Source of the DNA: Alphaproteobacteria bacterium
Lineage (GTDB): Bacteria > Pseudomonadota > Alphaproteobacteria > Geminicoccales > Geminicoccaceae
Length of the DNA stretch: 37,802 nucleotides
NCBI GenBank assembly: GCA_027045875.1
Contig: JALUAG010000086.1
Coordinates: 1 to 37,802 of the forward strand
Reading direction: 5' to 3'
Both the position numbers and the translations under genes were made by a program. Below, piece after piece: positions 1-37,802 of this stretch. The first letter of the stretch is position 1, and each line of letters begins with the position of its first letter. The notes below the pieces were generated by a model. It saw nothing but the letters and a program-made list of their open reading frames with translations, searched no databases and was not told the DNA's origin.

Positions 1-45
1 TGTCCGACCCATCGCCGGTCGGGTCCGCCCCGCCGACGCCGGCGT
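1..45. repeat. Fold-back inverted repeat at the contig end
   Basis: Bases 1-45 are the exact reverse complement of 72-116, with a 26-base loop between. Bases 1-36 are absent from the other copy of this locus at the right end of the window, where the capsid gene reads through smoothly. This looks like an assembly or library fold-back tip rather than genome sequence. Confidence 0.85.
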
Positions 46-163
46 GCCGGCATGGATCGCCACCAACACCGACGCCGGCGTCGGCGGGGCGGACCCGACC
101 GGCGATGGGTCGGACACGCGCACCGACGGGACGCAGCGTGCGTTCACCGAGGATCAGCTCAAG
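37..163. repeat. Terminal direct overlap, left copy
   Basis: This 127-bp stretch is identical to 37676-37802. It lies inside the major capsid gene, and joining the two copies restores one uninterrupted reading frame. That shows the window is a circular or circularly permuted genome of about 37,639 bp. A 127-base overlap equals a common maximum k-mer length of short-read assemblers, so the repeat itself is probably an assembly signature and not a biological terminal repeat. Confidence 0.92.
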
Positions 164-544
164 GCCGTGCTGGCCAAGTGCTGGGATTCGGGCGGGAACC
201 CGAACGTGATCATGGTCGGGAGCTTCAACAAGCAGAAGTTCTCGTCCTTCACCGGGTCCTCGACGCGGTTCGACAAGGGCGAGGACAAGAAGCTCGTCGC
301 CGCGATCGACGTCTACGTCTCGGACTTCGGCGAGCTCAAGGTCGTGCCCAACCGGTTCATGCGGGCCCGCGACGCCCTGATCCTGCAGAAGGACATGTGG
401 GCGATCGCGTTCCTGCGGCCGGTGAAGCACTCCCCGCTCGCGAAGACGGGCGACACCGAGAAGCGGCTGATCGTGGCCGAGTACACCCTCGAGGCCCGGA
501 ACGAGAAGGCCTCCGGGATCGTGGCTGACCTGACCACGGCCTGA
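38..544 (+). CDS. Major capsid protein, C-terminal part (gene spans the contig junction)
   Basis: This is the C-terminal part of the major capsid protein that starts at 37239. The whole protein is 314 residues: 188 encoded up to 37802 and 126 more from 164 to the stop at 544. It forms the icosahedral shell. The sequence resembles the SU10-type capsid family (DUF5309): the N-terminal part has TETPFF, EWQTD and LGNYCQISDK segments, and this part has NPNVIMVGSFNKQ and FGELKVVPNRFM. It follows the scaffold gene and precedes probable head-decoration and neck genes. The first 44 bases should not be used for a start call, because bases 1-36 are a fold-back and the apparent ATG at 51 lies within the gene. 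Confidence 0.9.
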   Translation, partial: AGVPAWIATNTDAGVGGADPTGDGSDTRTDGTQRAFTEDQLKAVLAKCWDSGGNPNVIMVGSFNKQKFSSFTGSSTRFDKGEDKKLVAAIDVYVSDFGELKVVPNRFMRARDALILQKDMWAIAFLRPVKHSPLAKTGDTEKRLIVAEYTLEARNEKASGIVADLTTA

Positions 545-551
545 CGCGAAT

Positions 552-575
552 GAAGGGGGCCTTCGGGCCCCCTTC
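552..575 (+). terminator. Perfect hairpin with TTCG loop after the capsid gene
   Basis: A perfect 10-bp stem (552-561 with 566-575) closes a TTCG tetraloop 7 bases after the capsid stop codon. No U-run follows, only TCCCATCTG. It is more likely a partial terminator or an mRNA-protecting hairpin that keeps capsid message abundant than a full intrinsic terminator. Confidence 0.6.
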
Positions 576-638
576 TCCCATCTGAAGCAGCCGGAACGCC
601 CGGGCGCGGGTGAAGGCACAGGCTGAAAGGAGCCGAAG

Positions 639-980
639 ATGCGAACGCTCAACGACTACTTCATCACCACGAAGCTGGCGGACATCTCGACCGCCGGGCA
701 GACGTATGTCGCCGTGCCGGACGGCGGCAGGCTTATCAAGGTCTTCGCGGCGCTCGGCGCGGCGATCACAACCGCGGACGCCACGATGACCGTCAAGACG
801 GCGCAGGGCACGGCAGGCACGATCTCGGTGCCGTTCTCCGGCTCTGCGGCCGGCAATGTCTACACGCTGGAGCCGTCGGCCAACAACGCCGTCAACGAGG
901 GCGAGACGATCGAGATCGAGACCGACGGTGGATCGACCGGAACCGCCGAGGTCGAGATCACGCTCGTGATCAGGAGGTGA
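639..980 (+). CDS. Probable capsid-associated protein (113 aa)
   Basis: The family is not recognised by name. The 113-residue protein is rich in Thr, Ala, Val and Gly with alternating hydrophobic strands and no signal or membrane segment, as expected of a small beta-rich virion protein. It follows the major capsid gene after a stable hairpin, where short-tailed phages often place a decoration or head-fibre protein. GAAAGGAG lies 8-15 bases upstream of the ATG. Decoration of the head is inferred from position only. Confidence 0.75.
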   Translation: MRTLNDYFITTKLADISTAGQTYVAVPDGGRLIKVFAALGAAITTADATMTVKTAQGTAGTISVPFSGSAAGNVYTLEPSANNAVNEGETIEIETDGGSTGTAEVEITLVIRR

Positions 981-984
981 GCGC

Positions 985-1182
985 ATGAGCGAGGTCAGAA
1001 GGCGGGGACGGCCGCCGAAGCAGGATGATGAGAGTACGGCATACGTGCGCGTGCGGTGCCTCTGGCCGAACGTCTGGACCAGCGCCGGCAAGCTGATGAA
1101 GGGTGAGGAGGCCGAGATCCCGGCAGACGAAGCGGCAGCGCTCGACGCCAGGGACGCGATCAAGGTGGTGAGGCCGGAATGA
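985..1182 (+). CDS. Small unknown protein (65 aa)
   Basis: A 65-residue protein in the head-gene block. It begins with a basic RRRGRPPK stretch resembling an AT-hook and then has a compact acidic body (GEEAEIPADEAAALDARDAI). Some phage proteins that cap the head or neck look like this, but I cannot name a family. Its start lies 4 bases after the preceding stop, with GGAGGTGAG upstream, and it overlaps the next gene by 4 bases, so translation is probably coupled. Confidence 0.7.
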   Translation: MSEVRRRGRPPKQDDESTAYVRVRCLWPNVWTSAGKLMKGEEAEIPADEAAALDARDAIKVVRPE

Positions 1183-1478
1183 GGTACGAAGCATCGGCCG
1201 TGCGGCCCAAGGTGGGCGCTTGCCAGAAGGTGGCCGTAGGCACTGCCAGTGCCGCGTCGGCGAACGCGTTCGGCGAGCAGACGCGGCTCGTGGTTGTGGA
1301 CGCGGACGTCGGCTGCCACGTGGCGTTCGGAACCGCGCCGACGGCGACGACATCGGACTTCCATGTGACGGCAGGGACGCCCTACCTGTTCATCGTCGAC
1401 CCGGGGCAGAAGATCGCAGTGATTGTCGACGACGGGGTGAGTGCGGGCAATCTGTGGGTGTCGGAGGTGACGTTCTGA
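1179..1478 (+). CDS. Unknown beta-rich virion-block protein (99 aa)
   Basis: A 99-residue Ala/Val/Thr-rich protein with predicted beta strands and no membrane segment. It resembles small head-surface proteins made next to SU10-type capsids, but the family is not identified. The ATG overlaps the preceding stop and its own stop shares one base with the next start, so it sits in a translationally coupled chain of small head genes. Confidence 0.7.
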   Translation: MRYEASAVRPKVGACQKVAVGTASAASANAFGEQTRLVVVDADVGCHVAFGTAPTATTSDFHVTAGTPYLFIVDPGQKIAVIVDDGVSAGNLWVSEVTF

Positions 1479-1780
1479 TGAGCGAGCCCGTCATGAAGGT
1501 GACCGGCGTCTGGGTCGACGGCGACAAGATCATCGAGCGCAAGACGCAGGACGTCGAGCCGATCCTCGAGGACAACAAGCGGCTCTACAACGAGCCCGGC
1601 GGCGGATGGTCGAAGTCGCGGGAACTGCGGCGGGTGGCCAGCATCCCGCTGGTGGTGGCGGAGAAGTGGATGCGCGAAGAAGGCATCGACATCTTCAGCC
1701 CGGATCACTGGCCGGCGATCAGGCGCAAGTTGAACGATCCTGAGTGGCGGCACCTGAGGACGGCGCCAGGGAGAGTGTAA
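1478..1780 (+). CDS. Unknown protein of the head-neck block (100 aa)
   Basis: Start chosen at 1478, where ATG shares one base with the preceding TGA; a longer in-frame extension upstream only shadows the previous gene. The 100-residue protein is hydrophilic, with a charged N-terminal half and a helical C-terminal half (VAEKWMREEGID, then WPAIRRKLNDPEWRHLRT). It ends immediately before the adaptor gene, so it may be a completion or neck factor. No family is recognised. Confidence 0.7.
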   Translation: MSEPVMKVTGVWVDGDKIIERKTQDVEPILEDNKRLYNEPGGGWSKSRELRRVASIPLVVAEKWMREEGIDIFSPDHWPAIRRKLNDPEWRHLRTAPGRV

Positions 1781-2392
1781 ATGGCGCTGGCGAACTACGG
1801 CGAGCTGAAAACGGCCGTCCGGTCGCACTTCGCCGATCGAAGCGACATCCCGGACGACGTCTACAAGCTCGCCACGGCCGAGCTGAATCAGCGCCTGAAC
1901 CTGCGCATCATGCAGGCGACGACGACGCTCGCGTTTGCGAACGGAGATGAGAGCAAGGCGCTGCCGAGCGACTTTCTCCGCCCGGTGCACGCGTATGTCG
2001 ATCGGGACGTGCGCGTTGTGCTCGACCTGGCCGACGAGTTCGCTAAGAACGTCGACTACAGGAAATCGGGGCTTCCTCGGACATACACGATTGCGAACGG
2101 GAGCCTGTTCCTGAATCCTGTGCCGGATGGCGATTACAACATCGTGCTGCGTTACGTGGCGAAGCTCGCGGACTTCAGCGCGAACTCGGACACGAACGCG
2201 GTGCTGACGGCGCATCCGGCGCTCTACCTCTACGCCGCCCTGAAACGGGCCGCCGTGTGGGCGCAGGACAACGAGATGGCCGGGTTCTACGCGGCCGCGC
2301 TCGATCGCGAGATCGCGGACGTCGAGCGGCTCGATGCGGCGTCGCGGTTCGGCGACGGGCCTATCAGGGTGCGGGCGGCTCACACGCCATGA
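1781..2392 (+). CDS. Head-to-tail adaptor protein (SU10-like)
   Basis: A 203-residue protein resembling the phage adaptor that docks under the portal and links it to the tail nozzle in short-tailed phages. The N-terminal segment (YGELKTAVRSHFADRSDI, then a helix with ATAELNQRLNLRIM) and the C-terminal helices (HPALYLYAALKRAAVWAQDNE) are typical of this family, as is the position directly before the nozzle gene. It starts on the base after the previous stop and overlaps the nozzle start by 4 bases. Confidence 0.75.
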   Translation: MALANYGELKTAVRSHFADRSDIPDDVYKLATAELNQRLNLRIMQATTTLAFANGDESKALPSDFLRPVHAYVDRDVRVVLDLADEFAKNVDYRKSGLPRTYTIANGSLFLNPVPDGDYNIVLRYVAKLADFSANSDTNAVLTAHPALYLYAALKRAAVWAQDNEMAGFYAAALDREIADVERLDAASRFGDGPIRVRAAHTP

Positions 2393-3888
2393 TGCGGATG
2401 GCCGAGATCCAGTTCGGCGAATGGCTGCCGGACACGCCTGACTACAAGAACCCCGGGTGCGTGGTGGCGGACGGCTGCTACCCGTCGCCGGGGGGCTACG
2501 GGCCGTTTCTCGGGCCGCAGCCGCAGGGGCATGCGGTCAACGAAAAGGTGCAGGGGGCCGGGCATTTCAGCCGCAGCGACGGCTCGTGGGTCACGGTAGG
2601 CGGAACCTCGACGAAGCTGTTCGTAATCGCAGGTGGATCGCTGACCGAGACCACGGGTTACACGGCGATCGGCCCGGAAGCATACTGGCAGTTCGCGCGG
2701 TTCAACGACTACATCGTCGCGGTGGCGCCGAACAACGCGCCGCAGTATCTGTCGGACATCGACACGGCGACGACATGGGCAGCCCTGCCAGGATCGCCGC
2801 CGCAGGCGAAGGTCGTCGGGCGCGTCGGGCATTTCCTCGTGCTCGGCAACCTGAGCGGGATCGGGCGGCCGAATGCGATTCAGTGGTCGGCCGAGAACGA
2901 TCCGCTGGACTGGCCGACGCCGGGCACACGCGATGCGCGGCTCAAGCAGTCCGGGCGAGCGTATCTGCAGCCGGAATACGGTGCGGTCACGGCAATCGCC
3001 GGGGACAGATACCCGTTGGTGTTCCAAGAGCGGGCGATCACGCGGCTCGATCCCGTCGGCCCGCCGACCGTGTTCCAAGCGACGACGATCTCCGAGGAAC
3101 GCGGGGCGATCGCTGCCGGAGCCGTGGTGACAGTGGGCTTCGTTACATACTTTCTTGCGCACGACGGGTTCTGGGCGACGAACGGCGCGGACATCGTTCC
3201 GATCGGCTCGAAGCGCATCAACAAGTGGTTCTTCGACGAAGCGTCCCAGGTCGATGTTCATCGCACGCACGGGATCGTCGACTGGGAGCGCCAGTGCATC
3301 GTATGGGCGTTCTATATGGAATCGAACCCGGACACGTTCCGGAAACTGCTGATCTACTCATGGCAGGAGAACAGGTGGTCGACGGCGACGCTGACGGTCG
3401 ACTACCTGGTCGAGGGGAATGTGCCGGCGACGACGCTCGAAGGGCTCGATGCGCTGTTCCCGAGCGGGATCGAAAGCGTGTCGCCGGACCTCGACAGCCA
3501 GACATGGGCGGCGCGTGGTGCCGTGCTGGCGGCGTTCATGCAGAACGCCAACGGTCAGTCGGAGCTGAACCTGCTCAACGGGGCCACGCTTGCGGCTGCG
3601 TGGGAAACTGGCGATGCGGAGCCCGAGCCCGGGCTTCGAGTGGGAGCTGTCGGCATCTATCCGCTGATCGAGAACGCGGATCGGAACACGTCGGCGCTGC
3701 TGGGCAGGCGTGACGCAAAGGGCGGGCCGATCACGTGGTCTGCGGCAGGCGTGGTGAACGGTGCCGGTTTCTGCCCCGTGCGCGGGGAAGGGCGGTTCGT
3801 CCGTGCGCGGGTCGAGATCCCGGCCGGCTCGAGCTGGAAGAAGGCGCAGGGCGTCCAAGTGCGCTATCGCATCGCAGGGAGACGATAG
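2389..3888 (+). CDS. Tail nozzle / stabilisation protein (499 aa)
   Basis: A large soluble beta-rich protein of 499 residues, placed right after the adaptor as the tail nozzle (P22 gp10-type stabilisation protein role) is in short-tailed phages. Motifs seen include PDYKNPGCVVADGCYPSPGGYGPF near the N-terminus, repeated WQFARFNDYI/GRVGHFLVLGN-type propeller strands, and a SWQENRWS strand in the second half. The start is placed at the ATG at 2389 overlapping the adaptor stop; the reading frame is open further upstream only as a shadow. It would plug and stabilise packaged DNA and form the tail tube exit. Confidence 0.75.
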   Translation: MMRMAEIQFGEWLPDTPDYKNPGCVVADGCYPSPGGYGPFLGPQPQGHAVNEKVQGAGHFSRSDGSWVTVGGTSTKLFVIAGGSLTETTGYTAIGPEAYWQFARFNDYIVAVAPNNAPQYLSDIDTATTWAALPGSPPQAKVVGRVGHFLVLGNLSGIGRPNAIQWSAENDPLDWPTPGTRDARLKQSGRAYLQPEYGAVTAIAGDRYPLVFQERAITRLDPVGPPTVFQATTISEERGAIAAGAVVTVGFVTYFLAHDGFWATNGADIVPIGSKRINKWFFDEASQVDVHRTHGIVDWERQCIVWAFYMESNPDTFRKLLIYSWQENRWSTATLTVDYLVEGNVPATTLEGLDALFPSGIESVSPDLDSQTWAARGAVLAAFMQNANGQSELNLLNGATLAAAWETGDAEPEPGLRVGAVGIYPLIENADRNTSALLGRRDAKGGPITWSAAGVVNGAGFCPVRGEGRFVRARVEIPAGSSWKKAQGVQVRYRIAGRR

Positions 3889-4308
3889 ATGGCGCTCGAT
3901 CCTCGTATTGCTCCGGACATCGGCGTTCAGCGGCAGCGCTTCGAGCAGGAAAAGCGGCTGCCGACACAGGAAGTCGTCGTCCACAACCCGGGCGATACAA
4001 CGATCGGAACAGGCCCGACGACGGTCATGACCGCGCCGGATGATCGGTTCTTCCTGATCGAGGGCGTGAGCGTGACGAACGTGACGGGCGGGGCGGAATC
4101 CTTCTCGGTCTACATCGTGCCGGCGGGCGGGACGGCCTCGACCGCAAACGCGGTGATCCATCAGGAGCAGGTGGCGGGCTACACGTCTCTGCGCCTGGTG
4201 ACACTCGAAGGATTGATCCTCGATGCTGGCGCGTCGCTTCAGGTGGCGACGACATCGCCGGGTGGGATCAACGTGACGCTGTGGGGGGTCAACATCAGAG
4301 GTATCTAG
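3889..4308 (+). CDS. Unknown virion-block protein (139 aa)
   Basis: Begins on the base after the nozzle stop. The 139-residue protein has a charged N-terminal helix and then a beta-rich domain (FFLIEGVSVTNVTGGAESFSVY, LRLVTLEGLILDAGASLQV) resembling small jelly-roll-like tail accessory domains. No family name can be given. Its position between nozzle and fibre genes suggests a tail component. Confidence 0.65.
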   Translation: MALDPRIAPDIGVQRQRFEQEKRLPTQEVVVHNPGDTTIGTGPTTVMTAPDDRFFLIEGVSVTNVTGGAESFSVYIVPAGGTASTANAVIHQEQVAGYTSLRLVTLEGLILDAGASLQVATTSPGGINVTLWGVNIRGI

Positions 4309-4317
4309 GAGGAGGAC

Positions 4318-4758
4318 ATGGCGGACGGCGTGTTCAACGTCGCGAAGGGGGCCTTCGCGGAGAAGATCAGGGACGCGGGCAGCAAGAGCATCGTGCTGCT
4401 GCTCAAGGCGAACGAGGCGGATGCGACGCTGGTCGATTACGATGATCTGGCGGCACTGCTTGCGGCTGCCGGCAACACCGAGGCTGACTTCACCAACTAC
4501 GCGCGCAAGACGGCTATCACCGAGACGCTGACGGTCGATGACACCAATGATCGGGTCGATGTCGACATTCCGGACCAGACATGGACCTCTGCCGGTGGCG
4601 CGACGAACAACACGCTCACGAAGCTGATCTTCGCCTATGAGGAAAGCGCAGCGGATTCCGGACGCATTCCGATCTCGCATCACGACTTCGCGGTTACGAC
4701 CGACGGCTCGGATATCACGGCCCAGATCAACGCGGCCGGCATCGTGAGGGCAAGCTGA
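4318..4758 (+). CDS. Unknown tail-block protein (146 aa)
   Basis: A 146-residue protein with a strong GGAGGA ribosome site. Its N-terminus contains AKGAFAEKIRD followed by VLLLKANEADATLVDYDDLAALLAA. That arrangement recurs in phage structural proteins made near fibres. The C-terminal half is beta-rich with DVDIPDQTWTSAGGA. It shares one base with the next start. Probable tail or fibre-attachment protein, by position. Confidence 0.6.
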   Translation: MADGVFNVAKGAFAEKIRDAGSKSIVLLLKANEADATLVDYDDLAALLAAAGNTEADFTNYARKTAITETLTVDDTNDRVDVDIPDQTWTSAGGATNNTLTKLIFAYEESAADSGRIPISHHDFAVTTDGSDITAQINAAGIVRAS

Positions 4759-5117
4759 TGGCACTTCCCGACTGGATCACGCCCATCGAGGGCAAGCCGA
4801 ACCACTTCGCGGTCGATCCTGATCTGTTCTACCCGGCGATCCTCGCCGAGATGGGGGTCGACGATCCGACACATCATGATCTGGAGCTCGCCTTCGGGAT
4901 CATGAAGCTCGACTTCGACATGCAGATGCGCATGAACCGTGCGGCAGTGCCCGGGCGGGTGGTGCGGATCGTGCGCTCGGACGACGGGCGCAAGCTGCGC
5001 TGGAACAAGACGATGTTCCCGAAGGGAGATGTGGACTGGGATGCGCTGCCGGTGAGCGAGCGCGGGCGGCGGATTCGCGAGACCTACAGGCGTCTGCGTG
5101 GTTTCGTGCCGGGGTGA
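4758..5117 (+). CDS. Unknown protein before the tail fibre (119 aa)
   Basis: A soluble 119-residue protein with no recognised domain. It has a proline/aromatic N-terminus (LPDWITPIEGKPNHF), a central acidic helix and an Arg-rich C-terminus (ERGRRIRETYRRLRG). Its ATG uses the last base of the preceding stop. It probably acts with the fibre gene that follows 4 bases later. Confidence 0.6.
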   Translation: MALPDWITPIEGKPNHFAVDPDLFYPAILAEMGVDDPTHHDLELAFGIMKLDFDMQMRMNRAAVPGRVVRIVRSDDGRKLRWNKTMFPKGDVDWDALPVSERGRRIRETYRRLRGFVPG

Positions 5118-5121
5118 GTAG

Positions 5122-6675
5122 ATGGCGTTCCCGACCGTTGCGGCCACGGCGACAACGAACAGCACGGCGTCGGACAAAAAGTCACACACGGTAAATCTGC
5201 CAAGTGGGATAGCGTCAGGCGACCTGTTGCTGCTGTTCGTGGTGACGGATGGTGTGCCGACGATAACCTGGCCGAGTGGATGGACGGAGTTCGTCTCTCA
5301 AAACGCTTCGCTCAATGCAGCAAAAGCAGCAGCAGCGTACAGGGTCGCGAACGGAAGCGAGGGCGCGACCGTCACAGTTACGCTGAGCTCTAATCAGACG
5401 CTCGTGGCGGTATCATATCGAGTCACTGGCTCTGATACCTCAAAGCCGCCCGAAGCAGGCACAAGTAGTGGTTCTGGCTCCGCCCCGGATCCACCGATAT
5501 TGTCTCCATCATGGGGCGCGACAGACACGTTGTGGATTGCAGTTGAGGGGAACGACAGGGACAGAAGCGTTGTTTCTTATCCGACAGGATACACGGGTGG
5601 AATCAATGTCTATGGCGGCGGCTTTGGTGGATGCGGCATAGGCGTTGCAAGGAGAGAGCTGAATGCCGGATCTGAAAACCCGGTCGCCTTCTCAATAAGT
5701 GCAAGCTCTGGGTGGGCCGCGATAACCGTGGCGGTCAAGCCCACCGCTGCCCAGATTATCGCCATTGGGCAGGCCGGGGAAACGGACACGGCGCTGGCAG
5801 CGAACGGCGTGAAGTCGCAGCTTCTCGGGCTCGCCGCCGAGAGCGATGCGGGGCTGGCCGTACAGCCGTTGCGGACGTATGCGATGGGTCTCGCTAATGA
5901 GACGGATACGGCCCTCGCGGTGGCAGGCTCGCGGTCGTTCGCAGTAGGGCAGGCGGTCAGCACGGCAACGGCGTTCGGCGTCTCGTGGGCGCGGGCAAGA
6001 ACTATCGGCCAGCCGAGCGAGGTCGACACGGCGCAGGGCGTGGCGGCCGTGCGCATCCATGCGATAGGGCAACCTGTGGAGACTGACGAAGCGCTCGGCA
6101 TCACGCACAGCCGGACCGCGCGCATCGGGCAGGCGATTGAGGGGGATGTCGCCTTCTCTCTCAGCGGCGCCAAGCTGGCCGGCATCGGCCTTGCGCCAGA
6201 GACCGATACCGCACTGGCCATCGCTGCTGAGCGCATCATCGCGCTCGGATTGGCGCAGGAGGTGGACGTCGCGCAGGCGATCGCAAGCGCCAAGACATGG
6301 GCGCTCGGCCTTGCGAGCGAAGCCGACGCCGCGCTGCTAGTCGCAGCCGTGCGGCTGATCCCTGTAGGCCTCGGGACAGAGGCCGATGCTGCTCTGGCCG
6401 TGACGTATACGCGAGGGGCCGTCATCGGGCCGGCCGAGGAAACGGATGTGGCGTTGCCAGTCATGCCGCTGCGCATCGTTGCGCTGGGACAGGGTGCTGA
6501 GACGGATACCGCAAATCCTGTGCGGTTCTCGCGTTCGGCCGTGATCGGGCAGGCCCTCGAGGAGGACATCGCCTTCCTGATCCTGATCAACGGCCAATTG
6601 CGGGCGAACAACCAGAAGCGCCTCGGCGATGAATACCGGCATCGCCGCTGGGCGAACGTAGGGTGGTGGCAGTGA
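5122..6675 (+). CDS. Tail fibre / host-recognition protein with 20-residue repeats
   Basis: A 517-residue protein. Residues 1 to about 210 form a beta-rich domain (WPSGWTEF, PSWGATDTLWIAVEG, SGWAAITVAVKP) of the type found at the base of phage adhesins. Residues 215 to about 487 are fourteen tandem 20-residue units with the core [IVLM]-G-[QL]-x-x-E-x-D. A short Arg-rich tail follows (LRANNQKRLGDEYRHRRW). The repeats predict an elongated fibre shaft. The first part of the gene is visibly less GC-rich, with more AGT, AAA and GCA codons than neighbouring genes, which suggests exchange of the receptor-binding module. Host recognition is inferred from architecture. Confidence 0.65.
   Translation: MAFPTVAATATTNSTASDKKSHTVNLPSGIASGDLLLLFVVTDGVPTITWPSGWTEFVSQNASLNAAKAAAAYRVANGSEGATVTVTLSSNQTLVAVSYRVTGSDTSKPPEAGTSSGSGSAPDPPILSPSWGATDTLWIAVEGNDRDRSVVSYPTGYTGGINVYGGGFGGCGIGVARRELNAGSENPVAFSISASSGWAAITVAVKPTAAQIIAIGQAGETDTALAANGVKSQLLGLAAESDAGLAVQPLRTYAMGLANETDTALAVAGSRSFAVGQAVSTATAFGVSWARARTIGQPSEVDTAQGVAAVRIHAIGQPVETDEALGITHSRTARIGQAIEGDVAFSLSGAKLAGIGLAPETDTALAIAAERIIALGLAQEVDVAQAIASAKTWALGLASEADAALLVAAVRLIPVGLGTEADAALAVTYTRGAVIGPAEETDVALPVMPLRIVALGQGAETDTANPVRFSRSAVIGQALEEDIAFLILINGQLRANNQKRLGDEYRHRRWANVGWWQ
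5764..6582 (+). repeat. Fourteen tandem 60-bp (20-residue) protein repeats
   Basis: Every unit is exactly 60 bases with no indels, from residue 215 to the last partial unit. Positions 1-2 are a hydrophobic residue plus Gly, position 6 is usually Glu and position 8 usually Asp; a basic residue is common near position 17. The units differ at DNA level (many synonymous and conservative changes), so the array is old and kept by protein selection rather than freshly duplicated. Confidence 0.85.
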
Positions 6676-7166
6676 GCAAGCCGATCATCACGGGTGTTCT
6701 CGCCGAGGAGCTGCAAGCCGCTTGGCCACACATAGCCCATTGGTTCGGGAGCTTCTCGGCGCGAAGCCGCGGTGAGGTCACGGCTGGCGAGCTGGTGCGG
6801 GACGTGCTGGCGAAGCGCAGGCAGTGCTGGGTCGCCATCATCGACAGGCGCATTCGTGCGTGCGCGCTGACGACGGTGCTGGACAACCCGAAGAAGACGG
6901 TCGTGCTCGACTTCTGCGCCGGCGAGGGGAGACACGACTGGCGTGACACACTGGTTGCCGAGATCGAGGCATGGGCGCGGCATCATGTGGGAGCGCAGCG
7001 CCTGCGCATCGTCTGCCGGCCCGGATGGACGCGTGAGGTGAAGGCGCTGGGATATCGCGAGACGCACCGGGTATTGGAGAAGGACCTGGGGAATGGGCAA
7101 GAGCAACAAGACGACGTCGAAGACGGTAGCGGAGCCGTGGAAGGGCGCTCAGCCGTTTCTGCATGA
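6672..7166 (+). CDS. GNAT-fold-like phage protein
   Basis: A protein of about 164 residues resembling the acetyltransferase-fold proteins often found beside the ejection genes of short-tailed phages. The central CWVAIIDRRIRACALTTV strands, the LVAEIEAWARHHVGAQRL helix and the terminal RPGWTREVKALGYRETHRVLEKDL strand-helix pattern fit that fold. The start is taken as GTG at 6672, overlapping the fibre stop; GTG at 6663 is possible. The last 24 codons overlap the next gene. Substrate and role are unknown. Confidence 0.55.
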   Translation: MSKPIITGVLAEELQAAWPHIAHWFGSFSARSRGEVTAGELVRDVLAKRRQCWVAIIDRRIRACALTTVLDNPKKTVVLDFCAGEGRHDWRDTLVAEIEAWARHHVGAQRLRIVCRPGWTREVKALGYRETHRVLEKDLGNGQEQQDDVEDGSGAVEGRSAVSA

Positions 7167-8055
7167 CCTGGTGGCGGACGCCCGGCAGGCCTACGCAGGC
7201 GGGCTGTTCGATGTCGCGCCGTATCCGGGCATTCGTGTCGCGCCGCAGTCAGGCCTGACGCAACTCGGGCAGCAACAGATCTACGACATCGCCTCGCAGG
7301 GCAATCCGTTTCTGCAGCCGGCGCAGGGCGCATTCAGTAACATCGTCGGTGGCGGCAACGTGTATCGTGACTTCGACACGCTCAAGCAGGAAGTGCTGTC
7401 GGACGTGATTCCTGCCGTTTCATCGCGCTTCGCGAACGCCGGCATGCTCGACAGCACGGTTGCCGCCGACACCATCAGCCGGGCGGCGGCAGGGGCGATC
7501 GCCCCGATTGAGTATGGCGCTTACGAGAACGCACAAAACCGCCGCCTGCAGGCGCTAGGCATGACGCCTGACCTGGCAAGGTCCATCTATGTCGATCCGC
7601 TCATGGCGATGACGGCCGGGCAGGGGCTCGACGCATTCAACCAGAGCGTGCTGGATAGCGCCATGCAGGCCTGGTATGAGCAGGCGAACAGGCCGTTCCA
7701 AGAGCTTCAGAGAGCAGCCTCGCTCGCGCTCGGCTTCGGCGGCACGGGTGGCACGCAGACGACGAAGCAGCCGCAGAGCACCGGCCTGCAGGTGCTCGGC
7801 GGGCTGATGCAGGCGGCGTCTCTTCCGCTCGCAGCGTGGCTGATGTCTGACCGGCGCGTGAAGGTGGACATCGAGCCTGCCGGCCAGACGGCCGAGGGCT
7901 GGCCGCAGTATACGTTCCGCTATGTCTGGGACGCGGAAGGCACGCGGCGCGTCGGCGTCATGGCCGACGAAGTTCCGCCGGAGATCGTTCGTGAGATCGG
8001 CGGCCTGAAGCTGGTGGACTACAGCCGCGTGACGCTTACGCCTGTCAGGGGGTGA
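7093..8055 (+). CDS. Probable virion protein with S74-like C-terminal segment
   Basis: A 320-residue protein. Residues 1 to about 240 are Ala/Gly/Gln-rich and helical, like internal virion or ejection proteins. The C-terminal part carries SDRRVKVDIEPAGQTAEG, then YTFRYVW and GVMADEV, matching the pattern of the Peptidase_S74 (endosialidase chaperone) family, which has SDRRLK and GVMAQEV. In that family the domain self-cleaves after helping trimerisation, using a Ser/Lys pair near the domain start; S and K are present here. It overlaps the preceding gene by 74 bases and is followed by ejection genes. Confidence 0.65.
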   Translation: MGKSNKTTSKTVAEPWKGAQPFLHDLVADARQAYAGGLFDVAPYPGIRVAPQSGLTQLGQQQIYDIASQGNPFLQPAQGAFSNIVGGGNVYRDFDTLKQEVLSDVIPAVSSRFANAGMLDSTVAADTISRAAAGAIAPIEYGAYENAQNRRLQALGMTPDLARSIYVDPLMAMTAGQGLDAFNQSVLDSAMQAWYEQANRPFQELQRAASLALGFGGTGGTQTTKQPQSTGLQVLGGLMQAASLPLAAWLMSDRRVKVDIEPAGQTAEGWPQYTFRYVWDAEGTRRVGVMADEVPPEIVREIGGLKLVDYSRVTLTPVRG

Positions 8056-8059
8056 TGCG

Positions 8060-8365
8060 ATGAGCCTTCATGCATATCCGGGCTTCGGGCTGATGGGGCT
8101 GCTCGGCGGCATGCCGGCCGGTGTCGGCGGGCTGATGAACCTGCCGATGCTGCAGTTTCTGACGCAGCTGCAGAGCCAGCCCGGCGGACCGCCGGCGGGG
8201 TTCGACTTCCTGCGAGTAATGGGCGGCTTCCCGATGATGCTGCCGCAGGTCACGCTGCCGCACACGTTCGGCGGTTCGCGGATCGCGCAGGATGCGCCGA
8301 TCTCGGAAGCGCCCATGGAAGTTGGCGGCGGTCAGCGCAGGTTCACGATAACGGAACAGAGGTGA
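8060..8365 (+). CDS. Small Met/Gly-rich protein of the ejection block (101 aa)
   Basis: A 101-residue protein rich in Met, Gly, Leu and Pro (GFGLMGLLGGMPAGVGGLMN), without a clear signal peptide. Such sticky hydrophobic proteins accompany internal virion proteins that form the trans-envelope ejection channel. It lies 4 bases after the preceding gene and 4 before the next, so it is part of one unit. Its function is not known. Confidence 0.6.
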   Translation: MSLHAYPGFGLMGLLGGMPAGVGGLMNLPMLQFLTQLQSQPGGPPAGFDFLRVMGGFPMMLPQVTLPHTFGGSRIAQDAPISEAPMEVGGGQRRFTITEQR

Positions 8366-8369
8366 TGCG

Positions 8370-8708
8370 ATGCCCGACGTGATGGTTGGCAGCGGCGCGA
8401 ACGCGGTGTCGTCGGTAGCTCCGGTAACCGCTCCAATGCCCGTGCCGGCACCGGGCGGGCCAGGGCGCACGTCCCCGTTCGGGCTGATGGCGCTTCTCGG
8501 CGATCCGCGCTTCCAGATGCTGGCTGGTGGAATCGGCCGGTTTGGTCGCAACGTCGAGGAAAGCGGGCAGGCGCCAGAGCCCGCGCCGGTGATGCCGCTC
8601 GCAAACCCGGCCATCGTCCAGATGGCGCTCCAGATGATGCAGCAACTGGCTATGCAGCCGATGGGCGGTCTGCCGCCAGGTGTGGGCGTCCCGCAGCGGA
8701 GGTTCTGA
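8370..8708 (+). CDS. Small Pro/Met-rich protein of the ejection block (112 aa)
   Basis: A 112-residue protein that shares style with its upstream neighbour: a Pro/Val/Ala-rich start, a GLMALLGDPRFQMLAGG segment echoing the neighbour's GLMGLLGG, and a Met/Gln-rich helix (IVQMALQMMQQLAMQPMGG). The two may be diverged duplicates. It shares one base with the next gene's start. Probably part of the DNA-ejection apparatus, by position only. Confidence 0.6.
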   Translation: MPDVMVGSGANAVSSVAPVTAPMPVPAPGGPGRTSPFGLMALLGDPRFQMLAGGIGRFGRNVEESGQAPEPAPVMPLANPAIVQMALQMMQQLAMQPMGGLPPGVGVPQRRF

Positions 8709-9889
8709 TGGCACTTCATGAGATGTTCGGCGGTGCGCCCGGGCTCGGGCTCTACCTGTCCGGCCTCGGCGCGGCGCTCGCGCGCGCCGGACGCGGTCAG
8801 CCGTTCGACATGTCGAAGACGAACGCCGGCCTGATGGCCATGCTGATGCAGCGCCAACAGCAGCAGAAGCTGGCCGGTCTGATGGAGAGCCTGCCGCTGT
8901 CGGACGCTCAGAAAAGGGCGCTGCAGGTGATGCCGCCGGAGCAGGCGACGGCCGCACTGCGCGACATGCTGTTCTCGAGCGGGGCTCAGGAAACCTATGG
9001 CCTGAATCCGGTATGGGCGCGGGACGAAAACGGCAACCTTGTACCCGTGCAGCTGAGCAATCGTGGCCGGGTCAATATCCCGGAGCTGCCGGAAGGGTTG
9101 CAGCCCGTGCTGCCGTATTCCATGCGGCCGATCGATCTCGGGACTGCGTATGGCGTGCTGGACCCGAGAGCGCCGCAGCCGAACATCGCCGGGGTCATTC
9201 CGAAGGACGTCGAAGGCGAGGCGGCAGCACGGGCGCGCGGGCAGGAGCTTGGGAAATACGAAGGGCAGGAGCCCAAGAGAGAGCGGCGTGCGGCTGAACA
9301 GCGCAAGCGCGCGAATATTGTGCTGCAGGACATCGACCGCGCTATGGAAATGGCCAGCTTCTGGACGACGGGTCTGATCGGCAGCACGTTGGCCAACGTG
9401 CCAGGTACGCCGCAGCACGATCTGTCGAACATCCTGATTACGCTCAAATCGAACGTCGCTCGCGACATGATTCAGCAGATGCGCGAGAACAGCCCGACGG
9501 GAGGTGCGCTCGGGCAGGTATCGAACTACGAGAACGAGCTTCTCATGAACACGCTTGGCGCACTGGAGCAGTCGCAGTCTGCCGAGCAGTTCAGGCGCAA
9601 CATGACGCGCCTCAGGAACTACTTCCTTGATGTCGTCTATGGCGTCGGCAAAGGACCGCCGCGAACGCCCATCGATGGCAGGCCATGGACGCCTGATCCA
9701 ACCATGGCGGAACTGCAGAAGGCGCGCTTGGAAAGTAGGCAGCGCGAAACGAGCCAGGAGAATGGCGAAGGGACCCGCCAGCAAGAAGCAGGCGGCGCAG
9801 CATCTGAGGCCGTTATTGAGGCCGAGCGCATCATCGATGGCGTGCGCTACATCAAGCGCAACGGCCGCTGGTTCAAGGTAGTGGAATGA
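8708..9889 (+). CDS. Internal virion / ejection protein (393 aa)
   Basis: A 393-residue, mostly helical protein. It opens with a GAPGLGLYLSGLGAALARAGRG hydrophobic stretch and a Gln-rich helix (MLMQRQQQQKLAG). A central charged helix follows (EGEAAARARGQELGKYEG) and then a long helical domain from about residue 195 to 320. The C-terminal GVRYIKRNGRWFKV strand pair is a common ending of phage ejection proteins. It overlaps the transglycosylase ejection protein by 4 bases. It is expected to be packaged in the head and released into the cell envelope. Confidence 0.65.
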   Translation: MALHEMFGGAPGLGLYLSGLGAALARAGRGQPFDMSKTNAGLMAMLMQRQQQQKLAGLMESLPLSDAQKRALQVMPPEQATAALRDMLFSSGAQETYGLNPVWARDENGNLVPVQLSNRGRVNIPELPEGLQPVLPYSMRPIDLGTAYGVLDPRAPQPNIAGVIPKDVEGEAAARARGQELGKYEGQEPKRERRAAEQRKRANIVLQDIDRAMEMASFWTTGLIGSTLANVPGTPQHDLSNILITLKSNVARDMIQQMRENSPTGGALGQVSNYENELLMNTLGALEQSQSAEQFRRNMTRLRNYFLDVVYGVGKGPPRTPIDGRPWTPDPTMAELQKARLESRQRETSQENGEGTRQQEAGGAASEAVIEAERIIDGVRYIKRNGRWFKVVE

Positions 9890-12240
9890 GTATCGGCGCG
9901 GATATCCTGCGAAAGCGCGCACGCATCATCGCCGAGAGATATGGCGTAGCGCCGGACCTCTTTGAGCGCGTCATCGCGGTAGAGAGCGGATTCGACCCGG
10001 GCGCAGTAAGCCCAAAGGGTGCGATCGGCATTGGTCAGATCATGCCTGCCACCGCCCGTGATCCAGGGTATGGCGTTACCCCGCTGCGCAATCCATCTGA
10101 CCCGATGGAGAACATGCGGTTCGCGGCGGAATACCTTGCCGCCATGCAGAAGCGGTTCGGTGATCCGGTGCGAGCGCTCGTTGCCTACAACTGGGGCCCG
10201 GGGAACGCAGCCAAATGGGATGGCCGCATGGAAACGCTGCCAGCCGAGACCCGCAACTATGTGCGCCGCATCCTCGGGGAAGACGAGCGCGTTGCGCAGA
10301 ATGAGCCCGTTGGCGTTCCCGCCGAAGCCCGTCTCGAGCCTGTCGAAGATCCGGACCTGATCCGACGTCTGGAAACAGGTGAGGGTACGTCTGCGCAGCT
10401 TGAGCCTGTCGAGGATCCGGCGCTGCTTCGGATCCTTGAGGGCGGTGATCAGACGCCGGATGTGCAGCCTGCGCAGGCGCAGGACGGTCAGAAGGACGAA
10501 CCTTCCTTCATGCAGCGCCTGGGGGCCGCCGCTGCGACGATGGTGAATGATATCAATGCCGGGTTCCAGGGCGTGAATCCCGTCTCGCTCTCAAAGGCGA
10601 TGCCGTTGGGCTTCGTGGTGCGGCATGGCGATGACGTATATCTCGACGTTGACGGAAGTCTGACTCGCATCCCGCCCGAGAAATATGGCGAGTTCGTGAC
10701 GGCCGTCGATCCCGCGACCGGGAAGGAGTTGCTCTACAGGCGCACGCCAGAGATGGAAGAGTCCGCGCTGGCAAGCGCCGGGCGCGTTCTGGGCTATGGC
10801 ATCCTGAACCCGGTCACGACGTCGCGCGCGGTTACTGCGGCATCGAGGCCGCAGGCACAAGCCATGCAGGCCGCGAAGGAGCTCGGAGTGACGCCATCGC
10901 TTGGCATGACAGGGCCGGTCGGTGCCCGCGTGGCCGGGGCCATGGAGAGCTTCTATCCCACGGCCGGAAGGGTTGCCGATGATGCCGGGCGCGCGATGCG
11001 TGAAGCGCGCGAGGCCGTTGGGCGCGCGGCAGGAAAGGTTGGTCCAGGCTCAACGCCCCTCGAAGCGGGAAGCGCCCTGGAACGTGGGGCCGAGGCCTTC
11101 ATGAAGGCACACCTTATCGGCGGAGAGGTGCCTTCTCTTTCGCAGAGGCTGTTCGCGCGCGTGAGCCGATACATCCCGCCAGACACCAGAATCGATGTTT
11201 CAGAAGTTGCGGATACGCTGAAGTCGTTCATCAGCAGGTTCCAGGACACGCCGGAAATCGCCCGATCCCTCGGCCAGTCGCGTTGGCAGAAATGGCTTCA
11301 GGACATCGAAGCCAACAACGGTATGCTGACGTGGGAACAGGTTAGCCAGTTGCGAACCATGGTCGGTGAAAGCATCGGAAAAATTGCCGGCCCGATGGCA
11401 GACACTGCGGGCGGGGAGCTGAAGCAGGTCTATGCAGCCCTGACGCGTGATCTCGAAAAGGCGGCAGAGGCTGCTGGTCCTCGCGCGGCGGAGGCATGGA
11501 AACGTGCCGTCAGTCATTACAGGTGGGCCACCGGCAGGATGCAGGAAGCGCTCGACCTGATTTTCAAGGCGAAGAGCCCAGAGGCCGCATACGAGGCTTT
11601 CCTTGCGCTCGGCCGGGAATCCGGTTCGAGGGCAAATCTGCGCAGGTTGGCCGACATCAAGCGTGCTATGCCTGCGGAAGCGTGGCGGGAAGTGGTTGCA
11701 ACCGTGATCCGGCGTATGGGGGCAGCCACGCCGGGCGCACAGTCGGCGACGGGAGATACCTTCTCGGCATCGAAATTCCTGACCGATTGGAACAGGCTGT
11801 CTCCGGAAGCGAAGAACCTGCTGTTCTCCGGCAAGGGCGTTCCGGACGGGTTGCACAAGGAACTGGACGCACTGGCGAAGATGATGGAGGCCGCGAAGGC
11901 GGCGGAAAGGCAGATCAACGTATCGCGCTCCGGAACTGTGCTCGGGAACCTGTCTCTGGCGGGCGCAGCCACCGTCTCACCGGTGAAGACGATCGCGCTC
12001 GCCATAGGGGCGCATCTGACCGCACGCATGCTTACGAGCCCGCCGGTGCTGCGGGCCCTGCGAAATTACATCGCATCCGGCGGAAGCAGGGGCGCGGCCG
12101 AGCGGCTTATCAAGGCGGCCGGCCGCAACCCTGAGCTTATCGCTGACGTCAACCGCCTGATAAGACTGACAGCACCAGAGACTTCACAGCCCAGGTCACG
12201 CCCCAGACTGGAAGAAGAACTTGCACCACTCGCTCCATGA
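9886..12240 (+). CDS. Ejection protein with N-terminal lytic transglycosylase domain
   Basis: A 784-residue internal virion protein of the T7 gp16 type. Residues about 15-130 are a soluble lytic transglycosylase (SLT) domain: AVESGFDPGA places the catalytic Glu at residue 33, GIGQIMPATA is at 48-57, and ALVAYNWGPG is near 104-113. It would cut peptidoglycan so that DNA can cross the cell wall. Two copies of an LEPVEDPxLxRxLE element follow at roughly 149 and 169. The remaining 500 or so residues are long helices rich in Ala, Glu and Arg, as in channel-forming ejection proteins. Its start overlaps the preceding gene. Confidence 0.82.
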   Translation: MSIGADILRKRARIIAERYGVAPDLFERVIAVESGFDPGAVSPKGAIGIGQIMPATARDPGYGVTPLRNPSDPMENMRFAAEYLAAMQKRFGDPVRALVAYNWGPGNAAKWDGRMETLPAETRNYVRRILGEDERVAQNEPVGVPAEARLEPVEDPDLIRRLETGEGTSAQLEPVEDPALLRILEGGDQTPDVQPAQAQDGQKDEPSFMQRLGAAAATMVNDINAGFQGVNPVSLSKAMPLGFVVRHGDDVYLDVDGSLTRIPPEKYGEFVTAVDPATGKELLYRRTPEMEESALASAGRVLGYGILNPVTTSRAVTAASRPQAQAMQAAKELGVTPSLGMTGPVGARVAGAMESFYPTAGRVADDAGRAMREAREAVGRAAGKVGPGSTPLEAGSALERGAEAFMKAHLIGGEVPSLSQRLFARVSRYIPPDTRIDVSEVADTLKSFISRFQDTPEIARSLGQSRWQKWLQDIEANNGMLTWEQVSQLRTMVGESIGKIAGPMADTAGGELKQVYAALTRDLEKAAEAAGPRAAEAWKRAVSHYRWATGRMQEALDLIFKAKSPEAAYEAFLALGRESGSRANLRRLADIKRAMPAEAWREVVATVIRRMGAATPGAQSATGDTFSASKFLTDWNRLSPEAKNLLFSGKGVPDGLHKELDALAKMMEAAKAAERQINVSRSGTVLGNLSLAGAATVSPVKTIALAIGAHLTARMLTSPPVLRALRNYIASGGSRGAAERLIKAAGRNPELIADVNRLIRLTAPETSQPRSRPRLEEELAPLAP

Positions 12241-12323
12241 GGCGCTCGATCCTCTTGGCGAGCGGCGATGCATCATTCGATGGCGGTGGACATGGGATCG
12301 GCATGCTGAACCTCGAGGGATGA
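12237..12323 (+). CDS. Possible 28-residue peptide between ejection and fibre genes
   Basis: A short frame that starts at an ATG overlapping the transglycosylase stop (ATGA) and ends 3 bases before the fibre start. It encodes an N-terminal MRRSILLASG followed by a Gly-rich tail. The exact fit between the two genes and the coupling overlap favour translation, but 28 codons could be chance, and the peptide may only serve to carry ribosomes to the fibre start. Confidence 0.35.
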   Translation: MRRSILLASGDASFDGGGHGIGMLNLEG

Positions 12324-12326
12324 TCA

Positions 12327-13364
12327 ATGAGCCAGACCTTCGGAGACTGGGACTCCAACGCCAACAATAACACGACGGTAGGCGCGGGCGCCATCAACAT
12401 CGCGGAAGGATGCCCGCCGGGGAACATCAACGACGCCATCCGCGAGGTGATGGCGGCGGCCGTGCGGTCGTGGGGCGGCCAGCACTCCGGCATGTCACGA
12501 CCGGCCGGCGTTCAGGCAGGGCGGTTCTGGCTCGACACCTCGAACGCCACGGCCCCGGTGCTCAAGTGGTTCGACGGCACCGACGACATCCCGTTCATGA
12601 CGATCGACTATTCGGCCAACACGATCACGCTCGACTCCGGCGTTGTCGTTCCGCTGGCTGATGGCTCGATTACGACGGCGAAGCTTGCCGACAACGCGGT
12701 GACGCTGGCGAAGATGGCAGATCTTGCTTCCGGCGTCATTCTCGGCCGCAGCTCCGCGGGCACGGGCGATCCGGAAGCGCTCACAGGTACGCAGGTGACG
12801 GCGCTTCTGGACGTGTTCACGAGCACGGCGAAGGGCCTTGCGCCAGCGTCCGGCGGCGGAACCACGAATTTCCTGCGAGCGGATGGAACATGGGCTGCGC
12901 CGCCGACATGGACGCAGATGACGGCGAAGTCGGCATCAGGCACGTCGGTCGAGTTCACCGGCATCCCCTCGACCGCGAAGGTCGTGAAGGTGATGTTCTC
13001 TGGCATCAGCTTCAACGTGGCGGACGATCTCATGATGCGGATCGGGCCGAGCGGCGGGGTCGAGACGACCGGCTATGCTAGCGTTGTCGGAAACGCCGGG
13101 GGCGACAACGATGAGGCAACGGCGTTCAGGCTGACACGTGCACCAAGTGCAAACGAAACCGATACCTACCATGGCATGGCCGAGCTTGCGAACCTGACCG
13201 GCAACACGTGGTGCCTGCACTCAAGCATTGCCACACCAGAGGCAAAGAACGAGTTCAATGCAAGCGGCAGCAAGGCGCTCGGCGGATCGCTCGCCCGGGT
13301 CCAGCTGTTCGCGCTCGGCGGGGCATCGTTCGACGCCGGCACCATCAACATCCTCTACATGTGA
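12327..13364 (+). CDS. Second tail fibre protein
   Basis: A 345-residue protein with a classic phage-fibre N-terminus. It has FGDWDSNANNNTTVGAGAIN, then INIAEGCPPGNINDAIREVMA, then GRFWLDTSNATAPVLKWFDG, which is the tail-attachment region found in many short-tailed phages. A TTAKLADNAVTLAKMADLA repeat region follows, with an LRADGTWAAP element, then a C-terminal beta domain that should bind receptor. It sits between the ejection genes and the lysis cassette. Confidence 0.78.
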   Translation: MSQTFGDWDSNANNNTTVGAGAINIAEGCPPGNINDAIREVMAAAVRSWGGQHSGMSRPAGVQAGRFWLDTSNATAPVLKWFDGTDDIPFMTIDYSANTITLDSGVVVPLADGSITTAKLADNAVTLAKMADLASGVILGRSSAGTGDPEALTGTQVTALLDVFTSTAKGLAPASGGGTTNFLRADGTWAAPPTWTQMTAKSASGTSVEFTGIPSTAKVVKVMFSGISFNVADDLMMRIGPSGGVETTGYASVVGNAGGDNDEATAFRLTRAPSANETDTYHGMAELANLTGNTWCLHSSIATPEAKNEFNASGSKALGGSLARVQLFALGGASFDAGTINILYM

Positions 13365-13373
13365 GGGCGCGCT

Positions 13374-13742
13374 ATGGGCGGGCATACGGACAGCCGGTCG
13401 CACTGGATCGTCGATCGCAGGATCCCGATCGCTCTGGTAGCGACGATCCTTCTGCAGACGGTCGCGCTCGTCGGCATCGGGGCGTGGTATGCATCCGACT
13501 TCGCGTCCCGCATCGAGCGTAATGCCGAGGTGATCGAGGAAACGCGCGCCAGAGCGGAAGCAGCGCTCGCCATCCAGAAGACACGGCTGGACGCACTGGA
13601 GCGGCGACAGTCCTCGGCCGACGAACTCGCTGCCCGCCTCGAGGAACGGCTCGTAGCACAGGGGCGTCAGCTGGACCGTATCGAACGGACTCTGGACCAA
13701 CTGTCCGAACGCATGCTGCGCGGCACGAACGGAAGGAGGTGA
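13374..13742 (+). CDS. Membrane protein with coiled coil (122 aa)
   Basis: A 122-residue protein with one membrane segment at about residues 18-40 (IPIALVATILLQTVALVGIGAWY). A long charged coiled coil follows (residues 45-115, EETRARAEAALAIQ, ERLVAQGRQLDRIERTLDQL). The layout resembles an inner-membrane spanin or holin-accessory protein, but a separate Rz/Rz1 pair lies downstream. It is the first gene of the lysis block and its stop is within a strong GGAGG site for the next small gene. Confidence 0.7.
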   Translation: MGGHTDSRSHWIVDRRIPIALVATILLQTVALVGIGAWYASDFASRIERNAEVIEETRARAEAALAIQKTRLDALERRQSSADELAARLEERLVAQGRQLDRIERTLDQLSERMLRGTNGRR

Positions 13743-13745
13743 ATC

Positions 13746-13925
13746 ATGGAAGCGGAGTATCTGACCGGCCCCTGGTGGGGGCTTCTCATGCTCGTCGTTC
13801 TCGTCGTCGTCTTCATCGTGGCCTATCGGAAGATCAGGCGCGTGCGCGAAGAGGTCGATGAAGCCGTCGACAACGTGAAGGACGACGTGAAGGATGCCAT
13901 CAACGACATCAAGCGCAAGTTCTGA
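13746..13925 (+). CDS. Small single-pass membrane protein (59 aa)
   Basis: A 59-residue protein preceded by a very strong GGAAGGAGGTGA ribosome site. It has a short outside N-terminus, one membrane helix (GLLMLVVLVVVFIVAY) and a charged coiled-coil tail with alternating Val/Asp/Lys (EEVDEAVDNVKDDVKDAI). It overlaps the endolysin start by 32 bases. It could be a holin, antiholin or pinholin-type regulator; which one cannot be decided from sequence. Confidence 0.75.
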   Translation: MEAEYLTGPWWGLLMLVVLVVVFIVAYRKIRRVREEVDEAVDNVKDDVKDAINDIKRKF

Positions 13926-14523
13926 GCCGCGCTGGCGGGTGCACTGGCACTGGACCGCCGGCACATACCAGCCGAACCGGATCGAGCGCGAGCGATACCA
14001 TATCCTGATCGACGGCGAAGGACGGGAGCACAGCGGCCTCTACGCCATTGAGGATAACATCCCGCCGCTTAGGCCCGGCGGATACGCGGCGCACACACGG
14101 CGCGCCAATTCATGGGCGATCGGCGTGGCGCTGTGCGCCATGGGACGCGCAACGCAGTATCCTTTCGATCCGGGGCCATGGCCGATCACGGATGCGCAGC
14201 TGGAAGCGCTTGCGAAAGTCACGGCGCGGCTCTGCGAGCGTTACGGCATCCCGGTGACGCGGACGCGCGTGCTGAGCCACGCCGAGGTATGGCCGAGCCT
14301 CGGCGTCATGCAGCGCGGCAAGTGGGATATCACCTGGCTGCCGGACATGGCCACACCGGGCGATCCGATCGAGGTCGGTGACCGCTTGCGCGCGATGGTG
14401 CGTGAGCGGCTCGGAGACGGCCGCACAGAGGCGGAAGGGCCGGACTCACGCATGGGTGGTGGGGCGTTACAGGCGCTCATGCGCGCTCTCCGCCGCATAT
14501 TCGGAGCTTCGAGGGGCCCATGA
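13894..14523 (+). CDS. Endolysin: N-acetylmuramoyl-L-alanine amidase (Amidase_2)
   Basis: A 209-residue amidase of the T7-lysozyme/PGRP family that cuts the amide bond between muramic acid and the peptide stem. Zinc ligands visible are H19 in VHWHWTAG, H129 in VLSHAEV and D145 in GKWDITW; K143 sits where T7 lysozyme has its catalytic lysine. TDAQLEALAKVTARLCERYGIP is the usual family helix. There is no signal peptide, so release should depend on the holin encoded downstream. The start at 13894 overlaps the preceding gene. Confidence 0.85.
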   Translation: MPSTTSSASSEPRWRVHWHWTAGTYQPNRIERERYHILIDGEGREHSGLYAIEDNIPPLRPGGYAAHTRRANSWAIGVALCAMGRATQYPFDPGPWPITDAQLEALAKVTARLCERYGIPVTRTRVLSHAEVWPSLGVMQRGKWDITWLPDMATPGDPIEVGDRLRAMVRERLGDGRTEAEGPDSRMGGGALQALMRALRRIFGASRGP

Positions 14524-14624
14524 TCTGGCGTCTCCGGGCTGCTCTGGCTCTGGCATTGTTCGGCGCAAGCGTCGCCGTTGCTGCAATCCGCTATCTATTC
14601 TGGAATCCTGGGCGATGGGACTGA
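14520..14624 (+). CDS. Tiny membrane peptide (34 aa)
   Basis: Starts at an ATG overlapping the endolysin stop and encodes 34 residues: a basic start (MIWRLR), one hydrophobic helix (AALALALFGASVAVAAI) and RYLFWNPGRWD. It overlaps the holin start by 10 bases. Its exact fit in a chain of overlapping genes suggests a real lysis-cassette peptide, perhaps a holin regulator. No homology is claimed. Confidence 0.6.
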   Translation: MIWRLRAALALALFGASVAVAAIRYLFWNPGRWD

Positions 14625-14824
14625 AAGAGATCCTCGCGGGACCGGTGGCGCGCATCATCGTGCGCTATCTTGCGGGCGCACTCGTCTCGCTCGGCGTGCT
14701 GCCGGAGAGCGTCGGGGCACAGATAGGCGTCGACCGCGACATTGCCCTGATCGTCGGCGCCGGCCTGGTTGCCATCGTCGAATGGCTCTACATCAGGGCG
14801 AAGAAGAATGGGGGCGCGACATGA
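14615..14824 (+). CDS. Putative holin (69 aa, two membrane segments)
   Basis: A 69-residue protein with two hydrophobic segments (residues about 11-30, ARIIVRYLAGALVSLGVL, and 45-62, IALIVGAGLVAIVEWLYI) and a charged C-terminal tail (RAKKNGGAT). Size, topology and placement just after the amidase match small phage holins seen in alphaproteobacterial phages. It would permeabilise the inner membrane at a timed moment. The ATG at 14615 lies inside the preceding peptide gene, and its stop overlaps the next ATG. Confidence 0.65.
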   Translation: MGLKEILAGPVARIIVRYLAGALVSLGVLPESVGAQIGVDRDIALIVGAGLVAIVEWLYIRAKKNGGAT

Positions 14825-14943
14825 TCCGGGTTCCACGATGGCTCGAATGGGCGGCACGCATCTGGGACGCGATTCCGAATCCGGTACGCTGGGGGGCGCT
14901 CGGTGCCGGAGTGCTGGCGCTGCTGCTATGGTGGTGGACGTGA
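14821..14943 (+). CDS. Tiny membrane peptide (40 aa)
   Basis: A 40-residue peptide starting in an ATGA overlap with the holin stop. It has an amphipathic Trp/Arg start (VPRWLEWAARIWDAIPNPVRW) and a C-terminal hydrophobic helix ending in three Trp residues. The last base of its stop is the first base of the spanin start. Probably membrane inserted; it may tune the holin. Confidence 0.6.
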   Translation: MIRVPRWLEWAARIWDAIPNPVRWGALGAGVLALLLWWWT

Positions 14944-15230
14944 TGGGGCCGTTCCTGGGAATTCTCGCATGGCTTCGTGGCACGTGGCTCGGGCGCGCGA
15001 TCGTTTTCCTCGCCGGTGCACTTGTGATACTATGGAGCGCATACCGGAGAGGCAGGCGTGATGAGCGCAGAAACCAGGAGCTCCGGCGCGCCGAGGAATA
15101 CATCGAGGCGCGAAGGCGTGCCGACAAGGCGGCGGACAGGATCGACGCCGAGGCGCGTGATCTTGATGGCGCCGCTCTTGATGAGCGCCTGCGTGAGCTC
15201 GGTGCCCTCCGGAACAACGGCGGCCTGTGA
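14943..15230 (+). CDS. Rz-like inner-membrane spanin
   Basis: A 95-residue protein with an N-terminal membrane segment (residues about 17-33, GRAIVFLAGALVILWSAY). A long Arg/Glu/Ala periplasmic coiled coil follows (RRNQELRRAEEYIEARRRAD, then DERLRELGALRNNGG). That is the architecture of i-spanins, which bridge the inner membrane to an outer-membrane lipoprotein and fuse the membranes in the last step of lysis. A lipoprotein gene is nested in another frame at its 3' half, the classic Rz/Rz1 arrangement. Confidence 0.75.
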   Translation: MGPFLGILAWLRGTWLGRAIVFLAGALVILWSAYRRGRRDERRNQELRRAEEYIEARRRADKAADRIDAEARDLDGAALDERLRELGALRNNGGL

Positions 15231-15345
15231 CGCGCTCAGACCGTATCTCCCCAAGGTCTCGACGCAGGACACACGGCAGACGAAAGCCGATGTGCTGCGC
15301 TTCTACGAGGTCTTCGGGGCCGTATGCGACGGAGAGAAGCGATGA
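15061..15345 (+). CDS. Rz1-like outer-membrane lipoprotein spanin
   Basis: A frame that lies largely inside the Rz-like gene (+1 frame) and extends past it. An Arg-rich stretch precedes a hydrophobic VILMAPLLM and a lipobox-like LMSAC, so the mature protein would start at that Cys and be lipidated. The mature part is about 55 residues with TTAACDALRPYLPKVS. A GGAGAGG site 8 bases upstream supports ATG 15061. This gives an unusually long n-region, so a start near GTG 15157 cannot be excluded. Confidence 0.65.
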   Translation: MSAETRSSGAPRNTSRREGVPTRRRTGSTPRRVILMAPLLMSACVSSVPSGTTAACDALRPYLPKVSTQDTRQTKADVLRFYEVFGAVCDGEKR

Positions 15346-15638
15346 GGAAGGCGATCACGGCGGCCGCAATGGCCGCCTTTCTGATTTCCGGGTCGGCATT
15401 GGGGCAGGAAGCATGTGCTCCGCTGAAGGAAATGCGCTCCTACCTCGAGGAGCGGTTCAGCGAGAACGTTGGTGCCGTGCTCGTCGTCGGCGATGACGGC
15501 GCCCTCGTTATCTTCGCCAACCCCGAGACAGAGACATGGAGCCTCGTGTCGGTCGGCACGGATGGCACGGCGTGCCTGATCGGGGCAGGCGTCGGCTTCG
15601 TGTTTCCTAGGCTGAACAAGCCATCAGATCCGGCATGA
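15342..15638 (+). CDS. Small secreted protein (98 aa)
   Basis: A 98-residue protein with a clear signal peptide (MRKAITAAAMAAFLISGSALG, likely cut before QEAC). The mature beta-rich domain has two Cys residues (CAPLKEMRSYLEERF and GTACLIGAG) that could form a disulphide in the periplasm. GGAGAGAAG precedes the ATG, which overlaps the Rz1 stop. It lies between the spanins and the proton-channel gene and overlaps the latter by 4 bases. The function is unknown, and envelope location is inferred. Confidence 0.7.
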   Translation: MRKAITAAAMAAFLISGSALGQEACAPLKEMRSYLEERFSENVGAVLVVGDDGALVIFANPETETWSLVSVGTDGTACLIGAGVGFVFPRLNKPSDPA

Positions 15639-16153
15639 GCAGCGTCTTCATCTATCGCTGGGCCCTGGTTCAACTGTTCGGCATCGCCGGGCTGGCATGG
15701 GTGTGGGAACGCGGCTGGGCCGAGATGGTTGTCAGCGCAGACGTTAGCCGTGTGTCTTTCGCCATCATGGGCCTCTTCGCTCTTGCCTGGCTCGAGTGTG
15801 CCCGATGGGTCGCGCGAATGGCTCGACGCATGAGCCGCGGCTCTCTGTATCGCGCCGGACGCGAGGAACATGAGAGGGCCCGTCGCCGCTGGCTGCACAA
15901 GGCAAGCGAGTGGATGGTGCAGCTTGGGCTCCTCGGCACGGTGATCGGTATGGTGATGGCGTTCTCGTCGGTGTCAGCCGATGCGGCAAGCTCCGTCGAA
16001 GGCGTGCGGGCCCTCGTGTCACAGCTTATGCGCGGTGTCGGGGTTGCGCTCTACACGACGCTTGTCGGCATCGTGTTCGGGCTCTGGCACGAACTCAACG
16101 TCCGGATGATGGAGACGGCTGCCGCGGAATACTGGCACGGTGACGGCCGATGA
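15635..16153 (+). CDS. MotA/TolQ/ExbB-family proton-channel protein
   Basis: A 172-residue membrane protein. Hydrophobic helices lie at about residues 5-24, 40-58, 93-113 and 134-152. The last two carry the family signature: LGLLGTVIG at 97-105 and GVALYTTLVGIVFG at 136-149, with the channel-lining Thr positions (T102, T141/T142) present. A basic cytoplasmic loop (RRMSRGSLYRAGREEHERARRRW) separates the helix pairs as in ExbB and TolQ. Known relatives form a pentamer around a dimeric ExbD/TolR/MotB partner and turn proton flow into force. It overlaps both neighbours by 4 bases, so it is made together with the downstream partner. A phage copy is unusual, and its function is unknown. Confidence 0.75.
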   Translation: MSSVFIYRWALVQLFGIAGLAWVWERGWAEMVVSADVSRVSFAIMGLFALAWLECARWVARMARRMSRGSLYRAGREEHERARRRWLHKASEWMVQLGLLGTVIGMVMAFSSVSADAASSVEGVRALVSQLMRGVGVALYTTLVGIVFGLWHELNVRMMETAAAEYWHGDGR

Positions 16154-16746
16154 CCGGGATCATCGCGCGTGATCTGTTTCTGAACCTCGTGCTCGCTCTT
16201 CTCGGCCTCGTCGTGCTCATGCTGCCGTGGCTCAACCCGCCAACGCGATCCGACAGCACTCCGCCACCTGGAAATGTGTTCGTCGAGATGCGCTGGCCTG
16301 ACGGCCTGCAGGCGGACGTCGACCTGTGGGTGCGCGGACCAGGGGATGAACCGGTCGGCTATTCGCGCAAGAGTGGATATGTCTTCGATCTGCTGCGCGA
16401 TGATCTGGGCAGCACGGGGGACCCGACGGATCTGAACTTCGAGTTCGCCTTCTCGCGCGGCACACCTGCAGGCGAATACGTGGTCAACGTTCACATGTAC
16501 AACCCGAAGAGTGAATCCTTTCCGATCGTTGTGCAGGTGACTGTCGGTCTCCGTAGCGCGGACGGCGCGAGCGTCCGTGAAATCGCCAGCCGGACGATAG
16601 AGCTGTGGTCGGACGGGCAGGAAGAGACCGTGGTGCGGTTTCGTCTCGATGGCACGGGGCGGCTGGTGCCGGGCTCCGTCAATCACGTGTTCATGCCGTT
16701 GCGTGCGGCAGCGATGCGCAACGAAGCGCCGAGATGGGCACCATGA
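16150..16746 (+). CDS. Membrane-anchored partner with ExbD/TolR-like helix and VDLWV (DUF2135-like) domain
   Basis: A 198-residue protein with one N-terminal membrane helix (RDLFLNLVLALLGLVVLML, residues 7-25). D8 falls at the helix start, where ExbD, TolR and MotB keep the proton-carrying Asp. The periplasmic part is not a TolR or OmpA-type peptidoglycan binder. It is a beta domain with ADVDLWVRGPGDEPVGYS, LLRDDLGS and GTPAGEYVVNVHMY, similar in pattern to DUF2135/PPC-like folds. Overlapping start and stop with the channel gene upstream suggest a complex of the two. The role of D8 is inferred from position only. Confidence 0.65.
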   Translation: MTGIIARDLFLNLVLALLGLVVLMLPWLNPPTRSDSTPPPGNVFVEMRWPDGLQADVDLWVRGPGDEPVGYSRKSGYVFDLLRDDLGSTGDPTDLNFEFAFSRGTPAGEYVVNVHMYNPKSESFPIVVQVTVGLRSADGASVREIASRTIELWSDGQEETVVRFRLDGTGRLVPGSVNHVFMPLRAAAMRNEAPRWAP

Positions 16747-17213
16747 CCGCGGCATGGATCACGTTCTGGGCGACGGCGGCGATCTGTGGCGTGATGGCGC
16801 ATGCGGTCATTCGGACATGTTCGCGGTCCATATGGCGGCATGTGGCGGTTCCGCTCGTCGTCATTGCGATGACGACGCTCGCTATCGGGCTCGCACAGAC
16901 CGTCGGAGAGCCGAGGCCATGGCGTCTCGCATGGAACCAGCCTGACATGGCGCGCGTGCTCGGCTTCCGCATCGACGAAGGGCGGGCCATTCATGTGATG
17001 CTGGACAGGGACGGCGAGCCGCCGATCCTTCTCTCGCTTCCTTACAGCACGCGCGCTGCGCAAGAGCTAGAGGATGCAGAACGAGAACGCCAGCGGCGGC
17101 GCGGCAGGCCGGGTGAGATCATGATGCGTGTCGATCGATCCCTGGAACGTGATCCGTTCAGGTTCCATCCGCGCCCTGTCCCGAGTCGGCCGCCGAAGAC
17201 GGGCGGGGGGTGA
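16743..17213 (+). CDS. Third membrane protein of the proton-channel block (156 aa)
   Basis: A 156-residue protein with two membrane helices (about residues 4-24, WITFWATAAICGVMAHAV, and 33-53, HVAVPLVVIAMTTLAIGLAQT). A soluble domain follows with MARVLGFRIDEGRAIHVMLD and ILLSLPYSTRAAQELEDAERERQ. The C-terminus is Arg/Pro-rich and probably disordered. ATG 16743 overlaps the preceding stop; ATG 16734 is an alternative. No named family is recognised. Tight coupling implies it belongs with the two preceding genes. Confidence 0.65.
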   Translation: MTAAWITFWATAAICGVMAHAVIRTCSRSIWRHVAVPLVVIAMTTLAIGLAQTVGEPRPWRLAWNQPDMARVLGFRIDEGRAIHVMLDRDGEPPILLSLPYSTRAAQELEDAERERQRRRGRPGEIMMRVDRSLERDPFRFHPRPVPSRPPKTGGG

Positions 17214-17216
17214 GGC

Positions 17217-18371
17217 ATGGCGAACCCTGGCTATGTTGGCCGAGAGCACCTTCTCGAGGAGGCCATCGAGGCTGTGCGCAGGCATGGCAACATCTCTGCG
17301 GCTGCGCGTGCGCTCAACCTGCCGCGCGAAACTCTCAAGCACCGGCTGCATGCAGCCGCGAGATATGGCCTCGACGGTTCGGTACCGAAGCCCCCGCCGC
17401 CCGGGCAGGTGATCGCCGGCACCTCTACGCTCTACCGGCTCAATCCGGAAACCGGTGCCGAGGAGATCCTGAAATGGGTCAGGACGAAGGAAGACCCGAA
17501 CTGGCACGCGCTGCATGACGCCATCTGCGACGCCTTCGACGCCTACAAGGGCACCGCGAAGCTGCCTCCTGCGCCGAAACATGCCGATGACGATCTGCTC
17601 GCACTATACCCTCTGGCCGACTTCCATCTCGGCCTCTATGCATGGGGGGCAGAAGCAGGCGAAGATTGGGACGTCGACAAGGCATGCCGGCTTCTGCGCC
17701 GCGTGATGGGGGAGCTCGTCGCTCTTTCCCCGCCAGCCGGCACGGCCGTGCTGCTGAATCTGGGCGACTTCTTCCATACCGACACCTCGGACAATAGAAC
17801 GGCACAGGCCGGGCATCCGCTCGATGTCGACACTCGTTATGCCCGCGTTCTGACGTTCGGGGTGGAGCTCATACGAGACATGATCGAGCTCTGCGCCCAG
17901 AAGCACCGCAAGGTGATCGTTCGCAACCTCAAGGGCAACCACGACTATCACAGCGCCATCGCGCTCACGGCGGCGCTCGGTTCATTCTTCCACGGCAACG
18001 ACCGGATCATCGTCGATGCGTCACCCGCCCCGCACTGGTCCTATCGGCATGGTCGGACGCTGCTCGGGGCCACGCACGGCGACATGCTGAAGAAGCCGGA
18101 GCAGATGGCGATGCTGCTCGCGGCCGCCCGCGCCGAGGACTGGGGACAGACACGCTATCGGTATTTCCACTACGGGCATGTTCATCACGCTTCTGCCAAG
18201 GAAGTGGGCGGGGTGCTGGTCGAGTCGCACCGGACACTGGCGCCGAAAGATGCGTGGCATGCTGCTGCGGGCTACGTATCAGGCCGGGCCATGTCGGTGA
18301 TCGTCTACTCGGCCGAGCGTGGCGAGGTCGCCCGCATCACGCACAACATTCCACATTGGAGCGAAGGATGA
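17217..18371 (+). CDS. Helix-turn-helix plus calcineurin-like metallophosphoesterase
   Basis: A 384-residue protein. Residues about 10-48 are a DNA-binding helix-turn-helix (HGNISAAARALNLPRETLKHRL). Residues about 125-350 are a complete two-metal phosphoesterase core: DFH at 135-137, GD at 183-184, GNHD at 240-243, THGD at 286-289 and GHVHH at 320-324. The combination is common in podovirus-like phages but its substrate is unknown; a nuclease acting on DNA is plausible given the HTH. It follows the proton-channel block and overlaps the next gene by 4 bases. Confidence 0.8.
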   Translation: MANPGYVGREHLLEEAIEAVRRHGNISAAARALNLPRETLKHRLHAAARYGLDGSVPKPPPPGQVIAGTSTLYRLNPETGAEEILKWVRTKEDPNWHALHDAICDAFDAYKGTAKLPPAPKHADDDLLALYPLADFHLGLYAWGAEAGEDWDVDKACRLLRRVMGELVALSPPAGTAVLLNLGDFFHTDTSDNRTAQAGHPLDVDTRYARVLTFGVELIRDMIELCAQKHRKVIVRNLKGNHDYHSAIALTAALGSFFHGNDRIIVDASPAPHWSYRHGRTLLGATHGDMLKKPEQMAMLLAAARAEDWGQTRYRYFHYGHVHHASAKEVGGVLVESHRTLAPKDAWHAAAGYVSGRAMSVIVYSAERGEVARITHNIPHWSEG

Positions 18372-18802
18372 AGGCTTTTCTCTCTTCTCCTTACCGCTCG
18401 CATCCCTGCTATCAGACGCATGGTCCGATCGCTCCGCTGCGTGACGTCATGCGGCTGCTGATAACCCTGAGCCAGCATGGCCTTCCGTTCGTCCTCTCGG
18501 TGCATGACGTAGCGAGATCCGCGCGGTGCGTCTGGTCGCCCTTGATCCATGGGGACCTGATTCGCTCGATCAACGCGCACCATGGCCGTGAGTGGCCGGA
18601 ACGTGACGCGCTCGACTGGTGCCTCGGGTGCCTGGCGACGGAGGGATTCGACACGCTCATCGTGGCGGAGTCGATTCCGAGGGCGAAGAATTACGGGCGA
18701 AACGGCATGGATGCGGAGCGCGAGCTGGCAGAGGCGTTAGGACTTCGAATAGTCACGGACGTCGAAATTGTGCACGCTCATGGCGATACACTCAGTGCCT
18801 GA
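18368..18802 (+). CDS. DUF1937/DUF4406-like protein (deoxyribosyltransferase fold)
   Basis: A 144-residue protein. FLSSPYRSH at the N-terminus, VWSPLIHGDLI in the middle, WCLGCLATEGFDTLIVAES and then NGMDAERELAEALGLRIV follow the order of motifs in the nucleoside 2-deoxyribosyltransferase-like DUF1937/DUF4406 group. It may act on nucleotides or nucleotide-derived signals. The start at 18368 overlaps the preceding stop; a longer open frame upstream is a shadow. It is the last gene of the rightward late unit and converges on the leftward operon. Confidence 0.6.
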   Translation: MKAFLSSPYRSHPCYQTHGPIAPLRDVMRLLITLSQHGLPFVLSVHDVARSARCVWSPLIHGDLIRSINAHHGREWPERDALDWCLGCLATEGFDTLIVAESIPRAKNYGRNGMDAERELAEALGLRIVTDVEIVHAHGDTLSA

Positions 18803-18815
18803 CGGGGCGAGGCAC
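18795..18815. terminator. Weak hairpin between convergent operons
   Basis: A 6-bp stem (GTGCCT at 18795-18800 with AGGCAC at 18810-18815) spans the stop of the last rightward gene, 17 bases from the end of the leftward operon. Neither side has a T-run, so any termination here would be weak or factor dependent. Confidence 0.3.
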
Positions 18816-18831
18816 AAGCAGAAACGATATT

Positions 18832-19011
18832 TCATTGTGACGCAGCCTCCGTAAACGCCCCAACGATCATCCACATACTGGTCAACACCAACGGAACGCA
18901 CATCCCCCAGAAGAGCCATTCCCTCAACGCTTTCGCCCTCTTCCGAATGGCAATGACCACGATCGCCAGAAAGGCGATGCTCAGAATGAGGTCCAAGCGC
19001 TCGTAACTCAT
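18832..19011 (-). CDS. Small two-helix membrane protein (59 aa)
   Basis: A 59-residue protein and the last gene of the leftward operon. It has two hydrophobic helices (LILSIAFLAIVVIAI, residues about 8-22, and LFWGMCVPLVLTSMWMIVGAF, 33-53) joined by a basic loop (RKRAKALREW). AGGATAGGA precedes the ATG. An early membrane protein could act in superinfection exclusion or host takeover, but nothing in the sequence decides this. Confidence 0.65.
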   Translation of the reverse strand: MSYERLDLILSIAFLAIVVIAIRKRAKALREWLFWGMCVPLVLTSMWMIVGAFTEAASQ

Positions 19012-19017
19012 GCCATC

Positions 19018-19284
19018 CTATCCTTTCGCCTGCCGCCCTCCGACGATCTTCTTCACGATGATGGCCACGTCTGGCAGGTCGTGGTGAATGAGGTAGACAC
19101 GCGCCTCTGCGCACATCTCACGAATGGCGTCTTCCAAGGCGCGTCGCTCGTCCTCGGCGTGGTAGACGATGCCGCAGCGCTTTGCCGTGTTCAGCGCGGC
19201 TGCCACCCGCTGGCGCGGGGTAGGAAACCCGCCGCAGAACCTGGGATCGCCGACGGCCCAGATGGGATTGATCGTTTCGCTCAT
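19018..19284 (-). CDS. Unknown early protein (88 aa)
   Basis: A soluble 88-residue protein. The start is at 19284, where ATG overlaps the preceding stop and AAGGAAG lies upstream. It has FPTPRQRVAAALNTAKRCGIVYHAEDERRALEDAIREM, a helical middle, and ends in basic residues (KKIVGGRQAKG). No family is recognised. Part of the leftward early operon. Confidence 0.6.
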   Translation of the reverse strand: MSETINPIWAVGDPRFCGGFPTPRQRVAAALNTAKRCGIVYHAEDERRALEDAIREMCAEARVYLIHHDLPDVAIIVKKIVGGRQAKG

Positions 19285-19709
19285 TCCACTTCCTTGCATT
19301 TCTTGGCTACGGTTTCATGGGTGACACCGGTGATCCTGTAGCGGAGCCCGTCCTTGTAGAGATCGCCATCCCGTTTCTCCATGATGTGCTTGGCAAGCAG
19401 GACAGCATACAGCATGGTGGGGATGTCGAATTCTTCCTCCGACGTAGCGCTTACGTCGATGTGAGAGATGCGTCCGTGATCACGCGGTTGTGCGATCACG
19501 GTCGCCCTGTCAGGCGATACCTGGAACGTCACAAGCCCATGAATTCGCCTCGCCGCGTCCAAAAACAGGCTGCTGACGTGATCGTAGTTTTCGGCCTTCA
19601 CGTACCTGGAGTAGTCGTAGAGCGCCGTGTCTACGACTTGCACCGGCCTCCCTTCTGCGATGGCCTCGAGCGAATCCACTGGGTCCGGCTTCTCGATCTT
19701 GTCGCTCAT
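19281..19709 (-). CDS. Unknown early protein (142 aa)
   Basis: A 142-residue acidic protein with mixed helices and strands (HGLVTFQVSPDRATVIAQPRDHGRISHIDV, then MLYAVLLAKHIMEKRDGD). The start is set at ATG 19709 behind GGAG; the frame stays open upstream but only shadows the preceding gene. No domain is recognised. It overlaps the next gene by 4 bases. Confidence 0.6.
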   Translation of the reverse strand: MSDKIEKPDPVDSLEAIAEGRPVQVVDTALYDYSRYVKAENYDHVSSLFLDAARRIHGLVTFQVSPDRATVIAQPRDHGRISHIDVSATSEEEFDIPTMLYAVLLAKHIMEKRDGDLYKDGLRYRITGVTHETVAKKCKEVE

Positions 19710-19710
19710 G

Positions 19711-20055
19711 TCAGTTCTCCTCTCTCTTGCGCAGCACCATGACGAGCTCGTCGTTGTGTAGCTCAATGCCAGTGTATTCGTAGTCGTCGATCCTGTATCC
19801 GCGCCGGGCCGCCTCCTTGAGGAGCTCCTTGAGCATGTCCGCGTCCATGGACGCGACGCACGTCTCAATGAGCGCCTTCGCGACCATCACGCCAGGGATC
19901 TTCGTCGTGAAGGCGTCCAAGTCGTCGAACACCTTGAGCTTGACCCACCGCGCTCCGGCAGCCTGGTTGGCCAGATCGCGCAGCGGGCAATCGCCGACGG
20001 GCTCAATGATGGTGTCCGCCGCCTTGTCGTCAGACGTTTTCTTTCTCTTCGCCAT
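19711..20055 (-). CDS. Unknown early protein (114 aa)
   Basis: A 114-residue charged protein with a Lys-rich start (MAKRKKTSDDKAAD) and a DADMLKELLKEAARRGYRIDDYEYTGIEL body that looks like one helix followed by strands. AAGGAGGA is perfectly placed upstream. Unknown function; translated from the same message as the recombination genes. Confidence 0.6.
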   Translation of the reverse strand: MAKRKKTSDDKAADTIIEPVGDCPLRDLANQAAGARWVKLKVFDDLDAFTTKIPGVMVAKALIETCVASMDADMLKELLKEAARRGYRIDDYEYTGIELHNDELVMVLRKREEN

Positions 20056-20263
20056 GGTTGTCCTCCTTCAATGTCTCAGCATGCCGCCGCCATTGCTCCG
20101 CATCGAGCGCCTGGAGGCCGGCACGCACGATGCCGAGCTCCTCGACCAGCGTTTCCTCACGATCGCGCAGCGCGCAGATCCATGCCTCGAGGCGCTCATC
20201 GCTGAGCCGGTGGGCGTTGTCGAGGATCGCGCGGTTTATAAGACTGGCATCGACGGGGCGCAT
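20030..20263 (-). CDS. Small helical early protein (77 aa)
   Basis: A 77-residue, almost entirely helical protein (LDNAHRLSDERLEAWICALR, then DREETLVEELGIVRAGLQAL) likely to form a coiled coil. It overlaps the next gene by 26 bases. The start is at ATG 20263 with GGAGCTAAGG just upstream. No family is recognised. Confidence 0.6.
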   Translation of the reverse strand: MRPVDASLINRAILDNAHRLSDERLEAWICALRDREETLVEELGIVRAGLQALDAEQWRRHAETLKEDNHGEEKENV

Positions 20264-20265
20264 CC

Positions 20266-20562
20266 TTAGCTCCAGTCCGCATATGCCTTCATATCAGGGT
20301 CAATCTCTTCCGCTAGCGCAACGCCTGCGGCCGTGAGGCCGTATCCTGCGCCCGCTGGAAAGCCGCCATCCGTCCACAGCCCGCGCTCGTAGCGGGTGAG
20401 ACCCTTGCGCCGCAGTTGCCGGCACGCGAGCCGCACTCGGCGGCGGTCCAAGCCCGTGATCTCGCAGAGAGGGGCGAAAGACGCGCACGGCGGCAGATCG
20501 CCTAGTGTAGCCAACCGCGGCAGCGCCAGGAGAACGGCGCGCTGGTCATTGGTGAGCTTCAT
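20266..20562 (-). CDS. Winged-helix DNA-binding protein (98 aa)
   Basis: A 98-residue protein with a winged-helix pattern: LTNDQRAVLLALPRLATLGD (helix 1), SFAPLCEITGLDRRRVRLACRQLRRKGLTRYERG (helices 2-3 and wing), then GYGLTAAGVALAEE, which is the end of a MarR/PadR-like wing region. It could regulate early transcription. AAGGA 7 bases before ATG 20562 supports this start. A longer form from GTG 20664, overlapping the upstream stop, is possible and would add 34 Arg-rich residues. Confidence 0.6.
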   Translation of the reverse strand: MKLTNDQRAVLLALPRLATLGDLPPCASFAPLCEITGLDRRRVRLACRQLRRKGLTRYERGLWTDGGFPAGAGYGLTAAGVALAEEIDPDMKAYADWS

Positions 20563-20660
20563 CAGTTTTTCCTTCTGTCTCATTCGCCAGCCGCGGCGCC
20601 GTGACAACTGGATGCGCATGGGGCGCATTTTCTCGGCATCTCGACTTGGAGAGCCCCCGC

Positions 20661-20837
20661 TCACCTAACTACCTCCATAGCGACTTTCACTATGAATACC
20701 GCCGCGATCGACGATAGACTGATTAAGGCCAGCGCCAGCACGGCGCCGATGAGGGCGAACTCGAGCCGCTCTACCCAGCGCCAGAACCGCTCGCGGCGCC
20801 GGCGGCGGGCCTCGGCGATGGGGATATGCTTCGTCAT
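20661..20837 (-). CDS. Small membrane protein (58 aa)
   Basis: A 58-residue protein with a very basic N-terminus (ARRRRRERFWRWVERLEF) and one long hydrophobic helix (ALIGAVLALALISLSSIAAVFIV). GGCAGGAGA lies just before the ATG, which overlaps the preceding stop by 4 bases. An inner-membrane early protein of unknown role. Confidence 0.65.
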   Translation of the reverse strand: MTKHIPIAEARRRRRERFWRWVERLEFALIGAVLALALISLSSIAAVFIVKVAMEVVR

Positions 20838-21367
20838 TCTCCTGCCTCCAGATCCTGCCAGCGCTTCGCCGGTGAAAGACATGATGGCCCGTGCTCTTTC
20901 TCCGGCGCGCTCGCGCCGACCAGCATAGCCAGCTCGCCCCACTGCGGCGTTCCGACAAGCCAAGGGGCGAGCTCATCGCGCACGTAGTCGAGAGCATCGT
21001 TCAGAAACCTGCTGAACTCGTCGGCGTCCATCGACGAAAAGCTCATCGACCTGGGCACGACGGCCAGCCGCGATCCCCACTGCCTTGCCAATTTATCCGG
21101 CAGCGGAATGAGGTCGGCATGGCCGGTCACGACCGCCAGGCGACGCCGCACCATGTCCTGGGTCCATTGCTCGCGCCCGGGTCCGTTGTTCAGCGCCTCG
21201 GCGAGCAGTGTAAAAAACGCAAAGGCGAGGCGATGCTGCTCTATCGATCGCGGACGCCAGAGCTCCGCCATGACCGACCTGCCAGCCGGCAGCTTGTCGA
21301 AGACGATCTCCGCCGCCCGATCCGCCGGTATCAACATCATGCCCTCTCGTTTTACGGTTGCGCGCAT
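20834..21367 (-). CDS. DUF1367-like protein
   Basis: A protein of about 177 residues. GMMLIPADRAAEIVFDKLPAGRS followed by RPRSIEQHRLAFAFFTLLAEAL matches the order of the conserved DUF1367 blocks (an IPA element, then H-R-x-F-F-x-L-L). DUF1367 proteins are found in the recombination or nin-like regions of temperate phages; their role is unknown. The start at 21367 is chosen 8 bases after the SSB stop; the open frame further upstream overlaps ssb and has no support. Confidence 0.55.
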   Translation of the reverse strand: MRATVKREGMMLIPADRAAEIVFDKLPAGRSVMAELWRPRSIEQHRLAFAFFTLLAEALNNGPGREQWTQDMVRRRLAVVTGHADLIPLPDKLARQWGSRLAVVPRSMSFSSMDADEFSRFLNDALDYVRDELAPWLVGTPQWGELAMLVGASAPEKEHGPSCLSPAKRWQDLEAGE

Positions 21368-21374
21368 GCCAACC

Positions 21375-21809
21375 TCAGAATGGGATTTCGTCGTCCGGGA
21401 CATCGCTCTGTGAAGACGCAGGCGCCGTTGCCTGCATTTCGTGCGAGGCCTGCCGCCCGCCAGCGAGAACCCGTAGCATGCTGCGATAGGGCCGCAGCAC
21501 GATTTCCGTGCTGTAGCGTTCGTTGCCGGCCTTGTCCGTCCATTTCCGCGTCTCAATCTGGCCCTCGACGAAAACCTTTGCGCCCTTGGCAAGATACTGT
21601 TCAGCGAAGCGGATCAGGGGCTCGGAGAAGATGCTGACGCGATGCCACTCCGTGCGGTCACGCTTCTCGCCGGTCGCCTTATCCTTCCATGTCTCTGTCG
21701 TCGCCACCCGAAGATTGCAGATCCTGCCGCCATCCTGGAAGCTGCGCACCTCCGGGTCGGCGCCGAGATTACCGATCAGAATTACCTTGTTAAGCACTGT
21801 CCTCTCCAT
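21375..21809 (-). CDS. ssb: Single-stranded DNA-binding protein
   Basis: A 144-residue OB-fold SSB. It has the family's start NKVILIGNLGADPEVR, the TEWHRVSIFSEPLIRFAEQYLAKGAKVFVEGQIETRKW core, and the acidic C-terminal tip DVPDDEIPF that recruits partner proteins. It would coat single-stranded DNA in phage replication and in recombination with the ERF annealing protein and YqaJ nuclease encoded upstream. It overlaps the nuclease gene by 20 bases. Confidence 0.93.
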   Translation of the reverse strand: MERTVLNKVILIGNLGADPEVRSFQDGGRICNLRVATTETWKDKATGEKRDRTEWHRVSIFSEPLIRFAEQYLAKGAKVFVEGQIETRKWTDKAGNERYSTEIVLRPYRSMLRVLAGGRQASHEMQATAPASSQSDVPDDEIPF

Positions 21810-22425
21810 TGTAGCGCTGTATCAGCACGGCGAGTTTCTCGTCGAGCTCTTCGAGGAACGCGACAACTTCCTTCGTAAGCCAGTCGATCGTCTCGTCATC
21901 TCGCTCGACCCGCTCGATCCAGAGCTGCATCTCAGGTGAGATACGCGGGTCGTAGCTCACGAAGTCGCACCACGCACGGCCCGTGCATGCCATCTGCCAT
22001 TGCATTTGCAGCAGATAGCGTCTGTCGATGGTCCCGCCGAGAAGCGTCTTGATGTGCCTGGCCGTGCCGGGGCACTTGATCTCGATCAGGCCGTCATCGC
22101 CGACCAGACCATCCGGGCTCGCGCCGCTCATGGCGATCTCAGGATGCGGAACGAAGCCTACCTCTGTCACGGTGCTGTCGGTCCACATCTCGTAGGCCGC
22201 GCGGGCTTCGGGCTCTGTGTCGATGCCATGCTGCATGGCCGCGCTGACGTAGCCAGCCGCGGGCTCGCCAGTGAGGCGCTCGCAGATGAGCTCGGCCATG
22301 TAGTTCTCTCGGCTTGCGCCCCAGCCGGATTTGGTCCGCGCGACAACATCTGCGATGCGTGATGCCGTGACCTTGCCGAGGCGCGCTTCGAACCACTCGG
22401 CGCTGCGCTGTGGGGCATCAGTCAT
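21790..22425 (-). CDS. YqaJ/lambda-exonuclease-type recombination nuclease
   Basis: A 211-residue PD-(D/E)xK nuclease. RSAEWFEARLGKVTASRI is the usual start; E71/E73 sit in a helix (GIDTEPEARAAYE); D105 is in GASPDGLV; E115-x-K117 lies in LIEIKCP; and YLLQMQWQMACTG follows. Relatives are 5'-3' exonucleases that resect double-strand ends for a partner annealing protein, here the ERF protein just upstream. The ATG lies 8 bases inside the end of the ERF gene. Confidence 0.88.
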   Translation of the reverse strand: MTDAPQRSAEWFEARLGKVTASRIADVVARTKSGWGASRENYMAELICERLTGEPAAGYVSAAMQHGIDTEPEARAAYEMWTDSTVTEVGFVPHPEIAMSGASPDGLVGDDGLIEIKCPGTARHIKTLLGGTIDRRYLLQMQWQMACTGRAWCDFVSYDPRISPEMQLWIERVERDDETIDWLTKEVVAFLEELDEKLAVLIQRYNGEDSA

Positions 22426-23089
22426 CGGCGGCGTCCTTCATGTCATCGGCCTTGCCGGCTGCAGCCTTCAAGGTCCGCTCGGCGACCTTCTTGTTGAGCG
22501 TGCGGATCGCATGGTCGAACTTGGCGACCGGAAACTCCTCGAGGCTCGGCGCGCCGTAGTAGGCCAAGAACTTGGCCTCATCCACTTCTGCCGTATCGAG
22601 CCGCTCACGCAGCATGCGATATTGATCAGCCGAGATCGTGGCGCGCCCACCGGCGCCTGCGATTGAGGCCCCTTCGCCGCTCGCCTTGGCGCCGTCGTCA
22701 TCATCCTCGGGAGCCACGCCGACGGCCGCAAGAAGGCCGTAGCGTCGAGCGTAGGTCATGCCCGATCCGTAACCCTGCGCGCCGCCGTTACGGCCCTCGT
22801 AGATAGGCGTGTAGGTGGCGATCCATTCGCCGCTCTCACCATGGACCAGGCGGGTCTCCAGCACGCCGAGGCTGTCCGGGCCGGAGCCTTGGATCACGGC
22901 GATGCCCTCGGCATTGAGCGCCGGAATGATGGCCTCGCACACTGCGGCCAAGTCGGCATAGCGATAGGTGCCGCCACGGCCCAGCTCTGCCGTCTTGTCT
23001 TTGCGCACCTTGCCGAAGCTGCGCTGCGCAGCCGCAAGGGCCTTGGCAATGGACTGGATGGATTCGGACGTTTTCACGATGTCCTCCAT
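22418..23089 (-). CDS. erf: ERF-family single-strand annealing protein
   Basis: A protein of about 223 residues with the ERF superfamily core: SIQSIAKALAAAQRSFGKVRKDK, GGTYRYADLAAVCEAIIPALNAEGIAVIQG, and YGSGMTYARRYGLLAAVGVAPEDDDDG. It anneals complementary strands and pairs with the YqaJ nuclease to form a recombination module; such modules can also circularise or repair phage DNA. A C-terminal helical domain (ISADQYRMLRERLDTA) may bind SSB. The start is taken as ATG 23089; ATG 23110 is an alternative. Confidence 0.85.
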   Translation of the reverse strand: MEDIVKTSESIQSIAKALAAAQRSFGKVRKDKTAELGRGGTYRYADLAAVCEAIIPALNAEGIAVIQGSGPDSLGVLETRLVHGESGEWIATYTPIYEGRNGGAQGYGSGMTYARRYGLLAAVGVAPEDDDDGAKASGEGASIAGAGGRATISADQYRMLRERLDTAEVDEAKFLAYYGAPSLEEFPVAKFDHAIRTLNKKVAERTLKAAAGKADDMKDAADD

Positions 23090-23355
23090 GATTTGGCGAA
23101 CGTGCCCCATAGCTCAGCCCACGGCGCCTCGGCAGGTGCCACCAGTGGCGCCGAGGCACGCCAATCGCAAATGAATTGCCACCAGGCATCGCCGACCTCG
23201 CCCGGGGCCGCTCCCTCGGGCCAGAGGCTCTTACCGTAGCGGATCATCGCGCGATCCGCCGCCACGGCCCATGCCTCCTCGGCGCTCGGGCAGGCGCGAG
23301 GGGCTGCGCGCTCGACCATGCGCCGGTGGGCGGGGAAGGGGATGATCTCACCCAT
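23074..23355 (-). CDS. Unknown early protein (93 aa)
   Basis: A 93-residue protein with Trp-rich C-terminal helices (GDAWWQFICDWRASAPL, then APWAELWGTFAKSW) and a short N-terminus IIPFPAHRR. The start at 23355 shares one base with the preceding stop; a longer shadow frame upstream is Arg-rich and rejected. No family is recognised. Confidence 0.6.
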   Translation of the reverse strand: MGEIIPFPAHRRMVERAAPRACPSAEEAWAVAADRAMIRYGKSLWPEGAAPGEVGDAWWQFICDWRASAPLVAPAEAPWAELWGTFAKSWRTS

Positions 23356-23696
23356 CAGCCCGCCTCCTCGACCGTCTCCTCGGCCGCGCGCTCGGCCTCG
23401 TCGAGCGCCATGTCGCGGGCGATCTGCTCGATCTCCTGCCACGCCTTGGCGCGGTCGGGCGGATGGTCGGTAGCATCGATGGCGCGCAGCCATTCAAGGA
23501 CATCGCGCGCCTCGGGCGAGGACGGCTCGGCTGTCGCGGCCTCAAGCTCGCGCAGCGCGTCAAGCGCCGCGTCGAGCGTGCCGATGAGGTGGTCGAGCGC
23601 GCCCATTGCGCGCCCCTTATCATAGGTGTGGAGATGGTCGCGGAGATGTCGCGCGAGAGCGATTGCGCGGCCGAGGTGGTAGCCTGTGGCGCTCAT
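23355..23696 (-). CDS. Unknown helical early protein (113 aa)
   Basis: A 113-residue helical protein (HLGRAIALARHLRDHLHTYD, then IGTLDAALDALRELEAATAE) with an acidic C-terminus. The start at 23696 overlaps the preceding stop by 4 bases. No family is recognised. Its place between the first operon gene and the recombination genes gives no sure clue. Confidence 0.6.
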   Translation of the reverse strand: MSATGYHLGRAIALARHLRDHLHTYDKGRAMGALDHLIGTLDAALDALRELEAATAEPSSPEARDVLEWLRAIDATDHPPDRAKAWQEIEQIARDMALDEAERAAEETVEEAG

Positions 23697-24109
23697 TCCT
23701 CGCCCTCCTCCGCGTAACGCGCCCAGTAGTCGTCGGCGCGCCGATCGGCCTCCTCGCGGAGCTCCTCCCAGAGCTCGGCCAAGCGGCGGTAGTCCCAAGC
23801 GTTGGCCCAGATGAGCCTGCGCACGATTTCCAGCACCTGCCGCTCCTCGGATTGGCCGACGACCAGCAGCAGCGCGTCGAGCAGCAGGCGCCCGGCCTGC
23901 GCCCTGGCGCGTGCGCCCGAGGCCTCGCGCGCCTGCTCCCATGGGTCGTCGCCCGTGTAGGGCTGCCCGAGGCGCTGTGCGATTTCGCACGCGGTCTCGG
24001 CGATCACGGCCGGAGCGGCGCGGTCGTCGGCGATCTCGATCATGAGCCGCACGCCGCCGTGAACGTTGGTAGGGGCCGCGCGCATGGCGGTCATGATTTG
24101 CTGGTCCAT
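23693..24109 (-). CDS. First gene of the leftward operon, unknown (138 aa)
   Basis: A 138-residue, strongly helical protein (AQAGRLLLDALLLVVGQSEERQVLEIVRRLIWANAWDY and AELWEELREEADRRADDYW). ATG 24109 has a near-ideal AAGGAGG site and lies about 17 bases after the predicted transcription start; an upstream in-frame ATG lacks such a site. As the first gene of the early leftward message it should be strongly expressed. Function unknown. Confidence 0.65.
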   Translation of the reverse strand: MDQQIMTAMRAAPTNVHGGVRLMIEIADDRAAPAVIAETACEIAQRLGQPYTGDDPWEQAREASGARARAQAGRLLLDALLLVVGQSEERQVLEIVRRLIWANAWDYRRLAELWEELREEADRRADDYWARYAEEGEE

Positions 24110-24132
24110 TTTTCCCTCCTTCTTTTTCACAT

Positions 24133-24161
24133 ACCATGCACTGCGCCGGCACGGATGTCAA
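24133..24161 (-). promoter_or_regulatory. Leftward early promoter
   Basis: On the minus strand a perfect TTGACA (24161-24156) is followed after 17 bases by CATGGT (24138-24133), which matches the -10 consensus at three positions. Predicted RNA start is near 24126, 17 bases before the first gene. Strong -35, weak -10. Confidence 0.6.
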
Positions 24162-24176
24162 GGAAAAATGATGCTC

Positions 24177-24205
24177 TTGCCATGAGCGTCGTGGCATATT
24201 ATGGT
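24177..24205 (+). promoter_or_regulatory. Rightward early promoter
   Basis: TTGCCA (24177-24182), a 17-base spacer and TATGGT (24200-24205; four of six matches to the -10). The expected RNA start is at about 24212, the A of the regulator start codon, so the message may be leaderless. The two early promoters are 16 bases apart and face away from one another. Confidence 0.5.
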
Positions 24206-24211
24206 GGGGGC

Positions 24212-24484
24212 ATGGACGCACGTGACATAATCCATCGATTTGGGATAAGCCCGGGGCGGCTTGGCATGCGCCTAGGGCTGAAGCGGGGGGCGGTTTACGC
24301 CTGGCTGGAACGCAACTCCATTCCTGGCGAGTGGGACCTCGATCTTCTGCGCGTGGCGCGGGAAGAAGGGGTTCCACTGACCTTGGAGGAGCTTGCCGTC
24401 GCGCGGAGTGTCAGGCGCGCGAACTTGCGCAGCCCTGGCGCACAGCGACGGCACAAGAACGAGCAGACGCAGGGGGCGGGATGA
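24212..24484 (+). CDS. Cro-like helix-turn-helix regulator (90 aa)
   Basis: A 90-residue protein with GRLGMRLGLKRGAVYAWLERN, a helix-turn-helix of the Cro/CI/YdaS type, then IPGEWDLDLLRVAREEGVPLTLEEL and a basic tail. It would bind operators in the divergent region beside its own gene and control the early promoters. No Shine-Dalgarno is suitably spaced; the start codon is almost at the predicted RNA start. An intrinsic terminator follows 44 bases after its stop. The larger partner typical of temperate phages (a CI-like repressor with a dimerisation or cleavage domain) is not seen. Confidence 0.7.
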   Translation: MDARDIIHRFGISPGRLGMRLGLKRGAVYAWLERNSIPGEWDLDLLRVAREEGVPLTLEELAVARSVRRANLRSPGAQRRHKNEQTQGAG

Positions 24485-24527
24485 TGGCAGGGCCCGCCCC
24501 CTGCACGACGGCTTCCTCCCTGGGACT

Positions 24528-24559
24528 CCCCGCCGGCCGGGTGGTCGGCGGGGCTTTTT
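24528..24559 (+). terminator. Intrinsic terminator after the Cro-like gene
   Basis: A perfect 8-bp GC stem (CCCCGCCG at 24528-24535 with CGGCGGGG at 24546-24553) and CTTTTT. It is 12 bases before the next gene, so full-length early message would need read-through or antitermination, or the next gene has its own promoter. Confidence 0.8.
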
Positions 24560-24570
24560 ACGGGTGAGAG

Positions 24571-25014
24571 ATGAGACGGCGGATACCCGAAGGTCTCAGA
24601 CACGAGATCATACGCCTGATTGAGGCAGGCGTGCCGATGGGGCGGATCGGCCAGGCGGTAGGTCGCTCCGACGTGACGATTCGGCGCATAGCCGCCGAGG
24701 CGGGGCTGACGGACAGGCTCGCCGCAAACAGGCTGGGCCGTCATGGGGACGTGGTCGACGGCTTGGCAGTCTGCGGCTCAAAAAGCACTTGCTTTGCTGT
24801 CTTCGACGGCAATGCCGATCGCGTGTCAGGGTATTTCGAGACGCGCGAGGAGGCTCAGGCTGAGCGCGCACGAATCCTGCGCCGCCGAAAATGGCGCCGC
24901 TGCATCAGGTGCAACGATCCCATGGTCTCATATGGCCCGCATCACCGGATGTGCGAGAGCTGCCGGGCGAGCGTCGGCACAGTGCCTCGCGAATTCGAGG
25001 GGCTGGCATGGTGA
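24571..25014 (+). CDS. HTH plus zinc-ribbon protein (147 aa)
   Basis: A 147-residue protein. Residues 1-45 are a resolvase-type helix-turn-helix (GLRHEIIRLIEAGVPMGRIG, then DVTIRRIAAEAGL). The middle is a short strand domain (STCFAVFDGNADRVSGYFETREEAQ), and the C-terminus is a zinc ribbon with two CxxC pairs (RCIRCND and MCESCRA). It lies just past a terminator, so it may be a DNA-bound regulator of the rightward early genes. The role is inferred. Confidence 0.65.
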   Translation: MRRRIPEGLRHEIIRLIEAGVPMGRIGQAVGRSDVTIRRIAAEAGLTDRLAANRLGRHGDVVDGLAVCGSKSTCFAVFDGNADRVSGYFETREEAQAERARILRRRKWRRCIRCNDPMVSYGPHHRMCESCRASVGTVPREFEGLAW

Positions 25015-25385
25015 TGGGGGCGCGACGGAGGCCAGAGGACGCGGTGCATCTCGCTGTGCTGGCGTGGCTGCGATCCGTGTTGCCGCGTGAGGCTGTCGAG
25101 ACGCTGATCCACGTGCCTAACGGCGAGGCGAGGCATCCTATCACGGGCGCGCGTCTCAAACGGCTCGGGGTGAGGCCCGGAGTCGAGGATCTCCAATTCG
25201 TATGGCGCGGGCGGCTGCATGCGATCGAGGTCAAGCCAGCGCGCGGGCGGCAGAGTGCGTCGCAGCGCGAACGGCAGGCTGCGCTGGAGGCCGCCGGAGC
25301 GCGATACGCCGTTGTGCGGTCGATCGAGGACGCGCGCGCAGCGCTGCGAGAGTGGGGTGTATGCACTCGGGAAGTGATCGGATGA
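25008..25385 (+). CDS. VRR-NUC domain nuclease (125 aa)
   Basis: A 125-residue VRR-NUC (PD-(D/E)xK) nuclease. VRPGVEDLQFVW supplies the catalytic Asp in the PGVED pattern, LHAIEVKPARGRQSASQRE the E-x-K and Gln elements, and ARYAVVRSIEDA the closing strand. Relatives cut branched or flap DNA and are common in phage replication modules. ATG 25008 has GAGGGG six bases upstream; ATG 25014, overlapping the preceding stop, is an alternative. Confidence 0.8.
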   Translation: MVMGARRRPEDAVHLAVLAWLRSVLPREAVETLIHVPNGEARHPITGARLKRLGVRPGVEDLQFVWRGRLHAIEVKPARGRQSASQRERQAALEAAGARYAVVRSIEDARAALREWGVCTREVIG

Positions 25386-25663
25386 TACCGACAGCGGACG
25401 ACGATTGGTGGCTAACTGCGCCGATCGGTGAGATCTGCGCACCGGTCAGGACGCCGCGCCGGCGCGGCGTCACGATGAGGGCAGAGGCTGACGTATCGGC
25501 TCGGCCGAGGGTGGTACGGTTGTGCCGATATCCTGGGTGCGAGCGTAAGCTCTACGCGGGCAATGTGACGGGGCTCTGCGCCGATCACAGGCACGCATAC
25601 GGCCTGTGCAGCTGTCGGCATTGCCGAGGAAAGACCAGCATGGCCAGGAGAGGAGAAGGATGA
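25382..25663 (+). CDS. Cys/His-rich protein (93 aa)
   Basis: A 93-residue protein. The C-terminal part contains LCRYPGCERKLYAGNVTGLC, ADHRHAYGLC and SCRHCRGK, giving about six Cys and several His residues that can bind zinc, similar to short HNH-like or zinc-finger folds. The N-terminus is acidic and Trp-rich (ADDDWWLTAPIGE). Both ends overlap their neighbours by 4 bases. DNA or RNA binding is likely; a nuclease activity cannot be shown. Confidence 0.6.
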   Translation: MIPTADDDWWLTAPIGEICAPVRTPRRRGVTMRAEADVSARPRVVRLCRYPGCERKLYAGNVTGLCADHRHAYGLCSCRHCRGKTSMARRGEG

Positions 25664-26535
25664 GCAACATTCGAATTCGTCAGTGCCGCGAGGCGTTCAC
25701 CATCGTCGAAAACAGGATCATGCGGGATGCGTCATTGTCCAGCGACGCGCGATTCCTCTACGCCCTCCTGGTGGGTTACGCGGACGGTTGGGAAATCTCG
25801 TATGATCGTCTGCGGCAGGTAACAGGCTGGGGGCGCGACAAGCTGCGCAAGGCCGTCGGGGAGCTCAAGGATCGAGGGCTGTTGCGGATTGAGGCGACAC
25901 GCGTCGATGACGGCACCTTCCGAGGCTGGGAATGGCACGTCGGCCTGGAAAACCGAACGTCGGAAAATCCGACCTTCGGTGAAACCGAACTTCGGCAAAC
26001 CCGACCTTCCCTTAAAGAACCCTATAATGAAGAACCCTTATATGAAGAACCTTACCCCCCCCCTTATATCCCCCCCCCGCAAGCGGGTGGGGGCGCAAAG
26101 CGCGGCGTCGAGGCATTGCTCGACTCTCGGCAGAGCGATGAGAGCGGCAAGGGCGAATGTGCTGAGAAGCGGGAGCGAGCGGGGCTGTCTGGGCATGCCG
26201 GCAACGGGCGCTCTCGTCGCGGATCGCGCATCCCTGACGACTGGCATCTCGGCGATGCTGAGTGGCGCGAGGCAGAGAGGATCGGTCTGACGCGTCGGCA
26301 GGCAGAGCTCGAGGCCGAGATGTTCATCGACTACTGGCGCGCGGCTCCTGGTCAGCGTGGGGTGAAGCTCGACTGGATGGCGACCTGGCGCAACTGGTGC
26401 CGCAAGGCGATGCAGAGACGGCGACCGGTCGATGAGCCGCGGCGGATCGACGTCAGGGCAACGCTGGACAAGATCATGGCGGAGCGGGAAGCGATGGAGG
26501 CGAGCGATGGATGCCAGGCCGGGCGCGGCGCGTGA
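25660..26535 (+). CDS. Replication initiator with internal origin (winged helix + DnaT-like domain)
   Basis: A 291-residue protein. Residues 1-95 form a winged helix like those of DnaD-type and lambda O-type initiators (SSDARFLYALLVGYADGWE, then LRQVTGWGRDKLRKAVGELKDRGLLRI). Residues 98-145 are a low-complexity linker encoded by DNA repeats. Residues about 185-260 (RIPDDWHLGDAEWREAERIGL, then DYWRAA and KLDWMATWRNWCRKAM) resemble the DnaT/YdaU C-terminal domain that contacts the host helicase system. It would bind the origin and bring in host replication proteins. The start at 25660 overlaps the preceding stop behind AGGAGAAGG. Confidence 0.75.
   Translation: MSNIRIRQCREAFTIVENRIMRDASLSSDARFLYALLVGYADGWEISYDRLRQVTGWGRDKLRKAVGELKDRGLLRIEATRVDDGTFRGWEWHVGLENRTSENPTFGETELRQTRPSLKEPYNEEPLYEEPYPPPYIPPPQAGGGAKRGVEALLDSRQSDESGKGECAEKRERAGLSGHAGNGRSRRGSRIPDDWHLGDAEWREAERIGLTRRQAELEAEMFIDYWRAAPGQRGVKLDWMATWRNWCRKAMQRRRPVDEPRRIDVRATLDKIMAEREAMEASDGCQAGRGA
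25953..26093 (+). other. Predicted replication origin: 16-bp iterons, AT-rich 15-bp repeats, C-tract hairpin
   Basis: Four tandem 16-base units at 25953, 25969, 25985 and 26001 share CCGAxCxTCGGxxAAx; units 1-3 have the dyad CCGA-N3-TCGG. Sixteen is not a multiple of three, so the repeat is conserved as DNA, not protein. Three AT-rich 15-base units begin at 26015, 26030 and 26045 (AAGAACCCTATAATG type). C9-TTATAT-C9 follows (26055-26078) and a stem of about 9 pairs (26070-26079 with 26084-26093, one mismatch). Iterons beside an easily melted region inside an initiator gene mirror the lambda origin in gene O. Confidence 0.7.
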
Positions 26536-27019
26536 ATGGGTCGAGCGGCTGACCAGCCGGACATATCAGCCACCGCGCGGGATGAGCGAGGAGGCGCAGG
26601 CCGAGCGCGTGGCCGATCTGGTCGATGCCGTGCGGCGAGCGTTGCCGCGGCGTGGGCGGGCGGAGTTGCTTGAGCTCCTGGAGCGGGCGCGACAGTGGTT
26701 GCTGGAGCATCATCCGACGCAGACTTGGCCGACGGTCTACGAGGTTGTGCGGGCGCTGCGAGAAGTGACGGGAGAGGGCGGCGACGGCGGGGACGGCTGG
26801 CCTCACCGCAACAGCGAGTATGTGATCGAGGCTACGGCGCGTTGGCTGCGTAATTTCGGGGAGTGGCCGGGGTGGCTCGATCACCCGGTTGAGGTGGCGC
26901 AGGAGCTCGTTGCGCGCGGTGAGGTGACTGAGTCGGAGCTGGCGTCTGCGGGATACAGGGTCAGGGAATATAGCGATGGGCAGGCCGCTGCTGATCCACT
27001 GCATCCACGCGGCGTGTGA
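26507..27019 (+). CDS. Unknown replication-block protein (170 aa)
   Basis: A 170-residue helical protein. It has DLVDAVRRALPRRGRAELLELLERARQWLLEHH, then TWPTVYEVVRALREVTGE, a Gly/Asp linker and a C-terminal domain with EWPGWLDHPVEVAQELVARGEV. It follows the initiator with a 29-base overlap, the slot used in lambdoid phages for a helicase loader. No Walker motif is present, so it is not a DnaC-type ATPase. Role unknown. Confidence 0.6.
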   Translation: MDARPGAAREWVERLTSRTYQPPRGMSEEAQAERVADLVDAVRRALPRRGRAELLELLERARQWLLEHHPTQTWPTVYEVVRALREVTGEGGDGGDGWPHRNSEYVIEATARWLRNFGEWPGWLDHPVEVAQELVARGEVTESELASAGYRVREYSDGQAAADPLHPRGV

Positions 27020-27386
27020 GGCCGTCGGCGTGTCTGCCGTGAGGGCTGTTGGGGTGTCGCAGGGCCGGCCGGCGCTGATGGCGCGTCGGCTGGCGATTGT
27101 GCTTGCTCATCGGGCAGGTCTGTCGGCGGAGCATGTTGCTCGTCGGCTGGGCCGTCACGACGGGCAAATTGCGATGTCGATCGAGAGGACTCTCGGGGCC
27201 TTGCTTAAGGGGCGACGGCCGGAAAGTCTGTACGAGTATCGGAGTCTGTGGCTGCGATGGTGCCGCGCCAAGCTTATCCTTGATGAGATCGTGGTGAGCG
27301 GCCGTCGTAGCGAGATGTGCGGTAGCTGTCGCGGGCGCGGGTGCAGGGAGTGCGATGGGGTTGGGCTGATCTGGGTTTCTGGTTGA
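26976..27386 (+). CDS. DnaA domain IV-like protein with Cys4 tail
   Basis: A 136-residue protein. GVSAVRAVGVSQGRPALMARRLAIVLAHRAGLSAEHVARRLGRHDGQIAMSIERT fits the DNA-binding domain IV of DnaA: two helices, an Arg-rich start and a signature-like RLGRHDGQI helix. The C-terminus has C115-x2-C118-x4-C123-x2-C126, a DnaJ-like zinc knuckle. The AAA+ part of DnaA is missing. It may bind DnaA boxes or the phage origin just upstream, or regulate. It overlaps the preceding gene by 44 bases and ends at a promoter. Confidence 0.65.
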   Translation: MGRPLLIHCIHAACEAVGVSAVRAVGVSQGRPALMARRLAIVLAHRAGLSAEHVARRLGRHDGQIAMSIERTLGALLKGRRPESLYEYRSLWLRWCRAKLILDEIVVSGRRSEMCGSCRGRGCRECDGVGLIWVSG

Positions 27387-27411
27387 CAGCGCGCACGTCG
27401 CGTGCGCATAT
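27383..27411 (+). promoter_or_regulatory. Promoter with internal palindrome (small RNA 1)
   Basis: A perfect TTGACA (27383-27388) with a 17-base spacer and GCATAT (27406-27411), or an 18-base spacer and CATATG. Between them lies a perfect inverted repeat, GCGCACG at 27391-27397 and CGTGCGC at 27401-27407, as expected of an operator that blocks RNA polymerase. The -35 overlaps the stop codon of the preceding gene. The predicted RNA start is near 27418. Confidence 0.5.
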
Positions 27412-27417
27412 GGGGAC

Positions 27418-27480
27418 GTTCCCGGGAGTAACTCGGAACATCCGCCCCGTCCGGCGTTGCCGCGCCTGGCGGGGCTTTTT
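27418..27480 (+). ncRNA. Candidate small RNA 1 (about 63 nt)
   Basis: A promoter-to-terminator unit with no start codon and ribosome site of note. The predicted 5' end begins a bulged hairpin (GTTCC at 27418-27422 with GGAAC at 27435-27439, plus an inner GAG/CTC pair). The 3' end is an intrinsic terminator. It might instead be an attenuator for a longer message. Confidence 0.4.
27444..27480 (+). terminator. Intrinsic terminator of candidate small RNA 1
   Basis: GCCCCG-T-CC (27444-27452) pairs with GGCGGGGC (27468-27475) as an 8-bp stem with a one-base bulge. Five Ts follow. It also ends the rightward early operon. Confidence 0.75.
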
Positions 27481-27535
27481 GTCGGCTTATGGATGGCTTG
27501 GTAATCCTGTCCTCGCCTGGAAACGCAAAAAACTA

Positions 27536-27564
27536 TTGCCCGAGAGGCCCGGATCAGGTAGGAT
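27536..27564 (+). promoter_or_regulatory. Promoter (small RNA 2)
   Basis: TTGCCC (27536-27541), a 17-base spacer and TAGGAT (27559-27564), four matches to each consensus hexamer. An A-rich stretch lies just upstream (27519-27533), which can act as an UP element. The predicted RNA start is at about 27571. Confidence 0.5.
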
Positions 27565-27570
27565 CCTTTC

Positions 27571-27656
27571 ATGGGAGGCCTCAGGCATGCCCTGATGAAA
27601 AAGGGATTGAGGCCGAAATGAGAGGCCCCGGGGCACCATGACCCCGGGGCCTTTTT
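27571..27656 (+). ncRNA. Candidate small RNA 2 (about 86 nt)
   Basis: A folded RNA with its own promoter and terminator. A stem of 7 pairs (GGCCTCA at 27577-27583 with TGAGGCC at 27608-27614) encloses a smaller hairpin (CCCT 27590-27593 with AGGG 27602-27605). A short single-stranded AT-rich link (GAAATGAGA) precedes a perfect 10-bp terminator. Phage genomes carry such RNAs as antisense or sRNA regulators (lambda oop is an example); the target here is unknown. Confidence 0.55.
27624..27656 (+). terminator. Intrinsic terminator of candidate small RNA 2
   Basis: A perfect 10-bp stem (GGCCCCGGGG 27624-27633 with CCCCGGGGCC 27642-27651), an 8-base loop and TTTTT. It faces the leftward operon end and could act weakly in that direction as well. 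Confidence 0.9.
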
Positions 27657-27663
27657 GTTTAGT

Positions 27664-27984
27664 TCACGCGTCCTCGACGCGGTGAGGCCACTCGGCCTCA
27701 ACCGTTTCTGCGTCGAGATGGCGCTCGGCCCACCTGAGCGCCTCCTCCTCGGAGAGCGGGATGATCCGCTCTCCGCCGATCCACTCGTTGGGGCCGACGC
27801 GCCGCGCATATCGGGTCATCGGCCCGCCTTCACCGAGGAGAAAATACTGGCGGGAGCGCGGCGTGCGATACAGCGTCTCCTGCCAATATGTGAAGTCGGT
27901 GACGTACTCGGACCCGCCGTAGGTCGAGCCGACCTTGACGGCGGTGGTGGTGTCGTAAATCCGTCCGTTGATCACTTTCCTCAT
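27664..27984 (-). CDS. Unknown small protein of a widespread family (106 aa)
   Basis: A 106-residue soluble protein. It has VINGRIYDTTTAVKVGSTYGGS, then ETLYRTPRSRQYFLLGEGGP, then GERIIPLSEEEALRWAERHLDAE, an order I recognise from a protein family spread over bacterial mobile elements and phages whose role is undefined. AGGAGGG lies upstream. It is 9 bases downstream of the VWA gene and is the last gene of that operon, so it may work with the MoxR-VWA pair. Confidence 0.65.
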   Translation of the reverse strand: MRKVINGRIYDTTTAVKVGSTYGGSEYVTDFTYWQETLYRTPRSRQYFLLGEGGPMTRYARRVGPNEWIGGERIIPLSEEEALRWAERHLDAETVEAEWPHRVEDA

Positions 27985-27993
27985 CGAGCCCTC

Positions 27994-29607
27994 CTATAGC
28001 TTGATACGCGCCCGATCGAGCGCGCGAGCGATTGCGGCCGGGATATTGAGCGGGTCGTCCGGCCGCGGAACATCGACCGCCTGCGCAGGATCGATCGGCA
28101 GCTCGTTGACGTAGACTAGCCGCACGGCGATGATCCGCCGATCCGCGAGGCGCTTCCAGATACTGTCGGCGTCAGTATCGCCGACATACAGGATCGCGTC
28201 CGCAACCCGCTCGCGCAGGACGCGACCCCAGAAACCGATCGGGGCAGTGTCGTAAAACGGACTGCCTCCGGGCACGACGCCCTTGGCGCGTCCGATCCGG
28301 CGCAGTGCCTCGGGCCAGTCCCCCCAATCCTCGCGCCCAACATACGGGCACCCGTTGGCGTTGGGCACGACCATGACCGAGCCCGGCATCTCACGCTGAA
28401 GCGCACGCGCGACACCCATCGTCAGATCGACGATATCGGCGCACGACGGCGAGCCGTCCGGCGAGATGATGATCCGCCGGGGCTGACCGCGCTCCTGCCG
28501 GGCCCGGGAGACCGCGCAGCGCCTGGTAATGAGCTCACTGACGAGCTTGCGCTCGTCGACGAGCGGGACTCGGCGTCCGCGCGGAGCGATGATCTGGCGC
28601 AGCATGCGCTCGATAGCGCGCCGCGCCCTTCGAATGGCGGCCGCGCGACGCAACAGGGCAATCTCTGCCTCCTCGATCGCAGGAATGCGGATCGAGGCGG
28701 CGCGGCCCATGCCACGGCGCACGGCATCGGCCTCGTCCTCAACCGACACCCGATCGGCAGAGGACGAAGTCGATTCGGCGGGGGCGGTGCCGCCCCCGCC
28801 CTTGTCGTTGCACTCGGAGTCCGAAGAGCTGGAGCGCTCCCCGGACTCCGAGCGGCCCCGCGGGGGTGACCCGGCGTCCCCGCCGCGGGGCTCCTCATTG
28901 GAGCCCTGCTCCCCTGACGGCCGCCCGTCGCCGTCGGCGCCCTGAGCCGGGAGGTCACGGCGAGTGCACCGTGCCCCGGCCCCCTCAGGGGCATTGTCGG
29001 CGCCGCGCTCGTGCGTGCCGCCACCGGAGCCCATCCCGGCACTCTCCGACTCGCCGTCGGACTGCGGGCCACAGTCCTGCCCGTCGACGGTCTGCCCGGC
29101 GGCCCCCGATTGCTCGGAGTCCTGACCCGGCGCCTCGCGCCGATCGGTGGCGAGCCCGTCACCGGACTCGTCGGCGGTCCCAGACTGCTGGGCAGTCTCG
29201 GGGTGGCCAGCCCCGCCGGACCGCTCGGCCCCACTGTCACCGTCCCGGTTGTCCCGGGCGGCGCCCTCGTTACCCCCGTCCCGCGGCGCGGGGGCGTCGC
29301 CGTCGGCCGACTCATAGCGGTCGGCCACGAGGCAGGGCTCATGCAGCACCGGCTGAGCCCCGCTCAGGCCGGACTGGACCACCAGCGGTGCCAGCGGTCC
29401 GTGGCGCGAGATCAGACGATCGATCTCGCGAGGCACCTCATCCCGATGGACAAGAGGTGCCCAGTCGACGCCGCCGTCCGGCGTGGCGGCGCCGAATCCA
29501 TACACGAGCGCACGCGTGGCCCACCACGGCCGGGGACCGCGCGCACGCCCGACTATCCTGCGGAGATCCCGCAGGGTCGGCAGGGTATGTTCACCCCGCC
29601 GCGTCAC
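27994..29607 (-). CDS. VWA-domain protein with acidic linker (CobT-like layout)
   Basis: A protein of about 537 residues. Residues 1-90 form a folded Arg-rich domain. Residues about 95-300 are a Gly/Ser/Asp/Glu/Pro linker. Residues about 300-370 are helical. Residues about 375-500 are a von Willebrand A domain: RRIIISPDGSPS gives the MIDAS DxSxS motif at 384-388, and ILYVGDTDADS supplies the Asp after a later strand. The layout recalls CobT, the partner of CobS, and other VWA partners of MoxR ATPases. The start is GTG 29607, overlapping the ATPase stop (GTGA), behind GGAGG. Confidence 0.7.
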   Translation of the reverse strand: MTRRGEHTLPTLRDLRRIVGRARGPRPWWATRALVYGFGAATPDGGVDWAPLVHRDEVPREIDRLISRHGPLAPLVVQSGLSGAQPVLHEPCLVADRYESADGDAPAPRDGGNEGAARDNRDGDSGAERSGGAGHPETAQQSGTADESGDGLATDRREAPGQDSEQSGAAGQTVDGQDCGPQSDGESESAGMGSGGGTHERGADNAPEGAGARCTRRDLPAQGADGDGRPSGEQGSNEEPRGGDAGSPPRGRSESGERSSSSDSECNDKGGGGTAPAESTSSSADRVSVEDEADAVRRGMGRAASIRIPAIEEAEIALLRRAAAIRRARRAIERMLRQIIAPRGRRVPLVDERKLVSELITRRCAVSRARQERGQPRRIIISPDGSPSCADIVDLTMGVARALQREMPGSVMVVPNANGCPYVGREDWGDWPEALRRIGRAKGVVPGGSPFYDTAPIGFWGRVLRERVADAILYVGDTDADSIWKRLADRRIIAVRLVYVNELPIDPAQAVDVPRPDDPLNIPAAIARALDRARIKL

Positions 29608-30479
29608 CCCGCAGCCCTCCGCCCGCCGCGGGCCATGACCAGCTCCGCGAACACGGCGTCGCAGAGCTGCCGCCCGCGGCGGCTGTAGACGGCGGCCTCT
29701 CCGGCCTGCTCGCGAGCAAGCCACGCGGCCGCCAGCGCAGCGATGTCGTCGCTGCTCTCGGCGACCGCTGCGAGGTCCGCCGCGCAGCGCACCCGCTCGG
29801 AGATCGAGCTGGGCGCGCCTTCGGCCTCGCCGATGTACTCGGCGAGGCGGTCGAGGGTGGCGGCCACGCCCCGCGCCACCACCGCCTGCGCCGCGATCAC
29901 ATCGATGCGCTCGCGACGCGTCAGGGGGTAAAGGCGCAGCCGCCGGAACCTCCTGAGCAGGGCCTCGGAGTGAGGCCGCTGCTCATTGCTGGTCGCCCAG
30001 ACCAGCAGATTGCCGGGCCGGGCGACCACGTGCCGCCCCGGGGCGACCGAGGCGCGGCCCGACTGCATGAAGTCGAGCAGCAACGCCTCGGCCGCCTCCG
30101 AGGCCTTGTCGACCTCGTCCAGCACCAGCACAGTCGGCTGGCGCTGGCTCATCTCCGCCGCCTGGGCGAGGATGCCCAGACGGCGGACAGAGGCGGCCTC
30201 GCCGGCGACGGCCGCGGCCGCGTCGACGCCGGCGAGGAGCTCGTCCGCCCCGCTCCACTCGTGGAGCTGGGCGAACAAAAAACCGCCCCCGAGGAGCTCA
30301 GCGATGAGCTCCCCGAGAGCGGTCTTGCCCGTCCCGGGCGCGCCGGTGGCGAGCACGCCCGGGACGGCGCGGCCGCCACGCCGCATCTCAGCAAGCGCGG
30401 CGGCCACGACTGCGGCCTCGCGGGGGCCGACGATGTGCCCCCGCGAGGCCAAGTTTTTTAAGATGGAGGCTGGTGTCAT
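29604..30479 (-). CDS. MoxR-type AAA+ ATPase
   Basis: A 291-residue AAA+ protein. Walker A is GAPGTGKT at 46-53, Walker B LVLDEVDK at 118-125, sensor 1 near ATSNEQ at 162-167, and an Arg-rich finger helix ALLRRFRRL after 172. Family members are ring chaperones that remodel targets together with a VWA protein; the VWA protein is encoded next, translationally coupled. The start is ATG 30479, behind GGGGAGGA; an upstream frame extension passes through the promoter region and is rejected. Confidence 0.85.
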   Translation of the reverse strand: MTPASILKNLASRGHIVGPREAAVVAAALAEMRRGGRAVPGVLATGAPGTGKTALGELIAELLGGGFLFAQLHEWSGADELLAGVDAAAAVAGEAASVRRLGILAQAAEMSQRQPTVLVLDEVDKASEAAEALLLDFMQSGRASVAPGRHVVARPGNLLVWATSNEQRPHSEALLRRFRRLRLYPLTRRERIDVIAAQAVVARGVAATLDRLAEYIGEAEGAPSSISERVRCAADLAAVAESSDDIAALAAAWLAREQAGEAAVYSRRGRQLCDAVFAELVMARGGRRAAG

Positions 30480-30499
30480 TGCCCAGTCCTCCCCTTTCT

Positions 30500-30520
30500 G
30501 CCCCCGGCCCATCCGGGGGC
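30500..30520 (-). promoter_or_regulatory. Hairpin in the leader of the MoxR-VWA operon
   Basis: A perfect 8-bp GC inverted repeat (30500-30507 with 30513-30520) with a 5-base loop lies about 20 bases before the ATPase start and may affect translation or message life. It lacks a T-run in either direction and so is not a good terminator. Confidence 0.45.
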
Positions 30521-30531
30521 TTCTGTCCACG

Positions 30532-30560
30532 GAAATGGCACGCGATATATTATGTGTCAA
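30532..30560 (-). promoter_or_regulatory. Probable leftward promoter of the MoxR-VWA operon
   Basis: On the minus strand a perfect TTGACA (30560-30555) lies in a short AT-rich island. The -10 is poor (CATTTC after 17 bases), so the start is uncertain. The region 30480-30683 is divergent: the ATPase operon leaves to the left and the DUF6456-like gene to the right. No convincing rightward promoter was found. Confidence 0.35.
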
Positions 30561-30683
30561 CTTTGCGGGTTGGTTCTGTAACAATTTGTGATCGATGTTC
30601 TTGTTGTGTTCATGGCGAGCGGTCCCGCGCGGCGGGTATTGCGTGCGGCGCGCGGTCGGGGCAGGATCGGGCAGGAGGCGGCG

Positions 30684-31196
30684 ATGGGGCGCGGCAGGCG
30701 GAGCGAGAGGCGGCGCGAGGCGGCTGTCTACGGTGACGTTGGGCCGCAGACGCCGGCGCAGCTGCGCGGGGCGGAGATCGTCGAGCGCGTCGAGGGGGGC
30801 GCGCGCATCCGGCTAAAGCGCAGAGTCCTGGCGATTGAGGAGCTCGCGCGCTCGACCAGGCGTCGCCCGGCCCGGATCACGCCTCGCCAGCTGGCGGCCG
30901 GGCTTGCCCTCCGAGATGCCTGGGAGGAGACGCAGCGTCTCGGCGAGGTCTCATGGGCGCGCGTCCGCGTAGACGGCGGCAGGCTCAACGACGGCGTCCT
31001 CCGCCGCCTCGGCGCGCAACGGGCCTACGGCCGGCTGCTCGACGCGGTCGATCCTGCGGACCGCGGTGCCGTCACGGCAATCGTCATCTACGGGATACGC
31101 CCGCGCGAGTTCGCCGGCAGCGGCTCCGGCGCCGCTCTGGCGCTCGCCGCCCTCCGCCGCGGCTTGGATGCAATTGCCGACGCGCTCGGGCTGTAG
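30684..31196 (+). CDS. DUF6456-like protein, possible late-gene regulator
   Basis: A 170-residue basic protein. The C-terminal part has VDGGRLNDGVLRRLGAQRAYGRLLDAVD, a central AVTAIVIYGIRPREFAG, and LALAALRRGLDAIADALGL, which resembles the DUF6456 domain found in alphaproteobacterial phages and prophages. That region recalls sigma-region-4-like late regulators such as ArpU. It is the first gene before the late promoter and terminase. GCAGGAGGCGGCG precedes ATG 30684; the frame stays open from GTG 30588 but without a ribosome site there. Control of late transcription is inference. Confidence 0.5.
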   Translation: MGRGRRSERRREAAVYGDVGPQTPAQLRGAEIVERVEGGARIRLKRRVLAIEELARSTRRRPARITPRQLAAGLALRDAWEETQRLGEVSWARVRVDGGRLNDGVLRRLGAQRAYGRLLDAVDPADRGAVTAIVIYGIRPREFAGSGSGAALALAALRRGLDAIADALGL

Positions 31197-31210
31197 CCTG
31201 CAACTCTCTA

Positions 31211-31239
31211 TTGCGATCGGGCAAATAACGCGGCACAAT
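31211..31239 (+). promoter_or_regulatory. Probable late promoter
   Basis: TTGCGA (31211-31216), a 17-base spacer and CACAAT (31234-31239), four of six matches in each box. The RNA start would be about 31246, leaving a leader of about 245 bases before the first late gene. It follows the DUF6456-like gene by 14 bases. Confidence 0.5.
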
Positions 31240-31261
31240 CACTATGCTCGGCGTAGCCGTG

Positions 31262-31466
31262 CGTTGGGCGGCGCCAACGTGGCCGCGCGCGAGCCTCGAG
31301 ACTGGCCGGACAGGCCAGCCACCCGGGTTGATCGCCGGGTGATCAACTGCCTGCCCCGGCGCGCGCGTGTTAGCTGCGAGGGGCAGTATGCGCCGGGGCG
31401 GGCAGACGCCACAACCACGCGTGGCAGGCGCAACCGAGGGCGGGGCCCGGTCCAGGCTCCGCCCTC
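31262..31466 (+). promoter_or_regulatory. Hairpin-rich leader / possible antitermination or packaging region
   Basis: No gene is visible between 31197 and 31489. Five inverted repeats follow one another: 31262-31267 with 31274-31279 (6 bp); 31302-31307 with 31313-31318 (6 bp); 31327-31333 with 31341-31347 (7 bp); 31347-31361 with 31391-31405 (15 positions, one mismatch); and 31436-31443 with 31459-31466 (8 bp). All are perfect except the fourth. The position after a late promoter and before terminase fits a put-like RNA antiterminator or a DNA packaging site. Confidence 0.5.
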
Positions 31467-31489
31467 AGCACAACCAGAGGAGACTGACC

Positions 31490-31651
31490 GTGCCGCTCAA
31501 GCGCGGTTGCTCGCGCAAAGCCATCCGATCCAATATCCGGACCGAGATCCGCGCGGGCAAGTCGCCGCGCCAGGCGGTCGCAATCGCCTACAGCGTCGCC
31601 CGCAAATCCTGCCGCCTGCGGGCGCGCAAACGCAGAGGCAAAGCACGATGA
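31490..31651 (+). CDS. Small basic conserved phage protein (53 aa)
   Basis: A 53-residue, strongly basic protein with the pattern PLKRGCSRKAIRSNIRTEIRAGKSPRQAVAIAYSVAR. This layout recurs in short-tailed and other phages next to terminase or early genes (DUF6496-like). It starts at GTG 31490 behind AGAGGAG; a longer reading is Arg-rich noise. It overlaps the small terminase start by 4 bases. Its charge suggests nucleic acid binding. Confidence 0.7.
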   Translation: MPLKRGCSRKAIRSNIRTEIRAGKSPRQAVAIAYSVARKSCRLRARKRRGKAR

Positions 31652-31932
31652 GCGAGCCCAAGACTCTCAAGCGCGGGCCGGGCCGACCCAAAGGCAGCGG
31701 CCGCGGCGTCAGGTTGTCTGAGGAGCACCGGAGTAAAATCAAATCTGCGCAACTCCTCAACGCGCTGCAAGAGCACGCGCTCGGCAAGCGGGAGATGGGG
31801 CCGACACAAATCCAGGCAGCGCAGATCCTGCTCCGCAAGGCGCTGCCTGACCTCAGCTCGATCGATGTCAACGCCAGCGTCGACGGCGGCCTCGTAATTG
31901 AGATCGTCAAGCCCGGAGAGAGCGGGTCGTGA
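31648..31932 (+). CDS. Probable terminase small subunit (94 aa)
   Basis: A 94-residue protein with a basic RGPGRPKGSGRG N-terminus, helices around LLNALQEHALGKREMGPTQIQAAQILLRKALPDLSS and a short C-terminal strand (GGLVIEIVKPG). The QIQAAQILLRKxLPDLS pattern is typical of small terminases in short-tailed phages, which bind the packaging site and load the large subunit. It lies two genes upstream of the large subunit with coupling overlaps. Confidence 0.6.
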   Translation: MSEPKTLKRGPGRPKGSGRGVRLSEEHRSKIKSAQLLNALQEHALGKREMGPTQIQAAQILLRKALPDLSSIDVNASVDGGLVIEIVKPGESGS

Positions 31933-32255
31933 GTGACAACGTCGTGCGCCTCGACGTGCCGTGGCACGGGCGCGTGCCGCCTGGGCGCGTACGAGCGGCA
32001 TTGCGGCGAGAGCATGATGACGGGAGCGAGATTGCGGCTGTCGTGCGAGCTCCGGACGGGACGGTGAGAGTCTACGGCTCATCGGCTGCCGGTGAGACGC
32101 TGGACCTGCTGATGCGAGGCGAGGCGGCGCTCCTGTCGGAGATGGCGGCTGCGCGGCTCGATACGCTTGGTTGGCCGCGGGATGAGGGAGAGTGGGTGGC
32201 GCTCGAAGAGCTGTTCCGGGGCCTCGTCGAGGATGAGGGGGCCGACGGTGCCTGA
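31929..32255 (+). CDS. Unknown protein between terminase genes (108 aa)
   Basis: A 108-residue protein that starts at GTG 31929, overlapping the small terminase stop. It has VVRLDVPWHGRVPPGRVRAALRREHDD, then beta strands with APDGTVRVYGS, then EALLSEMAAARLDTLGWPRDEGEWVALEELFRGLVEDEG. A family is not identified. It may assist packaging, by position. Confidence 0.6.
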   Translation: MSDNVVRLDVPWHGRVPPGRVRAALRREHDDGSEIAAVVRAPDGTVRVYGSSAAGETLDLLMRGEAALLSEMAAARLDTLGWPRDEGEWVALEELFRGLVEDEGADGA

Positions 32256-33582
32256 GCGCGTCCGGCTGCCAAACAACTGGGAGCCGCGGCCGTATCAGCG
32301 GGACGCGTGGGCGTATCTGCACGGGGGCGGCAAGCGTGCGTGCCTGGTATGGCACCGGCGGGCCGGCAAGGACGATCTCTGCCTCCACTGGACGGCCTGC
32401 GCTGCGTTTGAGCGGCCGGCGACCTACTGGCACATGCTCCCGCAGGCGGCGCAGGCGCGCAAGGCGATCTGGGAAGCGGTCGATCCGCACTCCGGCCAGC
32501 GGCGCATCGATCTGGCGTTCCCGGCGCGCGTCCGCCGGCGGACCAATGAGGCGGAGATGCTGATCGAGCTAGTCAACGGCTCGATCTGGCGGGTGGTCGG
32601 GAGCGACAACTACGATGCACTGGTTGGCTCGCCGCCGGCAGGGGTTGTGCTGAGCGAGTGGGCGCTTGCTGACCCGACGGCGTGGGCGTATCTGAGCCCG
32701 ATCCTCGCGGAAAACGGGGGCTGGGCGGTATTTGCCTACACGCCGCGCGGCAAAAATCACGGCTGGTCGCTCTACCAGGCGGCGCGGCGGGACCCCGACT
32801 GGCACTGCGAGCTGCGGACGGTCGACGACACGGGCGTGATCGACCGCGCGGCGCTGATAGCCGACCTGCGCGACAAACAGGCGCTCTACGGGGCCGAGCA
32901 GGGGCGGGCGCTCTGGGACCAGGAGTGGTATTGCTCGTTCGAGGCGGCCGTCCAGGGCGCCTATTGGGGCGGCGAGCTGCGGACGGCGGCCGAGGAGGGG
33001 CGGATCACGCGCGTGCCTGTGGACCGGGCTGTCCCGGTGACGACGGCGTGGGATATCGGGATCGACGACGCGACGGCGATCTGGTTCGCCCAGGTCGTGG
33101 GGCGCGAGGTCAGGGTGATCGACTACCACGAGGAGAGCGGGCGCGACGCGGCGCACTACGTCGACGTGCTGCGGGAGCGCGGCTACCGCTACGCCGAGCA
33201 TCTGCTGCCGCACGACGCCGAGCGGCGCGAGATCGGGACGGGCAAGTCTTACGCGCAGCTGCTGCGTGAGGCCGGGATTGAGGGGAGCGTGCGGGTGTTG
33301 GCGCGGACGCGTGACCTGCTGGGAGATATCAACGCGGTGAGGCGTTTCCTCGGCACATGCTGGTTCGATGAGGAGCGGTGCGGGCGCGGGCTCGAGGCGC
33401 TGCGGCAGTATCGGCGGGAGTGGGACGACAGGCGGCACACGTGGCGGCAGACACCGCTGCACGACTGGACAAGCCATGCGGCGGACGCGTTCCGGTTGCT
33501 GGCGTCTGGGCTTCGGCCGGCGGGCGGCGCGGGCGACACGTCGCAGCCGCTGGCGTATCGGCCGTTGCCAAACGTGGCGTGA
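32248..33582 (+). CDS. Terminase large subunit
   Basis: A protein of about 444 residues, the packaging ATPase and nuclease. PRPYQRDAWAYL is the Q-motif region, WHRRAGKDDL the Walker A variant of this group, and GVVLSEWALADP the Walker B region (Ser in place of the usual first Asp, as in related podovirus terminases). TAWDIGIDDATAIWF and DWTSHAADAFRLLA hold the acidic nuclease residues. The start is taken as GTG 32248 with GAGGGGG six bases upstream; ATG 32233 is an alternative. Confidence 0.88.
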   Translation: MPERVRLPNNWEPRPYQRDAWAYLHGGGKRACLVWHRRAGKDDLCLHWTACAAFERPATYWHMLPQAAQARKAIWEAVDPHSGQRRIDLAFPARVRRRTNEAEMLIELVNGSIWRVVGSDNYDALVGSPPAGVVLSEWALADPTAWAYLSPILAENGGWAVFAYTPRGKNHGWSLYQAARRDPDWHCELRTVDDTGVIDRAALIADLRDKQALYGAEQGRALWDQEWYCSFEAAVQGAYWGGELRTAAEEGRITRVPVDRAVPVTTAWDIGIDDATAIWFAQVVGREVRVIDYHEESGRDAAHYVDVLRERGYRYAEHLLPHDAERREIGTGKSYAQLLREAGIEGSVRVLARTRDLLGDINAVRRFLGTCWFDEERCGRGLEALRQYRREWDDRRHTWRQTPLHDWTSHAADAFRLLASGLRPAGGAGDTSQPLAYRPLPNVA

Positions 33583-33590
33583 GGGGCGAG

Positions 33591-33776
33591 ATGATCGGCC
33601 GGCGTGAGTGGCTCGATCGGGTGCGAGCGGCGCATGATCCAGAGGCGCATCGGCCGCTGGATGATGTGATCAGGGACGCGGAGCTTGTGATGAGCGCGAG
33701 CGATTGGTCTGGGCAGTCTGAGCACGAGCAGGCGTATCGGCTGGCCAAGGTGATGGTGAGGCGCGCATGGGCATGA
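33591..33776 (+). CDS. Small unknown protein before the portal (61 aa)
   Basis: A 61-residue soluble protein (EWLDRVRAAHDPEAHRPLDDVIRDAELVM, then QSEHEQAYRLAKVMVRRAW). GAGGGGCGAG is upstream. It overlaps the portal start by 10 bases. It has no known domain; small helical proteins before the portal are common in this type of genome. Confidence 0.6.
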   Translation: MIGRREWLDRVRAAHDPEAHRPLDDVIRDAELVMSASDWSGQSEHEQAYRLAKVMVRRAWA

Positions 33777-35863
33777 GCCTGCACGAGCTCCGGGCGGCGC
33801 TCGGGGCGCAGATCGAGGCGGCGGAGTCGGCTGCGGACGAGATCGGCCGCGAGCGGGCGGACCTGTTCGAGCGGTATATGGCCGAGCCCTACGGGGACGA
33901 GGTCGAGGACCGCTCGCGGGTGGTGATGTCGGACGTCGCCGATACGGTCGAGTGGATCATGCCCGAGCTGATGGAGCTGTTCACGGCGGGTGACCGGATC
34001 GTCGCGTTCGAGCCGCAGGGACCTGAGGATGAGGAGGCGGCGGAGCAGGAGACGGACGCCGTCAACTACGTGTTTTTCCGCCAGAATGACGGCTGGCACG
34101 TGCTCTACGAATTCCTGAAGGACGGGCTGGTCCAGAAGACGGGCTACATCAAGCGCCGGTGGGAGGAGCGCGAGACGGTCACGACCGAGGAGTACGACGG
34201 GCTGTCCGAGGAGGAGTGGCAGGGGCTTCTGCTCGGATGGCAGGATGAGGGCGTCGAGGTCGAGGTCATGCGCGAGGATGTGACGCGCGAGGTTGCCCAG
34301 GGGCCGGATGGCACGGTGGTCGAGGGCCCGGCGTCGATCTCGGTCGAGGTGCGGCTGACGCGGCGCGAGGGGCGGGTCGTCGTCGAGAGCGTGCCGCCCG
34401 AGGAGGTGCTTGTCGCCCCGCGGTGGAACAGGGTGACGCTGGACGGCTGCCCGTTCGTGGCGCATCGCCGCCGGGTGACGGTCAGCGACCTGATAGAGCT
34501 CGGCTACGATCGCAAGCAGGTGATGAGCCTGCCAGCGGCGGGCGAGGACGACAGCGAGGAGCGGGTCGAGCGGTTCTCGACGGCCGGAAGCTCGGAACCG
34601 GCGGAGCGCGAGGAGATCGATCCGTCGATGCGCGAAGTCCTGGTGCATGAATGCTACGTGCGCCTGGACTGGGACGGTGACGGGCGGGCCGAGCTGCGGC
34701 GGGTGATGGTGGCCGGGCCCGGCAACGAGATTCTGCGGCTGGCGGACGGGCGGCCGGACAACGAGGAGGTTGAGGATCAACCGTTCTCCGCGTGGACGCC
34801 GATTCCGATCCCGCACAGGCACTACGGGCGGTCGGTGGCCGAGCTGGTGCGCGATCTCCAGCGGGTCAAGACGGTTTTGACACGCCAGCTGCTGGACAAC
34901 GTGTATCTGACCAACAACCCGACGCGGGAGATCGCGGAGCCCGGGATCGGGCCCGCGACGCTGTCGGACCTGCTGACGGAGCGGCCCGGGAAGATCGTGC
35001 GGACCGCGGCGCCGGGGATGTATCGCGAATGGAGCCCGCCGCAGTTCGTGGCGCAGATGATGCCGGTGATCGAGTATGTGGATACGCTGCGCGAAAACAG
35101 GAGCGGGGTGACGCGCTACAACCAGGGGCTCGACGCCGACGCGCTGAACCAGACGGCGACCGGGATTAGAAAGATCATGACGGCGTCGATGAAGAAGCTG
35201 CTGTTGTATGCGCGGACGGCGGCGGAGCTCGGGCTCAGGCACCTGTTCCGAGGGATTCATGGCGATCTGCGCCGGCACGCGTCGAAGCCGATGCTCATGC
35301 GACTGCGGGGGCGGTATGTGAGCATCGACCCGCGCGAGTGGCGGGATCGGGCAGACATGACGGTACGTATCGGGCTCGGGACCGGGGATCGTGAGCTGCA
35401 GGCGGCGTTCCTTGAGCGGATCATCGCCGAGATTAAGGAGCATCTGCTCGCCGGCTCGCCGATGGCGACGCTGGATCGGCTCTACAAGGCGTATGAGCGC
35501 TACATTGCCATCGCAGGGTTCAAGAACGCCGAGGAGTTCTTCGTCAACCCGCGCGACGCACAGGCGCAGCCGCAGATGCAGGCGCAGAGGCCCGACCCTG
35601 CGGCGGCGGTGGCGCAGATTGAGATGGCGAAGATTCAGCAGCGGCAGGCCGAGGCCGAGCGGAAGGCCCAGGTCGAACTGGAGAAGGCGCGGCTCGAGGA
35701 CGACCGCGAGCGCGACCGGATGAACATGGAGATGGCGCTGAAGCTGGCCGAGATACAGGCGAAGAGCAACACGGCGCTGACGATCGAGCAGATACGGCAG
35801 TTCGCGGCTGAGCTCCGGAGCCTGAACCAGCCGCCGCCCGGCAGCCTGGGGGCCGCGGCATGA
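33767..35863 (+). CDS. Portal protein (SU10/P22-like)
   Basis: A 698-residue portal protein that forms the dodecameric DNA entry ring. The family pattern is visible: RSRVVMSDVADTVEWIMPELMELF near the N-terminus, GWHVLYEFLKDGLVQKTGYIKRRWEE, WTPIPIPHRHYGRSVAELVRDLQRVKT, and NQGLDADALNQTATGIRKIM. The C-terminal 130 residues are a Gln/Ala/Glu-rich helix like the P22 portal barrel. The start is at 33767, with ATG 33773 possible. It precedes a small protein gene and scaffold. Confidence 0.88.
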   Translation: MGMSLHELRAALGAQIEAAESAADEIGRERADLFERYMAEPYGDEVEDRSRVVMSDVADTVEWIMPELMELFTAGDRIVAFEPQGPEDEEAAEQETDAVNYVFFRQNDGWHVLYEFLKDGLVQKTGYIKRRWEERETVTTEEYDGLSEEEWQGLLLGWQDEGVEVEVMREDVTREVAQGPDGTVVEGPASISVEVRLTRREGRVVVESVPPEEVLVAPRWNRVTLDGCPFVAHRRRVTVSDLIELGYDRKQVMSLPAAGEDDSEERVERFSTAGSSEPAEREEIDPSMREVLVHECYVRLDWDGDGRAELRRVMVAGPGNEILRLADGRPDNEEVEDQPFSAWTPIPIPHRHYGRSVAELVRDLQRVKTVLTRQLLDNVYLTNNPTREIAEPGIGPATLSDLLTERPGKIVRTAAPGMYREWSPPQFVAQMMPVIEYVDTLRENRSGVTRYNQGLDADALNQTATGIRKIMTASMKKLLLYARTAAELGLRHLFRGIHGDLRRHASKPMLMRLRGRYVSIDPREWRDRADMTVRIGLGTGDRELQAAFLERIIAEIKEHLLAGSPMATLDRLYKAYERYIAIAGFKNAEEFFVNPRDAQAQPQMQAQRPDPAAAVAQIEMAKIQQRQAEAERKAQVELEKARLEDDRERDRMNMEMALKLAEIQAKSNTALTIEQIRQFAAELRSLNQPPPGSLGAAA

Positions 35864-36138
35864 AGAGCATCGAGGAGAGGGCGGCGCTCGGGGCGCGGTG
35901 CCGCGAGCTGCTGGAGAATCCGGTGTTCCGCGAGGCGATCGAGGCGGTCGACGCGGAATTCCGTGAGGCCGTGTTCCGCACGGCGATGGAGGAAGCCGAC
36001 AAGCGCGAGGCATTGTTCCGGGAGTATCACGCTCTCCGGCGCGTTGTGCACCGGCTTCGCAATTGGGAGCAGGACGGCGTGCTCGCCGAGATGGAGCGCG
36101 AGGCGCAGGAGCGCAAGGCGAAGCAGGCCCGGTCCTGA
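35860..36138 (+). CDS. Small helical head protein (92 aa)
   Basis: A 92-residue helical protein (CRELLENPVFREAIEAVDAEFREAVFRTAMEEADKREALF, then REYHALRRVVHRLRNWEQDG). Similar short proteins occur between portal and scaffold genes in other phages. ATG overlaps the portal stop. Assembly role likely but not shown. Confidence 0.65.
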   Translation: MKSIEERAALGARCRELLENPVFREAIEAVDAEFREAVFRTAMEEADKREALFREYHALRRVVHRLRNWEQDGVLAEMEREAQERKAKQARS

Positions 36139-36164
36139 AGTTTCCGAAAGCCTGACCGGAAATG

Positions 36165-36187
36165 GGTGCGTTGCGCGCACCTGTTTT
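36165..36187 (+). terminator. Weak hairpin before the scaffold gene
   Basis: GGTGCG (36165-36170) pairs with CGCACC (36176-36181) and is followed by TGTTTT. The 6-bp stem and broken T-run suggest only partial termination; it may set scaffold and capsid message levels against portal. Confidence 0.4.
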
Positions 36188-36214
36188 CGTGCGGGCGCAA
36201 CCAGAGGAGCAGTC

Positions 36215-37207
36215 ATGCAGGACGTCACCAACCGCGAGGGCGGAGTGATGAACATCGAGAGTGCCGTCGAGCATCTGATGGATGGCGAGGAGACGCCGAA
36301 TCCCGAGGATGCGACGGAAGGCGCGGCGCGTAACGAGGCCGCGAACGAGGGGCCGGAAGAGGCCGGCGAAGAGATCGAAGAGGCCGCGGGCGACGAAGAG
36401 CCCGAAGCCGAAGGCGGCGAGGAAGAGGAGGACGGCGCCGAGGAGGAGCCGGGCGAAGACGAAGAGGAGGAAGAGCCGGTCTACACCGTCAAGGTCGACG
36501 GTGAGGAGATCGAAGTTCCCCTCTCCGAGCTGATCGCGGGCTACCAGAAGGACGCCGACTATCGCCGCAAGACCGCCGCACTGGCTGAGGAGCGCAGAGC
36601 TCTCGAGGCCAAGGCGGCGGAAGTGGAGCAATTGCGCGCTGAGCTCCTGCAGAGGCTGGAGCGCTACGCGCAGGCAGGAGACGATGAGCCCGACTGGGCG
36701 AAGCTCGCGGAAGAGCTGGATCCGTGGGACTTCCAGAAGCGGCGGGCGGCATGGGAAGCGGAGCAGCGAGAGAAGCAGCGCGCGCTCGAAGAGCGGCAGG
36801 CCATCCTGATGGCCGAGCATCAGCGGCGCGTACAGGAAGGGCTGCAGAAGCTGCTGGAACAGTTTCCTGAGTGGCGCTCGGACCCGCAGAAGATGGAGGC
36901 GGACAAGCGGGCGATGCTCGAAGCCGCCAGAGCCTACGGGTTCACCGACCAGGAGTTCTACTCGGCAACCGACTGGCGCGTGTTCGTGCTGCTGCGCGAC
37001 GCGATGGAGGGGCGCAAGCTGCGTGAAGCGGCGAAGAAGCGTCCCGTGGCCAAGAAGGTGCCGAAGAAGGGCGACCGTCGTCTCAAGGCCGGCGCGAAGG
37101 CGTCTCCGGGCGAGGAGAAGAGGCGCGTGAACGAGAAACTGCGCGAGCAGCTCCGCAAGCGGGGCGACGTCGATTCCGCGGTGCAATTCCTACTCGGCGG
37201 AAGCTGA
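36215..37207 (+). CDS. Scaffolding protein
   Basis: A 330-residue protein with a very acidic, low-complexity N-terminal third (residues about 20-90, Glu/Asp/Ala), then VYTVKVDGEEIEVPLSELIAGYQKDADYRRKTAALAEE, long helices rich in Glu, Gln and Arg, and a basic Lys-rich C-terminus (KKRPVAKKVPKKGDRRLK) that would bind the capsid protein. This layout and the position before the capsid gene are those of phage scaffolds, which guide shell assembly and leave before packaging. AGAGGAG precedes ATG 36215. Confidence 0.82.
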   Translation: MQDVTNREGGVMNIESAVEHLMDGEETPNPEDATEGAARNEAANEGPEEAGEEIEEAAGDEEPEAEGGEEEEDGAEEEPGEDEEEEEPVYTVKVDGEEIEVPLSELIAGYQKDADYRRKTAALAEERRALEAKAAEVEQLRAELLQRLERYAQAGDDEPDWAKLAEELDPWDFQKRRAAWEAEQREKQRALEERQAILMAEHQRRVQEGLQKLLEQFPEWRSDPQKMEADKRAMLEAARAYGFTDQEFYSATDWRVFVLLRDAMEGRKLREAAKKRPVAKKVPKKGDRRLKAGAKASPGEEKRRVNEKLREQLRKRGDVDSAVQFLLGGS

Positions 37208-37238
37208 CGGCTCGCGCTCGGCAAGAGAGGGCTAGGAG

Positions 37239-37802
37239 ATGGCACAGCCGACCAACACCTTCGACTCCTACGATGCGAAGGGCATCCGCGAGGACCTCAC
37301 GGATGTGATCTACAACGTCGATCCGACCGAGACGCCGTTCTTCCAGATGGCGGCCAAGGTCAAGGCGACGAATACGCTGCACGAGTGGCAGACAGACACG
37401 CTCGCGGCGGTGGACCTCAACAACGCCGTGATCGAGGGCGACGACGCGACACTCGATGCGGCATCGCCGACCACGCGGCTCGGGAACTACTGCCAGATCA
37501 GCGACAAGACGGCGGTGGTGAGCGGCACGATGGAGGCCGTGACCAAGGCCGGGCGGGCGTCCGAGATGGCCTACCAGATCGTGAAGCGGACGAAGGAGCT
37601 CCGCAACGACATGGAGGCGATCCTGCTCAACAACCAGGCCAAGGCCGCGGGGTCGAGCACCGTGGCGCGCAAGCTCGCCGGCGTGCCGGCATGGATCGCC
37701 ACCAACACCGACGCCGGCGTCGGCGGGGCGGACCCGACCGGCGATGGGTCGGACACGCGCACCGACGGGACGCAGCGTGCGTTCACCGAGGATCAGCTCA
37801 AG
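37239..37802 (+). CDS. Major capsid protein, N-terminal part (continues at base 164)
   Basis: The first 188 codons of the SU10-type major capsid protein. Its start ATG 37239 follows AGAGAGGGCTAGGAG. It has PTNTFDSYDAKGIREDLTDVIYNVDPTETPFF, then LHEWQTDTLAAVDLNNAVIEGDDATL, TTRLGNYCQISDKTAVVSGTMEAV and MEAILLNNQAKAAGSSTVARKLAGVPAWI, in the order of the DUF5309 family. The reading frame reaches the last base of the window and continues at 164 to a stop at 544, completing a 314-residue protein. Confidence 0.92.
   Translation, partial: MAQPTNTFDSYDAKGIREDLTDVIYNVDPTETPFFQMAAKVKATNTLHEWQTDTLAAVDLNNAVIEGDDATLDAASPTTRLGNYCQISDKTAVVSGTMEAVTKAGRASEMAYQIVKRTKELRNDMEAILLNNQAKAAGSSTVARKLAGVPAWIATNTDAGVGGADPTGDGSDTRTDGTQRAFTEDQLK
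37676..37802. repeat. Terminal direct overlap, right copy
   Basis: The exact partner of 37-163. Upstream of this copy the capsid sequence is normal, which identifies bases 1-36 at the other end as the odd piece. Confidence 0.92.

Follow-up and report, generated by a model that had tools for sequence, protein, structure and literature searches.

A conserved gene trio encoding a putative ion-driven inner-membrane motor in phages and Alphaproteobacteria

Gene content of the locus

The window, the whole 37,802-nucleotide stretch of alphaproteobacterial DNA that was analyzed, contains three consecutive genes, referred to here as A, B and C (Table 1). The coordinates agreed with the description, in an earlier sequence-only reading, of three ORFs joined by 4-base overlaps, and the observed set itself was confirmed as a trio of membrane proteins. 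The same reading had the trio directly behind the spanins. This placement did not hold: a 104-residue ORF intervenes and overlaps gene A by 4 bases. This upstream ORF lies outside the conserved set, as does the downstream gene, which is a frequent phage neighbour. From a lipobox-like motif rather than from any tool, we read a possible Rz1-like partner embedded in the spanin-like ORF.

Table 1. Features of the trio locus and of the lysis genes upstream of it.
Feature	Coordinates	Strand	Description	Matches
Amidase endolysin	13894..14523	+	Upstream lysis cassette, context only	PF01510, 9.6e-14; phrog_5867, 2.5e-35
Spanin-like ORF	14931-15230		Rz-like match	phrog_1026, 6.4e-8
Upstream ORF	15324..15638	+	104 aa, signal-peptide-like start; function unknown	phrog_25396, 1.3e-7
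Gene A	15635..16153	+	Minimal MotA/TolQ/ExbB-type channel subunit, 172 aa	PF01618, above cut-off
Gene B	16150..16746	+	ExbD/MotB-type partner: one helix, Pro-rich linker, predicted periplasmic beta-sandwich
Gene C	16743..17213	+	Start ATG at 16743; two-helix protein with a small, beta-rich soluble domain
Downstream gene	17217..18371	+	HTH and metallophosphoesterase, DNA repair exonuclease family	phrog_704, 3.6e-97

Gene A: the channel subunit

The product of gene A (P0001) matched PF01618 with an E value of 8.3e-10 and 39 bits against a Pfam cut-off of 22.9, which bore out its proposed membership of the proton-channel family. Both predicted motif helices, LGLLGTVIG and GVALYTTLVG, were present. 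PF01618 was matched at E 0.01 or better by 46 of the 54 members of the A alignment, P0001 included. Against solved structures, the A profile (A5) matched MotA (3e-7), ZorA (1.7e-4) and TolQ (0.012); PomA was also matched. The protein was read as four helices, at approximately residues 3-21, 32-60, 97-121 and 126-149. A basic loop (residues 61-96; K+R 11, D+E 4) separates helices two and three. This loop is shorter in viruses (median 29 residues vs 79 in cellular proteins, with overlapping ranges), a difference that favours force acting at the periplasmic side.

Position 142 of A is T or S in all 64 viral rows and T in all 106 cellular rows, giving T/S in 170/170. Position 102 is T in 140, N in 29 and A in 1 of the same 170 rows. 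The Asn residues occur in 29 of the 64 viral records, so ion coupling may differ there.

Gene B: the Asp-bearing partner

In the product of gene B (P0002), D8 precedes the sole hydrophobic span (residues 9-27), modelled by AlphaFold2 as a helix from 3 to 28, and VDLWV lies at 57-61. Asp8 is invariant in 172/172 rows (64/64 viral). The acidic residues D56, D58, D84, D85 and E98 are kept in 172/172 rows as well, and most of the invariant residues of B lie in its soluble domain, predicted to be a beta-sandwich (AlphaFold2, pLDDT 90).

Profile-profile comparison of B with DUF2135 (PF09906; E. coli YfaP type) yielded a probability of 97.4% and an E value of 1.6e-11 for that single comparison. A mostly cellular B profile gave 95.9%, and a control C profile 0.1%. 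The earlier proposal that B is the Asp partner of A, with a DUF2135-like domain replacing the peptidoglycan-binding one, was thus upheld by the 97.4% match. Judged by its profile, the putative periplasmic domain of B is distantly related to DUF2135. By HMM, P0002 did not match Pfam DUF2135, and 4 of 53 B members did so weakly (best 0.0042); TcfC was commoner among these members (11/53, best 0.026). Pfam searches of P0002 up to E 10 gave no match to the ExbD/TolR family or to an OmpA-like peptidoglycan-binding domain, and ExbD/TolR was absent among the 25 of 34 families listed as matching the 53 B members at E 1.

The fold of the B model was also compared with TerD (PF02342). P0002 had no Pfam match to TerD, and homology by sequence was rejected on the hhalign probabilities (0.6% and 0.3%). 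Given the value of 0.6%, we claim fold likeness alone, from a second look using VIA-align. In that comparison, the best TerD fold had a Z of 11.1 over 144 residues. The top five rows had Z values of 11.1, 9.2, 9.1, 8.8 and 8.8, and the next row 6.5; three of the five are titled TerD or a homologue, 2qng is of unknown function, and 9a6r_B is titled otherwise. TerD was absent from the best 50 Foldseek rows for B, of which the best was DUF4425 (9.9e-4, low TM-scores). By eye, the acidic patterns of B and of DUF2135/TerD look alike.

Gene C: the third membrane protein

The two helices and soluble domain expected of the gene C product (P0003) were borne out in the AlphaFold2 model (pLDDT 85), the helices spanning residues 2-25 and 28-53. 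The soluble domain, at approximately 65-146, is small, beta-rich and OB-like at best. Searches of Pfam, of the PDB by sequence and by fold found no convincing family for C. A relationship to the eIF5A domain was considered and rejected, its best fold Z of 7.2 lying within the range of common arrangements.

C is part of the set. Among 387 sampled alphaproteobacterial genomes, strong matches to B (E < 1e-40) occurred in 56, and matches to C (E 1.2e-6 or better) in those 56 and no others; the B line was set after viewing the list, at the gap from 7.1e-43 to 1.4e-22. Moreover, all 16 viral loci retrieved using C as the query carry A and B, and 3 of the 16 lie on contigs new to the survey.

Distribution and conservation of the trio

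The viral set comprised 80 phage or viral loci, reduced to 64 distinct records by removing 16 same-contig or same-phage repeats; the pairs L034/L035, L060/L062 and L073/L074, which have identical B ends, were counted separately. The cellular set comprised 108 loci after merging identical B ends, 45 and 63 from two genome searches, some of which may be prophage. Relatives taken numbered 80 of 257. A and B were present in 64/64 viral records and C in 63/64, the sole exception being a contig that stops behind B. Among the bacterial genome loci, 104/108 carry an A-B-C operon, and C is absent from 2/108. Locus L189 has A and B, with C not found even at E 10; at locus L120, B is present and A was not found within 7 kb upstream. 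The arrangement is more than chance, as the same order recurs in 63/64 distinct viral records and 104/108 cellular loci. In viral relatives, the A-B gap is at least 100 bases in 17/63 and the B-C gap at least 100 bases in 34/63, other genes frequently lying between B and C. Based on nine close pairs (27 gene comparisons), dN/dS was 0.05-0.35, a tenth pair being saturated. A, B and C are all under purifying selection.

The sequence-only reading had the impression of similar trios in other alphaproteobacterial short-tailed phages. Trios do occur elsewhere; they are restricted neither to short-tailed phages nor to phages. Three different B queries matched, among named phages, only those of Rhizobium and Sinorhizobium (27, 27 and 6 records). 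Seven of the 27 matched records entered the census, and the trio was also confirmed in an eighth, RHph_I34. A BFVD fold search returned four matches at 0.001 or less, the sole named one being an uncharacterized Acinetobacter phage protein.

These data bear on the idea of a leak, in which the trio would be an open channel for protons and do no more than reduce the infected cell's membrane potential. The channel-family A protein and the preserved Asp and Thr positions are what such a channel would have. We nevertheless regard a leak as highly improbable: the soluble domains would be unneeded, yet that of B holds most of its invariant residues; C is missing in just one viral record, at a contig end, and two cellular loci; and bacteria retain the trio in their own genomes.

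The window's own genome carries a second A-B-C copy, on contig C36, and six PF01618 matches in total, including both trio A proteins. A poison or decoy could exploit this, the phage subunits entering the host's own trio or its Tol/Exb motor and jamming it. This seems quite unlikely, in that jamming needs no ion-carrying residues and these are nonetheless kept (Asp8 and T/S at position 142, each in 64/64 viral rows). Further, phages carry all three genes rather than one, and the identity between the window's A and the host's other A is ~30%.

The occurrence of the trio in phages and bacterial genomes alike, as with defence genes, is compatible with superinfection exclusion or self-defence, by which the trio would act as a proton-powered envelope sensor or block, similar to ZorAB without cytoplasmic effectors. 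Indeed, the best PADLOC matches of A were ZorA models (1.5e-6). This explanation is doubtful. The likeness to ZorA is limited to the shared channel helices and falls far below the NCBIfam cut-off (30.3 vs 100 bits, NF033915), the long ZorA tail is missing from A, and the scanned B and C proteins match no PADLOC model, save one C protein to JukB at 0.083. In the window's bacterial family, the trio is present in 20/24 genomes and single-copy in 18 of these, unlike a patchy defence system.

In a tree of B alone, the window's copy falls among cellular rows near Paracoccaceae (unstarred). A tree of A+B+C places the window's trio between the viral and cellular groups. Because of this latter placement, with which the B tree disagrees, we do not claim capture from a cellular lineage. 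The A+B+C tree left out 21 distant viral rows, 3 further viral rows and L007, as well as incomplete trios. From the cellular set it omitted 9 distant rows, 2 ORFs that were unusually long or split, and approximately every second of the rows that remained.

Genomic neighbourhood and the lysis question

A trypsin-like protease occupies the position of the upstream ORF in 33 of the 64 viral records; the window has none. In 32 of the 64, C is followed by a phrog_704 relative that starts at most 735 bases away. Within the window, the trio follows the endolysin and the spanin-like gene. Phages resembling 16-3 also have the trio after lysis genes, and RHph_TM3_3_14B encodes both an endolysin and an Rz-like spanin at a distance of ~3.3-3.6 kb upstream of gene A. 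From such positions, the motor could be a lysis helper, aiding the holin-endolysin-spanin pathway by pulling at the envelope or weakening it, or by collapsing the membrane potential.

The earlier suggestion that the trio is tied to lysis was not sustained by the wider set of neighbours. In the large Pootjesviridae phages P10VF and RHph_I34, and also in RHph_I1_18, the trio has as neighbours genes for a topoisomerase, sigma factor, clamp, nucleotidyltransferase or tRNA. At 18 chromosomal loci, compared for recurring neighbours, no fourth gene held a fixed position beside the trio. A few proteins occurred in 4 to 6 of these 18 loci, either with variable spacing or among closely related loci, and were rejected as neighbours that would name a function. 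The link between the trio and lysis is weak, since large and presumably lytic phages carry the trio among replication genes, and a role as lysis helper is unlikely.

Proposed machine and its role

Our preferred reading, which we put at a probability of roughly 0.6, is that the window encodes a phage version of a three-protein motor, so far undescribed, that is driven by protons, sits in the inner membrane and acts on the envelope during infection or lysogeny rather than in lysis. We read the same motor as an operon of its own in many Alphaproteobacteria and in some Gammaproteobacteria, of which the phage version is trimmed. In the proposed machine, A would form the channel ring, with protons moving between its positions 102 and 142 and the helix of B that carries Asp8. 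This would set in motion the periplasmic DUF2135-like domain of B, which probably binds calcium, together with the soluble part of C. Both may then act on an envelope partner encoded away from the trio. An A5:B2 stoichiometry, the flow of protons, contact between C and B, the binding of calcium, and the side and direction of the force are what we infer for this machine. In the infected cell, the trio would have its effect on the host envelope while infection is under way. The phage trio could alter or support that envelope, for example by keeping it intact or by shutting out other phages.

Ion-driven inner-membrane motors are few (the flagellar stator, Tol, Ton, Zorya and gliding motors), and each known one has been a subject in itself. 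On the preferred reading, the trio would be an unnamed motor of this kind that regularly includes a third subunit and differs in its periplasmic output domain, found in 56/387 alphaproteobacterial genomes and 64 viral records, including the long-studied phage 16-3. A larger claim is slightly short of an even chance: that the trio represents a new ion-driven motor family beside Mot, Tol, Ton and Zor, with a membrane-tethered, calcium-binding domain of DUF2135/TerD fold as its output, existing as an operon in parts of the Alphaproteobacteria and in trimmed form in many of their phages, and that it is the first motor of this type known from viruses, which would use it to act mechanically on the envelope of the host they infect. 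Among the titles and abstracts listed by literature searches, which lay mostly outside subscription papers and preprints, none described the A-B-C trio or a MotA/TolQ-type motor carried by phages, and DUF2135 was not mentioned in the papers searched. Because viruses carry and conserve the trio, its role is testable through deletion in a phage. The trio also bears on the role of DUF2135 and TerD-like domains, including the inhibition of phages by ter genes, a phenotype named in PMC8123226.

Comparison with known systems

As in MotAB, TolQR and ExbBD (PF01618), A keeps two pore helices with T/S at position 142, and B is a single helix with an invariant Asp, encoded beside A. The periplasmic domain of B matches neither ExbD/TolR nor OmpA-like partners. 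Further differences from the Mot, Tol and Exb systems are the two-helix third protein, C, and the small cytoplasmic loop of viral A. As regards the partner genes of Tol-Pal and Ton (TolA, TonB or Pal), the 18 chromosomal trio loci were compared for recurring neighbours, and no fourth gene held a fixed position. The channel helices of A are ZorA-like by both the PADLOC and the solved-structure matches; unlike Zorya, A is 172 residues in all, and P0002 and P0003 are without a PADLOC match. Unlike DUF2135 and TerD, the B domain would be tethered in the membrane through the Asp helix. Finally, p038, p040 and p042 of Rhizobium phage 16-3, which are annotated without function, lie behind a trypsin-like protease, a gene absent from the window. 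They constitute the same ordered trio and, as in the window, precede a phrog_704 exonuclease.

Genomic context of the trio

The window comprises the whole of contig C86, one of the 110 contigs of a 3.5-Mb bacterial assembly. It reads as phage DNA, probably of the podovirus type, and carries genes for a large terminase, portal, DNA ejection protein, Erf-like annealing protein, exonuclease and major head protein. The head gene is cut by the contig end (37239-37802; phrog_1328, profile positions 3-180 of 583), and no terminal direct repeat of at least 12 bases was found in the window; the phage genome is therefore probably incomplete or cut at the contig end. The three ORFs, encoding a MotA/TolQ/ExbB-type channel (A), an Asp-bearing partner (B) and a two-helix protein (C), lie at the coordinates and with the 4-base overlaps that the sequence-only reading assigned to them. 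Their placement directly behind the spanins had to be corrected: a further ORF stands between the spanin-like gene and A.

Trio genes and the ORF preceding them in the window
Feature	Position	Product	Remarks
Upstream ORF	15324-15638	104 aa	Signal-peptide-like start; phrog_25396 (function not assigned); overlaps A by 4 bases
Gene A	15635-16153	172 aa	
Gene B	16150-16746	198 aa	
Gene C	16743-17213	156 aa	From ATG at 16743

Occurrence in phages

Viral scans yielded 29 loci with the B query and 44 with the A query which, with seven phage records, gave 64 distinct records. A and B were present in all 64 and C in 63, bearing out the impression that similar trios exist in other phages. The order was always A-B-C on one strand, and the contig of the sole record lacking C stops 267 bases past B. 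Each of the 16 loci that a scan with C found also had A and B, and three of them came from contigs new to the survey; scans using B from phage P10VF and from a 92-kb contig found three loci, all complete and one new. The 27 matching named-phage records are each of a Rhizobium or Sinorhizobium phage, and their annotation gives no function for B. Gaps of at least 100 bases separated A from B in 17 of 63 viral records and B from C in 34 of 63. RHph_TM3_3_14B has a Seg-like homing endonuclease gene between A and B (5246-6004 of the fetched locus), and RHph_X2_25 an HNH homing endonuclease gene between B and C (6550-7092).

In 32 of the 64 viral records, the exonuclease gene that follows the trio in the window has a relative starting no more than 735 bases past C. 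In 33, A is preceded, at a distance of up to 300 bases, by a trypsin-like, HtrA-related protease; this is absent from the window, where the phrog_25396 protein is coupled to A and occupies the protease's place. The protease (e.g., p036 of phage 16-3, locus positions 4181-5080) has a signal-peptide-like start, and its type also resembles some defence-system proteases (RT-Protease, 7e-12, PADLOC). In RHph_N3_13, an annotated trypsin-like peptidase instead follows the trio (8459-9151).

Cellular copies

A second, chromosomal-looking trio was found in the window's own genome, on contig C36. B occurred in 20 of the 24 genomes of the family, this one included, and was single-copy in 18 of these. Across the class, 69 of 387 genomes had a B match, strong in 56; C was detected in exactly those 56, plus one marginal match at 9.4e-4, and in none of the 13 weak-B genomes. 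At the phylum level, 15 of 299 genomes had B; four of the 15 lie outside the class, and in one of those four the match is weak. Azospirillum brasilense, Tistrella mobilis, Skermanella aerolata, Mesorhizobium and some Gammaproteobacteria are among the named carriers. Matches in one draft genome titled Gemmatimonadaceae and one titled Parcubacteria may reflect misbinning.

The 108 distinct cellular loci had the order A-B-C in 104 cases and A-C-B solely in L087 (G039:C38). One locus, L165, is cut inside A. Azospirillum sp. TSO22-1 (L189) has A and B, with C absent even at E 10, and L120 (G009:C192) has B, with no A in the preceding 7 kb, and stops 281 bases past B. Gaps of at least 100 bases occurred in 1 of 105 loci for A-B and 1 of 105 for B-C. 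Two alphaproteobacterial genomes have paired B matches side by side (G331:C7 39116-40220 and G390:C9 123487-125286), and in the plasmid collection NZ_CP032346.1 and six other Azospirillum replicons, all large, have two B-encoding places each.

For A, B and C alike, nine close pairs, of which eight were viral and one cellular, gave dN/dS values of 0.05 to 0.35; a tenth pair was saturated. On a quick, long-branched tree of B, the viral/cellular label changed four times, at least two of these changes being forced by starred branches, which suggests that the trio was exchanged more than once between phages and cells. The window's B grouped with cellular rows on this tree, and a tree of A, B and C combined set the window between viral and cellular rows.

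Channel and partner proteins

The assignment of A to the proton-channel family was upheld: the window's protein matched PF01618 over the Pfam cut-off (E 8.3e-10), and 46 of 54 aligned A proteins, itself included, matched it at E 0.01 or better. Against solved structures, the A profile matched MotA (8gqy, 3e-7), ZorA (8qyh, 1.7e-4), PomA (5.9e-4) and, more weakly, TolQ (0.012) and ExbB (0.2), the matches spanning two pore helices. Our reading of the hydropathy is that A crosses the membrane four times, a basic loop joining spans two and three. In the combined alignment, the I44-L97 stretch had a median of 29 residues in viral rows (range 29-79, 64 rows) and 79 in cellular rows (range 4-116, 29 in four, 106 rows); it has 53 in the window. 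Position 142 was T or S in 170 of 170 rows. Position 102 was T in all 106 cellular rows and T, N and A in 34, 29 and 1 of the 64 viral rows. Asn for this pore Thr, in 29/64 viral and 0/106 cellular records, possibly changes the ion or the gating.

The model of B (AlphaFold2, pLDDT 90) has one helix (3-28) bearing Asp8, then a linker and eight strands. Residues D8, W49, D56, D58, D84, D85, G87, E98 and G108 were invariant across all 172 rows (64 from viruses and 108 cellular). The sequence-only reading had likened Asp8 to that of ExbD, TolR and MotB; Pfam gave the window's B no ExbD/TolR match and no OmpA-like domain of the MotB kind up to E 10. Its proposed link to DUF2135 fared better between profiles than in Pfam, where no family exceeded the cut-off for the window's B and the 53-member B alignment matched only weakly (TcfC in 11, best 0.026; DUF2135 in 4, 0.0042; PPC in 2, 0.0099). 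A DUF2135 profile built from 14 genomic sequences matched the profile of viral B proteins with a probability of 97.4% (E 1.6e-11 in a single comparison) and a B profile made mostly of cellular sequences with 95.9%; C, compared with DUF2135 as a control, gave 0.1%.

Foldseek gave weak matches to the B model (best DUF4425, 9.9e-4), with no TerD in the best 50 rows. When its 1000 candidates were re-scored in a VIA second look, the top five were 3ibz (TerD, Z 11.1), 2qz7 (TerD homologue, 9.2), 2qng (unknown function, 9.1), 2kxt (TerD, 8.8) and 9a6r_B (titled otherwise, 8.8), before a drop to 6.5 (DUF4425). Homology to TerD by sequence was rejected (0.6%); TerD against DUF2135 gave 18%. The title of 2kxt names calcium binding which, with the invariant acidic residues, points to a likely calcium site in B.

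The model of C (AlphaFold2, pLDDT 85) has two helices followed by a small beta-rich domain. No recognised family was found in Pfam or, by sequence, in the PDB, and the match to an OB-like fold had a Z of 7.2, such as chance likenesses can give. The short inter-span loop has two basic residues and zero acidic ones, weakly indicating that the soluble domain is probably periplasmic.

Function of the trio

Retention of the Asp and Thr suggests that the phage version would still couple ion flow, which argues against a decoy. The trio would do its work on the periplasmic side, to judge from B's conserved periplasmic domain and the reduction of A's cytoplasmic loop.

The tie to lysis drawn in the sequence-only reading is unlikely to be the main role. 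RHph_TM3_3_14B has an endolysin and an Rz-like spanin 3.3-3.6 kb upstream of the trio. However, bacterial copies keep the set without recurring neighbours, no further gene occupying a fixed place in 18 chromosomal loci; RecO and ParC beside the Tistrella trio and UvrC in Meinhardsimonia, recognised by eye, we take to be housekeeping genes. Large phages, moreover, place the trio with replication genes: in P10VF and RHph_I34 it has topoisomerase or gyrase genes on one side and genes of sigma-factor, nuclease-subunit and clamp type on the other. In RHph_N3_13 it stands between exonuclease, endonuclease and thymidylate synthase genes. In RHph_I1_18, tRNA genes adjoin it. By analogy with T4, these flanking genes presumably resemble early or middle genes. 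Pootjesviridae, to which P10VF and RHph_I34 belong, are presumably lytic. We read the phage trio as a putative proton-driven envelope motor that would act during infection or lysogeny.

Passages of PMC12505986 describe diverse appended domains in MotAB relatives and name Zorya as phage defence; they name no phage-borne set. TolQ, ExbB, MotA and proton channel are absent from the main text of PMC10783043, on alphaproteobacterial phages, as are transmembrane, membrane protein, p040 and trypsin from PMC10460002, on AP-16-3.

By sequence comparison, A is the only trio protein belonging to a defined family. It does not reach the ZorA family cut-off; its layout is similar to that of MotA, but its cytoplasmic part is small. 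The trio would work in a manner like that of MotAB, TolQR and ExbBD.
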